Both the position numbers and the translations under genes were made by a program. From Candidatus Gugararchaeum adminiculabundum (GTDB lineage Archaea; Micrarchaeota; Micrarchaeia; Burarchaeales; Gugararchaeaceae): DNA of 64,000 nt. Below the pieces are notes generated by a model that saw only the letters and a program-made list of their open reading frames with translations, was not told the DNA's origin and did not search any database. The DNA is taken from assembly GCA_902384795.1 (NCBI GenBank), contig CABMDC010000007.1, forward strand, positions 79,717-143,716. Direction: 5' to 3'. This document shows positions 1 through 64,000 of the stretch, in pieces (position 1 is the stretch's first letter; each line of letters starts with the position of its first letter).

Positions 1-201
1 ATTGTAGAGTTCAGCAAAGAAATAACACTCCGACCTGGTGATTGGCATGCGTACAACAACAGAGCGAACGCTTACAACAAAATTGGGAGGCATGACCTTG
101 CCCTAAAAGATTGCGAAAGCGCATTGAAACGTGGAGCCGAGGAACGATTCGTGAGATACAACCGCGATTTGGCGCGGAAGTTTGGGGAAATTGAAGAATA
201 A
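1..201 (+). CDS. TPR-repeat protein, C-terminal fragment (cut by window start)
   Basis: Frame 1 is open from base 1 and ends in TAA at 199-201. The 66 visible residues contain a recognisable tetratricopeptide repeat (GDWHAYNNRANAYNKIGRHD, then a helix DLALKDCESALKRG). TPRs are protein-protein interaction scaffolds; the rest of the gene lies outside the window, so no further role can be given. It ends 10 bases before the next start, so it is probably the upstream gene of the same operon. Confidence 0.7.
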   Translation: MVEFSKEITLRPGDWHAYNNRANAYNKIGRHDLALKDCESALKRGAEERFVRYNRDLARKFGEIEE

Positions 202-211
202 GGTGAAGAAT

Positions 212-568
212 ATGGATAAGAAAAATGGGATAACGTTGATAATCGGAGGGAACGCGAGTGGCAAAACTCGGCTGCTGAAAGAGTTGAGGGAGATTGCAGG
301 CGGAAATGCTGAATATTACAATTACCGCGAAACCGAGGATTTGCTCGCGCAGGAAATGGATAAGGAAAAATTCAGCACACTTTTGGTTGATGAGCCGTTT
401 ATCACGGGGCAGATTGGCGGAAAGCCAATTGCCAAGTTCATCATGCAACTGGCAAAGAAAAGAAAGGTAGTGGTGGCAACCTCTTTTGATGGCGCAGAGT
501 TTCTCTTTTCAGCTGCGGGAGATTTGAAGTTGGAAATATTTTACATGTCGTATTGGCACGCGAGGTGA
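212..568 (+). CDS. Small P-loop ATPase-like protein (paralogue of the 1371 gene)
   Basis: 118 residues. A Walker A motif GGNASGKTR sits at the N-terminus and a Walker B-like strand TLLVDEPF near the middle, followed by KKRKVVVATS, the usual post-Walker-B strand of ABC/RecA-type ATPases. No ABC signature is visible and the protein is far shorter than an ABC ATPase, so it is a minimal or truncated NTPase domain. I chose ATG 212 rather than TTG 182 because AAGGTGA lies at the right distance upstream and the N-terminus then matches its paralogue (MDKKN.ITLIIGG). It shares obvious nucleotide similarity with the start of the 1371 gene, indicating a local duplication. Function unknown. Confidence 0.7.
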   Translation: MDKKNGITLIIGGNASGKTRLLKELREIAGGNAEYYNYRETEDLLAQEMDKEKFSTLLVDEPFITGQIGGKPIAKFIMQLAKKRKVVVATSFDGAEFLFSAAGDLKLEIFYMSYWHAR

Positions 569-573
569 TGTTT

Positions 574-999
574 ATGGACACTGAAAGTAAAGAGGATCTT
601 GAAGCTGAAGCAATAAAATTCTACAAAAAACACTACAAAACGTGGGACGAAGAACCAGGAATAAAAGCAGAACCTGGGGCAAAAAACCAAAGAAATCTAT
701 TATTCTGGTGTATTGCAGGCGAGGTAAACGCAACTTACGGGGTAGTTTGGTTTTATGAAACAAAAGAAACGCTATTGGGCAAAATACGCAATAGCCATAG
801 GCCACATCACCTATCTTCCGTCCTATCTCTGGGTGAGAAAAAGGAAGTGGCAAAAAAATTCCCTAGCAAATGTGATAAGTGCGGTTTCCATCGTTTTTTT
901 GGCATCAGGGTAGAGGAAACGTCAATCGGGCATGACATAATAATTTTCTGCCCCTGTTGCAAGGCGGATTTGATAGATGCGTCAATAGGCGACCCGTAG
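574..999 (+). CDS. Hypothetical protein with C-terminal zinc-ribbon-like Cys pairs
   Basis: 141 residues with a charged N-terminal half (MDTESKEDLEAEAIKFYKKH) and a C-terminal four-cysteine arrangement, KCDKCGFH ... FCPCCKADL, which looks like a zinc ribbon. I do not recognise the family. Start ATG 574 is preceded by GGTGATG; the same GGTGATGTTTATGG leader precedes the next gene. It overlaps or abuts the ATPase gene upstream and is probably co-transcribed. Confidence 0.6.
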   Translation: MDTESKEDLEAEAIKFYKKHYKTWDEEPGIKAEPGAKNQRNLLFWCIAGEVNATYGVVWFYETKETLLGKIRNSHRPHHLSSVLSLGEKKEVAKKFPSKCDKCGFHRFFGIRVEETSIGHDIIIFCPCCKADLIDASIGDP

Positions 1000-1009
1000 G
1001 GTGATGTTT

Positions 1010-1336
1010 ATGGTTGATGTGAGATATTATGAAAATCGGAAGCTGCTGAAGGACAATGGCGCGGCGCTGAAGTCCCTGGAAGCAGAACTTGAGAAGAATG
1101 ACTTTCGTATTTCACAATCATGGGGAGGCAAGCGTTTTTTCCTCCACCGGTATGGCAAAGGGCTTTTTGGAACCGGACTCTTTCCAACGGGGCACGAGAT
1201 GGCAGAGCTCAGCTTTTCAGGCCGCAAGATTGTAATCCGCACGAATGATAGGTGTGAGGATGAGGATGTTGCCGCGCTAACTCCAATTCTCAAGGAATTC
1301 GAACAAAAGCACGGCGTTCCCTGTGTTGTTGAATGA
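1010..1336 (+). CDS. Hypothetical protein, 108 aa
   Basis: No family recognised. Compact alpha/beta composition with no membrane segment or cysteine motif. Start ATG 1010 (MVDVRYYENRK) follows the leader GGTGATGTTTATGG, identical to the one in front of the 574 gene, which supports this start over GTG 1001. It sits between two paralogous P-loop genes in a tightly packed plus-strand group. Confidence 0.55.
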   Translation: MVDVRYYENRKLLKDNGAALKSLEAELEKNDFRISQSWGGKRFFLHRYGKGLFGTGLFPTGHEMAELSFSGRKIVIRTNDRCEDEDVAALTPILKEFEQKHGVPCVVE

Positions 1337-1370
1337 AAGTCCCTGAGGAGTAGGGATATGGGTGAAAATT

Positions 1371-2270
1371 ATGGATAAGAAAAATGAAATAACGCTGATA
1401 ATCGGCGGGAGCGCGAGCGGGAAAACCAGATTGCTTAAAGCAATGAAGGAAGCGGCTGGGGAAAACGCGGAATATTATTATTGCAATATAGAAGAAAAAC
1501 TTCCGCAGATTAATGGAGGTTCCTGCGCGCTTCTTTTGGATGAGCCGTTTGGCTGTCTTGATGCCAAGCCGGTTGCGGCACGCATTGGGCGATTGGCAAG
1601 AAAAAGAAAAGTAGTCGTGGCGACCGCCCTTTCGGAAGCGCGGGAATTCGGCTGGGATAAAGCGGAACTGAATGTAATAGAGCTGAAAGGGCATGAAATC
1701 ACGTCCGAGCGAATGAGCGTCATTTGGCAGGGCGTTTCAATTGTTGAGAGGGAAAAATCGCTTTTTAGAGCCACTGATATCGGATACCTTGAAGACGTGA
1801 AGAAAGAGATTGAAGAGCGCGGAGTGAATGTGAACGCCCGTGATTTGGGACTGAGAACCCTGCTGCATTATGCAGATAAACCGGAGATAGCGGAGTATCT
1901 GATAAAAAAAGGGGCGATGGTTGATGCAAGAGATTCTTTTGGCGCAACTCCGCTCTACGATGCTGCGTTCGGAGGAAAAGCTGGAGTAGTAAGAGTTCTA
2001 CTGAAGCATGGAGCCGATCCAAACGCAAAGGGACCTGGAAGGAGTACACCACTGCATGAAGTGTGCCATATGTCTGACGTAAAAATGAAAGGTGCAGATT
2101 ATTTGGAAGTTGCGAAACTACTAGTTAAGGCAGGCGCTGATGTAAACGCAAGGAACAGTTGTGGGTATCCGCTGCTTTATTTTGCAAAAAACAAGAAAGT
2201 GATTAAATTCCTGAAAAAGCACGGGGCAAAAGCCAATAAAAGCAGAGCTAGTAAAGATAAACACCGGTGA
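1371..2270 (+). CDS. P-loop ATPase-like domain fused to ankyrin repeats
   Basis: 299 residues. Residues 1 to about 110 repeat the fold of the 212 gene: Walker A GGSASGKTR and Walker B-like ALLLDEPFGCLDA, which resembles the ABC Walker B/D-loop, followed by RKRKVVVATA. No LSGGQ-type signature is seen. From about residue 135 to the end there are around five ankyrin repeats (for example GATPLYDAAFGGKAGVVRVL, HGADPNAK, KAGADVNARN). ATG 1371 is preceded by GGGTGA. The ankyrin array probably binds a protein partner and the ATPase domain may act as a switch; this is inference. It ends 6 bases before the helicase-nuclease start. Confidence 0.75.
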   Translation: MDKKNEITLIIGGSASGKTRLLKAMKEAAGENAEYYYCNIEEKLPQINGGSCALLLDEPFGCLDAKPVAARIGRLARKRKVVVATALSEAREFGWDKAELNVIELKGHEITSERMSVIWQGVSIVEREKSLFRATDIGYLEDVKKEIEERGVNVNARDLGLRTLLHYADKPEIAEYLIKKGAMVDARDSFGATPLYDAAFGGKAGVVRVLLKHGADPNAKGPGRSTPLHEVCHMSDVKMKGADYLEVAKLLVKAGADVNARNSCGYPLLYFAKNKKVIKFLKKHGAKANKSRASKDKHR

Positions 2271-2276
2271 AACGGC

Positions 2277-5087
2277 ATGAAACTTTCAGACCTAAACAAA
2301 GAGCAACTCGCAGCCGCCACGCACGACGGCAATGTTTTCGTATTGGGCAATCCGGGAACCGGCAAGACCAAGCTCATAACTGGCCGCGTGCTTCACCTGC
2401 TGGAAAAGGGAGTCGCGCCCGAAGACATCCTTTGCATGACATTCACCATAAAAGCAACGGATCAATTGCGCGAAAAGCTTAATGAAAACCTTGGCAAGGA
2501 GCACCCAGAAGTGAATGATGTGTGTGTGGAAACATTCCACTCCTTTTCCTTCAATTCCGTGAAGCCATTTCTGGAACAGCAAGGAGTAAAGACTAACGTG
2601 CTCAGGGAAGGAATGCAGCGGTTCCTGCTTTTCAAAACAATAAAGAAGCTGGACATATTTGACTATTCTGACGAATATTTGGTGGAAATTGCAGCCGACT
2701 TCTCTTCTAAACTCTCTTATCTCAAATCATTCGGAGCCAAAAAGAACTACAGCGCAAAGGACATAATTGCCAAGCTCACCGAGTTATACGGGGAGAAAAA
2801 AGTAAAGCCGGAAGAAGAGAAAATTAAGGCGCTTGTGCCATACATTCCACGTATCCTGAAAGAATACGATGAGGAAAAGGCAAAGCACGGGATTGATTAC
2901 ACTGACATGCTCCTATTTTTCAAAGAACAACTTAACAAAGAACCGATGCATTTTGAGCACGTGATTGTTGACGAACTGCAGGATGCGAACGAATTGCAGG
3001 CGGATATTGTTCTCAAGCTCGCTGAAAAAGGCATCTACTTTGTTGTCGGCGACAGGAAGCAGAGTATTTTCCGCTTTCAGGGCGCGTCGGTCAACACTTT
3101 TCAGAGATTTAAGAAAAAGGCAAAGGAATTCGTGCTTGTGAAAAACTACCGTTCAACTGATGAAATTTTGCAGTATGCAAAGGAATACCTCATCCAGAAA
3201 ACAGACTCGTACAAGGATGAACTGAAGGGGCTGTCAAGCGAGAAAAAGGGCAGCAAACCTGCCATCCTAAGCGCCGAAGGCGACACTTCTGTTGTGATTC
3301 ATTTCATAGACAAGATGCTGAAGAAGCATGGAGAAGTTGCGATAATCGCGCTCAGGCATGCGCAGCTCAGGGAAGTTGCCGACATGCTTGATCTTCTTGG
3401 CAAGGAATACACCATAACCGGCACTCGAAACTCCACTTCAGAGTACACGAAAGAGTGCATCACTGACTTGATTAATGTGCTACTGAACAAGGATAAGGAT
3501 AGTTTCCTGCGAGTATTGGCTTCGCCGTTTGTGAATGTCAGTTTCAGAGATGTGATTGAGCTAAAAGAGGAGATGGTTGAGAAAGACATAACCGACATAG
3601 AAAAACTCAGGGGAAAGCCGGTGCTAAAAGGCTTTTTTGCCATGTACGACCGATTCAAGGAAAGCAGCGCCACGATGTACAAATCCTTTGGCATTCTCTT
3701 TGACCAGTTTTTGCTCCCTTCTGCCTTGAGCCTGGGCAAGGATCAGTTCCTCACTACAAACGGCATCTACTCCTCTGTGCGCGAGTACTTTGAGGAAGCT
3801 GTTTTCACCAGGCACAATGACCTGATTGATTACATCTCCATTTCAAGCGAGATTTACGAGCTCGTAATCGGAGAAGAAGAGAGCAAGATAAAACTCTTCA
3901 CAGTCCACTCGGCAAAAGGTAAGGAGTTTGAGTCGGTCATTTACATGCCGTCAAAAGGCGGAAGCGGTACAAAATTCATAGAATGGACTTTTGACGGGAT
4001 GATTTTGCAGGACTATGACATAACCGAGGATTTGAATTTTGAGGAGTTCAAAGTGGATTTTGTTGCCATGACCAGGGCAATGAACGAGCTTACGGTCATA
4101 GGCAAGCCTACCTACTATTTGGAGGGAGTTTCTTCCAAGATTGATTCAACCGAGATACCAAATCTTGAGACATTGAATCCGGAAACGAACACGCAGTTAT
4201 TCAACCTCTATTCGCATATTTTGCCTCTGCTTCAGGAGTGCAAATATGATTCCGCGATTACGGAGATAAACGGGCTGCGCAAAAAGAGGCCAATTGTTTT
4301 GGATTGGCTGCTGAAATACGCAGATGACCGAAGGCGCGCAAACAAGAGCTATTCCTACTCCTACTTCAAATCATTTTTAGATTGCCCTCGCAAGTTCCTT
4401 TTTACCCAATTGCTCGAGGTGAACGCCTTTGAGCCGAGCACAGGAGCGATGGATTTCGGCACTGCTGTGCACGATGCGCTTGAAACCATGAGCAAGAAAG
4501 GGACTGTTTCCTTAGACCACATAAAAGACAAGAAGGTCAGGGATGCAGTTGCAAACGCGTTCCTTTGTGAAGCCGAACTTTTGGAGAAGTTGAAGGCGGA
4601 AACCTCCAAGTTCGTGAGCGCGGAAGGAGATTACACAGTTCCTTTGTCTGAATTCCTTGGGAAGAAATGCGAAGGAAAGATACACGGGAAAGTTGACAAG
4701 ATTTTCGAGGCCAACGGGAAGACGGTAATTGTTGACTATAAAACAAGCGCAGGCGGTGATGCGGACAGCAATCAGCTGCATCTTTACCGCTATCTTTACA
4801 GCACTGAGAAGAAGATTAAGGATATTGAGTCGATTCTTCCTTACTTCTACTTCGTTTATGTGCGCGACAATCCTGTTAAAAGCGAAAGTGGGCGCGGGCA
4901 TAAAATTGCCGGTGCGCAAAGCGCCAAATACGCAGAGAAACTTCAAGAGATGCGCTCCGCTGTGGAGCAGATTGCGCTTGGAGATCCGGTTGTTTTTCTT
5001 TCAAAGAATGAAAAGGGATGCGACAGATGTCCCGCTAAATTGTTGTGTGAACGTTTAGAGTGGGAGAAGAGAGGGCAATCAGAGTAG
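2277..5087 (+). CDS. UvrD/PcrA-like SF1A helicase fused to a RecB/AddB-type nuclease
   Basis: 936 residues. Helicase motifs in order: GNPGTGKT (I), DELQD (II), GDRKQSIFRFQGA (III), KNYRST (IV), TVHSAKGKEFE (V), VAMTRA (VI). The C-terminal third has a PD-(D/E)XK nuclease (GTAVHDALE, GKVDKIFEANGKTVIVDYKT) and cysteines in FLDCPRKF plus GCDRCPAKLLC, the layout of the AddB-type iron-sulfur cluster. It should unwind and degrade DNA ends, in recombinational repair or defence. ATG 2277 follows GGTGA and overlaps the upstream stop region, so it belongs to the same operon as the P-loop-ankyrin gene. Family confident; the exact pathway is not. Confidence 0.9.
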   Translation: MKLSDLNKEQLAAATHDGNVFVLGNPGTGKTKLITGRVLHLLEKGVAPEDILCMTFTIKATDQLREKLNENLGKEHPEVNDVCVETFHSFSFNSVKPFLEQQGVKTNVLREGMQRFLLFKTIKKLDIFDYSDEYLVEIAADFSSKLSYLKSFGAKKNYSAKDIIAKLTELYGEKKVKPEEEKIKALVPYIPRILKEYDEEKAKHGIDYTDMLLFFKEQLNKEPMHFEHVIVDELQDANELQADIVLKLAEKGIYFVVGDRKQSIFRFQGASVNTFQRFKKKAKEFVLVKNYRSTDEILQYAKEYLIQKTDSYKDELKGLSSEKKGSKPAILSAEGDTSVVIHFIDKMLKKHGEVAIIALRHAQLREVADMLDLLGKEYTITGTRNSTSEYTKECITDLINVLLNKDKDSFLRVLASPFVNVSFRDVIELKEEMVEKDITDIEKLRGKPVLKGFFAMYDRFKESSATMYKSFGILFDQFLLPSALSLGKDQFLTTNGIYSSVREYFEEAVFTRHNDLIDYISISSEIYELVIGEEESKIKLFTVHSAKGKEFESVIYMPSKGGSGTKFIEWTFDGMILQDYDITEDLNFEEFKVDFVAMTRAMNELTVIGKPTYYLEGVSSKIDSTEIPNLETLNPETNTQLFNLYSHILPLLQECKYDSAITEINGLRKKRPIVLDWLLKYADDRRRANKSYSYSYFKSFLDCPRKFLFTQLLEVNAFEPSTGAMDFGTAVHDALETMSKKGTVSLDHIKDKKVRDAVANAFLCEAELLEKLKAETSKFVSAEGDYTVPLSEFLGKKCEGKIHGKVDKIFEANGKTVIVDYKTSAGGDADSNQLHLYRYLYSTEKKIKDIESILPYFYFVYVRDNPVKSESGRGHKIAGAQSAKYAEKLQEMRSAVEQIALGDPVVFLSKNEKGCDRCPAKLLCERLEWEKRGQSE

Positions 5088-5093
5088 GAATGT

Positions 5094-5174
5094 TAGAGAT
5101 CCTGTGGCATCACCGTTGTTCTTTTGTTTGCTTTCGCACACTTGTACGCCTCGTCAAGCGTTTCCGCGAACTCA
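5094..5174 (-). pseudogene. Truncated histone-fold gene remnant
   Basis: On the minus strand this reads ETLDEAYKCAKANKRTTVMPQDL followed by TAA. It is nearly the same as the last half of the intact histone-fold protein at 5899-6069 (ETLDSACRRAKANKRTTVMEQDL), and the nucleotide sequences are also clearly alike. The N-terminal half is missing; the 5172-5837 gene occupies its place. It looks like a broken second copy left by duplication plus insertion or recombination. It is too short for the ORF track. Confidence 0.7.
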
Positions 5175-5837
5175 AAGTTGAATTAACAAATTGAGCCGCT
5201 TTGAGCTTTTACCCAGATCCAGTTTATCTGAGTTTTTTATCAGTTCAATGAATTCGTTTCTAGTTAACCCTGATAGATTTTTTTGAACGAGTTTGGCTGC
5301 CGGGATAATTTTTACTTTTTGGTGCTCTTCGGAGGATAGGGTAGCCACGTTTGGGATGAACCTATTCGTGATCGAAACATTATCTATCTCAATCTCATGA
5401 GGTTGATTCATGTTTATTCGACCAAATTCTGGTTGATTAATGTCCAAAAGAGCATAAAGCTCTGTTGGAAATGGATCGGTGCAAAGATCACTCATCTGAT
5501 TCAGGCAGGGTAAAGCATAAAAAACAGAATTTGGTTTGGAACTTGCAAGATACGTTAAGATCCTATGCTGATCTCTTGTTACGTTTGTATTTATTTTGAA
5601 TCTGAACTTGAACATATTGTGGGGTCTCGGTTCAATACCAAAAGGTCGCTTGAACTGGAAATATGAAATCATGCTGCTCGGAGCCAGTTTATGAACTATG
5701 CCGCAGTCCCATCCAACTCCTCGTTCTTCCTGAAGACTAGTGCCGACCCAGACGAGATTGCTTTGTTGTTGATAGTATCTAACAAAGTTGATCTCAAACG
5801 TTTTTTCTGTTATTCTTAAAGGCATAGACGACACCAT
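5172..5837 (-). CDS. Hypothetical protein, 221 aa, AT-rich, inserted between histone-fold copies
   Basis: No family recognised. Sequence is rich in Asn, Ile, Phe and Lys, with higher AT than the surrounding genes, suggesting transfer. I start at ATG 5837 (MVSSMPLRIT) because a TATA-like ATTTAAGATTA lies about 30 nt upstream, giving a leaderless transcript; the ORF-track start at 5963 would overlap the histone-fold gene. The C-terminal part has a helical DUF-like look (HQKVKIIPAAKLVQKNLSGL). It ends exactly where the truncated histone-fold remnant begins. Confidence 0.55.
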   Translation of the reverse strand: MVSSMPLRITEKTFEINFVRYYQQQSNLVWVGTSLQEERGVGWDCGIVHKLAPSSMISYFQFKRPFGIEPRPHNMFKFRFKINTNVTRDQHRILTYLASSKPNSVFYALPCLNQMSDLCTDPFPTELYALLDINQPEFGRINMNQPHEIEIDNVSITNRFIPNVATLSSEEHQKVKIIPAAKLVQKNLSGLTRNEFIELIKNSDKLDLGKSSKRLNLLIQL

Positions 5838-5898
5838 ATTAACGGAGTTTCTTACGAGGATAATCTTAAATCGTATACTGGTTAATCTCTGTATTATA

Positions 5899-6069
5899 TT
5901 ACAAATCCTGCTCCATAACTGTAGTTCTTTTGTTCGCTTTCGCACGCCTGCACGCGCTATCAAGCGTTTCAGCGACTTTTTTGTCGAGCGCTTCTATGAG
6001 TGAACCCGAAACGCGCATGCTATTTTCTTTTAGGTACACCTTCACGTTGTTTTTTGTTACAAAATTCAT
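5899..6069 (-). CDS. Short histone-fold DNA-binding protein (56 aa)
   Basis: Not in the ORF track because of its length. The protein starts MNFVTKNNVKVYLKENSMRV and ends RAKANKRTTVMEQDL. The spacing RVS...ALDKKVAETLDSA..RAK..KRTTV...DL matches the archaeal histone fold (loop 1 R-V-S, long middle helix, loop 2 R-T-V, final D-L), but the third helix is absent, as in the short single-histone-fold families of archaea and some bacteria. GGGGTG lies 6-7 nt before ATG 6069 and the orc1/cdc6 stop is 11 bases upstream, so the two are likely co-transcribed. It probably binds DNA as a dimer or oligomer. Confidence 0.75.
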   Translation of the reverse strand: MNFVTKNNVKVYLKENSMRVSGSLIEALDKKVAETLDSACRRAKANKRTTVMEQDL

Positions 6070-6080
6070 CTTATACACCC

Positions 6081-7232
6081 CTATTTTTTGAGCCCTAAGA
6101 ACCTGACGGCTTTCGGAGCTATAGCCGGAGCCTGCCAGCCAGGAACCTCAACATCAAAAACTTCCAGAATCTTTTTCGCTTCCAAAAGCCGGACGTAATT
6201 TCGTATTTGCCGCTTAGTCCTTTCCGCTTTTTTCGCGAACTCCGCGTACAGATCGCTGAATGTCGCTTCGCCACCCGCTTTCTTGACTATTTCAAGAAGC
6301 CATTTTTCCTCGGTTGTCGGGCTGAGCTCGCTGAGATTGAACGGGAGTTTTTCAAGCGGCTCTTTCGTTTTCTTCAGACTGTGCTTCACCGCTTCGAGTC
6401 CTTCTGAAACGTCTTTTTGGTTGATTGATTTCGCTTTCCGGTTTTCAGCTATGTTCGCGGCTCTCCAGAGAACTTCAAGCGCAAGCCGTACATTGCTTCC
6501 ATTTTCTTTCGCCGCTAACGCGCATGAGTTGATTACTGATTTCGGGCAGGTACCAGGAGCGAACGCGAGCTTCGCCCGCTCGTTCAAAATGTCTTCGAGC
6601 TGCTGAACTGTGTACTCCTTGAATTCAAGGCTGGACATCCTCAAGGAAGTTTTCACTCGCTCGTCAAATTTGGAGAGAAGCGCAGAATCAGCGGATACGC
6701 CGATTATGCCAAAAAGCCCTTCTCTTTTTTCGTTTGCCCGTGCCAGGCTGTATAATAGTTCGAACTCATTCCGGTAAGCAAGGCTGTCAAACTCGTCTAA
6801 GGCGATAAGAACAGAGAGCTTTTCTTTTACGAGCTTTTCAATGATCTGACTGAAAACCTCGTCAGTCGCAAGGCCTCTTCTTGGAATTGCCAATTCAAGG
6901 GCTTCTGCGATTTTTGAGTAAACCGACATTTGCGTGTAAGTTTCCCAGCAGTTCACATAAACCGGAATGACCCTTGAAGAGAAGTCCTTGAGCTGCGAAA
7001 GGGCATATTTCATGCTGGTCGTTTTCCCAGTTCCTGACCTGCCGCAAACGAAAATATTCTTACATGGCTTGCCTTCAGTCAGTGGTTTTATTGATTCTGC
7101 AATTTCGTTGAGCTCACCTTCGCGGTGGAGGACTTCCGGAGGCGCGTACTGCGCAAGAAGAACTTCCTCCTTCCGCAGAATGGCCGGCTCGGCATGGTCT
7201 CCTCTATTCTTGAAAAGTTCGCTCATATTCAC
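6081..7232 (-). CDS. orc1/cdc6: Orc1/Cdc6 replication initiator AAA+ ATPase
   Basis: 383 residues, normal for the family. Walker A CGRSGTGKTT at about residues 63-72, Walker B VLIALDEFDSLA near residue 143, sensor region ANEKREGLFGIIGVSAD, and a C-terminal winged-helix domain (ATFSDLYAEFAKKAERTKRQ, then ILEVFDVEVPGW). The family recognises origin recognition boxes and loads the MCM helicase. ATG 7232 or 7226 are possible; a TTTAATATT box about 30 nt upstream suggests a leaderless start. An ORB-like palindrome lies just upstream of that box at 7288, and the histone-fold gene follows directly. Confidence 0.95.
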   Translation of the reverse strand: MNMSELFKNRGDHAEPAILRKEEVLLAQYAPPEVLHREGELNEIAESIKPLTEGKPCKNIFVCGRSGTGKTTSMKYALSQLKDFSSRVIPVYVNCWETYTQMSVYSKIAEALELAIPRRGLATDEVFSQIIEKLVKEKLSVLIALDEFDSLAYRNEFELLYSLARANEKREGLFGIIGVSADSALLSKFDERVKTSLRMSSLEFKEYTVQQLEDILNERAKLAFAPGTCPKSVINSCALAAKENGSNVRLALEVLWRAANIAENRKAKSINQKDVSEGLEAVKHSLKKTKEPLEKLPFNLSELSPTTEEKWLLEIVKKAGGEATFSDLYAEFAKKAERTKRQIRNYVRLLEAKKILEVFDVEVPGWQAPAIAPKAVRFLGLKK

Positions 7233-7449
7233 ACCGAACCAATTTATGGCAGGAAACCAATATTAAACTAAGCCATGAAACTTCATTATTTCCTAGGAAA
7301 TGAGCTGTGTCTACTCAGAGAAGGAAGATTGAATTTACGAATTTACTATAGTGGATAATCAGTGCAATAGGGCAAGGACTACTAATGAGAAGCCAAGAAT
7401 TATTGTGAAGATAGCGCGTGTTTGAAAAAATGAATCGTTGATTTTATTC
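7233..7449. other. AT-rich intergenic region upstream of orc1/cdc6, candidate origin
   Basis: 217 bases without a gene, between the 5' end of orc1/cdc6 and the 3' end of the AIPR gene. It holds the orc1 TATA-like box (TTTAATATT on the minus strand near 7262), the palindrome at 7288-7302, and AT-rich sequence such as GAATTTACGAATTTACTATA. Archaeal origins commonly lie beside orc1/cdc6; that is the basis for the origin suggestion. No replication data are available. Confidence 0.45.
7288..7302 (+). promoter_or_regulatory. ORB-like palindrome, copy 1
   Basis: ATTTCCTAGGAAAT is a perfect palindrome, followed by GAGCTGTGTC. Copies at 9273 and 10419 are in the same orientation and share GA.CTGT..TC downstream in two of three cases. 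The TTTCC..GGAAA dyad resembles the dyad of archaeal origin recognition boxes bound by Orc1/Cdc6, and this copy sits directly upstream of the orc1/cdc6 promoter. It may serve as an initiator-binding or autoregulatory site. Confidence 0.5.
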
Positions 7450-9198
7450 TTAAACAGTTGCACTATTGATAAAAATTTCGAGTTGTGATTTACCTGCAGC
7501 TTTGAATACGGATTCGATAAATGCACCCGTTTCTTTTAGAGCTTTTGTTACTTCTTCAGTATTTCTAAGACCGCCTGACTTATTTAATGGAACTAGTAAT
7601 TTATCTCTGGTGGGTAAAAATAATTCTACCACTGGACCCCATAGTTTTTCATAATCTTCAAGCGATTTCATCGTTTTGAATTTGAGAGTAAATGGATTAG
7701 GTATTTGCTTATCCAGAATTGTTTCCATGGCAGCACCTATAGCTGCGCTTAGAATAAGAATTGAACCACGCTCTCTAAAAAATTCAAGCGAATCCTTATC
7801 GGACTGGCTTAGTGCCACGCCACTTTCCTCTTTTTGGACCAAGCTTAACTTGTAGTTTCGAATTGCGCGATCTAGCGAATACACAAAAACTAGGTGCTCG
7901 GCGTGAGTATTTTCATTATACAGTTTTGGATATTCTTTATCTGATAGCCATATATCGGATTTTTTGTGATAAGCAATTTCTGGTTTCTGATGGAATGAAG
8001 CTAACGCTTGGGCAACTGATTCAGAAGGGAGCAACGTGAGTTTTGAATCGTAGTTCTCTATTCCGCGCCTTCCGCCTAGATAAAGTAATTTTGGGTATTT
8101 TTCTTTGAACTCAGCTCGGAGCCTCTGCTGAACAGGATGATTACTTCTAAAATCAGCTGCTTCCAGTTTGTTTTGGCTGTTGTTGTAGCGGACTATATCT
8201 AGAACAATATCGGACTTGGAACATTTAATAAAACGCGCTTGGACCATCGCTAGTTTATCCGGCGGGTTAGTAAGATCAGAAATTGCACCAGTAGTTTGCG
8301 CGCCATTAACGATGGATATCCCTTCAATCGAAAGCTTTTTCCCATCACTGGATGGAACGAAATTATTCACAAGAGCGGATATCCCATTATTAAACGCCCA
8401 GAAGTTTTCTGGTGACTGAACTGCCGAGTCCTTGATTGCGGAATTTATATTAGAATCTCCTCGTCTAAGACCCAGGAAATCGCGTAAATTCGCGGAGAAT
8501 AGTTTTTTCTCATGTTTTTTGTATAAATCATATAACCAAGATGCCGGTACAGTGGTTGAATAAGCCTCCCACGCATGAGATTTAATTAAATGCCCTCCGG
8601 GAATATCAACTTCAAATTTTTCATTTACGAGAATTGGGGTTTGCGTAGAGTTATACCATTCTGCTAGCGTATTTAATCCGACTTCCACCACAGTTACCTC
8701 GATAGAAACTGATGGATAATTGGATTTGAGAAGACTGCTCGCAGTTTTCGCTACTTGGGCCAATTCGTTGGCAGAGTTTTTTGACTCTGCTATATTGTGC
8801 GCATACCAAAAAGTTAAGTTATCAATCTCACCGGCATTCAATGAATCTCTCAGAGCCTTGGCGTGTGGACGGAGACGCTCTGGGAGATCGTCTATGTTGC
8901 TTGCAAGCAACCAAGACGCAGCAGTATTTAGATCTGCTGCTTTGTTGGATGGAGCCGCTTCCTTCTTTGTTTCTGAGATATATGACTGACCGATAATTGC
9001 GATCCCACCTTCTCGATCTGTATAGACGAGATCACATTTTTTATCATCAGGACCATCCACTAGACATTCGGCAGCTACTCCGTGGATGTCTTCTAGATTC
9101 AATCTCAACTCTAAAGCATAAAGTAGGAGAGCGTTTCTGCCATAAACCTTTAGGTCACTTCTATTGTTGAATGCAGGTATTACTGGATTTTCAACCAT
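7450..9198 (-). CDS. AIPR family abortive-infection phage-resistance protein
   Basis: 582 residues. The AIPR core is clear in the middle: FWAFNNGISALVNNF, GISIVNGAQTTGAI, QARFIKCSKSD, RYNNSQNKLEAADFRSNHP. AIPR proteins are associated with abortive phage defence and restriction-linked islands; the biochemical activity is not settled and nothing here decides it. I start at ATG 9198 (MVENPVIPAF), preceded by GGGAGAT, rather than TTG 9210. The gene is more AT-rich than the housekeeping genes to the right. It lies between two copies of the ORB-like palindrome and next to a Fic gene, consistent with a small acquired defence cluster. Confidence 0.88.
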   Translation of the reverse strand: MVENPVIPAFNNRSDLKVYGRNALLLYALELRLNLEDIHGVAAECLVDGPDDKKCDLVYTDREGGIAIIGQSYISETKKEAAPSNKAADLNTAASWLLASNIDDLPERLRPHAKALRDSLNAGEIDNLTFWYAHNIAESKNSANELAQVAKTASSLLKSNYPSVSIEVTVVEVGLNTLAEWYNSTQTPILVNEKFEVDIPGGHLIKSHAWEAYSTTVPASWLYDLYKKHEKKLFSANLRDFLGLRRGDSNINSAIKDSAVQSPENFWAFNNGISALVNNFVPSSDGKKLSIEGISIVNGAQTTGAISDLTNPPDKLAMVQARFIKCSKSDIVLDIVRYNNSQNKLEAADFRSNHPVQQRLRAEFKEKYPKLLYLGGRRGIENYDSKLTLLPSESVAQALASFHQKPEIAYHKKSDIWLSDKEYPKLYNENTHAEHLVFVYSLDRAIRNYKLSLVQKEESGVALSQSDKDSLEFFRERGSILILSAAIGAAMETILDKQIPNPFTLKFKTMKSLEDYEKLWGPVVELFLPTRDKLLVPLNKSGGLRNTEEVTKALKETGAFIESVFKAAGKSQLEIFINSATV

Positions 9199-9272
9199 AT
9201 AATCTCCCAATTGCTATAATAGCGAGATTAAGAATATAACATTTCCTCTCACTCGCATGAGGAGCAACGCTT

Positions 9273-9288
9273 CATTTCCTAGGAAATG
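9273..9288 (+). promoter_or_regulatory. ORB-like palindrome, copy 2
   Basis: CATTTCCTAGGAAATG is a perfect 16-bp palindrome followed by ACCTGTCCTC. It is the same element as at 7288, in the same orientation, and separates the AIPR gene from the Fic gene. Confidence 0.55.
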
Positions 9289-9393
9289 ACCTGTCCTCTG
9301 TCGGTCTGATGTAACAGCGGGCAGCAAGCGGACGGTCTGATGCACTTTACCGTGCCCCCTATTTTAGGCACTACAATGCTAGCGCCTCGTCGT

Positions 9394-9435
9394 ATGTAGT
9401 CACCCAAATAGAAAGATTTAATAAATGTAGTCACC
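9394..9435 (+). promoter_or_regulatory. fic promoter with two GTAGTCACC direct repeats
   Basis: ATGTAGTCACC occurs at 9394-9404 and 9425-9435, bracketing a TATA-like ATTTAATAAAT. The ATG of fic at 9447 lies about 27 nt after the TATA centre, so the transcript is probably leaderless. The repeats would cover the TFB-recognition side and the initiation site, which suits a repressor operator. Two more copies, in inverted arrangement, follow the gene. Confidence 0.55.
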
Positions 9436-9446
9436 TATAAGATACT

Positions 9447-10391
9447 ATGCACATTGAATCACGGACGAGCAGGACTCTGAAGAAATACTACCTGGCGCAC
9501 ACATACCGAAAGAATGGCAAGGTACTGAAAGTTAGGATATATTTAGGTGCTAATCTTTCCGAAAAGGAACTAATGCAGAAAAAAGCGGACGCCGAAACCG
9601 AGATCAAGCAGCGAATCGTTTCACGTGAAGGAATTGGAGACCCATACGTGACTGTGCTTTCGCCTTCTGAACTAGATGAACTGCGAACATTAGAAGCAAA
9701 AGGAAAAGTAAAAATAATGCACCTCTCCGAAGAAGACTGGGTAAAGTTCAGCGAAGCTTTTACTTACGATACGAACGCGATAGAAGGCTCGAGCGTCGAT
9801 GCCAAAGAAGTCATCGAAGTCCTTGAAAAAAGGAAATGGCCGGAAGACAGATCCAAAGAAGAGATAGCTGAAACCTATGGGGTCGCAGAAGCAATCAAGT
9901 ACATACGAAGAACAAAAGAGCATATCTCGCTTAAGCTAATTCTTGCGTTGCACCGCATTGTTTTCAGGAACTCAAAACACTTCGCAGGGAACCTGAGGCC
10001 AAAAGGAGTCGAAGTAGTAGTCCAGGATGGACACGGAAATGTTGTTCACCGGGGAGCTCCTTCTACAGAAGTTAGGTATCGGCTTGAAGAATTAGTTCGC
10101 TGGTATGAAAAAAACAGGAAAAAGTACCCTCCGATTGTTCTTGCGGCGGTAGTACACAACCAGTTTGAGAATGTGCATCCATTTCAAGATGGAAATGGAA
10201 GGGTCGGACGACTGCTTCTTAACAATATATTGTTGAAACATGATCTCCCGCCACTCAATATCGAACTTAAAAACCGAAGACAGTATTACGCAGCGTTGCA
10301 GGCCTATCAAAACGATCACAACTTACGTCCGATGCTCAGGCTGATGCTGAAAGAGTATCGCGCACTCAAGAGAATATTCAAAAAGAGGTGA
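9447..10391 (+). CDS. Fic domain AMPylase-like protein
   Basis: 314 residues. The catalytic Fic motif HPFQDGNGRVGR is at residues 244-255 and is complete (HxFxDGNGRxxR), so nucleotide transfer, usually AMPylation of a target protein, is expected. An inhibitory-helix motif TNAIEGS lies about residue 111, N-terminal to the Fic core, the arrangement of class II self-inhibited Fic proteins. The N-terminal 90 residues (HTYRKNGKVLKVRIYLGANL) form a basic domain seen in many archaeal Fic proteins. Fic proteins act in toxin-antitoxin systems, signalling or defence; proximity to the AIPR gene favours defence. Target unknown. Confidence 0.92.
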   Translation: MHIESRTSRTLKKYYLAHTYRKNGKVLKVRIYLGANLSEKELMQKKADAETEIKQRIVSREGIGDPYVTVLSPSELDELRTLEAKGKVKIMHLSEEDWVKFSEAFTYDTNAIEGSSVDAKEVIEVLEKRKWPEDRSKEEIAETYGVAEAIKYIRRTKEHISLKLILALHRIVFRNSKHFAGNLRPKGVEVVVQDGHGNVVHRGAPSTEVRYRLEELVRWYEKNRKKYPPIVLAAVVHNQFENVHPFQDGNGRVGRLLLNNILLKHDLPPLNIELKNRRQYYAALQAYQNDHNLRPMLRLMLKEYRALKRIFKKR

Positions 10392-10417
10392 CTACGTCGC
10401 CAATTTTGTAGTCACCT
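10386..10417 (+). repeat. Perfect inverted repeat at the 3' end of fic
   Basis: AGGTGACTAC (10386-10395, overlapping the fic stop) and GTAGTCACCT (10408-10417) form a 10-bp perfect stem with a 12-nt loop. The arm is the same GTAGTCACC sequence repeated upstream of fic. No long T run follows, so it is not a clear terminator; it could be a regulator site or a cassette end. Confidence 0.6.
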
Positions 10418-10418
10418 A

Positions 10419-10435
10419 ATTTCCTTAGGAAATGA
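10419..10435 (+). promoter_or_regulatory. ORB-like palindrome, copy 3
   Basis: ATTTCCTTAGGAAAT, the same dyad as copies 1 and 2 with one extra central base, again followed by GA. It marks the right end of the Fic segment. Confidence 0.45.
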
Positions 10436-10472
10436 TTCGTGTTTCGCTGCTCAAGTCAAGTGCGGATAGGGA

Positions 10473-10487
10473 GGTATATAATAATTT
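10473..10487 (+). promoter_or_regulatory. TATA-like box of the VIT-like gene
   Basis: GTATATAATAATTTA lies 22-35 nt before ATG 10508, the distance expected for a leaderless archaeal transcript. This supports the internal start over the longer ORF from 10439. Confidence 0.5.
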
Positions 10488-10507
10488 ATCGCGCCATCAA
10501 GCAAACT

Positions 10508-10993
10508 ATGAAGGACTTAAGCGGGTTCAGCTTTGGCGCAACATCGGCCGTCACCTCCAGCCTCGCCCTTATGGTAGGGCTGATCCAGCTCGACGTTTCG
10601 CGCACCGGCCTGATAGGCGCGCTGCTTGTCATCGGGCTTGCTGACAACATTGCCGATTCCCTGGGAATGCACATCTATTCGGAATCAAGATCCAGGAATC
10701 CCAGCAAACTCAGCACAATCACCAACTACCTCACCCGCCTGGGCATCACGCTGCTTCTGATAGCGTTTGTGCTGTTCCTCCCGATTTCCCTCGCCATCAT
10801 CGCATCCGTGATAGTTGGGATGCTTGTGATCGCAGTGTTGAGCTACCTGATAGCAAAGGAACACAGCTTGACCGTTCCGCGCTCCAGCTTCAGCATCATG
10901 CGCAACGTGACCGAGCACCTCGCGGTTGCTGCGCTCGTGCTGGTAATGAGCAACCTGGTCGGCTCGGCCATACACCTGTTTTTCCACAGCTGA
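10508..10993 (+). CDS. VIT1/CCC1-like small membrane transporter
   Basis: 161 residues with about four or five hydrophobic segments. GFSFGATSAVTSSLALMVGL and IGLADNIADSLGMHIYSES resemble the first helices of the VIT1/CCC1 family of iron/manganese transporters, and ITEHL-type spacing (RNVTEHLAVAALVLVMSN) fits the last helices. The cytosolic metal-binding domain of full-length VITs is missing or very short, as in other archaeal mini-VITs. Probable role: metal ion transport across the cytoplasmic membrane. The ORF-track start at 10439 would overlap the TATA box. Confidence 0.65.
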   Translation: MKDLSGFSFGATSAVTSSLALMVGLIQLDVSRTGLIGALLVIGLADNIADSLGMHIYSESRSRNPSKLSTITNYLTRLGITLLLIAFVLFLPISLAIIASVIVGMLVIAVLSYLIAKEHSLTVPRSSFSIMRNVTEHLAVAALVLVMSNLVGSAIHLFFHS

Positions 10994-11072
10994 AGCATGG
11001 TGCCAAGCGTACGCCCGCATCTCTCATTAAAGGAGAGAAAGCATTAATTATACGCAAGCGCAAAATAATTCC

Positions 11073-12383
11073 ATGGCGAGCATCGCGGACGACCCGTTTG
11101 GTTCCAGCCCGGACATGAAGAAGTATGCCCAGGGATTGCGGAGCGGATACAAGAGCGAGTTTGAAATGGCGCGGGCCCTGTTCGATGCGGTAAAAGACGA
11201 CGGCAAGCTCGGCATAAAATATTCCTATTCTTCGGTGGAACCGCGCGAGCACGGAACGAAAACAGCATTGGATGTCTGGAAGGACAAGAGCGGGGACTGC
11301 GACGAGCTGACCGGACTATACAACGCACTCGTGAAGCTCGCTGGGATGAAGGGCGCACAGGGATTTGCCGGCATTGGATACGCCAATGTGGACATCGATT
11401 ACAGGGGAGAGGAAGTCGGCCACATGTGCGCGGTTGTTTTCATAAAAGGCGATGTGCCTGAAAAATTCCGCTACAAGGATTTCGAGGGCAACAAAAAGTT
11501 TAGGGAGAGCACGCTCAAGACCGCGGGGATAGCCGACTCCAAAGACATGCACATGGTGCTCGTTGACCTGACTTACGAACAGTTCGGCGCGCAGCACAAG
11601 AAAATCTCCGTGCTGAATGAGAAGGAGGCGCTGGCGTTTTATTACTGGCAGGCGGGAACAGGCTTCAAGGCCGGTGGAAGGGCGCAGGTTGCGGAGAAGT
11701 GCTTTGAAAAGGCCCTGGACTATGCAAAGGGCAGCGCCAGGGCGCAAGTCTATATGTCTGAGGGGAACAACTACGCCGAGCGCGGCATGGCGTATAGGGC
11801 GATTGGAAAGACCCTGGAAGGAGTTGCCTCCGGGCTCGCCCACAGGAACGACATGAAATACGAGCAGAAGGTACAGCCGAAAGTGACCCTGGAGCAGGAC
11901 AGCAAGAACACGGAGAAGCGGATCAAGAAATGGAACTATCTGGCTCCGAAAACCGATGGGGGCGCTGCGGCGTGCATGAAACTAGGCAGGAAATATCTGA
12001 TAACGAAAAAATACGACAAGGCGCTGGATTATTTCGAGAGAGTGCTCGGATTCGACAGCAAAAATATGCCTGCGAACTATTTCGCAGCCATGGCTTGCAA
12101 GGAAAAGGAGGATTACGGGGGCGCGATTGGGCATTTGAAAAAAGTCGTTGCTGTTGACGATTCGCACGCGGATGCGCACTACTGGCTCGGGGTGAGTTAT
12201 CTGAAAACCAGGGAATACGGAAACGCTGCCCGGGAATTTGAGAAGACGCTCAAGCTTGCGCCGGATTACCCCTACGCGAAGTACAACCTCACGCTCGTGA
12301 AAATGTACGACAAGGCCAGGGATTCCGGGAAAATCATCGCAGAAAGCGCAAAGCATATGGACCCAAGCGTGCTGATGAGATGA
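11073..12383 (+). CDS. Transglutaminase-like protein with C-terminal TPR repeats
   Basis: 436 residues. The N-terminal domain has the papain-like transglutaminase triad: C76 in SGDCDELTGLYNALVKLAG, H117 in GHMCAVVF, D165 in MVLVDLTYE. Residues from about 195 onward hold TPRs, clearest near the C-terminus (AMACKEKEDYGGAIGHLKKV, HYWLGVSYLKTREYGNAARE). No signal peptide is evident, so it is probably cytoplasmic. Likely a cysteine protease or cross-linking enzyme with a partner-binding TPR tail; the substrate is unknown. A TATTAATTATAC-like box about 30 nt upstream suggests a leaderless start. Confidence 0.82.
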   Translation: MASIADDPFGSSPDMKKYAQGLRSGYKSEFEMARALFDAVKDDGKLGIKYSYSSVEPREHGTKTALDVWKDKSGDCDELTGLYNALVKLAGMKGAQGFAGIGYANVDIDYRGEEVGHMCAVVFIKGDVPEKFRYKDFEGNKKFRESTLKTAGIADSKDMHMVLVDLTYEQFGAQHKKISVLNEKEALAFYYWQAGTGFKAGGRAQVAEKCFEKALDYAKGSARAQVYMSEGNNYAERGMAYRAIGKTLEGVASGLAHRNDMKYEQKVQPKVTLEQDSKNTEKRIKKWNYLAPKTDGGAAACMKLGRKYLITKKYDKALDYFERVLGFDSKNMPANYFAAMACKEKEDYGGAIGHLKKVVAVDDSHADAHYWLGVSYLKTREYGNAAREFEKTLKLAPDYPYAKYNLTLVKMYDKARDSGKIIAESAKHMDPSVLMR

Positions 12384-12503
12384 ACAGCAGGCATCTCTCA
12401 TTGCTATCTTTTAACGAGCCTTTGCGTTTTGCGCCGGTTGAAGAAAGGCTTAAATTGGACAAGAGCGCAGAATATAATACAAAGGAATTGCCGAGGCGAT
12501 TGA

Positions 12504-13154
12504 ATGGCGAAAAACGAAGGCCCGATGAAAATGAAAGAAATGGAAGAGCCGCCAAAGAAAAAGGAACAGCAAAAGACCATGGCGATTCCGCCAAAGGAAA
12601 TCGAGATTATCAAAAAAAGGGACGAGCTTGTCAAATTGATTGAGCAGCTTCCAAAAGAAAAGCGGCTGGAGTATGCGAATTCCATAAGGAACACGCTCGA
12701 AGAAACGGAAAACAAGATGTACCACAAGGATTTCCTTCAGAATGGGGTAAAGGACGAGGGGCTGAGGGACATTTATGAGGAACTTAGGATAGGGGGCGAA
12801 CGCGCGGAAAAGGCGGAACTGGCCGCCCATTATCACCTGAAACGCGGAGCGTTTGCGCAGCATGTGGAAAAATATCTGGAGAAACAGGGGCTGTCGGAGA
12901 ATAGCAGTGAATACAAGGAGATTATGAAGACGGTTAAAGATGCGGGCCCTGCTGATTTTAGGGTCTTTAACCAGGTTCCACTGGACCCGGACAACAGATT
13001 TGATATCCCGGTGATTACCATGCAACTGTTTGGCAACTCAACCCTCAATCATGTGGAGGAGTATAAGATTAATTTCGAGTACAACAGGCAAAGCGAGGAA
13101 TGGGTGATTACTTCCATCAAGAAGAATAATTGGAATTGGCCTAAAACTAACTAG
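12504..13154 (+). CDS. Hypothetical charged protein, 216 aa
   Basis: No family recognised. The first 110 residues are Lys/Glu-rich and predicted helical (EMEEPPKKKEQQKT, IEIIKKRDELVKLIEQLPKE); the C-terminal part (DNRFDIPVITMQLFGN, INFEYNRQSEEWVITSIKK) looks like a small beta domain. No signal peptide or membrane segment. Two AT-rich promoter-like boxes lie upstream near 12450 and 12472. Confidence 0.6.
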   Translation: MAKNEGPMKMKEMEEPPKKKEQQKTMAIPPKEIEIIKKRDELVKLIEQLPKEKRLEYANSIRNTLEETENKMYHKDFLQNGVKDEGLRDIYEELRIGGERAEKAELAAHYHLKRGAFAQHVEKYLEKQGLSENSSEYKEIMKTVKDAGPADFRVFNQVPLDPDNRFDIPVITMQLFGNSTLNHVEEYKINFEYNRQSEEWVITSIKKNNWNWPKTN

Positions 13155-13250
13155 GGGCAGAAGATAGAAAAGAAAACTAATTTTAGATAAAAGAAAAACT
13201 AGAAAAAGAAAAAACGAAAGAGAAGAAAAAAATTAAAGGAAAAAAAGAAA
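13155..13250 (-). terminator. T-rich terminator of the aquaporin gene (minus strand)
   Basis: The stretch is almost only A and G on the plus strand (for example AAAAACTAGAAAAAGAAAAA), so on the minus strand, just after the aquaporin stop, it is a T-rich tract of the type that terminates archaeal transcription. The same arrangement follows the minus-strand genes ending at 34312 and 52448. Confidence 0.5.
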
Positions 13251-13958
13251 CTACTTTTCGATGGTTAGCACGTACTTCCATAGCAGCGCTGCCAGGATTC
13301 CACCTAGCACTGGCGCAACCAGGAAAAGCGGCAGGGCTTCGAGGGCTTTTCCGCCAACGAACACCGCCGGTCCTATGCTTCTTGCCGGGTTCACCGAAGT
13401 TCCGGTGATGGGTATGGAAACCAAATGTATCAGCACCAGCGTGAAACCTATGGCGATTCCTGCAAAGCCCTGGGGCGCGCGCTTGCTCGTTGCCCCGAAT
13501 ATCACCAGCAGGAAGAGCATGGTGAAAACCGTTTCAGCAATGAATGCCGAGGTGGCCGAGAATTGCCCGAGGTATCCAACGCCATAGCCGTTCTGGCCCA
13601 ATCCGTTCACTGCGAGCGAGTAGCCGGGCATGCCGTTCATGATTGCGAGCAGTATTCCCGCCCCGATTATGCCCCCGATAATCTGTGATAGTATATAGCC
13701 TGCGGCATCCTTGGCATTGATTTTGCCTGCCACTAGCATGGAAATCGTGATTGCCGGGTTGATGTGGCACCCGGAGATACTTCCGATTGCGTATACCATC
13801 ACGAGCACCGTAAGACCGAATGCGAATGATATCCCCAAAAAGCCGATCTGGTTGCCGGCTATGACCGCGCTTCCACATCCCATAAGGACCAGCGCCAAAG
13901 TGCCGATCAGCTCGGCCGCATATTTGTTTAGATTGTTCGAATTATCCACAAAAACCAT
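13251..13958 (-). CDS. aqpZ: Aquaporin (AqpZ-like water channel)
   Basis: 235 residues, six membrane helices and two half-helices with both NPA motifs: SGCHINPAITISM and TSVNPARSIGPA. By alignment to E. coli AqpZ the selectivity-filter positions are Phe (AFGLTV), His (LIHLVSIP), Thr (TGTS) and Arg (NPARS), the water-selective set rather than the glycerol set. Expected role: passive water movement in the cytoplasmic membrane. A minus-strand TATA-like GCTTTATAGG about 30 nt before ATG 13958 indicates its own leaderless promoter. Confidence 0.93.
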   Translation of the reverse strand: MVFVDNSNNLNKYAAELIGTLALVLMGCGSAVIAGNQIGFLGISFAFGLTVLVMVYAIGSISGCHINPAITISMLVAGKINAKDAAGYILSQIIGGIIGAGILLAIMNGMPGYSLAVNGLGQNGYGVGYLGQFSATSAFIAETVFTMLFLLVIFGATSKRAPQGFAGIAIGFTLVLIHLVSIPITGTSVNPARSIGPAVFVGGKALEALPLFLVAPVLGGILAALLWKYVLTIEK

Positions 13959-14046
13959 CTCAATGCTCGAATTCTCAGTATTCGCCTATAAAGCTTTTGA
14001 TTTCTAATAGATAACAGATAGCAGAGAACAGAGTAGGTTTGCGCAC

Positions 14047-16602
14047 ATGAGAACTGCAACAACTGAAGAAACTTACCAGGGGCTAAGCCAGCAGGAAGCA
14101 GCCGAAAGGCTGAAGAAAGAGGGGCTTAACGAGCTGGCGTCCGCCAAAAAAAGAACCTTTCTTAATATTGCGCTGGAAGTCCTGCACGAGCCCATGTTCC
14201 TGCTCCTGATCGCCTGCGGAAGCCTTTACCTTTTCCTGGGGGATTTGCAGGGGGCGCTGATGCTTCTCTCATTTGTTTTCGTGGTCATTGGAATCACGAT
14301 TTACCAGGAAAGAAAAGTTGAGCGCGCGCTGGAAGCGCTGCGCGACCTTTCGAGCCCGCGGGCGCGGGTCATCAGGGATGGAGTGCAGAAAGTGATTCCA
14401 GGAAGGGAGGTTGTGCGCGAGGACATAATTCTGCTGGCAGAAGGGGACAGGGTGCCGGCGGACGTGGTCATACTTTCCGCGAGCAATTTCATGGTTGACG
14501 AGTCGCTACTTACGGGCGAATCCGCGCCAGTGCGCAAGGCGACCTGGGACGGGGAACAGAAAATGGAAAGGCCCGGGGGCGAGGATTTGCCGTTCGCCTA
14601 TTCGAGCACATTGGTGTCCCAGGGGCATGCGGTTGTGAAAGTGCTTTCAATTGGCGGTGCGACCGAAGTCGGAAAAATCGGCAAAGCCCTGCAAACGATT
14701 GAGCCTGAGAAAACTGAATTGCAAAAGGAAACCGAAAGGCTGGTGAAACTGTTCGGGGGAATCGGACTGCTTGTCTGCGTGCTTATAATTGTGATGTACG
14801 GGATTACGCGCGCTGACTGGGCAGGAGGATTGTTGGTGGGGCTTGCGCTCGCTATGGCGGTGCTGCCCGAGGAATTCCCGGTGGTGCTTACGATTTTCCT
14901 TGCGCTTGGCGCGTGGAGAATGTCGCGGCGCAATGTGCTGACAAGAAGGATGAGCGCGATTCAGAACCTGGGTTCGGCGACCGTGCTTTGCAGCGATAAG
15001 ACCGGCACGCTGACGCTCAACAAGATGACGCTGGAAAAAATCTGGGTGGACGGGAAGGTCGCTTTGCTCAGGGACAAAAAACCCCTGCCCGATTGGGCGC
15101 ACGAAACCATGGAGTATGCGATTCTTGCAAGCCAAAAGGAGCCCTATGACCCAATGGAGCGCTCGATAAAGGAAACAGGCGCCGAGAAATTGTCAGGAAC
15201 GGAACACATGCATGTGGACTGGGAACTGATGCGCGAATATCCCCTGTCGAAAAAATTGCTTGCGCTTTCCCATGTGTGGAGGGAGCCTGCGGGAAACAGG
15301 CACCTGGTTGCCGCCAAGGGCGCGCCCGAGGCGATTTTTGACTTGTGCCACCTTACCCCGCGGGAAAAGGAAAGGCTGATGGCCGGAGTCGCATTGCTTT
15401 CATCCGAAGGGCTGCGCGTGCTGGGTGTTGCAAAGGCTTACTTCAGCCTTAGCCCTAACAGGCTGCCGGAGAACCAGCATGACTTTGAATTCAAGTTCTC
15501 AGGGCTAATCGCGCTGGAAGATCCGGTAAGGGCGGAAGTGCCGGAAGCTGTGCGCGAATGCTATGATGCGGGAATGCGCGTGATTATGATTACAGGGGAT
15601 TATTCTGGGACCGCGAGAATGGTGGCGAAAAATGCGGGCTTTGTGAATTACGATGACATAATCACCGGGGCTGAAATGGAAACGATGAGCGAGGAGCATT
15701 TGCGCGAGAGGATAAAAACCGTGAGCGTTTTTGCGCGCGTTGTGCCAGAGCAGAAACTTAGGATTGTGGAGGCGCTCAAGGCGAACAACGAGGTCGTGGT
15801 GATGACCGGGGACGGGGTGAATGATGCGCCGGCGCTCAAGGCATCCGGGGTCGGGATCGCCATGGGCGGCAGGGGAACGGATGTGGCGCGCGAATCGGCT
15901 GCGCTGGTGCTTACGGACGATAATTTTGCCTCGATTGTGCGCGCAGTGAGAATGGGGCGGGCAGTTTATGACAACATAAAGAAGGCCATGGCATACATAA
16001 TTTCGGTGCACATGCCCATTGCCGGGCTTTCACTAATTCCTGTTTTGTTCGGATGGCCGATTGTGCTTTTCCCGGTGCACATCGCATTTTTGGAACTGAT
16101 TATTGACCCGGTTTGCTCGGTTGTTTTCGAAGCCGAGCCCGAAGAAAGAAATATCATGAAGCGCAAGCCGCGCAAAAAGAGCGAGCCGCTTTTTGACAGG
16201 GAGATATTGCTCATGAGCGCGCTAAGGGGATTGTGCGCGCTTGCGATTGTGGCATTGGTTTACTGGAGCGCCCTGAATTCTGGCGCAGGCGAAACCTATG
16301 CACGTGCAATGGCGTTCACCACGCTGGTGTTCGCCAATTTGGCGATGATACTCTCGGGCCGCTCGCAGGCGCGCACCATGCTTGAAACTTTGGGGAACAG
16401 GAACAGGGCACTGTGGATAGTTGTTGGGATTACTTTTGTCCTGCTCGCGGTTGCGCTCTATGTGCCGGGCATGGAGCAGCTGTTTAAATTGTCCGCGCTC
16501 AGCGCAGGTGAAATAGGCGCTTGTGCGGGGTATGCGCTGGTGGGAATCGCTCCGTTTGAGATTGCAAAAGTTGTGAAACGGGCGAGAAGGGGCGCGGCAT
16601 AA
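14047..16602 (+). CDS. P2-type cation-transporting ATPase
   Basis: 851 residues. All P-type motifs are present: LLTGES (actuator), phosphorylated aspartate D317 in CSDKTGTLTLNK, AAKGAPEAIF (nucleotide binding), MTGDGVNDAPALKASGVGIAMG (hinge). The fourth helix carries AMAVLPEEFPVVLTIF, with the PE.. core of P2A calcium pumps, and the helix 6 region FLELIIDPVCSVVFEAEPEE is typical of a prokaryotic subgroup of this family. Likely exports Ca2+ or a related cation using ATP; ion specificity is not decided. It is divergent from the aquaporin gene. Confidence 0.92.
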   Translation: MRTATTEETYQGLSQQEAAERLKKEGLNELASAKKRTFLNIALEVLHEPMFLLLIACGSLYLFLGDLQGALMLLSFVFVVIGITIYQERKVERALEALRDLSSPRARVIRDGVQKVIPGREVVREDIILLAEGDRVPADVVILSASNFMVDESLLTGESAPVRKATWDGEQKMERPGGEDLPFAYSSTLVSQGHAVVKVLSIGGATEVGKIGKALQTIEPEKTELQKETERLVKLFGGIGLLVCVLIIVMYGITRADWAGGLLVGLALAMAVLPEEFPVVLTIFLALGAWRMSRRNVLTRRMSAIQNLGSATVLCSDKTGTLTLNKMTLEKIWVDGKVALLRDKKPLPDWAHETMEYAILASQKEPYDPMERSIKETGAEKLSGTEHMHVDWELMREYPLSKKLLALSHVWREPAGNRHLVAAKGAPEAIFDLCHLTPREKERLMAGVALLSSEGLRVLGVAKAYFSLSPNRLPENQHDFEFKFSGLIALEDPVRAEVPEAVRECYDAGMRVIMITGDYSGTARMVAKNAGFVNYDDIITGAEMETMSEEHLRERIKTVSVFARVVPEQKLRIVEALKANNEVVVMTGDGVNDAPALKASGVGIAMGGRGTDVARESAALVLTDDNFASIVRAVRMGRAVYDNIKKAMAYIISVHMPIAGLSLIPVLFGWPIVLFPVHIAFLELIIDPVCSVVFEAEPEERNIMKRKPRKKSEPLFDREILLMSALRGLCALAIVALVYWSALNSGAGETYARAMAFTTLVFANLAMILSGRSQARTMLETLGNRNRALWIVVGITFVLLAVALYVPGMEQLFKLSALSAGEIGACAGYALVGIAPFEIAKVVKRARRGAA

Positions 16603-16636
16603 AACAAAAAGGTTTTTTAAATGGAGAATCAAACAG

Positions 16637-18241
16637 ATGAGCATGCGCGCGGTTTCGGATATCGGCTTGATTAGGCGGAGAAAATTCTCGCCGGCATTGG
16701 CGCTGCTGATTCTCCTGACGTTTTTCGCGTTTAGCGCGTGGGCCGATGGCGGAGTCAGTACAACCACAGGGCCTTACAGCGAATGCCCGCCAGGTGCAAG
16801 CTATGAAGACTGCTTCAACTGCGGGGCTCCGCCAAAAGGAGTTGCATGCACCACCAAATGTACGGCCGAATACGCTTGTACTTGCGGCTATGACTGGTGC
16901 GAGTGCTACTGCCCCTATTCCGGAACGGGAACAACTGCCCCGGACAACACGGACACTAATACTAATAACAACAATCCGCCAGCCGACCCCTGCGCGAACG
17001 TGCAGTGCAGCCCGGTCTGCACAAACGGAAAGCTTTACGGGAGCCTGTGCGTGAGCGGCCAGTGCCAGGTGTACATGCAAACTTACACCACCTGTGAAAA
17101 CGGATGCGCTTCCAATGGAATCGAGTGCGCCAGCGCTCTGCCGCCTCCGCCAGCGCATCCTGATTTGTGCGCAGGAGTAGAATGCCCGGACAAATGCGAC
17201 AGCCCGAGGAATAATTTTGCAACCGCCTTGAGACAGGGGCAGTGCGATTCGGGAACAGGTGAATGTGTCTATCAGGATAAAGAGACTTGCCAGATTGGAT
17301 GCTCATTGGACGGGAATAAGAAAGCGGTTTGCCAGGAGGACTGCGACAATTCAATTGACGATGATGGGAACGGGTTGGTGGATTGCGCGGATCCGGTGTG
17401 CGCGGACAGCCTTTCATGCACCTGCAAAAAAGTTGCGAGCGTGCAGGGATCTATTGGCGGAAAGCCGCTGGTGATTCTCATGGGCGGATACCAGTATGCG
17501 GACACCACATTTATTTTCAATTACAAGAACCGGGATGCAATGACGCTGGTTGATGCGAATAAGATTGCAGAAACACTGAAAGCCACTGCCCCGTTTAATC
17601 AGATGAGCTTTGAGCTTTACGCGAGCCGCATCAATTTGTACAATGAGATAAGGCGCACGGGAAGATTTGAGAACAGCAGGAGGGCGGCGCTGCTCGCCAA
17701 GTGCGGGGAGCAGGGGATCGGCGGGGACCTTACCATAATGGTGAACTATTTGGACGGCACCAGCCTCCCGTACAGCAGGGCGTTTTCCATGAACGCAGAA
17801 ATATTCAGGGGAGACGGGCCAGTGACCAGGTCGGATTTTGAACTTGATGTGTTGCATGAGCTGGGCCATGCGTTTGCCGGCCTCTGGGACGAGTATACTG
17901 TTGCAGAGGGGGTCGGCTTCTTCACAGGAGTCGGGGCGACCATACGCGACTATGGATTTGCGAAAAGGTCGAATTGCGCGGTTGCGGATGATCCGCAATA
18001 TTGCAATGATTATTTCTCCAGGTTTAATGTGAGCTTCACCTGCGTTCGGGGCTGCGATGCAGGCGCCTGGTACCGCTCATCCCAGGAGAGTCTGATGAAC
18101 AATGTTTACGCGTCATCGGAATACAATGCGGTGAGCCAGAAAATAATCAAGGACAGGATTCAGGCGTTCGCGCATCCGAAGGCGATTGTGATTTACACTC
18201 CGAAAAGCACGCCGGGCAGAAACCCTGAGCCGGCCAGGTGA
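16637..18241 (+). CDS. Secreted Cys-rich metalloprotease, M64 (IgA peptidase)-like
   Basis: 534 residues. An N-terminal hydrophobic segment (FSPALALLILLTFFAFSAWA) is a signal peptide. Residues about 45-260 are very Cys-rich and include a DNSIDDDGNGLVDCADPVC calcium-binding-type loop. The C-terminal domain has the zinc site HELGHAFAGLWDEY starting at H407, the HExxH.....DEY pattern of peptidase family M64. It should act outside the cell on protein substrates. A GTTTTTTAAATGG box precedes the start by about 20-25 nt. The next gene begins within its stop codon region, so they are co-translated. Confidence 0.85.
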   Translation: MSMRAVSDIGLIRRRKFSPALALLILLTFFAFSAWADGGVSTTTGPYSECPPGASYEDCFNCGAPPKGVACTTKCTAEYACTCGYDWCECYCPYSGTGTTAPDNTDTNTNNNNPPADPCANVQCSPVCTNGKLYGSLCVSGQCQVYMQTYTTCENGCASNGIECASALPPPPAHPDLCAGVECPDKCDSPRNNFATALRQGQCDSGTGECVYQDKETCQIGCSLDGNKKAVCQEDCDNSIDDDGNGLVDCADPVCADSLSCTCKKVASVQGSIGGKPLVILMGGYQYADTTFIFNYKNRDAMTLVDANKIAETLKATAPFNQMSFELYASRINLYNEIRRTGRFENSRRAALLAKCGEQGIGGDLTIMVNYLDGTSLPYSRAFSMNAEIFRGDGPVTRSDFELDVLHELGHAFAGLWDEYTVAEGVGFFTGVGATIRDYGFAKRSNCAVADDPQYCNDYFSRFNVSFTCVRGCDAGAWYRSSQESLMNNVYASSEYNAVSQKIIKDRIQAFAHPKAIVIYTPKSTPGRNPEPAR

Positions 18242-19044
18242 AATTGATTGTGATGATTATGAAAAATAATTGCAGCAGCTGCATTTGCATTTTAATTTTT
18301 GCGCTCACTCTCGCGCTTCTCGCGCCTCTAGCATTCGCTGATTCGATGATGGTCACGGTCACCTATAATTACGGAGAGATGGGAATCAGGCATGTGGAAA
18401 TCCTGCCAGGCTCGGCGCCCAATTATGCTTCGGACGGGCCGCTTATCCTCGCCTATGAAACTGGCGGCACGACTAATCCGGTTGCCACATTTTACATGCC
18501 GCTTGTCAGCTCGACAAAAGATGGGATAATAATAGAGGATTATGCGGAGCAGACCCTGGAAATTCCGCTGCAAACAGGGGCGCAGGCCCTTTCGATTTAC
18601 AACGAGAATGGCACCCTGCTCGCGCAATTCGATTTGACCGGAGTGACCAAAGCGGGTGATGCGAAAGGAACTCCTCCGAGCGGAACTGCCGCGGATGTTC
18701 TGGGCGAGGTGTCGATTGCTGGCGCAGACAAGCAAGTTAGGAACGGGCAGGCGAAAATACCAAACAGCAACAGTGCGGCGAACGGAGATTACGGGACAAA
18801 TGGCGGAACGGATACTGGAAGCGGAACAGACACGAATGGAAATGCGGGGGCAGGCGGATTATTTGGTGCTGGAAGCGGAACCGATTACACACTTTTGATT
18901 ATAGTCGTGATTGCTGCTGGGCTTGGATTTCTGTGGTGGACAAATAGGCTGCCCTGGAAACGCACAACGCAGAAAACAGCTAGTGACCAAAAGACGACTG
19001 ATATTCAGAAGACGGCTAGTGTTCAGAAGAAGAAAAAAAGATGA
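18238..19044 (+). CDS. Membrane-anchored surface protein
   Basis: 268 residues (start could be GTG 18238 or ATG 18253/18259). N-terminal signal peptide (ILIFALTLALLAPLAFA), an extracellular beta-type domain, a Gly/Thr/Asn/Asp-rich linker (GGTDTGSGTDTNGNAGAGG), one C-terminal membrane helix (YTLLIIVVIAAGLGFLWW) and a basic cytoplasmic tail with a degenerate repeat QKTASDQKTTDIQKTASVQ. Probably a cell-surface partner of the upstream protease. No family recognised. Confidence 0.7.
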   Translation: MKLIVMIMKNNCSSCICILIFALTLALLAPLAFADSMMVTVTYNYGEMGIRHVEILPGSAPNYASDGPLILAYETGGTTNPVATFYMPLVSSTKDGIIIEDYAEQTLEIPLQTGAQALSIYNENGTLLAQFDLTGVTKAGDAKGTPPSGTAADVLGEVSIAGADKQVRNGQAKIPNSNSAANGDYGTNGGTDTGSGTDTNGNAGAGGLFGAGSGTDYTLLIIVVIAAGLGFLWWTNRLPWKRTTQKTASDQKTTDIQKTASVQKKKKR

Positions 19045-19054
19045 GGTGGGTTTG

Positions 19055-19369
19055 ATGGTGACAGGTATGCTGAAAGCTATTGGGATCGGAGCCGCGGCGG
19101 CAGTGGTCGGAGTGTTTGTTGCGATTGTCGGAATAATCGCAATTTTCCTTTTTGCCATAGTGGGCGCGTTCATGGGCGCGGTGACAGGCTTCATACTCCA
19201 GTATGTGCCGGTCCTTGGGCCGCTGGTGGTCAAGGGATTCGCAACCATCGGGGTGCAGAATCCGGATTTGGTGGCGCTGGGCGCGATGCTTGGGTTCATA
19301 GGAGGATTTTTCAAAAACCATGAGCAGCAGTGGCGCGAGTGGAGGCAACCTCCTGCGAATAATTGGTAG
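19055..19369 (+). CDS. Small integral membrane protein, 104 aa
   Basis: ATG 19055 is preceded by GAGGTGGG, which supports this start over the longer ORF from 18911 that overlaps the upstream gene. Two hydrophobic stretches (IGIGAAAAVVGVFVAIVGII, FLFAIVGAFMGAVTGFIL) and a short polar tail ending WREWRQPPANNW. Family not recognised. It continues the surface-protein operon. Confidence 0.65.
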   Translation: MVTGMLKAIGIGAAAAVVGVFVAIVGIIAIFLFAIVGAFMGAVTGFILQYVPVLGPLVVKGFATIGVQNPDLVALGAMLGFIGGFFKNHEQQWREWRQPPANNW

Positions 19370-19388
19370 GAAGCACGGAGTGAAGCGC

Positions 19389-19667
19389 ATGAACATGAAA
19401 CGGAACAAAACAATTTTGGCTGCGGCCGGGCTCTTGGCTGTGCTGATTATTTTGGCCGGATGCGCGGGCAGCGGGACAGATGCAACTAAATAGAACCAAA
19501 GTGCGAGTGCTAAACCCTGCATAAACTATTCCTATGAAGAGTGCCCGAAAGAATGCACCGTATGCCCGCCCTGCGAAGTCTGCAGCTCAATCAGCTGCCA
19601 GAGCGATGAATTCTGCAAAAGCATCGGTTTCAACAAAACCTGGTATGAAACGGTTAGGCCGAAATAG
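19389..19667 (+). pseudogene. Cys-rich lipoprotein gene interrupted by in-frame TAG
   Basis: ATG 19389 opens MNMKRNKTILAAAGLLAVLI with lipobox ILAGC, then after 34 codons a TAG (19491-19493). The same frame continues for 57 more codons to TAG at 19665-19667, giving eight cysteines in a regular pattern (CINYSYEECPKECTVCPPCE, CSSISCQSDEFCKS) like those of the upstream protease. The continuity in frame and composition shows one lipoprotein gene with a nonsense codon. It is either a recent pseudogene, a sequence error, or read through. Confidence 0.65.
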
Positions 19668-19692
19668 TGCCCTCGGAGAAGTAAAGCTCACC

Positions 19693-19735
19693 TTACAAAA
19701 TGTAAAGCTTTATATACTTTTAGTAATATATACTA
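19693..19735 (+). promoter_or_regulatory. Promoter with two palindromes before the membrane protein/XRE operon
   Basis: TTACAAAATGTAA (19693-19705, arms of 5 with a 3-base centre) lies upstream of the TATA box CTTTATATAC (about 19708-19717); TAGTAATATATACTA (19721-19735, arms TAGTA/TACTA) lies between TATA box and gene. GGGTGATAGT precedes ATG 19750. The XRE regulator encoded by the second gene is the natural candidate to bind these sites. Confidence 0.6.
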
Positions 19736-19749
19736 TACAGGGTGATAGT

Positions 19750-20208
19750 ATGATTGGAAAATCTGAATGGTTTACGCCGAGAAAATTTGGGTGGGGGCTT
19801 GGGGTCAGGACCAAGGAAGGAATAGTTTACATCATGGTAGTGGCTGCATTGATTGCGGGCGCAGCGAACCTGCCGATTCCGCTGGAGCAGAGATTGATCG
19901 CAACTTTTGCGGTCCTGGGAATTCTGGTAATAGATATTCTGCACATCATGACCAAGGTTTACGCGAAACTCGATGAGCGCGAGCAGAAGCACCAGGCAGC
20001 TGCGGAAAGGAACGCTGCGTTTGTTGCCATTGCGTGCCTGGTAGCGTATGTGGGATATGTGGCGCTGACTTCCGGCACTTTGGGGCAGAACGCACAGATT
20101 GTTTCACTGTCTGCGATTCCTGAAAAGCTGATGCTGCCGGTCGGCATATTGTTGGCAATGAGCTTGGCAAAAGGGGCGACTCTCATTTACCAGGAGCGCG
20201 AGGGTTGA
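19750..20208 (+). CDS. Four-helix membrane protein paired with XRE regulator (DUF2178-like)
   Basis: 152 residues, four hydrophobic helices (IVYIMVVAALIAGAANLPI, LIATFAVLGILVIDILHIM, AFVAIACLVAYVGYVALT, LMLPVGILLAMSLAKGATLI) with a charged loop DEREQKHQAAAER in the middle. I chose ATG 19750 because of GGTGATAGT and the promoter just upstream; the ORF-track start at 19534 would run through the lipoprotein. Small membrane proteins of this kind are commonly paired with an XRE-type regulator in archaea. Function unknown. Confidence 0.7.
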   Translation: MIGKSEWFTPRKFGWGLGVRTKEGIVYIMVVAALIAGAANLPIPLEQRLIATFAVLGILVIDILHIMTKVYAKLDEREQKHQAAAERNAAFVAIACLVAYVGYVALTSGTLGQNAQIVSLSAIPEKLMLPVGILLAMSLAKGATLIYQEREG

Positions 20209-20212
20209 TTCC

Positions 20213-20404
20213 ATGAAAAACAACCTAAAGGAACTCAGGGCGCGCTTCAAGATGACGCAGGATGATTTGGCAGGCAAAGTTGAAGTAAGCAGGCAGACCA
20301 TTATTGCCATTGAGAATGAGAGATATGATCCCTCGCTGCCTCTGGCGTTCAAGCTGGCAAAAGTGTTCAGGCTAAAGATAGAGGAAATCTTCTCACTGGA
20401 GTGA
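20213..20404 (+). CDS. XRE-family HTH transcriptional regulator
   Basis: 63 residues, one Cro/C1-type helix-turn-helix: MTQDDLAGKVEVSRQTIIAI as helices 2 and 3, then ENERYDPSLPLAFKLAKVFR and KIEEIFSLE, the typical YozG-like small regulator. It starts 4 bases after the upstream stop and is therefore co-transcribed with the membrane protein; autoregulation through the palindromes at 19693 and 19721 is likely. Confidence 0.92.
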   Translation: MKNNLKELRARFKMTQDDLAGKVEVSRQTIIAIENERYDPSLPLAFKLAKVFRLKIEEIFSLE

Positions 20405-20412
20405 AGACTGGA

Positions 20413-21579
20413 CTAGGCCGGCTTGGTGGTTGTCAGCAGCTGCAAATTCTGATTTGGAAGCGGGCTGTCCGCAACATCTGTGCCGTAGACATTTCCCTGC
20501 GCATCTCCCCAGTAATATTTGTAGCCTGCATCAACCTGGTAGTGCGTGCCGGTGTCGGAGTTGTAGACATCCTCTACTCCCAAGATATAGTTGTCCCATT
20601 CCTGGTTGATCCGGTCCATGGATTTGCTCCGCGTTTCAAAAGTTGACTGGATGGTTGCGGAGATGTCGCTCCCTGCGGATGAAATCGCGCCGATTCTCTT
20701 CATTATTTCCGCATTCTCGCGCTTTGCCCAGTTGGCATCTACTTTGATTGATTTCTGCATGCTAAGCACAAGGAACTCGGTTTCATTGAATGACTGCTCC
20801 GGCGAGTAGTATTCTTCGATTGAGGCATACCAGACGCCTGTTCCTGACACCTGGACAAGGAGGGTTTTCACCAGCAAAACTTCCTTCATTTTCACTCCGC
20901 TCTGCACGTAATTAAAGGACATTTCAATTGCCGATTGGTTTGCAATCAGGGGGCTTCCGCTTGAAAGCAAATCCGGCCGGTCGGCTATTTGGATATTGGT
21001 CGCCGCGACCTTGCTCTGGTTGAGCAGTGACTGGGCGAATTCAGATGCCGTGAAATAGTGCATCACAATCATGGGCTTGGCAACTCCTGCCGATGCCTTA
21101 TACTGCGAACCTTCGGTCAGGCCGGCGTAGGTCAGCATGTCGTTTGGCGTCGCGTAGACGTAGCCATAGGGGGATGCCAAAAGGAAGCCCTGCCCGGCCT
21201 GGGATTTTGCTTCGAACAGAGTGGCCGCATCGATGTAAGGGCGGACAATGCCCGAGCCGGAAGAGACCGTCCAGCCGGTGGGAACTTCCAGGCTGAATGC
21301 GCCCTCGTTCGGGTCCGTGAAAGTGTAGAATGAATGCGGATTGGAGTACTCTGTGTAATTGGCGGTTTGCGTTTGCGTTGGCGGCTGGTAATCGGAAGGC
21401 GGAGTTGCGGGGTTGTCGGAAGGGACGCCGGGGGTTGCAGGCGCGCCAGCGGTGTCGGCGGTGTCGTTCACGCCGGTTTTATTTGATGATTTTTTTAACA
21501 GGTTTTGCGCGGTGCAGCCAGCGAGCAAAATCAGTACGAGAAATAGTGAAAATAAAATTATTGTATAGGAACGCTTCAT
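20413..21579 (-). CDS. Lipoprotein with unknown extracellular domain
   Basis: 388 residues from ATG 21579. Signal peptide with lipobox (YTIILFSLFLVLILLAGC), a Thr/Pro-rich linker, then a domain beginning YTFTDPNEGAFSLEVPTGW, a form seen in bacterial and archaeal secreted proteins that resembles PsbP-like folds, followed by a C-terminal segment with HYQVDAGYKYYWGDAQGNVYG. The longer ORF from 21702 has no signal peptide at its start and overlaps the deaminase. A minus-strand TATA-like TTTTTTATACC lies about 40 nt upstream. Substrate or partner unknown. Confidence 0.72.
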   Translation of the reverse strand: MKRSYTIILFSLFLVLILLAGCTAQNLLKKSSNKTGVNDTADTAGAPATPGVPSDNPATPPSDYQPPTQTQTANYTEYSNPHSFYTFTDPNEGAFSLEVPTGWTVSSGSGIVRPYIDAATLFEAKSQAGQGFLLASPYGYVYATPNDMLTYAGLTEGSQYKASAGVAKPMIVMHYFTASEFAQSLLNQSKVAATNIQIADRPDLLSSGSPLIANQSAIEMSFNYVQSGVKMKEVLLVKTLLVQVSGTGVWYASIEEYYSPEQSFNETEFLVLSMQKSIKVDANWAKRENAEIMKRIGAISSAGSDISATIQSTFETRSKSMDRINQEWDNYILGVEDVYNSDTGTHYQVDAGYKYYWGDAQGNVYGTDVADSPLPNQNLQLLTTTKPA

Positions 21580-21647
21580 GTGAACCAACTCCAAGTTAGC
21601 TAAAGAGGGGAGGAGGTATAAAAAATGTTGCCCGGTGGGCGATTGAA

Positions 21648-22109
21648 CTAGTAGGGAACTTTGTCTTTCTTGGACAGCCACTTTTTCATCACTTTCAGGC
21701 ATTCTTCCCGGTCGACATCGGAGATGGATTTCAGCGAGCTTCCACCGTTCTTCTTGAAATCGTCGTAGAATTTCTTGTCATCAAAGCCGATGGATGCCGC
21801 GTCCGCGCTGGTGCATCCTATATATAGCACGGGTATCCTCGCCCACATTATGGCGCCCAGGCACATGGGGCAGGGCTGGCATGAGGCGTAAATTTCGCAG
21901 TCTGACAAATCGAAAGTTTTGAGCTTTTTTGACGCCTTGCGGATTGCGTTCACTTCGGCGTGAGCGCTCGGGTCTTTTGTTTTCAGCACAGTGTTGTGCG
22001 CTTTTGCGATTATTTTTCCTTTTTTGACAATCACTGCGCCGAACGGGCCGCCGTGGTTGGAATTCATCCCGAGAAGGGCTTCGCGCGCGGCGAGCTGCAT
22101 GAAATTCAT
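21648..22109 (-). CDS. guaD: Guanine deaminase-like nucleoside/base deaminase
   Basis: 153 residues of the cytidine-deaminase fold. Zinc site HAEVNAIR and PCPMCLGAIMWAR are complete. The N-terminus (GGPFGAVIVKKGKIIAKAHN) and the C-terminal GFDDKKFYDDF match B. subtilis-type guanine deaminase more closely than tRNA-specific TadA. It should convert guanine to xanthine, or deaminate a related base, in purine salvage. Substrate inferred from similarity only. Confidence 0.82.
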   Translation of the reverse strand: MNFMQLAAREALLGMNSNHGGPFGAVIVKKGKIIAKAHNTVLKTKDPSAHAEVNAIRKASKKLKTFDLSDCEIYASCQPCPMCLGAIMWARIPVLYIGCTSADAASIGFDDKKFYDDFKKNGGSSLKSISDVDREECLKVMKKWLSKKDKVPY

Positions 22110-22142
22110 AAGAAGGATTTTGGCTCGCCGGTTTTTATAGCT

Positions 22143-23423
22143 TTACAGGAACCTGTGCCCGAGCAGCATCACGTCGCGGTAGGAGATCGCGCCCATCAGC
22201 TTGTTGTTCTCATCAAGCACTGGTATTGCGCGGAACCCGTATCTTTTGAAAATTTCAGAAGCGTCCTTCAGCGTGTTGCTGGTGAGCACATGCTCCATGT
22301 TCGCGGTCATCACTTCGCTGAGCAGGGCCGATTCGTTCGCCTTGAGCAGCTCCTTGATGTCCAGGACCCCGAGAAGCTTGTCATCATCGTCAACTATGTA
22401 CAGGTACATGACTATGTCCTTGCCCTGCGCCAGCTTCTGGAATTCCCTGCGCGCCTGGAAAATTGTCTTGTTGGAAGGGACGCGGATGATTTTGTTGGTC
22501 GCGAAATTGACCACTTTCTCATCCTGCTTTTCCAGGATGGATTTGATTTTCTTCGCATTCTCGGGCGCGAGCAATTTGAGGATCACCTTGGCATCCGCCC
22601 AGGGAAGCACTGAAAGAACGTCTGCCGCCTGCCCGGGAGTCATCTCATTGATCAGCTTGGCGACTTTTTCCTTCTTCAGCGAATAGACGATTTCCCTCTG
22701 CACATTGGGATTGATTTCCTCCAGCGTGTCGGAAGCGATGCCCGCATCAAGCTCGTTCATGAGCAGCACCCGGTGCTCGTTGTCCATTTCCTCGAGCACG
22801 TCCGCCAGATCAACGGGCTCCAGGTTGGATAGTTTGTCCTTCAATACCTTGAGCTTGACATCCCCGCCAAAGCTGCTGATATTCGTGGGCAGCGGTTGCA
22901 CATAGGCCCAGGAGATTGTCTTGTCCTTGAATTTGTCCGCAATGCCTGCGAAGAAATTTCCCAGGAAGCGGAGATGCAGGCGGCGGAGGAGGCCATAGCC
23001 CCCGAAATCCACGCCGCTCACGTACAGCTTGCCGCCCTTGAGTATGAGGTTTATGTCATAGACCATTTCCACCTCATGGTCTTCCATGTCAAGCACTTTC
23101 TTGTCCAGGATGTGGTCCTTGAGCAGGACCGCGTTGTCTGCCGGGACTCCTTCGTATTTTTCAATTTTCTCGATGTCCACTGCGGCTTCGCGGTCTTTCA
23201 GGGAAACGACCTTGTCCCAGGGGACGATGAGCGAAGGGTCGCCGAATGAGCGCGTGACATAGAGGTGCGTGACTTCGGGAAGCTTTCCGCTTTCGACTAT
23301 TATCAGGTCGGCGAGCTTGCCGATTTTCTTTCCTGAAAGGAAAACTCCGTTGCCGATTATTTCGCTGAGAGCGTAGGTGCCCTTGAAATTCTTGTTTTCG
23401 GATTTTGAATTTTGATCAGTCAT
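22143..23423 (-). CDS. Cytosolic PRC-barrel / MgtE-N / CBS-pair sensor protein
   Basis: 426 residues, no membrane helices. N-terminal PRC-barrel-like domain (KKIGKLADLIIVESGKLPEV), middle MgtE intracellular N-domain (LEPVDLADVLEEMDNEHRV, INEMTPGQAADVLSVLPWAD) and a C-terminal CBS pair (FQKLAQGKDIVMYLYIVDDD, GFRAIPVLDENNKLMGAISYR). In MgtE the same N and CBS domains sense Mg2+ and gate the channel; here the channel is absent. The gene is third in a minus-strand group after an Nramp-type transporter, so it probably regulates that transporter in response to Mg2+ or another divalent ion. Start ATG 23423 preferred over TTG 23432. Confidence 0.85.
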   Translation of the reverse strand: MTDQNSKSENKNFKGTYALSEIIGNGVFLSGKKIGKLADLIIVESGKLPEVTHLYVTRSFGDPSLIVPWDKVVSLKDREAAVDIEKIEKYEGVPADNAVLLKDHILDKKVLDMEDHEVEMVYDINLILKGGKLYVSGVDFGGYGLLRRLHLRFLGNFFAGIADKFKDKTISWAYVQPLPTNISSFGGDVKLKVLKDKLSNLEPVDLADVLEEMDNEHRVLLMNELDAGIASDTLEEINPNVQREIVYSLKKEKVAKLINEMTPGQAADVLSVLPWADAKVILKLLAPENAKKIKSILEKQDEKVVNFATNKIIRVPSNKTIFQARREFQKLAQGKDIVMYLYIVDDDDKLLGVLDIKELLKANESALLSEVMTANMEHVLTSNTLKDASEIFKRYGFRAIPVLDENNKLMGAISYRDVMLLGHRFL

Positions 23424-23475
23424 AATTGACAACTCGCGTTTTCTTTTTCATTAATTTTCTCGTTTTTCTTTTCAT

Positions 23476-23664
23476 TCATTTTAGCAATGTTACGAACTTA
23501 TAGCCCAATAATAGCACGAGCAATATTAAATATAGGCGCAGGAACAGGAGCGCGATTTTCACCCCGCGCGTCATCCTTATGCGCGGAGTCGCGTATTTCC
23601 TGTTGATTTCGCGCACCTTGTCGCGCAGGTTTTCGTACATTTCAGTTATGAATTCCAATACCAT
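23476..23664 (-). CDS. Small single-helix membrane protein, 62 aa
   Basis: A basic N-terminal half (NLRDKVREINRKYATPRIRM) and one hydrophobic helix (VKIALLFLRLYLILLVLLLGY). It lies 22 bases after the transporter stop and before the MgtE-N/CBS gene, so it may be a subunit or adaptor of that pair. No family recognised. Confidence 0.55.
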   Translation of the reverse strand: MVLEFITEMYENLRDKVREINRKYATPRIRMTRGVKIALLFLRLYLILLVLLLGYKFVTLLK

Positions 23665-23686
23665 GTTTTACACCGTTTTCATCATT

Positions 23687-24958
23687 TCACTTGAATAAAT
23701 CCGGGAATAATGCGCTAATCCCGTAGAGCGTGGACAATATTATAATGGAGCCGATTATCACTGTGCTGATGATATTCTGGAAAAGCGAATTCTTGTATTT
23801 GCCCATGAGTTCCTCGTTGTTGAGCAGCAGGAGCAGGAAAACCAAAGCTGCGGGCAGGAGAGTGACTGCGATTACCTGAACGAATAATGTGATGAGAACC
23901 AGGGGCGCGTTTGGAATTAGCACCACCAATCCTGCGGTGAGAATTGCGAATGCATAGCTCGCGTAGAACCACGGCGCTTCCTTCACCCTGTGGTTGAGCG
24001 AGTGCGCCCAGCCAAACACTTCACCGAATGCCCAGGAGGAAGCGAGTGAAATGCAAATCGCCCCTAGGAAGCCGGCGTTGAATAGCCCGATGGCAAGAAG
24101 AGTGCCCAGGTATTTGTCAGTTGCCATGAGCGCGATTGATGCCTGGGCGGCACTGTCGATGTTCATGCCCCTAAGAACTGTGCCGGTCACTATTACGCAG
24201 AAGATGGCTACGAGAACCGTGAAAACCGAGCCGATGAGCGTATCGAATTTGCCCCAGGGGATGTCCTTTTCCCTCATTCCCTTATCGACAACTGCGCTCT
24301 GCTGGAAGAAAATCATCCAGGGCGCGATGGTGGTTCCGATGTTCGCCATCAGGAAAAAGAAGAGCGCGTTGGTGAAGCCGTCTGCCGGGAGATGGGGGAT
24401 TATTCCCTGGTTAAGCACCGCGGAAACAGAGGGGTGGACCATGAACGCGAGCGGGATGTAAATCAGGTTCAGGCTGCAGAAAAGGAATGCGATTTTTTCC
24501 CAGGTCCAGTATTTACCCTGCAAAACCATCAATGTCATGACTGCGCAAACCACTAGGATGGTGATGATCGGCGGAATGCCGAAAATTCCCAGGGCAGCGG
24601 TCATGCCAATGAATTCCGTGACTAAGGTGAGCCAGTTTACCAGAATTAAATCTAGGAATGAAAACCAGCCCCAGAATGGGCCGAATGCGTCGAAAATTGC
24701 CTCGGCATGGCCGCGCTTGGTGACAGCGCCGAGCCGCACGGTCATCTCCTGAACGTAATAGGCGACCGGGAGAAGGAGAACGAGGAACCAGATTAAATCA
24801 TAGCCGTATTTTGCGCCCGTTGCCGCGTAAGTGGTAATGCCTCCTGCATCATTGTCAGCGAGCATCACTATTAGTCCGGGCCCTGCGAGAATCAGATATA
24901 ATTTTAGGGCTTTCGCGAACCGGCGGTACTTGTAGAATAAGTTTGACAGGAAATCCAT
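23687..24958 (-). CDS. Nramp-superfamily transporter, NRMT-like (probable Mg2+ transporter)
   Basis: 423 residues, about 11 membrane helices. The first helix motif is ADNDAGGITTY instead of the DPGN of classical Nramp Mn2+/Fe2+ transporters, and the helix 6 motif is IGTTIAPWMIFFQQ instead of A-M-P-H. Both changes are those of the Nramp-related Mg2+ transporters (NRMT). The pairing with an MgtE-N/CBS protein downstream agrees with Mg2+ as substrate. ATG 24958 is preceded by GGGGG at the proper distance; the ORF-track start 24973 is a GTG without such a site. Confidence 0.85.
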   Translation of the reverse strand: MDFLSNLFYKYRRFAKALKLYLILAGPGLIVMLADNDAGGITTYAATGAKYGYDLIWFLVLLLPVAYYVQEMTVRLGAVTKRGHAEAIFDAFGPFWGWFSFLDLILVNWLTLVTEFIGMTAALGIFGIPPIITILVVCAVMTLMVLQGKYWTWEKIAFLFCSLNLIYIPLAFMVHPSVSAVLNQGIIPHLPADGFTNALFFFLMANIGTTIAPWMIFFQQSAVVDKGMREKDIPWGKFDTLIGSVFTVLVAIFCVIVTGTVLRGMNIDSAAQASIALMATDKYLGTLLAIGLFNAGFLGAICISLASSWAFGEVFGWAHSLNHRVKEAPWFYASYAFAILTAGLVVLIPNAPLVLITLFVQVIAVTLLPAALVFLLLLLNNEELMGKYKNSLFQNIISTVIIGSIIILSTLYGISALFPDLFK

Positions 24959-25086
24959 GCAGCTTTCCCCCACATTTTGCAGGATTATTGGCTTGCAAGG
25001 TTTTCAGAGCCAATCCTTATAATTGGTTTGGGGCGATTCTGACCCGCAAAAAGATTTTTTAACTGCAGGTTGCCATATAGAGAGAC

Positions 25087-25941
25087 GTGCGAGCACTAAA
25101 AGGCCAGGCCTCCTTGGAACAATTGTTGATTACGGGACTCGCGCTCTCGCTGGTTGTGGTATTTTTTGTTTTTGCGCTTAATTTTTCCAGCGACAATGTG
25201 CGCTCGTCCCAGGCAAAGGATGCGATTGACAAGCTCGGAAAAGCCGCTGATTATGTGTATGCGCTGGGCCCGAACGCCAAGGAAACCGTGCGCGTGAATT
25301 TACCTGAGGGAGTTCGATTTGTGAATATTTCAGGCAACAGGATTTGGCTGCGCGTTTCTTTGCAGAGCGGGGATGCGGATTTTTTTGCAACCACCAGGGG
25401 AACTGTGATTGGAAGCCTGCCGGATATCTCCGGCCAGCAGGATGTGAAACTGGCGGTTGACAACAACGGGAATGTGCTGATTGGGAATACCTTGATTACC
25501 TGTTCTCCGAGCTCTGTGACCGTGAGCATTGCACAGGGGGGAAGTGGGAGCAGCTCAGTTACTATTGCCAATGTGGGGGCAGCGCAGATTACCGGGATTG
25601 CTGCAACTCTCTCCGGAAATTTGGGAAGCATGGCGAGCTTAACTCCGCCTGCTGCAACGCTTAATGTGGGCGCGAGCTCGCCGGTTGGAATTAGTTTTAG
25701 CGTGCCCGGAGCGCAGGCGACTGGCACCTATTCTGGAAATGTTCTGGTAAGTGGAAGCGGAAACGCGCAGTGCAGTTCGAGCGTGACGCTTTTTGTAACA
25801 AGGGCGGGCGGAGCCGATGCAACTGGGCCGACTGTGAGCGGAATCGTCACCTACCCTGCGAGCGCGAACACGACCACTGCGATTACAGTGAACGCGACCG
25901 GAAGCGATGTTGCAACCGGGAATTCCCCCATTGCGAACTGA
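25087..25941 (+). CDS. Pilin-like Ig-repeat surface protein, N-terminal part up to an in-frame TGA
   Basis: Starts at GTG 25087, about 25 nt after a GATTTTTTAACTG box. The N-terminus has a class III signal peptide (KGQASLEQLLITGLALSLVV): cleavage after Gly, then a hydrophobic assembly helix. After residue about 150 come beta-rich domains, and from about residue 240 the first of four Ig-like repeats (ADATGPTVSGIVTYPASANT). The frame stops at TGA 25939-25941 in the middle of repeat 1, at the position where the other repeats have a Cys codon, and continues in the same frame to 27708. Treated as one gene of 873 sense codons broken by one stop. Confidence 0.85.
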   Translation: MRALKGQASLEQLLITGLALSLVVVFFVFALNFSSDNVRSSQAKDAIDKLGKAADYVYALGPNAKETVRVNLPEGVRFVNISGNRIWLRVSLQSGDADFFATTRGTVIGSLPDISGQQDVKLAVDNNGNVLIGNTLITCSPSSVTVSIAQGGSGSSSVTIANVGAAQITGIAATLSGNLGSMASLTPPAATLNVGASSPVGISFSVPGAQATGTYSGNVLVSGSGNAQCSSSVTLFVTRAGGADATGPTVSGIVTYPASANTTTAITVNATGSDVATGNSPIAN

Positions 25942-27708
25942 CAGCTGGAACTGGATTATTCAGGAGTCTGGAATGACATGGGCGCCTATGATGGCGCGTA
26001 CAATTCACCTGCTGAAATTGCAACCTATTCGCTGGGATTGCTGGGCGCAGGAAGCCACACGATTAATATTAGATGCACGGATTCTGCCGGCAATACGGGC
26101 GCGTCAACAAGCGCAAGCATAACTGTGACTGGGCCGGCTGCGGCTGACACTACCGGGCCGGTGGTGAGCAATGTGGTTGTTTATCCTGGCACGATTTACA
26201 CGACCAGCACGATTATTGTGAACGCGACCGGAAGCGATGCGAGCACAGGAAACAGCAATATTTCAACTTGCCAATTGCAGGTGGATGGAGGAAGCTGGAA
26301 CACTATGACTGCGATTGGGGGAACTGCGTACAATACCAATGTGACCGTGAATGTCAGCTACACGGTTGGAACACTTTCGTGTGGAATTCACTATCTAAAT
26401 ATCAGATGCACGGATTCGGCAAGCAATACTGGAGCAACATCCAGCACTCCGATTGCGGTGAATGTGATTGTGGGAGATACGCAGCCGCCTATTGTCACGA
26501 GCCTAAGCGTTGGGCCGAGCGTAAAACAGACCACAACAGTGATTACTGTGAACGCAACTGGAAGCGACTTGACAACCGGAAACAGCAACATAACCTCGTG
26601 CGAATTGCAAGTGGATTCAGGAAGCTGGAATATCATGACCGCGGTTGGCAGCGCATACGGAACCAATGTGACCCAGACTGTGAATTACAGCGTTGGAACC
26701 CTGGGCCCTGGCGGGCACACTGTCAGCGTGAGGTGCACTGACTCGGCTTCGCTTACTGGAACTGCAAACACAACGAGCATAACTGTAGCCGATGGGACAG
26801 GGCCGATTGTCACAAGCCTGGCAATCGGGCCAAGCAGCATTCAGGCCACCACGGTGATTAGGGTGAATGCGACTGGAAGCGATGCCACAACTGGAGGGAG
26901 CAATATTTCGCTGTGCCAATTGCAGGTGGATGGAGGCGCGTGGAATGCCATGGCCGCCTATGGCGGCTCGTACAACACGCAGATAACTCAAAATGCGAAT
27001 TACAGTGTTGGAACATTGAGCACAGGAAGCCACACCATTGGAGTAAGGTGCAATGACAGCTCGAACAATTTCGGGGCAACCAATTCCACTAGCATAACTG
27101 TGGAGAAAGGCATGGTGATCATAACGCTCACATCGACTCCGAATGCGAACGAGGTGGCGTGGATAAATTATATCAATGCGCACACTTCACCCTCGGGCTA
27201 TGACTGGAGCCTGGACAATGTCAGCGTTGCGCAGGTCACTGGAGGGACGGTGGATATCACCGGGTACAAGATTGTGGTATTGGCAGATGCCCCGGCATCA
27301 AATGTTGCGCTCTACACGCAACTGAATAACTATGCGAACAGCGGAAATTATGTGGTGCTGCTCGGAGCGGCATTGACAAATGGGCCGCTCCAGCTCGGAA
27401 TTGCGACCGCAACATGCACTTCAGCGAGCTCGAAAACGCAAACCCCGAGGACTGCGCATTATATTGATACGGGTTACACAATCGGAACCGCATACACCAT
27501 GCACAGCGCGAACAGGGCGATTTACTACTGTACCACATTCACTGGCGCAACAAACATATCAACGGAAGCAGGAGGGGCAACGCGCATATCCATTGGCGAC
27601 GCCAGCCACAGGCTGATCAATGGTGAGACCGCCACTGCCGCATTCAGCACTGACGGGGATATTTGGATGGCGCGCGTGCTGGATTACGCGATTGCCAACT
27701 CGAACTGA
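25942..27708 (+). CDS. Pilin-like Ig-repeat surface protein, continuation after the TGA
   Basis: Same frame as 25087-25941; the first in-frame ATG is 25978. It holds the rest of repeat 1 and repeats 2-4 of about 105 residues. Each has VNATGSD.(T/S)TG.SN, a Cys in (T/S/L)CQLQVD or SCELQVD, SVGTL..G.H and a second Cys in RC.DS; the two cysteines probably form a disulfide. The C-terminal 190 residues (MVIITLTSTPNANEVAWINY onward) are a separate alpha/beta domain resembling ThuA/glutamine-amidotransferase-like extracellular domains. Role: a pilus-associated adhesin or tip protein, first gene of the pilus operon. Confidence 0.8.
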   Translation, partial: QLELDYSGVWNDMGAYDGAYNSPAEIATYSLGLLGAGSHTINIRCTDSAGNTGASTSASITVTGPAAADTTGPVVSNVVVYPGTIYTTSTIIVNATGSDASTGNSNISTCQLQVDGGSWNTMTAIGGTAYNTNVTVNVSYTVGTLSCGIHYLNIRCTDSASNTGATSSTPIAVNVIVGDTQPPIVTSLSVGPSVKQTTTVITVNATGSDLTTGNSNITSCELQVDSGSWNIMTAVGSAYGTNVTQTVNYSVGTLGPGGHTVSVRCTDSASLTGTANTTSITVADGTGPIVTSLAIGPSSIQATTVIRVNATGSDATTGGSNISLCQLQVDGGAWNAMAAYGGSYNTQITQNANYSVGTLSTGSHTIGVRCNDSSNNFGATNSTSITVEKGMVIITLTSTPNANEVAWINYINAHTSPSGYDWSLDNVSVAQVTGGTVDITGYKIVVLADAPASNVALYTQLNNYANSGNYVVLLGAALTNGPLQLGIATATCTSASSKTQTPRTAHYIDTGYTIGTAYTMHSANRAIYYCTTFTGATNISTEAGGATRISIGDASHRLINGETATAAFSTDGDIWMARVLDYAIANSN

Positions 27709-27748
27709 TTAGAATAGCTGGAACTCACAACTGACTTGAGCTGATGGG

Positions 27749-28174
27749 ATGGAAAAAATGAAAGCGCAGGCAGGGATTGAATTTCTCATTATGGCGGGCA
27801 TCATGCTCGTGCTTTTCGCGTTCTGCGTAATGATTTACGTGATGGAGAATGATGAGGCTGCGAACTGGAATGATGCGCTGGAAGCGGACAGCATCTGCTT
27901 CCGTGTTTCCTCGGCCATTAATTCGTTCGCATCACTGGGGGCGAGTGACACTAACTCGACCTACTGGTTTAGCCTGCCACCCTATGTTAATTACAAAAGT
28001 TATTCGGTGAGAGTTGCGGGCAACGCAATGCTGGTGACTGTTGACTATGGAACAGGGGCGGTGGGGTGCAGACTGCAGACCAAGAATATTGCCAATTCCA
28101 CTGGCAGCAATGTTTTCATAATGGCCACGAATGCGACCATGAAAAATAATGGAGGGGCATTAGTTGTATCGTAA
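27749..28174 (+). CDS. Type IV pilin-like protein
   Basis: 141 residues. Class III signal peptide MKAQAGIEFLIMAGIMLVLF: the A|QAGIEF site is followed by a hydrophobic helix. The remaining domain has two cysteines (ICFRVSS, GCRLQT). It would be processed by the prepilin peptidase and assembled in the pilus as a minor subunit. It is followed with overlap by the next pilin-like gene. Confidence 0.8.
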   Translation: MEKMKAQAGIEFLIMAGIMLVLFAFCVMIYVMENDEAANWNDALEADSICFRVSSAINSFASLGASDTNSTYWFSLPPYVNYKSYSVRVAGNAMLVTVDYGTGAVGCRLQTKNIANSTGSNVFIMATNATMKNNGGALVVS

Positions 28175-28190
28175 AAATGAAGTGAAAACA

Positions 28191-28715
28191 ATGGCGCGAA
28201 AAAGCGCGAGGCACAGGAAAGCCCTTGGCCAGGTCAACTCGTTTGACACGCTTTCAGCGGTGATAATTTTCGCCATCTGCATAGTGTTCACCACTGTGTT
28301 CTGGACCAACATCAGCTATTCAACGCAGGCGATGGTCGATAGGAACAGGATGGAGTATGCGGCGCTTACTGCTTCGGATATTTTGATGGAGAATACCGGC
28401 ACCCCCGCAGAATGGGAACTTGACCCAACGAACGCGCAGATGCTCGGGCTTGCGGGCGCTGGATCTCCGGGCGTGCTGGGAACGGATAAGATTGGGAATT
28501 TCACTGCAATGAATTACGCGACTTCGAAAAGTTTCCTTGGGCTGGCGGCTGAGGACTATTACTTTTACATTGAGGATTTGAACGGGAATAGATTGTATGC
28601 CAGTGGGAACAATTCGCTCTCCGGGAAGAACTCGGTCACCGTGACTAGGTTCGGAGTTCTGAGCTCGAGTGGCACAACCACAAAGGTTAGGATGAGGCTG
28701 ACGGTTTATGAATAA
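28191..28715 (+). CDS. Pilin-like/pseudopilin protein
   Basis: 174 residues from ATG 28191. N-terminus KALGQVNSFDTLSAVIIFAI is a class III-like peptide, with Gly-Gln at the cleavage position and a following hydrophobic helix. The rest is a secreted domain without cysteines. Start could also be TTG 28164 (overlapping the previous stop). It overlaps the next gene by 8 bases, so the cluster is translationally coupled. Confidence 0.72.
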   Translation: MARKSARHRKALGQVNSFDTLSAVIIFAICIVFTTVFWTNISYSTQAMVDRNRMEYAALTASDILMENTGTPAEWELDPTNAQMLGLAGAGSPGVLGTDKIGNFTAMNYATSKSFLGLAAEDYYFYIEDLNGNRLYASGNNSLSGKNSVTVTRFGVLSSSGTTTKVRMRLTVYE

Positions 28716-29139
28716 AACCACTAGAAATGGGCAGGCGTTTTCCGTTGATGCCATACTCGCAGTGATAGTGCTCGCTGTTTTTCTTTCTGCCATGTATTTC
28801 CTTTCAGCAGAGGCGAACCAGGATTCGTATACCCCTGAGGTGCTGAAAAAAGGGGCGGATGACGCGCTCAGGATGCTGGATAAATCAGGGGATTTGGGAA
28901 GCGTGAACCCGGCGCTGATTAACAGCACCTTGAATGCGAGCTTTTACCAGCAGGCGAGCTGGAAATTTGACGCAAGCTATTACAATTATTCTGGCGGGTT
29001 TGTGAGTGCCGTGAACATTTCGCTCGGAATAGATGATTCGGGCGCAAAGAAAACCGTTTCAGCCCAGAGGGAATTTGTTGTAATGGAAAATGGGGCGGTG
29101 AAGTATTACGGAGTTGCGAGATTGAGGGTGTGGAGATAA
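28708..29139 (+). CDS. Pilin-like/pseudopilin protein
   Basis: 143 residues. N-terminus TTRNGQAFSVDAILAVIVLAVF shows a GQ cleavage site and hydrophobic helix as in its neighbours. The TAA stop shares a base with the ATG of the next gene (TAATG), so translation is coupled. Probable minor pilin. Confidence 0.75.
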   Translation: MNKTTRNGQAFSVDAILAVIVLAVFLSAMYFLSAEANQDSYTPEVLKKGADDALRMLDKSGDLGSVNPALINSTLNASFYQQASWKFDASYYNYSGGFVSAVNISLGIDDSGAKKTVSAQREFVVMENGAVKYYGVARLRVWR

Positions 29140-30023
29140 TGAAAATTAAAAACAAAAAAACCAGGGGGTTTGTAATTTCCATTTCGGTCATGCTGCTAGC
29201 CATTGCCCTGCTCTATTTCGCACTAATCGTTTCCATTTACTCGAATTCCCTGAAGAGCGCGAATGCGGAACTTGCAGGCATTGAAAGAGTGAATAGCCAA
29301 TATGACTCCGCTTCTTATGGAATCAAATCAATCCTTTCAGCCGAACTGGTGAATGTGACAATCGCCCAGTCAACCGGCACAACTGCGAACATTTCATTCA
29401 AGCAGAATTTGTCTGAAACCGCAAGGGCGAGGTATTTCACAGAGGTTGGACGGTTCCAGAGTTTCATCCAGGCGCAGGCAATTGAGGGGAACGTGACAGT
29501 TAATTTGGCGAATGGAGTGAGCGCACCAGTGATTTATGTCAGGCCAGCGAACATAACAGTGAGTTATACTGTGGGCAAGGTTGCCTATTCTCCCCTGAAT
29601 AATGCCTACAGCGCAGGCAGGGTGACGGGTTATAGCCTGCTGATTAAGCTGAACGACAGGCCGACTCCGGGGTTGAACTGGACAACGCTGAACACGCTTT
29701 CCGCATCCGACCCGAATGCCGTGTATTTTCATATAGGGGTGCAGGGAACCAACGGAACTGTTAGTGATACTAAATACCTGGATAAGTACCAGAACAGCAC
29801 CCTGCTGATGCAGAACTCGGGCGGGCAGTCAGTTATCACGGTCCAGGCCAGGTCTCCGGCATATTTGGATGTGAATTACGCGCTGAATCTGAACGGAAGC
29901 ATGGAAACCATTCTCCAACTAAATAACACAGCTACCGTCGAACTGGGCAGCGGAAGCGTTATTAATATCAGCAGGGTAGGAGAAATTGAGAAAACAGGAA
30001 CGGTGATTTTGGTTGAAAGTTAG
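29139..30023 (+). CDS. Membrane-anchored pilus-locus protein
   Basis: 294 residues from ATG 29139, preferred over GTG 29130 because of the TAATG overlap. A single N-terminal membrane helix (GFVISISVMLLAIALLYFAL) and a large extracellular domain with many N-x-S/T sites. It has no clear GQ cleavage site, so it may stay anchored. Position between pilins and the assembly ATPase suggests a pilus assembly or stalk component. Family not recognised. Confidence 0.68.
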   Translation: MKIKNKKTRGFVISISVMLLAIALLYFALIVSIYSNSLKSANAELAGIERVNSQYDSASYGIKSILSAELVNVTIAQSTGTTANISFKQNLSETARARYFTEVGRFQSFIQAQAIEGNVTVNLANGVSAPVIYVRPANITVSYTVGKVAYSPLNNAYSAGRVTGYSLLIKLNDRPTPGLNWTTLNTLSASDPNAVYFHIGVQGTNGTVSDTKYLDKYQNSTLLMQNSGGQSVITVQARSPAYLDVNYALNLNGSMETILQLNNTATVELGSGSVINISRVGEIEKTGTVILVES

Positions 30024-30690
30024 GGATATTATGCACCAGGAGTTTGTCTCGCTGCAGGCAGGGGACAGGCTGGACCAGATACTTAAGTCCTTTGGCGAGA
30101 ACCATGTCACCTCGGCGCCTGTTTTCGATGGAAAGGAATTCGTGGGCATTGTGAGCGATGTGGAGATAGTGAAATTCTTCACCCCGAAAAAATACTTCTT
30201 TTTGTGGAAAAAAGACAAGCCGACCCCGGTGGCCGAAATAATGAAAGTGAGTGCGGCAAAGCTGGTGCGCAAGCCTGAGTTCACGCTAAATGCGGATGAC
30301 CAGTTGTCTGATGTGCTGGACAAGATTTCCAGGAGAAGGGAGTGCCTGCCGGTTTTTGAAAAAGGGACGATGGTAGGACTGGTGCGGGGCAGGGATATTG
30401 TGAATTTCTTCCTCAAGGAGCTCGCCAAGAGCGAGTATAGCGCGAGCGGCAAGCCGGGGATGGAAGAGAAAGACGAGATTGACGTTAATACCGATATTGA
30501 AAAAGTGATGGAGATCATCAACAAGAGAGGGGAGGCTTCGTGCGGAAAAATTTCCAAGGAAACGGGCATACCGGTCAAGTCCGTGGAAAAGCTGTGCGAA
30601 ACCTTGGAAAAGCACCGGCTGATTAAGCTGAGATATTCATTCCTGGGCGGAGTTGTCGCCAGGAGGTTAACCCATGAAAAAGGACGCTAG
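30013..30690 (+). CDS. CBS-pair protein with C-terminal winged-helix domain
   Basis: 225 residues, starting at TTG 30013 and overlapping the previous stop. Two CBS motifs (MHQEFVSLQAGDRLDQILKS, PVFEKGTMVGLVRGRDIVNF) form a Bateman domain that typically binds adenine nucleotides. The C-terminal 65 residues (GEASCGKISKETGIPVKSVE, then CETLEKHRLIKLRYSF) look like a winged-helix. It overlaps the ATPase gene start by 17 bases. It may couple pilus assembly to the energy state; this is inference. Confidence 0.78.
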   Translation: MKVRDIMHQEFVSLQAGDRLDQILKSFGENHVTSAPVFDGKEFVGIVSDVEIVKFFTPKKYFFLWKKDKPTPVAEIMKVSAAKLVRKPEFTLNADDQLSDVLDKISRRRECLPVFEKGTMVGLVRGRDIVNFFLKELAKSEYSASGKPGMEEKDEIDVNTDIEKVMEIINKRGEASCGKISKETGIPVKSVEKLCETLEKHRLIKLRYSFLGGVVARRLTHEKGR

Positions 30691-32179
30691 GCAAGGCGGA
30701 ATAGGATTCGCAATCCAGGATTCGTATACTGTTAGCGAGGGGACCCTGACTGCGAAAATCACCATTGGCAAAAAGGAAGGGGAGAAAATACGTTCTTATA
30801 TAGTGGACATCCCCCAGTGGGATGAGGCAACCGAGGCATTTGTTGAGGACATCAAAACCGACCTGTTGCGGAAAATCACGATTACCAGCCAGGAGGCATC
30901 GAACCTCAAAATGTCCGAGGAGCTCAAGGACAAGTTCCTGGCGATGGGAAAGAAAATGGTGCGCGAGGGGATGCCCAACATTGGCGATGAGAAAGCAGAA
31001 TTGATTGCGCGAAGGATTAACCAGGAAATGCTTGGCTTGGGGGATATTGAATTCTTTTTGCGGGATGACTGGATTGAGGAAATCGCGGTCAATGGGGCCG
31101 GACAGGCGGTGTGGATTTACCACCGAAAATACGGCTGGATGAAAACCAACATCACGGTTGATACGGAAAACAAAATCTGGAATTATGCGAGCTCGATTGC
31201 GCGAGGCGCGGGAAGGCAGATCAACACCCAGAGCCCGCTTTTGGATGCATACCTTTCCACAGGGGACCGGGTGAACGCAACGCTGTTCCCGATTTCCTAT
31301 TTCGGAAACACCATTACCATTAGGAAATTCGCAAGAAAACCGTGGACGATTACCGATTACATCAAAACAAAGACGATTAATGCGGAAGTTGCGGCTCTCC
31401 TGTGGCTGGCAATGCAGTACGAGGCTAACGTGCTGGTTTCAGGAGGAACCGGCGCAGGAAAAACCAGTTTGCTAAACGTATTGTCCATGTTCATTCCGCA
31501 GAACCAAAGGGTGATCAGCATTGAGCAGACCAGGGAAATCACCCTGCCTTCGCATTTGCAATGGGTTCCGCTCGTAGTCAGGCAGGCAACCAGCGAGGCG
31601 AAAGGCGAAATTGGAATGCTGGATTTGATGATAAATTCGCTGAGGATGAGGCCTGACAGAATTATAGTGGGGGAAATCAGAAGGGCCGAAGAGGCGCAGG
31701 TTCTGTTTGAGGCGATGCACACCGGGCACTCGGTTTACGCGACACTGCATGCGGAAACTGTTGCCGAAACAGTGCGGAGGCTGACAAGCCCGCCCATCAA
31801 CACTCCTGCGGTGATGATGGAATCATTGCACCTGATTATCACCATGTACAGGGACAGGAAGAACAATATCAGGAGGGTGTTCGAGGTGGGCGAAATTGTG
31901 CCCACTGACCGCGAGGGAGTCACCCAAAGGGTGCTGTTCCGCTGGAGGCCATTCAGGGATGAGCTGGTGTCTTCGGAGCAGAGCGTCCGCCTGCTGGCGC
32001 AGATTAAAACTTATACCAACATGACCGATGAGGAGATGAAAAAGGATTTGGAGGACAAGAAGAGGATTCTCGAGTGGATGGCCAAGAGAAACATCAACTC
32101 GATTGATGAGGTCGGAAAAATCATCTCGGCCTATTACGATGATGCGGCTAGCGTGCTGAGAATGATTGGCAAGGAGTAA
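30674..32179 (+). CDS. TadA/VirB11-type pilus assembly ATPase
   Basis: 501 residues. Walker A SGGTGAGKTSLLN at about residue 257, Asp box and Walker B RMRPDRIIVGEIR, His box HTGHSVYATLHAE. These are the signatures of the type II/IV secretion ATPases that power archaeal pilus and archaellum assembly. The N-terminal domain (ELKDKFLAMGKKMVREGMPN) is the archaeal GspE/TadA extension. AGGAGGTT precedes the ATG. The two downstream genes encode its membrane platform. Confidence 0.92.
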   Translation: MKKDARQGGIGFAIQDSYTVSEGTLTAKITIGKKEGEKIRSYIVDIPQWDEATEAFVEDIKTDLLRKITITSQEASNLKMSEELKDKFLAMGKKMVREGMPNIGDEKAELIARRINQEMLGLGDIEFFLRDDWIEEIAVNGAGQAVWIYHRKYGWMKTNITVDTENKIWNYASSIARGAGRQINTQSPLLDAYLSTGDRVNATLFPISYFGNTITIRKFARKPWTITDYIKTKTINAEVAALLWLAMQYEANVLVSGGTGAGKTSLLNVLSMFIPQNQRVISIEQTREITLPSHLQWVPLVVRQATSEAKGEIGMLDLMINSLRMRPDRIIVGEIRRAEEAQVLFEAMHTGHSVYATLHAETVAETVRRLTSPPINTPAVMMESLHLIITMYRDRKNNIRRVFEVGEIVPTDREGVTQRVLFRWRPFRDELVSSEQSVRLLAQIKTYTNMTDEEMKKDLEDKKRILEWMAKRNINSIDEVGKIISAYYDDAASVLRMIGKE

Positions 32180-32259
32180 GTCTGTAAGCACGGCAGTAAG
32201 TTAGCAAGCAGTAAGCCGCAAGTCAGCAGGCAGAAAGCGGGCTGGAAAGAGCAACAACG

Positions 32260-33207
32260 ATGAACGGTGTACCCATGGCTGTAAATGCAATCCCTTTTCT
32301 CCCCGTATCTGTGAAGCGGGCCAGGAAAATCGGCCACGGATTCTATCCCATTGCAGCTTTGCTTGAGGGCATGTTCCCAGGGCTTGATTTGGATTTGGAG
32401 CAGTCGGAGAACGAGCTCAGGCCCAAGGAGTATATCGGGTGCGCGCTTCTTGTGTTCACGATTTATTTTGCGCTCATCGGGATTGTCGGAATTGGGATGG
32501 CGCTAAGGCTCGGATGGGAAATGGAACTGAAGCAGCGGCTTCTAATCCTGTTTGGCGCATTCTCCATTGCGTTCATTATTTTCGGCTATATCATGCTCTA
32601 CCCGAAATGGCGCGGGTCAAAAAAGAAACTGGAGACTGAAAAAAATCTTCTGTTCGCCATGAGGCACCTGATGATCCAGACAACCGCAGGAGTCCCGCTT
32701 TTCGATTCCATGATTTCCGTGAGCGAGGAGAGCGCGACCGGTGCGCGGGGCGAGGGAGTGAAAACAGGCTATGGCGAAATCAGCAGGGAATTCAGGCGAG
32801 TGGTTGCCGAAGTGAGGGGCGGGAAGGAACTGAGCGCGGCGCTGGAGCAGAGCGCGGAAAGGAACCCCTCGCAATATTATAGAAGGGCGATGACCCAGCT
32901 TTCGAACGCGAACCGCGCGGGAGTGAAAATAACCACGGTGCTTGCAGAGCTGGTGGATTTCCTTGCCACGGACCAGATGATCAAGGTGCGCGAGTACGGC
33001 TCGCAGCTGAACACGCTTGCGCTGTTCTACATGTTCGCGTGCATCATCGCGCCCACCATGGGAACGATTTTCCTGGCGGTGGCATCAACGCTCACACCCA
33101 TGCAGATGGGCGAGCCGATTTTCATCGGGATACTGATGGGGATAGTGACTGCGCAGATTATGTTTTTGGGCCTGATTAAAAGCAGAAGGCCTTCGGTGGC
33201 GCTATGA
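32260..33207 (+). CDS. TadB-like pilus assembly membrane protein (T2SSF domain)
   Basis: 315 residues; the start may be ATG 32260 or 32275. Two hydrophobic segments near the N-terminus (YIGCALLVFTIYFALIGIVG, LLILFGAFSIAFIIFGYIML), a cytoplasmic T2SSF domain (FAMRHLMIQTTAGVPLFDSM, EVRGGKELSAALEQSAERNP) and two C-terminal helices. It is the polytopic platform partner of the ATPase. Its TGA overlaps the next gene's ATG (ATGA). Confidence 0.85.
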   Translation: MNGVPMAVNAIPFLPVSVKRARKIGHGFYPIAALLEGMFPGLDLDLEQSENELRPKEYIGCALLVFTIYFALIGIVGIGMALRLGWEMELKQRLLILFGAFSIAFIIFGYIMLYPKWRGSKKKLETEKNLLFAMRHLMIQTTAGVPLFDSMISVSEESATGARGEGVKTGYGEISREFRRVVAEVRGGKELSAALEQSAERNPSQYYRRAMTQLSNANRAGVKITTVLAELVDFLATDQMIKVREYGSQLNTLALFYMFACIIAPTMGTIFLAVASTLTPMQMGEPIFIGILMGIVTAQIMFLGLIKSRRPSVAL

Positions 33208-34154
33208 ATTTCATCACACAAAAAATCTAGCAGCTCATAGATGACGGGGACCTGAGGTTCGAGGCAGCGGACTTCGTGATCAAAATGCTAGTCTATGGAT
33301 TGGGGCTGGGAATCGGGATAGGGTTGATATTTTTCAACTACTCGCTGGACCTTTCGCTGCTCTATGGCTGGGCAGCTTTCATGTTCTTTGAAATTTTAAT
33401 CTACCTGCTTCTCTTCTCCGCGGCTCGCAGGAGAATCGCGCTCATAGAGGAGGCGCTTCCGGAATTTTTGAGCATAATGGCGAGCAATATCCGCAGCGGG
33501 CTCACCCATGACCGGGCGCTCCTGATGTCTGCAAGAAAGGAGTTCGGGCCCCTGAAAACCGAGGTGGACAGGGCTGCGAAACTTGCAATCACCGGAACCC
33601 CGCTGACAGAGGCGCTGATGGGCATGAACAACAGGGTTGCGTCCGAGACGTTTGGAAAGACAATCAGGCTGATAGTCGAGGGGGTTAATTCAGGAGGGGA
33701 TTTGGCGGAACTGCTGGAAAAAACCTCGCTGGATATCAGGAGGTTCGGGGCGCTGAGAAGGGAGATTAATGCAACGGTGATGGCGTACAAGCTGTTCATC
33801 TATGCCGCGATTGCGCTGGGTGCGCCCTTGCTCTATGCTGTTGCGAACTTTTTGGTGCGCGCGCTGCAGGCTACAAGGGGAAAAATCGATTTCAGCTCCC
33901 TGGCCCAGGCGCAGGGAAGCCTGCCCATAAACATAAGCTCCGGGACCATTCCTGCTGAAACGATGATGCTGTTTTCCATTGCCGCGATTTCCTTGACCGC
34001 CATTTTCGGGTGCATGGCCGCAGGTGTAATCACCAAGGGAAAGGAGAGCGAGGGATTTCTTACGATGCCCGTGATGCTGTTTGTTTCGCTGGGGGTTTTC
34101 TTTGCGATCAGCCTGATGCTGCAGGCTGTGCTAAGCGGGGTATTCGGCGGATAA
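33204..34154 (+). CDS. TadC-like pilus assembly membrane protein with in-frame TAG at codon 9
   Basis: The natural start is ATG 33204, overlapping the previous stop as ATGA. It reads MNFITQKI, then TAG (33228-33230), then QLIDDGDLRFEAADFVIKML in the same frame, which matches the N-terminal pattern of the partner protein (RPKEYIGC..). The remaining 290 residues hold a T2SSF domain (FLSIMASNIRSGLTHDRALL, VEGVNSGGDLAELLEKTSLD) and several membrane helices. Reinitiation at GTG 33276 or ATG 33285 could still give a near-complete protein. Role: second platform subunit of the pilus machine. Confidence 0.8.
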
Positions 34155-34311
34155 GGGCAAGGCCAATGCTAAGAATTGAGGAATAAAAAAGAAGAATAAA
34201 GAAAAAGGAAAAAAAGGAAAGAGTGTAGGGCAAGAATAAACATTAGCTAATGCTGAGAATTAAAAAAATAAAGAAAAAAAGAAAATAAAAAAGAAAGAAA
34301 CTAAGCCAGGC
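34155..34311 (-). terminator. Low-complexity intergenic tract; terminator of the minus-strand pilin
   Basis: 157 bases between convergent genes with no coding signal. The plus strand is A/G-rich with runs such as AATAAAGAAAAAAAGAAAAT, giving T-rich sequence after the minus-strand pilin stop. GCTAATGCTGAGAATTAAAAAA repeats an earlier CAATGCTAAGAATTGAGG, so the tract contains a short imperfect duplication. Confidence 0.45.
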
Positions 34312-34779
34312 TTAGCTCACTTTTCCTGTCAAGGTTCCTGCGTCGGTGTAGGAGAACCCTGTGGCAGTGTCGGTGTAGGTAATCTTCACTGAAACCGAGT
34401 ACGAGCCTCCGCTTGAAGGCGGGGTCGTGAATGTGCCGAGGGTCAGAGTCCCTGATGACTGGCCGTTTGAAACTGCCGTTACAGTCGAGAAGGAAACGGT
34501 CTGTGTTCCCAAAGTTGCGTTCACGTTTGTGATGTTTATGTCACTGCCGACCTGGTTCCTAAATTTCGCCGTAAGGGCTCCGGAGCCTGCAACATTCCAT
34601 CCGGTTACACCGACCTTGGTGAACCCTGCCGCCCTGCTTCCGGTGAACATCCCGATGTCGAATATTCCCAGCGCAAACAGCGCGCCCACGACGAGGACTA
34701 TTAGCAACAGTGCCCATCCGTAGGTCATTAAAAAATCCAGGGCCGCTTGGCCTTTCTTCTCTCTTTTACTGATCAACAT
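34312..34779 (-). CDS. Probable major type IV pilin
   Basis: 155 residues. Class III signal peptide KKGQAALDFLMTYGWALLLI, the commonest archaeal pilin form, almost identical in pattern to the pilin at 59789. The mature domain is Thr/Ser/Gly-rich without cysteines (SNGQSSGTLTLGTFTTPPSS), typical of a structural pilin. It faces the pilus operon convergently and has its own transcript. Probably the major subunit of the pilus made by the 30.7-34.2 kb machinery. Confidence 0.85.
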   Translation of the reverse strand: MLISKREKKGQAALDFLMTYGWALLLIVLVVGALFALGIFDIGMFTGSRAAGFTKVGVTGWNVAGSGALTAKFRNQVGSDINITNVNATLGTQTVSFSTVTAVSNGQSSGTLTLGTFTTPPSSGGSYSVSVKITYTDTATGFSYTDAGTLTGKVS

Positions 34780-34917
34780 ATCACCTTAGGGGCGATTTGC
34801 CCTCAGGGGGTTAATAAATATTGCCAGAAATCCATGGGTGTGTGGGAAAAAGTTGAACTAAGGTTTAATGGAAGAAAAAACATGAAAACTGAAAACAGGC
34901 AAAAAGAAAAAATGAAA

Positions 34918-35637
34918 CTAGAAGACTTCCGCATCAGGGTAAACCGCAATCCCCTCTTCCCCGATTTCCATGGGTATCAGCTTGAGCGAGTGGTTTGTTG
35001 TTTCCATTTTCCGCACAAACGCGGTGCGCACGAATGAACTTGAATCTTTTTTCAGAATCACATCAAGCACAATCACGCCGCTCACAACGAATTCCTCGAA
35101 CCCGGTTGGCGAGAAAGTCTGCTCGCCTTCGCGGATATCGGCGATGACCAATGTGCTGCAGCCAAGTTTTTTTATGAGCCTGCGCAGGGTTGCGAGCGAG
35201 CGGCGCGTGTCATAGACATTGTCGAAATAGGCGCTGATTAAACTAAAGGGCTCGATGACCAGGCGCTTTGCGCCTATGCGGTCAATCTCGTCCTCTATGA
35301 GCATCTTGAAGGAATCGAATTTGGTGAGTTCAGGATTGATGATTGAGAGCTTCTTCTGCTTTATCAGCCCTTCCAGGTCCCAGTCAAACCTTTTCATGTC
35401 GTCCAGAACTTCGGCAGGCTCGTCTTCCAGGCTGATGTAAAGGCCGGGCTCGTTCTCATTTTTCGCGCCGTGGTAAAGGAACTGCATGCCAAAAGTGGAC
35501 TTGCCTGTGCCGCATTTCCCTGCGAGCAGGTTTAATGAGCCTGCGGGAAACCCGCCTTCGATTACCTCGTCCAGGCCGGGAATTCCTGACTCAACCCTTT
35601 TCACAACTTCTTTGCTTTCTTTCCTTAATTGGGCCAT
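34918..35637 (-). CDS. KaiC-like RecA-superfamily ATPase
   Basis: 239 residues from ATG 35637. Single KaiC domain: ESGIPGLDEVIEGGFPAGS, Walker A AGKCGTGKSTFGMQF, catalytic ISLEDEP, Walker B region KRLVIEPFSLISAY, and a C-terminal SGVIVLDVILKKD strand. Such proteins occur in archaeal signal transduction and in archaellum regulation (FlaH relatives). A TATA-like CTATTTATAC at about 35658-35667 is 21-30 nt upstream of ATG 35637, so the start at 35649 is less likely. It is divergent from three receiver-domain genes. Confidence 0.85.
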   Translation of the reverse strand: MAQLRKESKEVVKRVESGIPGLDEVIEGGFPAGSLNLLAGKCGTGKSTFGMQFLYHGAKNENEPGLYISLEDEPAEVLDDMKRFDWDLEGLIKQKKLSIINPELTKFDSFKMLIEDEIDRIGAKRLVIEPFSLISAYFDNVYDTRRSLATLRRLIKKLGCSTLVIADIREGEQTFSPTGFEEFVVSGVIVLDVILKKDSSSFVRTAFVRKMETTNHSLKLIPMEIGEEGIAVYPDAEVF

Positions 35638-35731
35638 GGGATTAACCATTACGCCAAAGTATAAATAGCTGACTGTGGTTTAGTTAGCTGTTAATGAAAA
35701 AGTTTGTTGGATGGGAGAAAGGGGGAAATGC

Positions 35732-36082
35732 ATGGCAAAAATACTGGTTGTTGATGACTCGTTTGACGATTTAGAAACCATAAAACAGGTGCTTGAAACG
35801 AAAAAGCACGAGGTGACGGTTGCCACCAACGGGGCCCAGGCGCTGAACGCCGCTAAAATCACAAATTTTGACCTTATACTGCTGGACATCCAGATGCCCA
35901 CACTGTCGGGCTATGATTTAATCGGGCTGCTCAAGGAAAAAATGAACGGCAGGACTAAGGTAGTGTTCGTATCCATTATACCGAGAAGGGAAGCGGACCT
36001 GACTGAAGTTGACGGCTTCATACAAAAGCCGTTTTCCCCCAAAGCCGTGCTCGAGGAAGTGGGAAGGATGCTAGCCGCATAG
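35732..36082 (+). CDS. Stand-alone response-regulator receiver domain 1
   Basis: 116 residues, only a REC domain: acidic pair in ILVVDDSFDD, phospho-acceptor aspartate in LILLDIQMP, Ser in VVFVSIIPR, Lys in FIQKPF. No output domain, so it acts like CheY through protein contact. ATG 35732 lies after GGGGGAAATGC. The next REC gene is about two-thirds identical by eye, a tandem duplication. Confidence 0.92.
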   Translation: MAKILVVDDSFDDLETIKQVLETKKHEVTVATNGAQALNAAKITNFDLILLDIQMPTLSGYDLIGLLKEKMNGRTKVVFVSIIPRREADLTEVDGFIQKPFSPKAVLEEVGRMLAA

Positions 36083-36158
36083 GGTGGGCAGAGTGGAGAA
36101 TGGAAAGTTGAGGAATGGAGCGTGGACTGGGAAAGGAGAGAATGGAGGGTGAATGCGC

Positions 36159-36512
36159 ATGGCAAAAATACTTGTTGTTGATGATTCGTTCGAGGACTTG
36201 TCCGCCATAAAGCAGGCGCTTGTAAAGGAAAAACATGTGGTGACCACTGCCACCAACGGAGCCCAGGCGCTGGATGTGGTGAAGGCAACCACCTTTGACC
36301 TGATTTTGCTGGACATCAAAATGCCCACGCTATCGGGCTATGACCTGTTCCGGCTGCTCAAGGAAAAGCTGAACGGCAGGACGAAGATAGTGTTCATTTC
36401 GATAGTGCCGAAGGGCGAAGTTGACGGCAGCGGGATTAGCGGATTCATACAGAAACCGTTCTCCCAGAAAAGCCTGGCGGATGGAGTGAAAAAGGCTTTG
36501 GGCAACAAGTGA
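36159..36512 (+). CDS. Stand-alone response-regulator receiver domain 2
   Basis: 117 residues with the full REC residue set (VVDDSFED, LILLDIKMP, IVFISIVPK, FIQKPF). Closest relative in the window is the receiver at 35732. GGGTGA precedes ATG 36159 by 6 bases, supporting this start over ATG 36153. The 70-base spacer before it is a purine-rich degenerate repeat around GGAATGGAG. Confidence 0.92.
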   Translation: MAKILVVDDSFEDLSAIKQALVKEKHVVTTATNGAQALDVVKATTFDLILLDIKMPTLSGYDLFRLLKEKLNGRTKIVFISIVPKGEVDGSGISGFIQKPFSQKSLADGVKKALGNK

Positions 36513-36604
36513 AAATGAAACGCAGATGAGGGATAGGAGAATACGTATGGCGTATGGAAGAGAAAATAGGGATGGAAGAAAATTGAAGTTATGGGGTGCA
36601 ACGC

Positions 36605-36958
36605 ATGGCAAAAACAATAATGGTTGTTGACGATGAGCCGGATATCCGAGAAACGGTGAAGACTATCCTGGAAAAGAACGGCTACCAGGTGGTGACCGCG
36701 GTCACCGGGGATGACTGCCTGAAGCAGCTGCCCAAGCAGAAGGTTGACCTGATACTGATGGACATCATGATGCCGGGCACGCCGGTGAAGGACATTGTGC
36801 CCAAGATAAAGGGGACCAAGGTCTGCTACCTGAGCGTTGTCAGGACCTCCGAAGCCGAGAAGGAGGATATGCTCAAGTCCAAGAACATCGTGGGCTTTGT
36901 CCAGAAACCGTTTGACATAAAGGAACTGCTGAACACCGTGAAAAAATTGGTAGGCTAG
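36605..36958 (+). CDS. Stand-alone response-regulator receiver domain 3
   Basis: 117 residues: IMVVDDEPDIRETVKTIL, LILMDIMMPG, CYLSVVRTS, FVQKPF. It differs from the other two more than they differ from each other, and belongs to a more standard CheY/PilH-like branch. GGGGTG precedes the ATG. It leads into the RecA-fold gene at 37031. Confidence 0.92.
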   Translation: MAKTIMVVDDEPDIRETVKTILEKNGYQVVTAVTGDDCLKQLPKQKVDLILMDIMMPGTPVKDIVPKIKGTKVCYLSVVRTSEAEKEDMLKSKNIVGFVQKPFDIKELLNTVKKLVG

Positions 36959-37030
36959 GAATGAACTGGAATTGGTTTGATTGGGGAAGATACGAAATTG
37001 AGATGCGGGATTGAGATCGGATTGATTTGC

Positions 37031-37558
37031 ATGGCTTTGAAAATAAAGGAAAAACTTGAGCAGGCGAACATCATCCTGGTGCTTGTGCCCAGCGTTGACT
37101 ATGGCAAAACAGTGGTCGACATTTCCAAGGAGCTGAGCGACAAAAGCCTTTGCTATGTCAGCCTGAACAAGACATTCGGCTCGCTCAAGGAAAATTTTGA
37201 CAAGGCGAAAATGAGGATGGACAGCGTGATTGTGATAGATGCGATTTCAAAAACCATAAGGAACACTCCGAACCAGACCGCAGGCTGTTATTTTGTGAGC
37301 TCGCCCGCGGCGTTCACCGAAATCTCGATTCTTGTGAGCAAGATCCTGAGGCACAAATTCGAATACGTGATTTTCGATTCGCTCACAAATTTGCTGGTGT
37401 ACAGTGACAAGGGGCAGATTGTGCGGTTCGTTTCGAACATCGTGAACCAGGCGCGGGAGAACAAGGCGAAAGTGGTGCTTTTCGCGCTGGACATCGACGA
37501 GCAGCAGGCGCTGATAAAGGAATGCACCATGGCTGTGGACGAAGTAATCAAACTATAG
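37031..37558 (+). CDS. RecA/KaiC-fold protein without a Walker A motif (paralogue of 43266)
   Basis: 175 residues from ATG 37031. The strand-helix order follows KaiC-like ATPases (IILVLVPSVDYGKTVVDISK, MDSVIVIDAISKTIR, FEYVIFDSLTNLLVYSDKGQ, KVVLFALDIDE), but the P-loop GxxxxGK(S/T) is absent. It should be a non-hydrolysing partner or adaptor in the signalling cluster. About half of its residues match the protein at 43266 by eye, including SSP.AFTEIS. Such proteins are common in archaeal two-component neighbourhoods. Confidence 0.72.
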   Translation: MALKIKEKLEQANIILVLVPSVDYGKTVVDISKELSDKSLCYVSLNKTFGSLKENFDKAKMRMDSVIVIDAISKTIRNTPNQTAGCYFVSSPAAFTEISILVSKILRHKFEYVIFDSLTNLLVYSDKGQIVRFVSNIVNQARENKAKVVLFALDIDEQQALIKECTMAVDEVIKL

Positions 37559-37612
37559 CTGTAGCGGAGTGGCGGAACAGGATTAGAAATTAGAATAGGG
37601 CGGGGTTGTTGC

Positions 37613-38650
37613 GTGCGGCAGAAAAAACATTTGGCAGGATTAATTGGGACTACGCTAGTAGTGGCATTGGTCGCATCGCTGGTTTTGCTTGCAGGATGCA
37701 CATCAGGCGGGCAGGGAGGCGCTGCCGCTGGGGCGAAAAAGCCGCTGAAAATTGCGATCGACCCCTGGCCAGGATATTCCTATGCTTTTGTTGCCCAGGA
37801 AAAGGGATTTTTCAAAAAGAACGGAGTTGAAGTCGAACTCGTGGTAAAGGACAGCTCGCAGACAAAGCCGGCTTACAAGAACGGCGAAGTGGACGGGATG
37901 TTCGGGGTCTACAGCGACATGCTTCTCATGAATTCAGAGGGATACGGCGGCACAATCGTGTATGTGGTTGATTATTCCGTGACAGGGGATGCGATTGTTG
38001 GGCGGGCCGAATTCAATTCGCTTGCTGATTTGAAGGGCAAAAAAATCGGGGTCGAGGGAATAAACACCTTCTCGCACATGTTCGTTCTCGCGGATTTGGA
38101 AAAACACGGGCTGAAGGAAGGAGATTTTTATATTGTTAATGTGCCCGCATCCGAAGTGCCCCGGGCGCTTGATGATGGAACAATAGACGCAGGCCACACC
38201 TGGAACCCCATGAAGGACGAGGCTGTTGTAAAGGGATATAAAATATTGGGGACTGCTGGCGAAGTGCCTGGCACCATAACGGATGTGCTTGTTTTCACTC
38301 CTGCAACAGTGCGCGACAGGCCGGATGACGTGCAGGCGGTGGTGAAATCCATGGCAGAGGCGCGCGAGTACCTGGCCACAAACAGGCAGGAGGCGCTGGG
38401 GATAATGGCAAAGAACACCAGCATGAGCGTGGCGCAGATGACCGATGGGATTAATGGCGCGAAGCTGCTCATGCTTGATGAGAATATCGAGGCGATGAAA
38501 AAGAGCAATGAAACGACTTCACTCTATGGGAGCGGGCGAATAATTTCGGATTTCTTCATCGGGCACGGGCAGATGACCGCGGAGCCGGAGTTTGACAGGA
38601 TAATCGATAGGGAATTCGTGAACAATGTGAAACAGGCAAAAACCGGTTGA
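37613..38650 (+). CDS. ABC-type substrate-binding lipoprotein (NMT1/SsuA-like)
   Basis: 345 residues from GTG 37613. Signal peptide with lipobox VLLAGCTSGGQG, then PLKIAIDPWPGYSYAFVAQE, GFFKKNGVEVELVVKDSS and DLKGKKIGVEGINTFSHMF, the pattern of the taurine/nitrate/thiamine-precursor binding protein family. No ABC permease or ATPase gene is in the window, and the neighbours are signal transducers, so it may deliver a ligand to the histidine kinase downstream. Ligand unknown. Confidence 0.83.
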   Translation: MRQKKHLAGLIGTTLVVALVASLVLLAGCTSGGQGGAAAGAKKPLKIAIDPWPGYSYAFVAQEKGFFKKNGVEVELVVKDSSQTKPAYKNGEVDGMFGVYSDMLLMNSEGYGGTIVYVVDYSVTGDAIVGRAEFNSLADLKGKKIGVEGINTFSHMFVLADLEKHGLKEGDFYIVNVPASEVPRALDDGTIDAGHTWNPMKDEAVVKGYKILGTAGEVPGTITDVLVFTPATVRDRPDDVQAVVKSMAEAREYLATNRQEALGIMAKNTSMSVAQMTDGINGAKLLMLDENIEAMKKSNETTSLYGSGRIISDFFIGHGQMTAEPEFDRIIDREFVNNVKQAKTG

Positions 38651-38685
38651 GGCAGTGAGGAGCGGGTACGGGGTAATCTGAGAAT

Positions 38686-40707
38686 ATGAAACTAAGCATA
38701 AGGCTGAAGGTATTGGCGCTTGTACTGGGCGTGATTTTGCTAGTTGTGCTGGTTACCTCGCTCATCTCATTTACCAGCGTTAGCGGGGAGACCAAAAAAA
38801 CAGTAGTGGAAAAGATGAGCTATGAATGCGCGGAAAAAATAAAAACAGTGGACAGGATGATGTTTGAAAGGCTGGTTGACATTGAAATGCTTTCCAGCCC
38901 GCAAAACCATGAGATGTCTAGCAGCGAGCACACGCTCGGTGAAAAAATGGACTACCTGCGCGCCCTGGAAAGGAATGTGAAATCCTATGCATCAATTTCC
39001 ATCTATGACGCCGATGGAATAAGAATCGGGGATACTCGGGGCGTGGACATTGGGCTGGATGAGTCGTCCAAGCCGTTTGTCATTGAGGCGCTGAATGGGA
39101 ATGTTTACTATTCTCCGGAGCCGGCCATGTCCCAGAGCCTGGGGATAGAGGTCATTTATTTCTCCGCACCGCTCAGGGATGAGAACGGAACCATCACCGG
39201 AGTGGTTGCAACAAGGATGCCGATCACCAAAATCACCGAGGTGCTGGGGGCAAAGGTTGAGGGGCAGCAAGTGGAGATTCTGAATGCCGAAAATGAACTC
39301 ATATTCGCGACCAATCCGCAGGAGCACGCAGGCGAGAAGGATTACCCGGTTGAAGTCTCAAAAACTCTCAGGGAGGGGAAGGAGTTCATAGGCCCGTATG
39401 AGGGGGAAGATTATGTCATTGTTGGCGCAAATGAAACAGGTTTCCTGGATTATAAGGGAAGCAACTGGCTTTTGATCGAGCACATGCCGCAGGATGTGGC
39501 ATTCGCAACGGTTGCCGAACTGCAGACCAGGTTCCTGCTCATTGCGCTGGTGCTGATTATTATTGCACTGCCGGTTTCATTGCTGGTTTCAAACTATTTC
39601 ACCACACCCATATTGAAATTGTCGGCAGCAACCGAGGAAGTTGAAAAAGGGAATTACACGGCGCGCGTGGATATCAGGACAAATGATGAGATGGAGCAAT
39701 TGGGGAATGAATTCAACAGCACCATTGAAAGGCTGGAGAAAATTGATGCCGAGCACAAGCAATTGGAAAAGGCGAAAACCGAATTCATGTCCATCACCAG
39801 CCATGAGCTCAGGAGCCCGATGACTCCGATGAAGGCGCAGCTGCAGATGCTCATGGAGGGGTATTTCGGGGAGCTTGACAAGAAGCAGAAAGAATCGCTG
39901 GACATCGTGCTCAGGAACACGGACAGGCTGGACCATATTGTGCTGGACCTGCTGGAGATTTCAAGGATTGAGGCAGCGCGGCTGAAATTCAATTTCATTG
40001 AAACTTCCCTGAATCCCTACATTGAAAGGCTGGTGAGCGAGATGGACGGGTTCATGCCTGAAAAGAAAATCGAGATTGCACTGAAGGCGGAAAAGCTTCC
40101 GGTGATGAGCGTTGACCCTGACCGGGTGATGCAGGTGTTAAGGAACCTGCTGAACAATGCGAAAAAATTCTCCAATGAGAGCAGCAAGATCCAGGTGGCT
40201 GCCGAGCTTACGCCGGAGAGGGATGAGATCCAATTCTCCGTGAAGGATTCTGGAGTGGGAATTCCGCTTGACCAGCAGAAAAGGGTTTTCGAGCCGTTCT
40301 TCCAGGCGGATAACACGCTTTCGCGGAAATTCGGGGGGACCGGGCTCGGGCTTGCGATATGCAAGGGGATAGTGGAGGCGCAGAACGGGAAGATTTGGTT
40401 TGAGAGCAAGCCAGGCAAGGGCGCCACGTTCTGGTTCACCCTGCCCCTCAAGCCGACCACTGAAATCAAGCCCATCACTTTGCTTTTCTCGCGCAAGGCA
40501 GAGGTGGAGCAGAAGGTGCAGGAAATTTTCCTGGAGTTTTTGGGGCCGCTGGGAAACAAGGAATTTGAGAGGATAAGGAGCAGGGCGATGGATTACAATG
40601 CCATGGCTAAATATGTGGCGGAACTGGAGAAGCAGGGCGTGCTGGCAAAGGGGCAGGCTGAGAAAATGAAAGCCGGGCTGGCAAGGGTTTTGGGAAACAA
40701 TCCCTAG
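38686..40707 (+). CDS. Membrane histidine kinase (dCache-HAMP-HisKA-HATPase)
   Basis: 673 residues. Two membrane helices (LKVLALVLGVILLVVLVTSL and FLLIALVLIIIALPVSLLVS) enclose a Cache-type extracellular domain of about 260 residues. HAMP at about 305-355, H-box SITSHELRSPMTPM with His373, N-box LRNLLNNAKKFS, G1 KDSGVGIP, F-box EPFFQADN and G2 GGTGLGLAIC. A further 75 residues after the kinase domain form an extra helical tail. It likely phosphorylates one or more of the three REC proteins upstream. It follows the binding lipoprotein by 35 bases. Confidence 0.93.
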   Translation: MKLSIRLKVLALVLGVILLVVLVTSLISFTSVSGETKKTVVEKMSYECAEKIKTVDRMMFERLVDIEMLSSPQNHEMSSSEHTLGEKMDYLRALERNVKSYASISIYDADGIRIGDTRGVDIGLDESSKPFVIEALNGNVYYSPEPAMSQSLGIEVIYFSAPLRDENGTITGVVATRMPITKITEVLGAKVEGQQVEILNAENELIFATNPQEHAGEKDYPVEVSKTLREGKEFIGPYEGEDYVIVGANETGFLDYKGSNWLLIEHMPQDVAFATVAELQTRFLLIALVLIIIALPVSLLVSNYFTTPILKLSAATEEVEKGNYTARVDIRTNDEMEQLGNEFNSTIERLEKIDAEHKQLEKAKTEFMSITSHELRSPMTPMKAQLQMLMEGYFGELDKKQKESLDIVLRNTDRLDHIVLDLLEISRIEAARLKFNFIETSLNPYIERLVSEMDGFMPEKKIEIALKAEKLPVMSVDPDRVMQVLRNLLNNAKKFSNESSKIQVAAELTPERDEIQFSVKDSGVGIPLDQQKRVFEPFFQADNTLSRKFGGTGLGLAICKGIVEAQNGKIWFESKPGKGATFWFTLPLKPTTEIKPITLLFSRKAEVEQKVQEIFLEFLGPLGNKEFERIRSRAMDYNAMAKYVAELEKQGVLAKGQAEKMKAGLARVLGNNP

Positions 40708-40826
40708 AGGGAGAATGAAGGGAGCGGAAAGAAAAAATAAGAGAGTTTAAATACAATGCAAAAACAATAATCGGGAAACAATGAGGGAGAAAAACAAAAA
40801 ATAGATGGAATAAAACTGAGACGGGG

Positions 40827-41507
40827 ATGAAGGATTTGCTGGAAAGAATCGGGATGACAAAGGAAAAACAAGGCGCAACAGCGCTCGCTTTGGCCATGAC
40901 CGTGATTGTCTTGGCACTGGTAATAATAATGGGCTGGGTTCTCAGCATGCCTTTTTTCATCAATCCCATCCCGAGCCTTCCTGCGATCAAGTTCAATGCC
41001 GCGCTCTGCGCCCTGCTCTTGGGAATGGCGCTGGGCATGATGGCGAATAGGGTGCGCACCATGAACGCCGAGCGGATTGACGTAGGAATGCCCCTGATAG
41101 TCATGCTCGTGATTCTTCTCATGCTTCCAAGCATGCTTGCCATGATGTTTAACACGCAGACCGGATTTGAGCAGTTCTTCCTGCAGCTGCTTGCGGAAAA
41201 AGGAGCGACCACTGCGGCTGGGAGAGTGCCTTTCGCCGCTGCCGCTACATTCGTGATGACCGCGTTGTTTTTCTTTTTAATGTTCCTGCGCCCGGGCACT
41301 GAGAAATACGCAAAGCCATTTGGCGCACTGCTGGCGATTGCCGGAATTGCCGCGATTATCGGCTATGCCGTGAACATGCCGGCGCTCCACTACCAGCTGA
41401 ACGAGACCGATTATGGCATGTCGATTTACACCGCAATTATGTTTGTGATGATTGGAACCGGGCTTGCGCTGTTGCAAAAGCCCGGACCGGAGTTTGTCGC
41501 CCAATGA
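40827..41507 (+). CDS. Membrane sensor-like protein (MASE-like), coupled to the PAS protein
   Basis: 226 residues with six hydrophobic helices. IPSLPAIKFNAALCALLLGM resembles the core motif of integral-membrane sensor regions usually fused to PAS histidine kinases, but here it stands alone. Its TGA overlaps the ATG of the 41504 gene (ATGA), so both are translated together and probably act as one receptor. A GTTTAAATAC box lies at about 40745. Confidence 0.68.
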   Translation: MKDLLERIGMTKEKQGATALALAMTVIVLALVIIMGWVLSMPFFINPIPSLPAIKFNAALCALLLGMALGMMANRVRTMNAERIDVGMPLIVMLVILLMLPSMLAMMFNTQTGFEQFFLQLLAEKGATTAAGRVPFAAAATFVMTALFFFLMFLRPGTEKYAKPFGALLAIAGIAAIIGYAVNMPALHYQLNETDYGMSIYTAIMFVMIGTGLALLQKPGPEFVAQ

Positions 41508-43129
41508 AACTGAGATACAGGCTTGCATTGATTGTTTTCCTCCCGCTTTTGCTAGTGCTTACCTACCAGGTAGGCGCGTACCAGTCGGTTATCGGCCAGG
41601 TGGCAGCGCAGGATGCCGCCATAGCCCAGTTAAACAGCGAGATCCTGGATATAAACGCAGTGCAGCAGGCGACCATGGATGTCGGAAACGCAAGAGATGA
41701 CGCGATACTTGCACTGATTTCCGGGGATAGCAAAGGCGCTGCGGAACAGTTGCGGATGCTTGAAGGATTCGAGCAGGTGCGCTTGGATGCGATGGCGCAG
41801 ATGGAGAAGGATGAGGCTGGCGCGGCCGTTGATGAAGAGAAGAAAAATCTCCAGGAACGGATGAAAGCGGACGTGCTGAAATCGGATGCAAGCGATGCCG
41901 AATTCGGGAAAAAACTGAAGCTTCTGGCGCAGGAGCCGGATGAGGCGAAAAGGCGGGTCGGAATCGTGGATGCGATTGAAACCTACGACAATGCGGTCGA
42001 CCCGGTAAATTCCGACCTTATGAATGGAATGCAAGCGCGCGCGAAAAAAGTCACTGGCGAGATAGCGGGCAGGCAGGCCGAAATTGCAAGGGAAAAGGAG
42101 GAAGGCCTGAGACTGCTCTATATTGTGGCGATCACCTCCATAGTGATATTCGGCGTTGTGATCCTTTCCATAGATGCGACCGTCAACGCCCCTGTAAGGA
42201 ACATAACCGATTCGGTCAGGAAAATAACAAAAGGGGATTTTGACGTCAGCATCCGCAGGGTCACAATTACTGAACTGGAAGATCTCGGGGAATCGCTGAA
42301 CAGGGTGCTGGCCAGCTTCAAACTCGCAGTACTGAGGGCCGGGATGACCCGGGAGGACATGGGAATCGGCGAGGCGCTGAAAGCCAAGGAGGAGGCGGAG
42401 AACAGATACCGGGCGCTTTATGAAAGCTCGGCTGACGCGCTGATGACCATTGAGCCGCCGGACTGGAAATTCACCGCAGGAAACCAGGCAGCGGTCAGGC
42501 TTTACGGGGTGAAGGATGAACAGGAATTGACCGCGCTCGGGCCCTGGGATGTTTCACCCGAATTCCAGCCGGACGGCAAGCGTTCTTCTGACATGGCAAA
42601 GAAGATGATTGAAAAGGCGATGAAGGAAGGGAGTTCATTCTTTGAATGGACGCACAGAAAATATAGGGGGGAGAGTTTCCCGTCCACAGTGCTTCTTACA
42701 CGCGTAAAAATTGGCGGGAAGGATGTGGTGCAGGCAACCGTGAGGGACATCAGTGAAAGAAAGAGGGCGGAGGAGGAATTGCTGCGGTCCAAAACCCTAA
42801 CCCAGGCAGCGCTGGATGCCGTCACAGACATATTTTATGTGTTTGAGCTGGGTGGCAACTTCAAGCTGTGGAACCGAAAGCTGAAGGAGGTTAGCGAATA
42901 TAGCGACAGGGAACTGGCAACCATGAATCCGAGGAATTTGCTTTCAGGAAAAGATCTGGAACTAATGCTGGTGGGCATTGCAAAAGCGGTGAAGGAAGGT
43001 TCCGGGGTTGTCAGGGCAAATCTTACGACCAAGAGCGGAAAACGCATTCCCTATGAATTCACCGGAGCGGTGGTGAAGGACGCCGATGGAAAGATGATTG
43101 GCATGGCCGGAAGCGGAAGAAAAATCTGA
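41504..43129 (+). CDS. Sensor protein with helical-bundle, HAMP and two PAS domains, no kinase
   Basis: 541 residues. N-terminal helix (LALIVFLPLLLVLTYQVGAY), an extracellular helical-bundle sensor of about 170 residues, second helix (LLYIVAITSIVIFGVVILSI), HAMP (VNAPVRNITDSVRKITKGDF), PAS 1 (NRYRALYESSADALMTIEPP) and PAS 2 (LDAVTDIFYVFELGGNFKLW). No histidine-kinase, cyclase or methyl-accepting domain follows, so its output must be by protein contact, possibly with the kinase at 38686 or the RecA-fold proteins. Confidence 0.82.
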   Translation: MKLRYRLALIVFLPLLLVLTYQVGAYQSVIGQVAAQDAAIAQLNSEILDINAVQQATMDVGNARDDAILALISGDSKGAAEQLRMLEGFEQVRLDAMAQMEKDEAGAAVDEEKKNLQERMKADVLKSDASDAEFGKKLKLLAQEPDEAKRRVGIVDAIETYDNAVDPVNSDLMNGMQARAKKVTGEIAGRQAEIAREKEEGLRLLYIVAITSIVIFGVVILSIDATVNAPVRNITDSVRKITKGDFDVSIRRVTITELEDLGESLNRVLASFKLAVLRAGMTREDMGIGEALKAKEEAENRYRALYESSADALMTIEPPDWKFTAGNQAAVRLYGVKDEQELTALGPWDVSPEFQPDGKRSSDMAKKMIEKAMKEGSSFFEWTHRKYRGESFPSTVLLTRVKIGGKDVVQATVRDISERKRAEEELLRSKTLTQAALDAVTDIFYVFELGGNFKLWNRKLKEVSEYSDRELATMNPRNLLSGKDLELMLVGIAKAVKEGSGVVRANLTTKSGKRIPYEFTGAVVKDADGKMIGMAGSGRKI

Positions 43130-43149
43130 GTTGAAAGCGAGAAGGCCGC

Positions 43150-43206
43150 GTAATTCTCTTTTGTTTATTTTTCTTATTGACTAAATTTCGTTTTTCTTTT
43201 TCTAAA
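43150..43206 (+). terminator. T-rich terminator after the PAS sensor gene
   Basis: Runs CTCTTTTGTTTATTTTTCTT and TTTCGTTTTTCTTTTTCT follow the plus-strand stop by about 20-75 bases, the form of an archaeal U-tract terminator. The next gene has its own TATA box. Confidence 0.55.
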
Positions 43207-43265
43207 AGAAAAGGGCCGAGGTTATACAAAATGTTTATATGCTCCCTAGGAGTGAAATAGCAACT

Positions 43266-43820
43266 ATGAAAATCAAGGGGAAATTGCTACAGGGAAAAGT
43301 TACTCTGCTTCTTGTGCCGAGCCATAAGTATGAGAATGTGGTCATGGACGTGGCAAAGGAGCTGGAAGAGCACAAAGTTTGCTATGTGAACCTTAGCCGG
43401 ACCCATGGCGCGCACACAAAAAACCTCAAAGCGAACGGGATAAACGCAAGGGGCACTACTTACATAAACGCCATTTCAGAAGCAACCACTGCGAGAGTTG
43501 CCGTGGGGCAGCAGCCGAATGGGCACTATTCCGTAAGCTCGCCGGGCGCGTTTACCGAGATTTCGGTCCAGGTCAGCAAGGTGCTGAAAAAGAACTGCGA
43601 ATACCTTGTGCTTGACCAGCTGACAAACCTTGTGGGCTACCAAGATAAGACAAAGGTGATTAAGCTCGTTTCAAACATCGCAAAGCAGGCAAGGCAGAAC
43701 GGGGCAAAGGCCGTTTTCTATGCGCTGGACAGCGAGGAGCACCAGGACATGATAAAGGAATGTGGTGCGTGCGTTGACAATGTGATAAGGATAGAAAACG
43801 TAAAAGCCGGAAGAGTATAG
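43266..43820 (+). CDS. RecA/KaiC-fold protein without a Walker A motif (paralogue of 37031)
   Basis: 184 residues from ATG 43266; a TGTTTATATGC box about 30 nt upstream fits a leaderless start, so the ORF-track start 43239 is rejected. VTLLLVPSHKYENVVMDVAK, SSPGAFTEISVQVSKVLKKN, YLVLDQLTNLVGYQDKTKVI and AKAVFYALDSEEHQDMIKEC match the protein at 37031 and lack a P-loop. It closes the signalling island. Role inferred as a phosphorelay adaptor. Confidence 0.72.
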   Translation: MKIKGKLLQGKVTLLLVPSHKYENVVMDVAKELEEHKVCYVNLSRTHGAHTKNLKANGINARGTTYINAISEATTARVAVGQQPNGHYSVSSPGAFTEISVQVSKVLKKNCEYLVLDQLTNLVGYQDKTKVIKLVSNIAKQARQNGAKAVFYALDSEEHQDMIKECGACVDNVIRIENVKAGRV

Positions 43821-43846
43821 GAGTATGTCCTCAAAACTTTATAGTT

Positions 43847-44671
43847 TCAGAATTTCTTTGACCTTGATGCTTCTATGTCCCTGAGCTTTTGTATGAATAG
43901 CAGGCTGCTCAGGATTATTATTGCGCGGCTGGCCTGGTAAAAGAAGTCAAGCAGGCCCATGGGAAGATAGGAAACACCTATTACTGAGGAAAGATAACCG
44001 AGGTTGGCCATGCCATTGATTGCCACTGCCACTGAAAGCAGGATGAAAGGGATTTCCAATTCTCCGCCAACCAATAGGATAAGCAGGAGAAGGGAAATGA
44101 TGAACAGGGAAAAGTCCACTGCAAGATGAAGGTAAAAGAACAGCTTCTGGCTCTGGGAAAGCGATGATGTTGCAAGCGGGATTATTAGGAAGCCGAAGAG
44201 CATCAGGCCGGCTATGAACGAGGCTGCAAGAACAAGGTACAGGGCAGGGGCCGCATCCTTCAGGGATTTGACATTGGACTCAAGAAGCCCGCCTTTGCGC
44301 GAAAGGATGACGGAGCAGTAGCGCAGATTGATGAACAGCGCGGTTCCGAGGAATAAATCTCCGAGGAAAACGGCAATTTCCCTTGGCGCGGGGAAAGTGG
44401 AAATTTCAGGGGATTGAAGCGAAATCACATCGGCAACAAGCCAGAATAACATGCCCAGGGAAATTAGCACCCAGACCTTTTTTTCCACCGAACCCTGGCG
44501 GGTCATTCGATAGGCCAGAAAGACCCCCAGGAATGCCAGGAGGGAAATCAGAATCCCAAGGGATGTCTGGAAAAGCGAGAATTCCGGCTTTCCCAGGAAA
44601 AACAGGAATTCCAAAAACATTAGTTCAACAAAGGTTATTGCGCCGATTATTGAGAGCTGCCGGCTGTCCAT
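43847..44671 (-). CDS. Eight-helix membrane protein of unknown function
   Basis: 274 residues from ATG 44671 (MDSRQLSIIGAITFVELMFL). About eight membrane helices with short loops, a layout shared with archaeal membrane sensor regions. The longer ORF from 44728 would overlap the DHH gene. It ends the minus-strand group that contains the exosome superoperon, but a link in function is not shown. Confidence 0.62.
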   Translation of the reverse strand: MDSRQLSIIGAITFVELMFLEFLFFLGKPEFSLFQTSLGILISLLAFLGVFLAYRMTRQGSVEKKVWVLISLGMLFWLVADVISLQSPEISTFPAPREIAVFLGDLFLGTALFINLRYCSVILSRKGGLLESNVKSLKDAAPALYLVLAASFIAGLMLFGFLIIPLATSSLSQSQKLFFYLHLAVDFSLFIISLLLLILLVGGELEIPFILLSVAVAINGMANLGYLSSVIGVSYLPMGLLDFFYQASRAIIILSSLLFIQKLRDIEASRSKKF

Positions 44672-44697
44672 AGGGACTAGTTGCCAGAGGGCCGAAT

Positions 44698-45648
44698 TTA
44701 AAGCTTTTGCATCGCGGACTTTACACAAAATTCCAGGGCTTCTTTTTCCTTTGAAACATTGTTGGTGGTCAGGCCTGCCGCTGGCGGATGCCCGCCCCCG
44801 CTCCCCCCGAATTTCCTGGAAGCCTGGTGCATTATTTCCGCCAGATTGAGCATGTGCTCCATGCCCTGGCGCATTCTGCCTGAAATTCTCAGGTCCTTTC
44901 CAACGCAGGAAACAAACGCCACATCGGCGCCCAGATCCACGAGCGAATTCGCCGCGGCCGCCTCGTTTGAGCCGATGCTGGAGAACGCGATCAGGTATTG
45001 GCCGACTTTTTCAAATTGCACGCGCTGGGCCGCCTTAAGGAGGGCGATTCGCTGGGAGAAATCCGGGCGCAAATCTATGAGTGAAAGGATGCCGTGGTAA
45101 TCCAATTTTGCTTTTTCAGCAACCGGCAAAAGTTCGGAAACCGCCTGGAAAGTGCGCTGGTTCGCTGACCTGAAAAAGAATGAATCCGCGATTATTCCAG
45201 CCAGCAGGCAAACGGCAACCTCGGGCTTCTTCACTGGTTTTATCAGCTCGTAGACTATTTCGCAGGAGGAGGAAGCCGTGTCATCAATCAGCTTTATTTT
45301 TGGCTTTACTGCGTCCAGATGCTTTGAGTGGTGGTCGATTACCAGGGAAATCTGCTGCGAGCCGATTGCTGGGAGAAGGGTGCGCGAGGCCGTGTCGATT
45401 ACGATTATTCCATCGTAGCGCGGGGCAGGTAAAATTGAATCAAGTTTCAGCCCCAGATGCTCGATCATGTTTCTTGCTTCGCGCGTGATGTGATCCTGCT
45501 TTAGAATTATTGAATTGGGAAGAACTGATTTGAGCGCAAAGGCTGCGCCGACAGCGTCCGCGTCCCCCAGGGAATGGAAAGTAATCAGAATGCGCCTGCT
45601 CCTGGAATCCCTGAGGAATTTTTTTGCTTCAAGAAAAGGAGTGCCCAT
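44698..45648 (-). CDS. DHH/DHHA1-family phosphoesterase
   Basis: 316 residues. Metal-binding motifs: FHSLGDADAVGAA (D.D), IVIDTASR, VIDHHSKHLD (the DHH motif), and a DHHA1 domain ending FGGSGGGHPPAAG. The family hydrolyses phosphodiesters such as nanoRNA or cyclic dinucleotides. In many archaea this gene sits beside prefoldin beta and the exosome operon, as here: 3 bases separate it from the prefoldin gene. Confidence 0.9.
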   Translation of the reverse strand: MGTPFLEAKKFLRDSRSRRILITFHSLGDADAVGAAFALKSVLPNSIILKQDHITREARNMIEHLGLKLDSILPAPRYDGIIVIDTASRTLLPAIGSQQISLVIDHHSKHLDAVKPKIKLIDDTASSSCEIVYELIKPVKKPEVAVCLLAGIIADSFFFRSANQRTFQAVSELLPVAEKAKLDYHGILSLIDLRPDFSQRIALLKAAQRVQFEKVGQYLIAFSSIGSNEAAAANSLVDLGADVAFVSCVGKDLRISGRMRQGMEHMLNLAEIMHQASRKFGGSGGGHPPAAGLTTNNVSKEKEALEFCVKSAMQKL

Positions 45649-45651
45649 GGC

Positions 45652-45996
45652 TCAGTTTGCTCCGGCTTTTTCGGATGCCTCTTCCAGGACTTTCTTCAGC
45701 TCGTTCAACCTTCCTTTTGCCTTTTCCTCCTGCTTGTCAAGGATCGAAACCCTTGTTTCCAGGAACTTGGTCTTTTCACCGAGCTCTTTTTCAGCCTCCG
45801 CCTTGGAGGTTTTTACCAGAATCGGGCCCCGCGCCATGTAAACTTCTCCGCCCTTCTTTAGCAGATCCAGGGCGCCTTTTGCCTCGTCGCCTTCAACCTT
45901 TGCCTGCTGCTTTTGCATCATGATTGTCTGCAGCTGGCGCTGAAGCACCTGGAATTCCGCGACTTCCTTTTCAAATTCTTTTCCAACTTCTGCCAT
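45652..45996 (-). CDS. pfdB: Prefoldin beta subunit
   Basis: 114 residues from ATG 45996, which follows GGTGAATTAC. Two long coiled-coil helices joined by the beta hairpin (GGEVYMARGPILVKTSK), the standard prefoldin beta layout. It forms the hexameric holdase with prefoldin alpha and passes unfolded proteins to the thermosome. Confidence 0.92.
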   Translation of the reverse strand: MAEVGKEFEKEVAEFQVLQRQLQTIMMQKQQAKVEGDEAKGALDLLKKGGEVYMARGPILVKTSKAEAEKELGEKTKFLETRVSILDKQEEKAKGRLNELKKVLEEASEKAGAN

Positions 45997-46062
45997 GTAA
46001 TTCACCTTCCTTGATTAATCGTGAAATCATTATTCTTATTGCTCATCTTCATTTTTCTTTTC

Positions 46063-46416
46063 CTATTCATCGGCTGTTTCTTCCACTGATTCTATCCCCT
46101 CAAAAATGTACAGCAAGCGGATATAAGAGTTTAACGCAGCGCGGAGCACCGGCAAATCATCCGCTTCCAGCGAAATCTCCAGCGTGTTTCCTTTTGAAGC
46201 AACCGATGCCCGGCATCTTTTCTTGAATTCGGTTTCCTGCAAAAGAGAATCCTTTGCGTTTTGAGCCAGCTTTGAATTCTTGAATGTGATGCGCATGGAC
46301 GAGGTAAAACGGGGGGCGGGGCAGAGCTGCTGGGGACGGGCGCGAGACCTGGGCCTTTTGCCTGTGAGTTTTTTGTTTGCATTTGTTTTGCTTTTTGTTT
46401 TTGTTGTTTTTGCCAT
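46063..46416 (-). CDS. pcc1: KEOPS complex subunit Pcc1
   Basis: 117 residues. The C-terminal 80 match Pcc1 (RASVASKGNTLEISLEADDL, LRAALNSYIRLLYIFEGI), the dimerisation subunit of the KEOPS complex that makes tRNA t6A. The N-terminal 40 residues (TKTKSKTNANKKLTGKRPRS) are a basic, disordered extension not usual in the family. GAGGA before ATG 46416 supports the long form; ATG 46296 would give the classic short form but lacks a site. Confidence 0.85.
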   Translation of the reverse strand: MAKTTKTKSKTNANKKLTGKRPRSRARPQQLCPAPRFTSSMRITFKNSKLAQNAKDSLLQETEFKKRCRASVASKGNTLEISLEADDLPVLRAALNSYIRLLYIFEGIESVEETADE

Positions 46417-46434
46417 TTTAATTCCTCTTTTTCC

Positions 46435-46941
46435 CTAAACTTCTTTCTCTTCTTTTTCCTTGTTGTCAACCCATTCAATTTTCAGCGAGAGCTTTTTCTG
46501 CCAGCTGGAGAAAATTAGCTCCTTTTGTGATGCTGAAATTTTCACGCAATCGTCGTCTCCGTCGACTTCCGGCTCTGGCAGGCCGAAAAGTTTTTTCAAT
46601 TCACTAGCGCAGGCGCCCGTGACTGTTGCGTCCGTGAAATTTGATTTGAGCTGCTTGAAATTTGAGTCTAAAATTTTCGGCGCGCCCTTTATCATGAGCG
46701 TGGGCGTGCACCATTCCCAGGAATCGCGGCTGATTTCAATGAGCACTATTTTCTCCGGGTTGCCGTGGGATTCGTAAACCATCAAAAGCCGTGTTTTGCC
46801 CAGCTCCCTTGCCTTTTCAACAAAGTCGCCTACTCCCGCCTTTCCCCTGTTTTCATACTTGCCAAAGGGAAGAAAAAAAGCGAGCGCCCTGCAAAGGCGC
46901 TTGGTCAGCACTCCGGGTTTCCTGCTCGTGGTTACAAGCAT
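46435..46941 (-). CDS. Brix-domain rRNA-processing protein
   Basis: 168 residues. MLVTTSRKPGVLTKRLCRAL, YENRGKAGVGDFVEKARELG, LLMVYESHGNPEKIVLIEIS match the single archaeal Brix/Imp4-type protein that acts in ribosomal RNA maturation and ribosome assembly. Its place between pcc1 and rpoP is the conserved archaeal order. Confidence 0.88.
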   Translation of the reverse strand: MLVTTSRKPGVLTKRLCRALAFFLPFGKYENRGKAGVGDFVEKARELGKTRLLMVYESHGNPEKIVLIEISRDSWEWCTPTLMIKGAPKILDSNFKQLKSNFTDATVTGACASELKKLFGLPEPEVDGDDDCVKISASQKELIFSSWQKKLSLKIEWVDNKEKEEKEV

Positions 46942-46994
46942 CGGGAATTACCTGCCGATGGATCGGCTTCAGCTAAATCTGGATGCAATTGCAA

Positions 46995-47126
46995 CTAATC
47001 AGCTTCTACATCCTTTGCAATCGGTGGCCTTTCCTTGAAAAGCACCCTGCAGCCGCAGTAGGGGCATCTTACGAAATTCTGCTCCAGGCTTTTTACATTC
47101 TTTTTGCAACGCCAGCAAACATACAC
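46995..47126 (-). CDS. rpoP: DNA-directed RNA polymerase subunit P (Rpb12/Rpc10)
   Basis: 43 residues, too short for the ORF track, which lists only an out-of-frame shadow here. The start is GTG 47126 after AGGTGAT; the protein reads YVCWRCKKNV ... VRCPYCGCRVLFKERPPIAK. The CxxC pairs form one zinc site and the C-terminal RVLFKERPP signature is diagnostic of the smallest RNA polymerase subunit. It lies between L37Ae and the Brix gene as in other archaea. Confidence 0.92.
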   Translation of the reverse strand: MYVCWRCKKNVKSLEQNFVRCPYCGCRVLFKERPPIAKDVEAD

Positions 47127-47162
47127 TCAAATCACCTTTTTTGTTTGTAAACTCAAACTCAT

Positions 47163-47408
47163 TCACTTGCTTGACTGCTTCAGGTCGCGGATGGTCTGCA
47201 GGCTCGATTCTCCCGCAGGGGTTGACAGCACATACGCGCCGCCTGCGATTTTTGCCTCGCATGAGCGGCACTGCCACTGCGCGTTTCCCTTGCGCTTCAC
47301 GTTTTTCTTTCCGCACCGCGGGCACACATACTTCGCAGTGCGCATGCCTTCGACCTTGTTATAGCGCTTCCTTAGCTCTCCACCGTATCTTACGTCATGC
47401 TTTGCCAT
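47163..47408 (-). CDS. rpl37ae: Large ribosomal subunit protein eL43 (L37Ae)
   Basis: 81 residues. YGGELRKRYNKVEGMRTAKY, then a zinc ribbon YVCPRCGKKNVKRKGNAQW ... CRSCEAKIAGGAY. Length and motifs are those of archaeal/eukaryotic L37Ae. GGGGTG precedes the ATG. Confidence 0.95.
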   Translation of the reverse strand: MAKHDVRYGGELRKRYNKVEGMRTAKYVCPRCGKKNVKRKGNAQWQCRSCEAKIAGGAYVLSTPAGESSLQTIRDLKQSSK

Positions 47409-47458
47409 GTTCTACACCCCAATGAAATCAATTTGTCATTTTGTCATTTATTTATTTG

Positions 47459-48235
47459 CTACTGCTCGAGCAGGCTTCGGAGCTCCCTTCCTTTCTTGAA
47501 CGAAAGGTCGGCGATTTCCAGCAGCTCGTCCTTGGTTACTGCGACAGGGCCGGATTTCTGGCCTGCGCAGATGTGCTCGGGCGTTGTCGCGATTGTCACC
47601 CTGCCTTCCATGGCAGCTTCCTCGGCTAGTGTCGGGTCAAGGAGGAAATGCTTGCCAACTTTGGCAACGGTGCATGCAACAACGGTATTCTTAAGCGGCA
47701 ATTGCCTGTTCGATTCGTCGCTTATGACTTTCTCGTCCTCATACCTTGGCATCTTGGCGTTCATCAGCGCCGCCATTCCTGCGAGCGCGCCCGCGTCAAT
47801 CAGGTTGCCGTCATGGTCGAGTACGTACAAATCAAGGTAAAGCATCCAGACTTTTTCCTCGTTTATGTAGAATGATTTGAAGTCCAGCGTTTCCGAGCTT
47901 CGGATTCCGCGGTCAACCACGCGCGCGAATTCGATCGAGCCTTCACGCGGAGGGCCGGTCTCGAATTTCGGGCTAGCGAGCGGAGGCCATTCGGAATTGG
48001 TTGAGAGGACCCCCTCGGTCGGCTTGTCCGGGTAGGGCGTCCCCACTCCGAATTTGACAGCAGCCAATACCTGGGTTTTCCCAACTATGGCGAGCGCGCT
48101 TCCTTCCGCGCTCTGGAGCACGCCTTTCTCAACCGAGATCGAGCGGTACTCGTCATTCTTCCTTCCATCCTCGCGCTTTCCTTCTGCGAGAAGCCTTGTC
48201 ACATAATCTTTTTTTACAACATCAAGAATGTCCAT
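47459..48235 (-). CDS. rrp42: Exosome subunit Rrp42
   Basis: 258 residues from ATG 48235 (MDILDVVKKDYV), after TTGGTG. RNase PH fold: DGRKNDEYRSISVEKGVLQS, GTPYPDKPTEGVLSTNSEWP, LDLYVLDHDGNLIDAGALAG. It is the non-catalytic partner of Rrp41 in the hexameric ring that degrades RNA 3' to 5'. Twelve bases separate it from rrp41 upstream. Confidence 0.95.
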   Translation of the reverse strand: MDILDVVKKDYVTRLLAEGKREDGRKNDEYRSISVEKGVLQSAEGSALAIVGKTQVLAAVKFGVGTPYPDKPTEGVLSTNSEWPPLASPKFETGPPREGSIEFARVVDRGIRSSETLDFKSFYINEEKVWMLYLDLYVLDHDGNLIDAGALAGMAALMNAKMPRYEDEKVISDESNRQLPLKNTVVACTVAKVGKHFLLDPTLAEEAAMEGRVTIATTPEHICAGQKSGPVAVTKDELLEIADLSFKKGRELRSLLEQ

Positions 48236-48248
48236 GCAAAACACCAAC

Positions 48249-49001
48249 CTAAAGATTCAGGTTCACCCTGGGGGAACCGTTTTTTTCCTCAAAGCTCCTG
48301 AGAAGCGCTTCCTTCTGGAGAACCTTGACTTTTTCCACTGTGCTGATGGAGAGATTGAGCGCGTGCTCGAATTGCTGGCGCGTCAAAAGCCCGTCCATCT
48401 GGAACAGCAAAATTTCCTTGTCCCTCCAGGAAACCGCGACCGGGAAATCGGACTGGCCGTAATTGTCCTCGTCTTTTCCCAGGTCTGCAACAATGTGCTC
48501 CTGGATTTTCCCGGAGGCGACCGCTGCGACCATGTCGCGCATCGGGATTCCCGCGTCTGCGAGCGCAACCGCTGCTGCGGTCACTGCCGCGCACCGTGTG
48601 CCCCCGTCACTCTGGAGAACCTCGATGTAGATTTCGATCATTGTCTTCGGGTACTTGTCCGTGAGAATCAATCCCTCGAAAACTTCGCGGATGACTTTTG
48701 AAAGTTCCGTGCTTCTGCGGGACGGCCCGCTTCGGCTGTGCTCTCCGCTCGAGCAGAACGGCGCCATGTTGTACCTGCATTTCAGCACCGCCTTGTAGGG
48801 ATCGGAATCGTGCTTGGGAATGCATTCACGCGGGCCATATACGCCTGCGAGAACCTTGTTGTTGCCCCATTGGACAAACGCGCTTCCATCGGCACTGTTC
48901 AATACGCCTGCCTGAATTTTCAGGGGGCGCAAATCTTCCACCGTGCGGCCGTCAAGGCGCTTGCCATGGACGAACAGCTCGGGTTTCTCTTTTTCAGTCA
49001 T
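48249..49001 (-). CDS. rrp41: Exosome catalytic subunit Rrp41
   Basis: 250 residues. RNase PH fold with KRLDGRTVEDLRPLKIQAGV, the Arg-rich substrate/phosphate site GEHSRSGPSRRSTELSKVI, and the active-site region DEDNYGQSDFPVAV with the conserved Asp. It phosphorolytically degrades or tails RNA 3' ends. GGTGG precedes the ATG. The leader 49010-49080 is T-rich on the plus strand, A-rich in the transcript. Confidence 0.95.
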   Translation of the reverse strand: MTEKEKPELFVHGKRLDGRTVEDLRPLKIQAGVLNSADGSAFVQWGNNKVLAGVYGPRECIPKHDSDPYKAVLKCRYNMAPFCSSGEHSRSGPSRRSTELSKVIREVFEGLILTDKYPKTMIEIYIEVLQSDGGTRCAAVTAAAVALADAGIPMRDMVAAVASGKIQEHIVADLGKDEDNYGQSDFPVAVSWRDKEILLFQMDGLLTRQQFEHALNLSISTVEKVKVLQKEALLRSFEEKNGSPRVNLNL

Positions 49002-49104
49002 TAAACCACCAATATAAAATTTTCATTTATTTTTTTATTTAATTTTGATTTCTTTTATTTGTTTTTTTTCTTTCAGTTTTATTTTTCAACTTCAATTTTG
49101 TTTT

Positions 49105-49713
49105 CTACTCCGACTCCGCCTCATCCTCTAAAAATTTCTTCACCCTGTCGGTCAAACCCGAAACATGGGCTTCCTGCTCAACCTTCTGGATTGCGCGCAC
49201 CGTGAGCTCGATGTCTCCGCCGCTCATCCAAATCCTTCCGTTCCGTCCGATGTAGACTTCGCTTTTGGTTGAATCGATAATCATATTGACCATGGAATTT
49301 TTCTTGCCAATCACGCGCGGAATTTTCACAGGGGAAACCTCGATCATTTTTCCGCCGGTGAGCCTGCGCGCGTCGGTGAGCGCAACACTGTTCACTTCGT
49401 CAACTTCTGCGATTTTTGCAAACACCACATCGCCCAGCTCGAACTTGTCGCGCGATTCCCTTCCTGAAAGGAACGCGTTGAATGAGGGCGCGATGTTGAT
49501 GTTGTAGCCTGCGAAGCGCACGTCGCAAACCACTCCCACTATATAGTCCTCTGCCCTGGGCAGGTACATTCCTTCAAGCGGAACGGATTTTTTGCCCTCT
49601 TCATCGTAAAGGCTGATTACATCGGCGTATGTTTTGCCGTCATGGATGTAGGTGCCGGGCATCTGCTCGGGCTTGTCCGAAACTTTTTCACCGGGTAAAA
49701 TAATTTTGTTCAT
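49105..49713 (-). CDS. rrp4: Exosome RNA-binding cap subunit Rrp4
   Basis: 202 residues. N-terminal domain MNKIILPGEKVSDKPEQMPG, S1 domain (VGVVCDVRFAGYNINIAPSF) and KH domain (IPRVIGKKNSMVNMIIDSTK, IYIGRNGRIWMSGG). It caps the Rrp41/Rrp42 ring and feeds RNA into it. Start ATG follows GGAGTTGAT. Confidence 0.95.
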   Translation of the reverse strand: MNKIILPGEKVSDKPEQMPGTYIHDGKTYADVISLYDEEGKKSVPLEGMYLPRAEDYIVGVVCDVRFAGYNINIAPSFNAFLSGRESRDKFELGDVVFAKIAEVDEVNSVALTDARRLTGGKMIEVSPVKIPRVIGKKNSMVNMIIDSTKSEVYIGRNGRIWMSGGDIELTVRAIQKVEQEAHVSGLTDRVKKFLEDEAESE

Positions 49714-49749
49714 CTTATCAACTCCAATTAAATGTCATGCGCGTTCGCG

Positions 49750-50442
49750 TTACTTGATTACTTTTGTTTCTACTTTTCCACTTGTGAGCTTGTTTATCCT
49801 GTCGTAGAATTCCCCCTGCAATCCTGCGGGCATTTCAACGACTGCAATTAAACTTCCATCCTTTTGCCATTCCTCTTTCTGGATTCCGCGCTCCTTCAAA
49901 ACCCCGTAGCTCCTTTGGGCGAATTCCGGAGGAACGCGCACCGCAACTTTTATGTGCTCGAACTTGAGCGGAAGCAATGGGCGAAGCGCGCTGACAATTC
50001 CCTCAAGCTGCGCCTCGGGCGCCTTGAAAGGGTCTACGTGAACCCTTGCCTCGTTCATCGCATTCTCAATCCTCTGCGGCGGGTGCGGCGCGCCTGTCTG
50101 CGGGTTTATGCACTCGCGCGCAATGATTGCAACGATCTTTTTTGTTTTCTCCTCGAGGAGCTCCCTTTTCTGCTCGGTTGTGAGAGCCAGGTCTCCCTTC
50201 TGGAGAATTACTTCCGCAATCTTGTAAATGTCCTCGGTGCCAAAAGCTTTTTTGACATCCTCTGATTTGTGGCGCTCGCCCTTGCGGGCGTTCTCGAAAA
50301 CCTCCTCAACCACCAAAATGTTGAGCAGGTCTTTTTTCTTCCCGACCTTGTAATCATAGCCGAGCTTTGGGTCCACCAAAATCTCGAACCGTTTCCCGCC
50401 GTAATCAAGGCGCGCTACCAGTGCAGTATCGAGAGAAGCCAT
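49750..50442 (-). CDS. Ribosome maturation factor SBDS (Sdo1)
   Basis: 230 residues from ATG 50442 (MASLDTALVARLDYGGKRFE). Three-domain SBDS layout: DYKVGKKKDLLNILVVEEVF, TEQKRELLEEKTKKIVAIIA, HVDPFKAPEAQLEGIVSALR, then a ferredoxin-like C-terminus. It assists maturation of the large ribosomal subunit. Adjacent to rrp4 and psmA as in most archaea. Confidence 0.94.
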   Translation of the reverse strand: MASLDTALVARLDYGGKRFEILVDPKLGYDYKVGKKKDLLNILVVEEVFENARKGERHKSEDVKKAFGTEDIYKIAEVILQKGDLALTTEQKRELLEEKTKKIVAIIARECINPQTGAPHPPQRIENAMNEARVHVDPFKAPEAQLEGIVSALRPLLPLKFEHIKVAVRVPPEFAQRSYGVLKERGIQKEEWQKDGSLIAVVEMPAGLQGEFYDRINKLTSGKVETKVIK

Positions 50443-50481
50443 ATCCCACAAACCTTCTTAGTTCGCTGCGCATCTGCGCAC

Positions 50482-51210
50482 TCAAACCTTAGCCATGTAC
50501 TTCTTGATTTCAACATCATTCAGCACGCGGAACTGCTTGGTCTTCTTTGTCGCATAGGCGAGCTCGATGTTCTCCGGCTTGAAAGTTATGTCAGGCAGTT
50601 TCTTCAATGCGCGCAGGGCGAGCGAAATTCCGTCGTCCAGGCTGATTCCTTCCTTGTATTCCTTTTCAAAGAATTCCTCAACCTCTTTTTTGCCTGCGCC
50701 AATCGCATCGGCCTTGTAGCCTGTCATTGCGCCAGAGGGCTCTGCTTCAAAGAGCTTGGGCTCGTCGTCGATTCCTGCAACAAGCAGGGAAACGCCGAAC
50801 GGCCTGATTCCCCCGTACTGAGTATAAACCTGCATCAGATCACAAAGTTCCTTGGTGATTATCTCGATTGAGACCGGCTCGCCATAGGCGATTTTGTGGC
50901 GCTGGGCCTCGAGCCTCGCGATGTCCACGAGCCTTCTCGCGTCCGCGATGAGCCCGCTGGCGGTTGCCGCCACATGGTCGTCAATCTCAAAAACTTTCCT
51001 CATGGAATCCGCCACGAGCAGGTTGGAAACAACGTTCTTGTAGGCCGCGAGCACGACTGCGTCCCCGCAGACTATGCCGACAGCTGTTGCTCCCCGCCTT
51101 ACCGCCTCTTTGGCGTATTCTACCTGGAAAAGCCGCCCGTCCGGGCTGAAGACCGTAATAGCACGGTCATATGCTTGCGGATTCGCTCCTCCGCCGGGAT
51201 ACATTGACAT
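50482..51210 (-). CDS. psmA: Proteasome subunit alpha
   Basis: 242 residues. YDRAITVFSPDGRLFQVEYA is the alpha-type N-terminal signature, with H0 helix, and GGIRPFGVSLLVAGIDDEPK is the central strand pair. Alpha rings gate the 20S core and dock PAN or Cdc48. As first gene of the minus-strand superoperon it is preceded by TATA-like boxes at about 51236 and 51270. Confidence 0.96.
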   Translation of the reverse strand: MSMYPGGGANPQAYDRAITVFSPDGRLFQVEYAKEAVRRGATAVGIVCGDAVVLAAYKNVVSNLLVADSMRKVFEIDDHVAATASGLIADARRLVDIARLEAQRHKIAYGEPVSIEIITKELCDLMQVYTQYGGIRPFGVSLLVAGIDDEPKLFEAEPSGAMTGYKADAIGAGKKEVEEFFEKEYKEGISLDDGISLALRALKKLPDITFKPENIELAYATKKTKQFRVLNDVEIKKYMAKV

Positions 51211-51389
51211 TCAGTCTCACGCTCCAAATATTATATTATCCTAGTATCATTATGTGTCTGATAGAACCAATATATAATTAGTCCTTTTTTTCCGTCAGTT
51301 TACAGGAATGTTTGGGGTTAACATATTTAAATATATATTGCTCCGCAGGCTAAGAACGATTAAATACTCTAAAATACATGAATTACAAC
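51211..51389. promoter_or_regulatory. Divergent promoter region, psmA superoperon and 51390 gene
   Basis: AT-rich stretch. For the minus strand, TAATTATATATTGG and GGATAATATAATATTTGG are TATA candidates for the psmA operon. For the plus strand, ACATATTTAAATATATATTG near 51320-51338 and GATTAAATACTC near 51358 are TATA candidates; the latter is about 28 nt before ATG 51390, which argues for a leaderless start there. Confidence 0.5.
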
Positions 51390-52388
51390 ATGAAAATAGG
51401 GTGGCTCCAGAATGTACGGACTGAACGCAAGGCGGTGTGGAGGGAACATCTGCCTAATATTGAAACTGACGAGGCGACCATAAGTCGGGCATTTTTCCAC
51501 AGAATAGACGGTGGCCTTCAGAAAAGAATCGAAAGAAAGCAGGAGATGAAGGATGGAACAACGATTTCCAGCAGGGATGGGAGAAACAAGTACCTCGGCA
51601 AGCCAGTTAGTCTGGAGTCCAAAGAGGGCGAAGTTGAAACAGAGGATGAATCGCCTAGGCTATGGAATACGTCTCCGCTTTATCATTTGTTCAACTATTT
51701 AGCACTTAAGCTCGCAGGGACTGTTTTTCCTGAAAATTTCGTGAGGGTAAGAAGCTTGCGGGTAATTGAAGAAGAGGGGAAGTTGTTTTCAGTGATTAGC
51801 TCGGACTACGTTGGAGATACAAGCGGAGTGATTGAAAGGAGAAACCTGTCAAAAGGAGAGTTTTATGCTGCGTACTTCGGGGGAAAGAGGCAGGCTGCCT
51901 ATGACCTAAGGGATGCGGCGGATTCCGAGGAAAGAATGAGAACTCCGGGGCTTGTTCAAGCAATAGCTAAAGTGCAGGCAGCAGGGATAATACTGGAGCA
52001 CCCGGAAGCAAACTATCATGTTGATGAAAAAGGGAACGTTGTTTTCTTTGAAGTCAAAAAAATTGACGTGGACGGAATTGTTGGTGCGATAAATAGAATG
52101 CCCGAAGGGAAACAGAAAGATCTTGCGAATATTTATCTGGCAGGAGTTTACATGCTGTTTGTGGAAGCTGAATTTGAAACCATAAAGAGAATCGGCGGCG
52201 CTAGAGGTGCTTGTGTTGAGATGGGATTGTTTGGAGAAACTTCGTTTAATAGATTAGTAAAGATGCTTTCCCTGCAATTCAGGAAAGGGAATTATGAGCT
52301 CCTTGAGAAGAATATTTATGAGTATGTAATTTTTGAATTGCAGCATGAACTCGAGAAAGAAAACAGAGGGTTAAACATTAAAAAATGA
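51390..52388 (+). CDS. Hypothetical protein, 332 aa, possible kinase-like fold
   Basis: ATG 51390 (MKIGWLQNVRTERK) is favoured by the TATA-like box; ATG 51378 is possible. No family recognised with certainty. The segment GIILEHPEANYHVDEKGNVV followed by FFEVKKIDV has the order H..N..(V/L)D..GNVVF.E seen in catalytic loops of atypical small-molecule or protein kinases, but a Gly-rich loop is not evident. Cytoplasmic, no signal peptide. Confidence 0.5.
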   Translation: MKIGWLQNVRTERKAVWREHLPNIETDEATISRAFFHRIDGGLQKRIERKQEMKDGTTISSRDGRNKYLGKPVSLESKEGEVETEDESPRLWNTSPLYHLFNYLALKLAGTVFPENFVRVRSLRVIEEEGKLFSVISSDYVGDTSGVIERRNLSKGEFYAAYFGGKRQAAYDLRDAADSEERMRTPGLVQAIAKVQAAGIILEHPEANYHVDEKGNVVFFEVKKIDVDGIVGAINRMPEGKQKDLANIYLAGVYMLFVEAEFETIKRIGGARGACVEMGLFGETSFNRLVKMLSLQFRKGNYELLEKNIYEYVIFELQHELEKENRGLNIKK

Positions 52389-52447
52389 GAATTAAAAGAA
52401 AAAATAAAGGAAAAAGAAAAGAGCGGACTTCGGTCACTTGTTGTTAT
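52389..52447 (-). terminator. T-rich terminator between convergent genes
   Basis: AATTAAAAGAAAAAATAAAG on the plus strand gives a T-rich tract just after the minus-strand gene stop at 52448, as after the aquaporin and pilin genes. Confidence 0.45.
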
Positions 52448-52717
52448 TTACCTCTTCCTTCTTTTGTGGGATTTGATTTTCTTGGCGGCTTGCTTCTTCG
52501 CAACCTTCTTCTTCGGCCTGGCGAGGATTTCGCTCACTGAAAGCGGTGCAACAATCGCTGTCCCTGCCTCTTCCCCTAGGCTGATTGAAAGGCCAGAACT
52601 CGCGTCATTTGACGGAGCATCCCTCTCCTTCCTGATGTGATCCCAAGCAAGCATGTAAAATATTAAGTCAACTCCCGCTGCCAGGACTACAAGCCCCCAG
52701 AAATATTGGTCTACCAT
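52448..52717 (-). CDS. Small membrane protein with basic C-terminal tail, 89 aa
   Basis: One N-terminal hydrophobic helix (YFWGLVVLAAGVDLIFYMLA), a middle linker and a strongly basic tail (RPKKKVAKKQAAKKIKSHKR). The tail could contact nucleic acid or ribosomes at the membrane. Family not recognised. Confidence 0.55.
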   Translation of the reverse strand: MVDQYFWGLVVLAAGVDLIFYMLAWDHIRKERDAPSNDASSGLSISLGEEAGTAIVAPLSVSEILARPKKKVAKKQAAKKIKSHKRRKR

Positions 52718-52831
52718 AGCTGATCACCAAACCCCTATTTCGCATGAGGTGGTATTTAAATGTTTTCCTTTTTCGCCCTAACTGGAAAGGAGTGGGAGAA
52801 TTGGCGGGGAAGGCGGGGGTAAAACCGGAAA

Positions 52832-54184
52832 CTAGGCGGATTGGCGCTTTGGCTCAAGCAGGGGTTTCACCTTGGAGATAAATGGAATCGGGTCCGGCGG
52901 AGGCTTGGCCAGGATGCCTGCCTCAATCTTTGCATTGATCACCGCAGTATAGTAAAGATCCGCCTGGAGCTGCACAGCGCGCTGGTACATCTGCTTCATT
53001 TCGTCCCTGGAGTAAATGTTCTTGCTTTGGACCACGTCCCAGAAAACATTGGCTAGCACGCTGGTGCCATTGCCGTTTCCAGTGACGAGGTTGTAAAGGG
53101 ATAGCGCCGAATTTTTAATGAAGGATTTTGCTGCGATGAATGCTGTTTCAAGAGTTTTTCTGGATTTGCTTTTCGGCTTGATTTTCTCCATCTCCTGCTT
53201 TTTTTGCGTATACTTGTCATGGGAGAATTTGGCTTCCTGCTCATACCTTTGGGCAATGCCCTGGCTTCCGCCATAGATGTATTTCGGGGTAGTCGCCAGG
53301 CTCGGCTTGTTGCGCTTTTTCGCGAACAGGAGTTCGAGCGCCCCGTGCGAGGCAGGATCCGGCGAGACCCATTCCCAGCCAACGAATTTCCCAACCGCAT
53401 GGTGTGGGATGATTATGTCCGCTGCGATGTGCCCGAGATTTCCTGCGTATTTGCTTGCCCAATCTTTCGGGTCGCCATCCGCGGCTTTTTTGGAAGGCTG
53501 CGGTTTCATTTGATCTGAAAGGTTCGCAACCAATTGCTCGTAATTGAGGATAAGCGCGTGAAGCCCATAGCCCTTGTACCTCTGTTCCTGGTAAATCCTT
53601 TTCCAAAGGTCGCTGATGCCGGCAAGCGGCCGGGGTTTGCCCGGGTGCATTTTTCTCGGGTTTGCGATTGCATCGGGATTGTAATTCTGGTTTGCGCCGC
53701 CGTGGATTATTTCTTTTTCAGGGGAATGGCCAAAATGCACATCCTGGGTGATTGCTTCCCAGTCGGGCTGGGTGTTTGCAAGCAGGAATTTGCCCACATG
53801 AATGAACTCCTTGAGCTCAAGAACAATGCTGAGCGAATCCGAACCCAGCTCCTTGTGGGTGTTGTGCAAAGGGACTTTCGCATCAAGCAGCTTGGAGATG
53901 TACGCTGCCAGCTCAGGGTGGTCGTGTTCGATTGTCAGAAGCAGCTTTTGCCAGGACTGCCTTGCCTGGGCGAGTTCCTCTCGGGTCAAGGGCATTATTT
54001 CGGTGAATATGGAAGAATGGCCGTTCATCTTGTCTATGTCCTTTGGCCGGATTGCCAAAAAGCCGCGCTGGTCGAAAATCAGTTGATAGGGGAGTGGCTT
54101 GTCCCTTAGATGGGACGGCAATGGGGGTATCTTAGTGAAGTCTGCCGACGCAGGGGCCCGGTTCTCCCTAGTTACCACTTTCAT
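52832..54184 (-). CDS. Hypothetical protein, 450 aa
   Basis: No family recognised. Mostly helical and charged, with His-rich motifs (QDVHFGHSPEKEIIHGG, AADIIIPHHAVGKFVGWEW) that could bind metal. No signal peptide or membrane helix. A minus-strand TATA-like GCTATTTATACC lies about 25-30 nt before ATG 54184, so it is a leaderless single gene divergent from the caspase-like gene. Confidence 0.6.
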   Translation of the reverse strand: MKVVTRENRAPASADFTKIPPLPSHLRDKPLPYQLIFDQRGFLAIRPKDIDKMNGHSSIFTEIMPLTREELAQARQSWQKLLLTIEHDHPELAAYISKLLDAKVPLHNTHKELGSDSLSIVLELKEFIHVGKFLLANTQPDWEAITQDVHFGHSPEKEIIHGGANQNYNPDAIANPRKMHPGKPRPLAGISDLWKRIYQEQRYKGYGLHALILNYEQLVANLSDQMKPQPSKKAADGDPKDWASKYAGNLGHIAADIIIPHHAVGKFVGWEWVSPDPASHGALELLFAKKRNKPSLATTPKYIYGGSQGIAQRYEQEAKFSHDKYTQKKQEMEKIKPKSKSRKTLETAFIAAKSFIKNSALSLYNLVTGNGNGTSVLANVFWDVVQSKNIYSRDEMKQMYQRAVQLQADLYYTAVINAKIEAGILAKPPPDPIPFISKVKPLLEPKRQSA

Positions 54185-54274
54185 GTATATATTACCACAT
54201 AACTGGTATAAATAGCTACCTAATACGACGGATGACGAGGATCGAACGAGGGAGACTGCTAGAGAGGGACGGGA

Positions 54275-54286
54275 GGATTAAATATC
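54275..54286 (+). promoter_or_regulatory. TATA box of the caspase-like gene
   Basis: GGATTAAATATC lies about 22-33 nt before ATG 54308, giving a leaderless start. Confidence 0.5.
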
Positions 54287-54307
54287 GCTTTTGGAGTAAT
54301 ATAGTGC

Positions 54308-56026
54308 ATGCCTGAAACGTACCTGGTGCAGGGAACTCTCGAAGAGGGAAAAAAGAAGCAGAAAACCGACTTGAAGAATGTGATACCTGCGAAAAAAACG
54401 CTGGGGGACAGGACTATCGACTATTTGACCACGCATCTAGATAGCGGGCTGACTGCGGGCATGCGCTCAGGATTGGCGCTGAAAATGGCTGTGAAAAAGC
54501 CCTACTTTTTCAGCAGGAAGAACATTGAGGGGCTGCTTGAAGGGATGAAAAACCCGAAAGCGATTGAGAACTGCGATTTCGCGCTGGGATGGCTGCACAG
54601 GGAAAGGCCGGACCTTTTCCGCAAAGGTGACGGAGAGAGGATGGGCAAGCTGGAACAGGAAAACCAGGCATACTGGAAGCGCGCGAATGAAAAGAAGAAT
54701 GCAAAGGTTCCGCTCAAACAGAGAATTAAAGACAGGGGGATGAAACAGCTTGCCAAGAATTTGGAAAACGGGGCATTGGCGGCTGCGAGCGCAGCAACGC
54801 TGGTTAGTTTGGCGGTGGACCACCCGGAGAAGTTCAAAAAAGAGCAGATTCGGCAGATTGCCGCAGGCATGAAGAATGAGAAAAGCGCTGAAGATTGCGC
54901 GCGCATATTGGCCTGGCTCTCTGATTCAAGGCCGGAATTATTTGGAAGAAAGGATGTTGAGCTGATTATTGCAGGGCTGAAAAGCAAGAAATGCGCGGAG
55001 AATTGCGCTGCGGCATTGAGTTATTTGGCTGATTTGAGATCCGAGTTGTTTGAAAAAAAAGACATTGAACCGATTATTGCGGGGATGAAAAATAAGGAGA
55101 ATCCGGGGGGATGCGCGGCCGTATTGAATTGGCTGGCAAATAAAAAACCGGAATGGCTTAGCTCGGAAAACAAACAGGATATTCTGGAGAGTGTAAAAAA
55201 TCATGGCGGATGGGAAATGCACAGGACAGTGATAGACGTGATTTATGCGATAAACAACAAAGATGATGGAACTGCGGAGAAAATTGCCTGGCAGGCTGAA
55301 AAGGCCAACTTTTCCAATATTGATGGAAAATATGCCGGCAAACTGAGAAGTGAATTCAATATAGAATATGCGCTCCGCTATCCCGAATCAATTTTGGAAG
55401 AAATGGTTTCCAAATCCGGGAAAAAAGATGACAGGCCGATTGCGCTGGTTGCATACCCTAAAAATGACTGGAACGGCTCCCTGTACAATAGTTATGCGAC
55501 GCTTGCGGCTTTGAAAAAGGCAGGGTTCCGGGTAATGGTTTTTGAGAGCGGAAACCAGGATGAGTATGGCAGGATGGGAACTGAATTGACGAAGAGATAT
55601 GGAAAGGCTTCGCTGCTGGTGCTTGTGGAACATAGCAATGAAGAGTCGATTTTGCTAGGGAAGACGTTCGACGTGAGCGACAGGGGCAATCTGGATATGC
55701 ATGACACGGGCATTTATCATACAATGACCGGGTGGCTCACGCGCAGCGCAAAAATTGTGATTAACGCATGCGATGCTGGGAAAGGAAAGGAGAATATTGC
55801 AAGGACGATTTCCATTTATACGGGAGCAAACGAAGTGGATGTTTTTGCATCGGATCAGGCAGCCGGGCAGATGAATGTTTTCACGCGCAAAAGAGCTGAT
55901 GGAAAGCCGGAACTGGTGACAATCAGCTACGCTGACGGCCATGTGGTCAAGTATCACGCAGGGGTTAGGGTCGCCAGCGCCAAAACCACCGAGACCAAAG
56001 TTGCGAGCTCTAAAAGTGAGGAATAG
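54308..56026 (+). CDS. Helical-repeat protein with C-terminal caspase-like domain
   Basis: 572 residues. Four helical repeats of about 39 residues share the pattern (K)..I..I..GMKN.K..E.C...L.WL....P.LF (for example QIRQIAAGMKNEKSAEDCAR, VELIIAGLKSKKCAENCAAA). The C-terminal part (RPIALVAYPKNDWNGSLYNS, LAALKKAGFRVMVFES, ASLLVLVEHSNEES, SAKIVINACDAGKG) follows the caspase/CHAT fold, with His442 and Cys488 as catalytic-dyad candidates. It would be a cysteine protease or peptidase-like switch with a repeat sensor. The His is followed by Ser, not the usual Gly, so activity is uncertain. No signal peptide. Confidence 0.68.
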   Translation: MPETYLVQGTLEEGKKKQKTDLKNVIPAKKTLGDRTIDYLTTHLDSGLTAGMRSGLALKMAVKKPYFFSRKNIEGLLEGMKNPKAIENCDFALGWLHRERPDLFRKGDGERMGKLEQENQAYWKRANEKKNAKVPLKQRIKDRGMKQLAKNLENGALAAASAATLVSLAVDHPEKFKKEQIRQIAAGMKNEKSAEDCARILAWLSDSRPELFGRKDVELIIAGLKSKKCAENCAAALSYLADLRSELFEKKDIEPIIAGMKNKENPGGCAAVLNWLANKKPEWLSSENKQDILESVKNHGGWEMHRTVIDVIYAINNKDDGTAEKIAWQAEKANFSNIDGKYAGKLRSEFNIEYALRYPESILEEMVSKSGKKDDRPIALVAYPKNDWNGSLYNSYATLAALKKAGFRVMVFESGNQDEYGRMGTELTKRYGKASLLVLVEHSNEESILLGKTFDVSDRGNLDMHDTGIYHTMTGWLTRSAKIVINACDAGKGKENIARTISIYTGANEVDVFASDQAAGQMNVFTRKRADGKPELVTISYADGHVVKYHAGVRVASAKTTETKVASSKSEE

Positions 56027-56136
56027 CCTGGGATGCTATAGGATCAGTCAAAAAGGTTGCATCTTTGCTCGATGATTCCGCCTACGAGATGAAATACCCG
56101 CCTGACGGCGGGGTTCTGTTCCCCTGCTTTTTCAAG

Positions 56137-56367
56137 TTACAGGAATTCCGGGGCTTTTTTGTTTTTTATTCCCTGCGCCAGTTCAATGGATATGCAGGTC
56201 AAATTGTTGGAATCAAGGCCAAGGGCACCGGGGGAGCGGCGGATCTGGTTTAGGATGAAATCTGGCCCAAGAGCCCGGACGCATAATCTGCCGCTGAATT
56301 CGCAGCCGCCTTGGCCATGCGGCCCGGAACGCTTGTAGCAGTTTCCATTTTGTATTTTCAATGACAT
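56137..56367 (-). CDS. Possible small Cys-containing protein, 76 aa
   Basis: Within the 419-base gap 56027-56445. A minus-strand CTATTTATGG box lies about 28 nt upstream of ATG 56367, the same form as the box before the 54184 gene, which supports expression. The protein has four cysteines (CYKRSGPHGQGGCEFSGRLC and NLTCIS). No family recognised; a plus-strand ORF at 56065-56253 overlaps and is the alternative. Confidence 0.35.
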   Translation of the reverse strand: MSLKIQNGNCYKRSGPHGQGGCEFSGRLCVRALGPDFILNQIRRSPGALGLDSNNLTCISIELAQGIKNKKAPEFL

Positions 56368-56445
56368 AGGATAAATTGCCTGGGCCGCGCCATAAATAGA
56401 ATTGTGAAAGAGTTATTCGGAGAGGAATTTTTCCGAATTTCCTGC

Positions 56446-56745
56446 CTATCTTTTCCTCAATTCGTTCAGCATTGCAAAATAAGTGTCGGCTATTACGAAA
56501 TTGAAGTCGCGCCTCATGCCCAGCATGTCATAGACGATTAATTGCGCCTCGACCTTGTTCGGGGAATGCCTTTTCTTCTGCTGGAAAGTGTCAATATACG
56601 AAAAAGGGGCGATTGCGTTCCCGTCTTTTTTTATGATGATCCCGTTTTCACAAAGGGTGAGCTGGCCTACCACGTCAAGAGCGTCATTGAACAAAGGAAT
56701 CTGTTCCCGGACTCTTCCTACCACTTGGGCACTTGCGTCAGCCAA
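56446..56745 (-). CDS. Hypothetical protein, 99 aa
   Basis: Start TTG 56745 is preceded by GGTGATCC. The sequence has alternating strands (GQLTLCENGIIIKKDGNAIA, FSYIDTFQQ, EAQLIVYDMLG) ending in a helix (YFAMLNELRKR), like a small PH- or barrel-type domain. Family not recognised. Divergent from the aminotransferase gene, sharing the GTTTAAAAAC region. Confidence 0.55.
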   Translation of the reverse strand: MADASAQVVGRVREQIPLFNDALDVVGQLTLCENGIIIKKDGNAIAPFSYIDTFQQKKRHSPNKVEAQLIVYDMLGMRRDFNFVIADTYFAMLNELRKR

Positions 56746-56806
56746 ACTGGATCACCGCACAATATACAGCAAGGGAGTTTAAAAACAATTCGTATGAAAG
56801 TTATAG

Positions 56807-56834
56807 TTGCGAAAGTGTTGTGGAACTTTCGCAA
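56807..56834 (+). promoter_or_regulatory. Hairpin in the 5' leader of the first aminotransferase
   Basis: TTGCGAAAG (56807-56815) and CTTTCGCAA (56826-56834) form a 9-bp perfect stem with a 10-nt loop, between a TATA-like GTTTAAAAACA (about 56777-56787) and a strong site GAGGGGGG before ATG 56856. It may be an operator or an RNA element controlling translation. Confidence 0.55.
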
Positions 56835-56855
56835 AAAACGTGAGGGGGGATTTGC

Positions 56856-58283
56856 ATGGTAGTTGTTGGCCAGAATGCAGTAGCATTGAACAGTAGAATT
56901 AGGGCGCACCCCACAGGAGACCTCCTGTCAAGAAATGCGGAAACGGCTTTTTTTCCAAAAGATGGGATTCTTGCCTGGGCAGGCAAAGCGGCGGATATGA
57001 CCATAAACGCTACCATCGGGGTTGCAAAGGGCCCGGATGAAAGCGGGAAGATGAAGGAACTTTACATCCCGACAGTCATGCGCCAGCTCAAAAATCTCTC
57101 GCCAGAAGGCGCTGTGGCGTATTCTCCGCCAAAAGGGATAGCTGACTCAAAAGACAAAGAAAACGAAGACGTTACAATACCTGGGCTCGGAACAAGATGG
57201 AAGGAAATGCAATTGGAAAAGAACCCGACGCTCCATGGGATTGATACAAGCACTCCCATAGCAACACTCGGGCTCACTGGAGCCAGCTACCTGGCGCTGA
57301 AGCTCACCTGCGACCATGGCGACGAAATAATAACAACCAGCCACTACTGGGAGAATTACGGATTAATGGCGGACGACATCGGAGCGAGGATTAAAACGTT
57401 CAAAACTTTCGTAGAAGATGGCAAAGGGAAAATTATTGGCGGATTGAATATTGGAGGGCTTAGGGAAATGCTGCTCGCAGAAGGCGACAAGAAAACTCTT
57501 TTGCTGAATTTCCCAAACAACCCGACCGGCTATTCGCCAACGATTGAAGAGGCGGGAAAAATCAGGGACGTGATATTCGAAGCGGCGGAAAAAGGGAAGA
57601 AGATCACGGTGATAATTGATGATGCGTACTTTGGCTTCCTTTTCACGCCCGATGCCTACGGGGAATCGCTTTTCAGCCTGCTTGCGAATGTGCATGAAAA
57701 CGTGCTCGCGATAAAAGTTGACGGCCCGACAAAGGAGAGCTACGTCTGGGGGTTCAGGGTTGGCTTCATCACCATTGCCTCGGCCGGGATGACAAAGGAT
57801 ATCTATGCCGCGTGGGAGGAGAAGATGGCGGGAATGATCAGGAGAAGCTATTCAAACGGGCCAACGCCTTCGCAAAAAGCGCTGCTGGCCGCCTATGGAA
57901 AAAATGCGGATGACCCGACATACGGGCAGTACCTTGCTGAGAAAAAAGTGATTGACAAAATAATTGAACATAGATTTAGGGCGATGCAAATGGAGTTTGA
58001 ATTGAACAAAAATGGGCTGTACGTACCTGTGCCGACAGTTGGCGGCTATTTCAGCTGCTTTGCCCTGGTGGCTGAACAAATGGGCAACGTAACCGCGGAA
58101 GATTTGGCATTGAAATTGCACGAGGAACCGTACAGCACGGGGATAATTCCAATGAGCAGGACCGAGTTCCGCGTGGCGTTCTCAGGCGTCCCGATTGAGT
58201 CCGAAGGGGAAAACCTGAAAGGCAGGGACATGAGGCAGCTGTTTGTGAACATCAGCGCTGCTTGCGAGGATATTAGGAGATAA
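56856..58283 (+). CDS. PLP-dependent class I/II aminotransferase (first of two paralogues)
   Basis: 475 residues, fold type I. MTINATIGVAKGPDESGKMK, substrate/PLP motifs LLNFPNNPTGYSPT and VIIDDAYFGF, and the PLP lysine in VDGPTKESYVWGFRVGF. The family includes aspartate, alanine and aromatic aminotransferases; specificity cannot be told. GAGGGGGG lies ahead of the ATG. It shares its whole length with the next gene. Confidence 0.85.
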   Translation: MVVVGQNAVALNSRIRAHPTGDLLSRNAETAFFPKDGILAWAGKAADMTINATIGVAKGPDESGKMKELYIPTVMRQLKNLSPEGAVAYSPPKGIADSKDKENEDVTIPGLGTRWKEMQLEKNPTLHGIDTSTPIATLGLTGASYLALKLTCDHGDEIITTSHYWENYGLMADDIGARIKTFKTFVEDGKGKIIGGLNIGGLREMLLAEGDKKTLLLNFPNNPTGYSPTIEEAGKIRDVIFEAAEKGKKITVIIDDAYFGFLFTPDAYGESLFSLLANVHENVLAIKVDGPTKESYVWGFRVGFITIASAGMTKDIYAAWEEKMAGMIRRSYSNGPTPSQKALLAAYGKNADDPTYGQYLAEKKVIDKIIEHRFRAMQMEFELNKNGLYVPVPTVGGYFSCFALVAEQMGNVTAEDLALKLHEEPYSTGIIPMSRTEFRVAFSGVPIESEGENLKGRDMRQLFVNISAACEDIRR

Positions 58284-58391
58284 CGGCAATAGGAATGAGA
58301 TAGCAGCAGGGAGCGACAACACCAGTAGGAAGAGCGGATATAATAATTTAAACCAGGCGCGTGAAATCCTGCTTGGCTACGGGGGGTTATT

Positions 58392-59747
58392 ATGAACGAA
58401 TTTAAACTTGAGATCAAGCCAGCGGCACAGAAGCTGAATGATATTCTTAGGTCTGAAAATTCCGCAATTCTTGACATGCTTTCCGAAAGGGGCCTGGCCA
58501 TCTCATTTCCCTGGAGCGGAATCCTGGGCCAGAGTGCGGAGGCAAAGGGGAAGAAAATCAATGCGACCATCGGGATTGCCGTGCTGGATGACGGAACGCC
58601 CATGAGGCTTCCGTCCGTGATGGAGCAGATCGGAAAAATTGGCGAAACTCCCGCCGATGCGTTGACCTATGCTCCGAGCCAGGGAAAGCCCGAGCTGAGA
58701 AAAGTCTGGAAGGAAATGATCCGGAAGAAAAATCCTTCGCTCGGAAACGCGCTGATCAGCACCCCGATTGTCACCATTGCGCTCACGCACGGAGCGGTGG
58801 TTGCGGGCTACTTGTTTGCAAACCCGGGGGACGAGATAATTGTTGCCGACAAATTCTGGGGAAATTACAACCTGATGTTTGAGAATAATTTTGGCGCGAA
58901 GCTGAAGAAGATAAATACTTTCAAGGGAAACGGGATGGATTTGGAAGCGCTAAAGGAAGCAGTGAACGCGCCGGGGGACAAAAAAATAATTGTTTTCAAT
59001 TTCCCCAATAATCCGGCAGGCTACACGCCAACCGATGGGGAGGCGCACGCGATTGCAAAAATGCTGCACGAGGCTGCGGACAGGGGAAAGAAAATTGTCG
59101 CAATCTTTGATGACGCCTATTTCGGGCTGGTCTACAAGCCAGGAGTTTTCAGGGAATCTGTTTTCGCGCTCTGCGCAAACCTGCACCAGAATATTTTGGC
59201 AGTGAAGCTGGACGGGGGGACAAAGGAGGATTATGTCTGGGGATTCCGCGTGGGATTCATCACTTTTGCGTACAAGGGGATGCAGGCGAGCGGGGATGTG
59301 AAAACCCCCAGGGGCGCGGAAGTGCTTGAGGACAAGGCGGCCGGAGCGGTCCGCGGGACTGTTTCCAATGCGCCGCAGATTTCGCAAAGCATTCTTGTGA
59401 AGGCATTCACTTCCCCGACCTATGGCGAGGAGAAGCGGAAGATGTTCGAGATATTGAAAGCCAGGGTTGAGGAAGTTGACAGGATTCTCGCCGAGAACGA
59501 GGGAAGGTACAGGGAAGTTTTCAGGCCTTTGCCCTACAATTCCGGCTATTTCATGTGCGTGCAGGTTGACCGGGGAATTGACGCGGAAAAAGTCCGAAAG
59601 ATGCTGCTTGACAAGTACAGCACCGGCGTGATTAATGTCGGAGATAATCTGCTGCGGGTTGCGTTTTCAGCAACCCCGAAAAAGGACATAGCCGCGCTGT
59701 TTGAGAACATATTCAAGGCGTGCAAGAACGTCAAGGCGGGCGCATGA
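58392..59747 (+). CDS. PLP-dependent class I/II aminotransferase (second paralogue)
   Basis: 451 residues, same layout: INATIGIAVLDDGTPMRLPS, VFNFPNNPAGYTPT, AIFDDAYFGLVYKPG, PLP lysine in LDGGTKEDYVWGFRVGF. A GGATATAATAATTTAAACC promoter lies at about 58336-58352 and GGGGGGTT before ATG 58392, so it has its own transcript. The pair arose by tandem duplication and may form a heteromer or serve two amino acids. Confidence 0.85.
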   Translation: MNEFKLEIKPAAQKLNDILRSENSAILDMLSERGLAISFPWSGILGQSAEAKGKKINATIGIAVLDDGTPMRLPSVMEQIGKIGETPADALTYAPSQGKPELRKVWKEMIRKKNPSLGNALISTPIVTIALTHGAVVAGYLFANPGDEIIVADKFWGNYNLMFENNFGAKLKKINTFKGNGMDLEALKEAVNAPGDKKIIVFNFPNNPAGYTPTDGEAHAIAKMLHEAADRGKKIVAIFDDAYFGLVYKPGVFRESVFALCANLHQNILAVKLDGGTKEDYVWGFRVGFITFAYKGMQASGDVKTPRGAEVLEDKAAGAVRGTVSNAPQISQSILVKAFTSPTYGEEKRKMFEILKARVEEVDRILAENEGRYREVFRPLPYNSGYFMCVQVDRGIDAEKVRKMLLDKYSTGVINVGDNLLRVAFSATPKKDIAALFENIFKACKNVKAGA

Positions 59748-59788
59748 ATAGATAAACATTTTTAAACAAGCACGGGAAAGGAGTAAGC

Positions 59789-60340
59789 ATGCGTTCACGG
59801 AAATCCATGAAGGGGCAATCGGCGCTCGAGTACCTGATGACCTACTCCTGGGCGCTGCTTATTCTTCTCGTGGTGTTGGTTTTGATTTACGCGAGCGGAG
59901 TCTTTAATCCCGGAAGGTTCACACCGCGCGAGTGCACGTTCCAGCCGGCTTTCCAGTGCAGCAGCTACAAGCTTACCGATGGCGGGCAAAGGGTGTCGAT
60001 GATTGCCACGAACGGGCTGGGCTTTGACATTAAGATTAAATCGATTAACGGAATTAAGGTTACCTCCACCGAGTTGGGAGTGACTGATGCGACCCTGGAT
60101 TTGCAGGGGGCGCCGCTCTATTACCAGAATGGGGCGAACATAAAATTTGACCCGGCGATTGTGCCCATCGCGCAAAAGGCAGCTGACAACTCGCTTGTCA
60201 GATTGGACATAACAATCGAGTATGTGAATTGCGAGACCGACCCGCATTATGTTCCAGGGCATGGAGACACGTGCGATGAGACCGTTGCAAGCTCCCATGT
60301 GATGAGCGGAAGGATAGTCGCAATTACCGAAGTCGGCTAA
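59789..60340 (+). CDS. Type IV pilin with cysteines
   Basis: 183 residues. Class III signal peptide MKGQSALEYLMTYSWALLIL, then a mature domain with four cysteines (RECTFQPAFQCSSY; VNCETDPHYVPGHGDTC). TTTTTAAAC about 25 nt upstream and AAAGGAGT before the ATG. It is a second major-type pilin candidate, away from the assembly genes at 30.7-34.2 kb, and would use the same machine. Confidence 0.85.
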   Translation: MRSRKSMKGQSALEYLMTYSWALLILLVVLVLIYASGVFNPGRFTPRECTFQPAFQCSSYKLTDGGQRVSMIATNGLGFDIKIKSINGIKVTSTELGVTDATLDLQGAPLYYQNGANIKFDPAIVPIAQKAADNSLVRLDITIEYVNCETDPHYVPGHGDTCDETVASSHVMSGRIVAITEVG

Positions 60341-60371
60341 GTTTACTAATTTCAATTTGTCTATTAGCAGA

Positions 60372-60525
60372 GGATGAAAGCGAGCGGGTAATCGCGAGCT
60401 CCTCCGCATAGTTGCGGAGGCATTTTCGGCCCGCAGGCCGAAACATGTTTCATCCGAAGCAGTTCTTGTTCTAGTCTGGATGTTGAAAGGGTAGAGCGGC
60501 TTAAGGAAAGCATTGTACGCTCTAC
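60372..60525 (+). ncRNA. Strongly structured non-coding element (four-way junction plus hairpin)
   Basis: Within the 230-base gap between a pilin and smc. P1 GGATGAAA/TTTCATCC (60372-60379/60448-60455) encloses three hairpins: P2 GCGA/TCGC (60380-60383/60392-60395), P3 CCTCCGC/GCGGAGG (60401-60407/60414-60420), P4 TTTCGGCC/GGCCGAAA (60424-60431/60436-60443). A further hairpin GTAGAGCG/CGCTCTAC (60491-60498/60518-60525) follows. All stems are perfect. No T-loop GTTCRA, so it is not a tRNA; it does not match RNase P, SRP or a known riboswitch that I recognise. Strand is a guess. Confidence 0.55.
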
Positions 60526-60532
60526 AAGTAAG

Positions 60533-60541
60533 TTTAAATAT
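60533..60541 (+). promoter_or_regulatory. TATA box of smc
   Basis: TTTAAATAT lies about 30 nt before ATG 60571, so smc is likely leaderless. Confidence 0.55.
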
Positions 60542-60570
60542 TCAAAGAGCCTAATTTTCGCCTCGTTAAT

Positions 60571-61956
60571 ATGGCGACCAAGAGTGTACAACAGGAAGCT
60601 GCTAGTGTTCCGAAAGAGGACTCCTTAGACGATGAGCTAATGGAGGAAACAGCTGAAGCAAGCGGAGCCAAGGCAGAAGCGCAGGCCGGCGCGGGGATTG
60701 CAGCCGCGGGCGGAAATGAAAGCATGGGCAGTGGTGCAGGCGAAAACTCGGGCGGGGCAAATTCAAAACGGGGGCAGATGCAGATTGCGCGCGTGAGGAT
60801 GAGGGGATTCAAATCATTCAGGAGCGCCGACGTGAAATTGACAAGCGGGTTCATGTGCCTCGCAGGCCCGAACGGAAGCGGCAAAAGCAACATTTGCGAT
60901 GCGATCAGGTTCGCATTCGGGGAAACCGTACTGAGCAATTTGAGGGTGAAAAGGGTAGCTGATTTAATCACCCAGGGGTCGGACAAGGCTGAAATCACAG
61001 TCTATTTGGAAGGAAAAAACGGAAAGCACGAAATCAAAAGGGCGATCAGGGGAGACGGAAAAACTGCGTACAAATTTGACGGAAGAACCTGCACGCGGAG
61101 GGCAGTGATAGACAATATCAGGCCCTATGGGTTCGAGCCAACCGCGCACAATGTGATTGCCCAGGGGCAGGTGCAGAAAATCGTTGACATGCATCCCAAG
61201 GAAAGAAGGGAAATCCTAGACGCTGTTTCAGGAATAAGCGAATTCGAGGACAAGAAGAAAGAGGCCATGAGCAAGCTTGGCGCGGTTGACCAGAAAATAA
61301 ATGACGCTTACATTGTGCTCAAGGAAAGGGAAGGCGCGCTCACCGAGCTTGCAAAGCAGAAAGAGGATGCGCTGAAGCACAGGGAAGTTTTTGAGGAAGT
61401 GAAAAAACTGAAAGGGTCTGTAATTTTCCATGAATTGAATGCGGTTGACAAGAAGCACACCCAGGTCGCTGAAAGGTATATTGCGCTGAAAAAAGACACC
61501 GACACGCTGAGCAAGGACATCGAGGTGCTCCAGGGAAAAATCAACGAGCTAAGCGTGAAAAAAGAGGAAGTGGTCAGGAAAATCAATGAAAAGGGCAAGA
61601 ACGAAAAAACAGCCGGAGAACTGGCGGATCTGAGGGCGCAGATTGGCATTGACAAAAGTTCCATTGAGCAGAAGAAAGGGCAGATTGACAAAAATAAAAT
61701 CAGGATTGACGCGCTGGCTGTTGAGTTGAAAGAGCTCGAGGAAAAGGCAGCGGGCTCAATAAGGGAAGTTGCAAATTTGAAAAAGAAGCTGGAAGGGACG
61801 CAAAAGGAAATTGAGGCTTTTGAAAGCGAGCACAAGGAACTGCTCGGGAATGCGAAAAAGAAGGCGCAGGAAATTGGCAGGATGAAAAAGGGGCTGGCAG
61901 AGGTTTCTGAAGCGCATGCAAAAATGAAGGAGACTGTTTCACGCCTGGAGATGTAA
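60571..61956 (+). CDS. smc: Chromosome segregation protein SMC, N-terminal part up to an in-frame TAA
   Basis: Starts at ATG 60571. The first 70 residues are an unusual low-complexity extension rich in Glu, Ala and Gly (ASGAKAEAQAGAGIAAAGGN) before the canonical head (QIARVRMRGFKSFRSADVKL). Walker A GPNGSGKSNICDAIRFAFGE begins at residue 99; the Q-loop region FEPTAHNVIAQGQVQKIVDM and the first coiled coil follow. The frame meets TAA at 61954-61956 within the coiled coil and resumes at once in the same frame, so this is one gene with one stop. Confidence 0.9.
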   Translation: MATKSVQQEAASVPKEDSLDDELMEETAEASGAKAEAQAGAGIAAAGGNESMGSGAGENSGGANSKRGQMQIARVRMRGFKSFRSADVKLTSGFMCLAGPNGSGKSNICDAIRFAFGETVLSNLRVKRVADLITQGSDKAEITVYLEGKNGKHEIKRAIRGDGKTAYKFDGRTCTRRAVIDNIRPYGFEPTAHNVIAQGQVQKIVDMHPKERREILDAVSGISEFEDKKKEAMSKLGAVDQKINDAYIVLKEREGALTELAKQKEDALKHREVFEEVKKLKGSVIFHELNAVDKKHTQVAERYIALKKDTDTLSKDIEVLQGKINELSVKKEEVVRKINEKGKNEKTAGELADLRAQIGIDKSSIEQKKGQIDKNKIRIDALAVELKELEEKAAGSIREVANLKKKLEGTQKEIEAFESEHKELLGNAKKKAQEIGRMKKGLAEVSEAHAKMKETVSRLEM

Positions 61957-64000
61957 GCCGACAAGGAGCTGGAAATTGCAAAGGCAAAGGAGGAGGAGCT
62001 GATGCGCACAGCGCCTGCCGCAGAGGAAGGAAGCAGAAGGGCGGAGCTGGAAGCGGAAATGGAGTCGGTGAAAAAAGATATTGAGGATTTGGAAAAGCAA
62101 AGCGGCTCGCTGTGGAATGATGAAAGGGTCCTGCAGAAAAAATTGCCAACCCTCGAGTCAAAACAGCTGGGGATTAAAGAGGAAATGACGGAATTACGCG
62201 TGAAAGTTTCCTCCAGGGGAATGCATCCGGGAATAGCGTTGCTGAAGCAGCTAAAGGAAAAGGATGTGATTGAAGGGATTCACGGAACCGTTGAGGAACT
62301 GATTAAGATTGAAGCGGATTACGCGGTGGCCATGGAAGCCAGCTGCGGCCAGAGGCGGGATTACATTGTTGTTGACTCGGTTGATGTTGCATCCGAGGCG
62401 ATTGAGCATTTGAAAAAGCAGAATGCAGGGAGATGCACATTTATTCCGCTGGACAGGGAATTCAGCTCGGCAAGCGATGCGGTTAAGGAACTTGGGAAAA
62501 AGGAGGGCGCGCACGGGCTGCTCATTGACCTGGTGCAATTTTCGCCTGAAGTTTACGGGGCAATGCAATTTGTTTTCGGGGATACGCTGGTTGTTGATGA
62601 CATTGAAACCGCCAAGCGGATTGGAATCGGAAAGGCAAGGATGGTTACGCTTGACGGGGATCTGCTTGAGAAAACAGGGATTGTCACAGGAGGAAGCTTC
62701 AAGAGCGAGCTAAAGGCGCGGCTAAGGGCCGAGAAGCTGGAAAAGGAGCTGGAGGAAGTGAAAGCAGAAAGGGACGGCATAACCGGCGCAGTGGAAAGGA
62801 TGCGCGAGGAGATGAACGGAATCAGGAGAAGGAAGGCGGATTTGGAAGTGAAAATGAAAGGGGTTGAAATTGAACTTAGAAGTTTGAGCGCTGAAGGCGA
62901 AAAGAACAGGGGATTGGCGCAAAGAATCAAGGAACTCAGGAAAGAGATTGCGGCAGGGAAAGCGAGCGCCGATGAAAAATTAAGGGAGAAAAACAGGCTG
63001 GCGGTTGAGGCCGAGGAGAAAAGAAAAGAGCTGGAAAAAATCCAAAAGCAGATTGAGGAGCTCGAGCCTGAATCGCAAAAGGAGATTGCCACCGAGGCGC
63101 AGGAGAAACTTCAGCAATTGCACACCCAGCGAGGCCAGCTTGAGGTGAAAATCAACCACAAGGAAACCGATGAGGCGAAAATGCTGGGCGAGGGGCAGGA
63201 GAGGGTGAAAAAGGAAACCAGCGGGCTGATGGCCGAGGACAGGGAATTGAGGGGCGGGATTGCGAGCCTGTCCAAAAATATCGAGGAGAATACCGCCACA
63301 ATGCTGAAAATCGAGGAAGGGTTGAGGGAGACTTCAAAGCAGATGGAAAAGCTGTTTGGCGAAAGGGACAAATTTGACGCGGAGATAGGCGAGATTGCAA
63401 CCCAGCAGGGAAAACTAAAATACAATTATGAAAAATTCATGCGCGAGCTGGCGGGCAAGGAAGTTGAGAAAGCGACTGCTGAGATAAGGCTGAGTGATTT
63501 GAAAGCCGCCTACGAGGAGTACAAGGGAAGCCAGATTATTGAAGGGAGCAAAACCGAGCTGCTGGAAAGGTCAAAGAAGGCCGAGGAGCTGCTGCTTTCG
63601 CTGGGAAATGTGAACCAAAGGGCGCCAGAGCAGTATGAGGAGATGAACGCTTACATAGTGGAAATCAAGGGGAAAGTGGGAAAGCTTTCGGATGAGAAGC
63701 AGGCGGTGGACAGGATGATTCAGGAGATTGACACCCGGAAGGTGGATATTTTCATGAGCACTTTCAAGAATGTGAATGAGAATTTCCAGAAGATGTTCGG
63801 ATTTATTTTCAAGGGCGAGGGAGCGCTGGAGCTGGAAAAGCCGGCTGACCCGTTCAATTCAGGCCTGACCATCAAGATAAAGGCGGGCAAGAAGGATAAA
63901 TTTTTGGAATCCATGAGCGGTGGGGAAAAATCCTTGCTGGCTTTCATGTTCATCTCAGCCATCCAGGCAACGAAGCCCATGCCCTATTATATACTGGATG
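61957..64000 (+). CDS. smc: SMC, continuation after the TAA (cut by window end)
   Basis: Not in the ORF track because the frame is open at the window end. It reads ADKELEIAKAKEEEL, then the hinge domain (EGIHGTVEELIKIEADYAVA, DTLVVDDIETAKRIGIGKAR, GDLLEKTGIVTGGSF), the second coiled coil, and the start of the C-terminal head with the signature SMSGGEKSLLAFMFISAIQ. Walker B lies just beyond the window. The protein is complete in every domain except for the stop. SMC with ScpA organises and segregates the chromosome. Confidence 0.9.

Follow-up and report, generated by a model that had tools for sequence, protein, structure and literature searches.

Introduction

In separase (C50), a large helical superhelix precedes a clan CD domain at the C-terminus. 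A sensor or repeat module is also joined to a clan CD protease in TPR-CHAT/Csx29 (Craspase), which is associated with the type III-E gRAMP (Cas7-11), and in SAVED-CHAT (8tl0). To our knowledge, most DUF4347 proteases are without known function; Tce1 and Tce2 of Pseudomonas aeruginosa belong to this family, and Tce1 (9qpe), whose N-terminus is short, acts as a cargo effector of the T6SS. The catalytic dyad of Tce1 is His186/Cys240 (PMC13323088). In the clan CD layout the catalytic His follows strand 3 and the Cys follows strand 4, and the S1 determinants of these enzymes include MALT1 Asp365, gingipain Asp163 and caspase-7 Arg87 (PMC4357240). A 2012 survey found caspase homologues in 5 of 114 archaeal genomes, all of them Euryarchaeota, which makes them rare in archaea (PMC3501461), and our literature searches returned no account of Micrarchaeota proteins with a caspase fold.

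Here we describe a gene in a stretch of 64,000 nucleotides (hereafter the window) from the genome of Candidatus Gugararchaeum adminiculabundum, which comprises 1.47 Mb in 26 contigs and shares its phylum, Micrarchaeota, with the genomes searched. A sequence-only reading of this gene had proposed helical repeats followed by a caspase-like protease domain.

Results

The gene and its surroundings

The open reading frame was recovered exactly as first read, and its features are collected in Table 1. The transcript had been proposed to be leaderless, which fits the upstream sequence, because the TATA-like TTAAATAT is centred ~26 nt before the ATG and no Shine-Dalgarno sequence is visible before that ATG. 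The description as a single gene beside unknown genes is also fair: the closest divergent ORF (52832-54184, minus strand) is a 450-aa orphan that matches neither Pfam nor PADLOC models and lacks relatives in 59 other related genomes. Housekeeping genes make up the wider surroundings, with proteasome and exosome genes upstream and two aminotransferases downstream, and no defence gene adjoins the gene. The aminotransferases form a tandem pair of class I/II genes (56856-59747, plus strand), apparently related to one another. A 336-aa ORF (51378-52388, plus strand) has no Pfam match; by eye, its ILEHPEANYHVDEKGNVVFFEVKKID resembles the catalytic loop and the metal motif of kinase-like proteins.

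Table 1 Features of the gene and its predicted product (conservation is counted over distinct family domains)
Feature	Coordinates	Strand	Basis
Whole gene, 572 aa: helical-repeat N-terminus and C-terminal caspase-fold domain	54308..56026	+	ORF and translation
TATA-box-like TTAAATAT	54278..54285	+	read from sequence
Degenerate repeats, ~1.5 units, residues ~49-110	54452..54637	+	motif resemblance (AIENCDFALGWLHRERPDLF), sequence reading
Repeat unit 1, residues 158-193	54779..54886	+	36-residue period
Repeat unit 2, residues 194-229	54887..54994	+	36-residue period
Repeat unit 3, residues 230-265	54995..55102	+	36-residue period
Repeat unit 4, residues 266-301	55103..55210	+	36-residue period
Clan CD (caspase-fold) domain and family-specific helical lead-in, residues ~340-556	55325..55975	+	alignment, AlphaFold2 model, Foldseek, DUF4347 match
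Arg357, family motif IEYFxRY, 41/42	55376..55378	+	conservation among distinct domains
Asp387, loop 1 after strand 1, 42/43; candidate S1-pocket acid	55466..55468	+	conservation, model, MALT1/gingipain analogy
Glu413, end of strand 2, 43/43	55544..55546	+	conservation
His442 (CAT), predicted catalytic, 43/43	55631..55633	+	alignment; on Tce1 His186
Cys488 (TGC), predicted catalytic nucleophile, 43/43	55769..55771	+	alignment; on Tce1 Cys240

Fold and family of the C-terminal domain

The isolated domain was modelled with AlphaFold2 from 13 alignment rows, giving a mean pLDDT of 87 and a pTM of 0.88. The caspase-type strands expected from the sequence are present in this model, with His442 after strand 3 and Cys488 after strand 4. 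A Foldseek comparison with the PDB matched the model to caspase-11 (E 4.8e-6), Tce1 (9qpe, E 5.5e-6) and SAVED-CHAT (8tl0, E 4.4e-5), with CED-3, MALT1 and legumain also in the first ranks and a probability of 0.99-1.00 for the top matches, and the earlier whole-protein model gave a similar ranking. The comparison with caspase and CHAT structures thus bears out the proposed fold. The TM-score to Tce1 is 0.62 by target length, and moderate TM-scores are as expected at the identity of ~14%. When the profile of a 20-sequence family alignment was searched against PDB sequences, the best two matches were 9qpe (Tce1, E 0.0019) and 8tl0 (SAVED-CHAT, E 0.014), a sequence-derived line of evidence that is separate from structure. 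In a viral structure library, giant-virus caspase-domain proteins were among the best matches to the model. The C-terminal domain almost certainly has the caspase-hemoglobinase (clan CD) fold, and the fold and family assignment is well supported.

The isolated window domain matched DUF4347 (PF14252) with 25.8, 26.6 and 26.5 bits for three boundary sets, against a gathering cut-off of 24.6. DUF4347 was absent from the listing for the full-length protein and for a 271-aa fragment, and it was matched by 13 of 20 family members at any score, the relatives lying under the cut-off. Because the full-length protein is not called and the relatives fall short, DUF4347 membership, as judged from these profile scores, is borderline; a fair statement is that the domain is a clan CD domain closest to DUF4347. 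CHAT (PF12770) gave no match in the window domain and a weak one in 1 of 20 relatives (E 0.16), and Peptidase C14 (PF00656) likewise matched 1 of 20 relatives (E 0.012) and not the window domain. TPR and CHAT models yielded nothing above cut-off in the window protein, and PADLOC-DB 2.0.0 gave no defence-model match and contains no model for the family.

Predicted catalytic and conserved residues

Conservation was counted over 43 distinct family domains from Micrarchaeota, and the Arg, Asp, Glu, His, Cys and a Gly are invariant in the 20-sequence alignment. The His442/Cys488 pair is positioned as first claimed, and loss of either residue in homologues did not occur. In the profile alignment to 9qpe, the family His falls at chain position 77 and the Cys at 131; the chain begins at residue 110, which places them on His186 and Cys240 of Tce1. 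Three lines of evidence uphold the caspase-like fold and its His/Cys dyad: the fold search, the PDB profile search with the dyad in register, and conservation in 43 of 43 domains. Peptidase chemistry is very probable for the family. In the model, Asp387 lies near the usual clan CD S1-determinant site, and because an Asp is near-invariant at this position of loop 1, the family probably prefers a basic P1 residue, by analogy with MALT1 and gingipain.

The window copy departs from the usual family motifs GGHGxxxSIxLG and SCSTG, having VEHSNEESILLG and NACDAG instead; EHS thus stands for GHG and ACDAG for SCSTG, with Ser443 where 41 of 43 domains have Gly. In a tree of the 43 domains it sits on a long branch (1.76) with weak support, so that its placement is not firm. 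Because of Ser443, the ACDAG motif and the long branch, this copy may be a weakened protease or a pseudo-protease. Its drift might even have produced a catalytically dead caspase-fold scaffold that works as a regulator or binding platform, which would agree with the altered residues flanking the His and Cys and with the bacterial pseudo-orthocaspases reported in PMC6426788. The dyad, however, is usually lost in pseudo-enzymes, and the window copy retains His442, Cys488, Glu413, Asp387 and Gly491, so we regard a dead scaffold as unlikely and this copy as a likely active peptidase.

Helical repeats of the N-terminus

Four helical repeats of ~39 residues had been read from the sequence. Four clear tandem units are indeed present over residues 158-301, and the length needs correction to 36 residues (lag-36 autocorrelation 1.32, against a maximum of 0.06 in 2000 shuffles). 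AlphaFold2 on the whole protein was confident for the C-terminal domain; the N-terminal half had low confidence and gave no usable model. A phmmer search with the repeat region matched 8vd6, "CAP REPEAT" (E 2.4e-6), in an alignment restricted to the helical repeats, which says nothing about function. Searches of the full protein against Pfam, NCBIfam, PHROGs and PADLOC returned nothing beyond chance-level matches. Matches to "Clostridium neurotoxin" (E 0.005) and a winged helix (E 0.01) were rejected as chance, since they are below cut-off and located in repeat or strand segments.

Comparison with known systems

The gene had been likened to TPR-CHAT by its layout of repeat sensor plus protease. 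As an analogy of architecture this stands, since the clan CD fold and a sensor or repeat module joined to the protease are shared with TPR-CHAT/Csx29 and SAVED-CHAT, and the His and Cys of 8tl0 align with those of the window family by profile. Membership of CHAT or TPR-CHAT does not stand: the window protein has no CHAT Pfam match and DUF4347 is closest, and, unlike these systems, it has no SAVED domain, no recurring CRISPR partner and 36-residue units that are not recognised as TPR. No cas gene recurs among 40 family loci, in contrast to the gRAMP association of Craspase. The fold and the His/Cys register are those of Tce1, whereas the N-terminus of the window protein consists of helical repeats and a helical lead-in (IEYFxRY). 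Caspases, the MALT1 paracaspase and metacaspases (C14) are alike in fold, in dyad placement and in a loop-1 acid comparable to MALT1 Asp365, but the window domain has no C14 Pfam match and no death-domain partner was identified. Separase shares the order of helical superhelix and C-terminal clan CD domain; it falls outside the top fold matches, and the window family differs from it in being much smaller, patchy and multi-copy.

Distribution and architecture of the family

When 98 related genomes were searched by tblastn with the window protein, 20 further places came up, and in each the match was confined to the C-terminal domain; a profile search built on the 20-sequence alignment found the family in 38 of 301 Micrarchaeota genomes. 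Scanning 85,462 GTDB species for an 8-residue conserved pattern returned 8 loci, all in Candidatus Micrarchaeota; because a single such pattern was used, absence outside the phylum is weak evidence. The viral contigs, phages and plasmids searched held no family member. Across 47 members at 40 loci, the domain is C-terminal, followed in most by ~55-85 residues after the Cys, while the N-termini are variable, often solenoid, and range from very short to more than 1000 residues. HEAT and armadillo models exceeded the cut-off in the N-terminus of one relative.

One genome (G050) carries nine copies, of which seven lie in an uninterrupted tandem run on the same strand (loci L051/L060). In this run, at L060:5232-19530 (G050:C25), the paralogues succeed one another with no other gene intervening. 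Mean identity among the nine paralogues is 36% for the N-termini versus 51% for the protease domains, the N-termini being lower in 36 of 36 pairs; this faster divergence may stem from relaxed constraint and need not mean new recognition. The family looks like a scattered, locally multiplied set of sensor-controlled proteases in Micrarchaeota.

A search for neighbours in relatives had been suggested; neighbour clustering over the 40 loci and the window found no recurring partner gene, and housekeeping genes alone recur. Without a recurring partner, sensing and effect must sit in one chain or in unlinked genes. The housekeeping neighbourhood and the separase-like layout would suit a regulatory protease with a constitutive part in cell physiology, for instance in the cell cycle or in protein processing, and not in defence. 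A core cell-cycle protease is, however, expected to be near universal and single, and the presence of members in so few genomes of the phylum, with nine in one of them, makes this reading improbable. Equally improbable is a protease that enters or attacks the host or neighbour cells of a probably symbiotic archaeon in the manner of the T6SS effectors Tce1 and Tce2. Tce1 is indeed the nearest solved structure, and PMC5864196 reports physical interaction of some Micrarchaeota with other archaea; against this, neither a signal peptide nor a membrane helix was seen in the window protein, an N-terminal membrane stretch occurs in only 3 of 47 members, and no secretion genes adjoin the gene.

Discussion

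A sensor and a protease in one chain best account for the domain layout, the gene duplications, the patchy distribution and the absence of a linked partner. We propose a stand-alone, solenoid-controlled, DUF4347-like clan CD cysteine protease with defence or controlled self-damage as its likeliest role, and hold the chances of this combined reading to be evenly balanced. The protein would be cytosolic, and its own N-terminal alpha-solenoid would hold it and control it. Once this solenoid binds a signal, which might be a regulatory partner or a macromolecule that is foreign or damaged, the C-terminal caspase-fold domain would be released or positioned, and the His442/Cys488 dyad of the freed domain would cut at least one protein of the cell, with a basic residue as the probable P1. 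The family is duplicated and varies at its N-termini, as do sensor-effector conflict proteins, and its purpose could be defence or controlled self-damage. Gating by the solenoid is, in our judgement, slightly favoured, and a defence role of the family can be suggested only tentatively, by analogy to TPR-CHAT and SAVED-CHAT. The alternative that the C-terminal domain has another Rossmann-like fold, with a coincidental His/Cys pair, is close to refuted, since short-chain dehydrogenases appear only lower in the Foldseek list and clan CD fills nearly all its top ranks; the sequence profile alone aligns the dyad with that of Tce1, and both residues are conserved throughout.

A multi-copy, sensor-like family in archaea with small genomes makes proteolytic cell death or immunity in archaea testable, and contributes an archaeal branch close to the DUF4347 proteases. 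More speculatively, and with considerable doubt, Micrarchaeota may own an expanded set of partner-free caspase-fold proteases with solenoid sensors. Tandem duplication and solenoid divergence would have built from them a repertoire of receptors inside the cell, each coupled directly to a protease for death or defence. If true, this repertoire would be an archaeal one-polypeptide counterpart of caspase-based innate immunity.

Other genes in the window

A gene for an AIPR protein (7450-9210, minus strand; PF10592, E 3e-34; PADLOC AbiU, 2e-33) adjoins one for a Fic-domain protein (9447-10391, plus strand; PF02661, E 5e-20); these two defence-type genes lie ~44 kb from the caspase-fold gene. At 1362-5087 (plus strand), an ankyrin-repeat protein whose start is P-loop-like comes immediately before a 936-aa UvrD-like helicase, which resembles GajB and RT-associated helicase models, and the two may form a pair. 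At 11073-12383 (plus strand), a Transglutaminase-core domain is followed by TPR repeats, a second layout in the window that combines repeats with a cysteine-enzyme-type domain.
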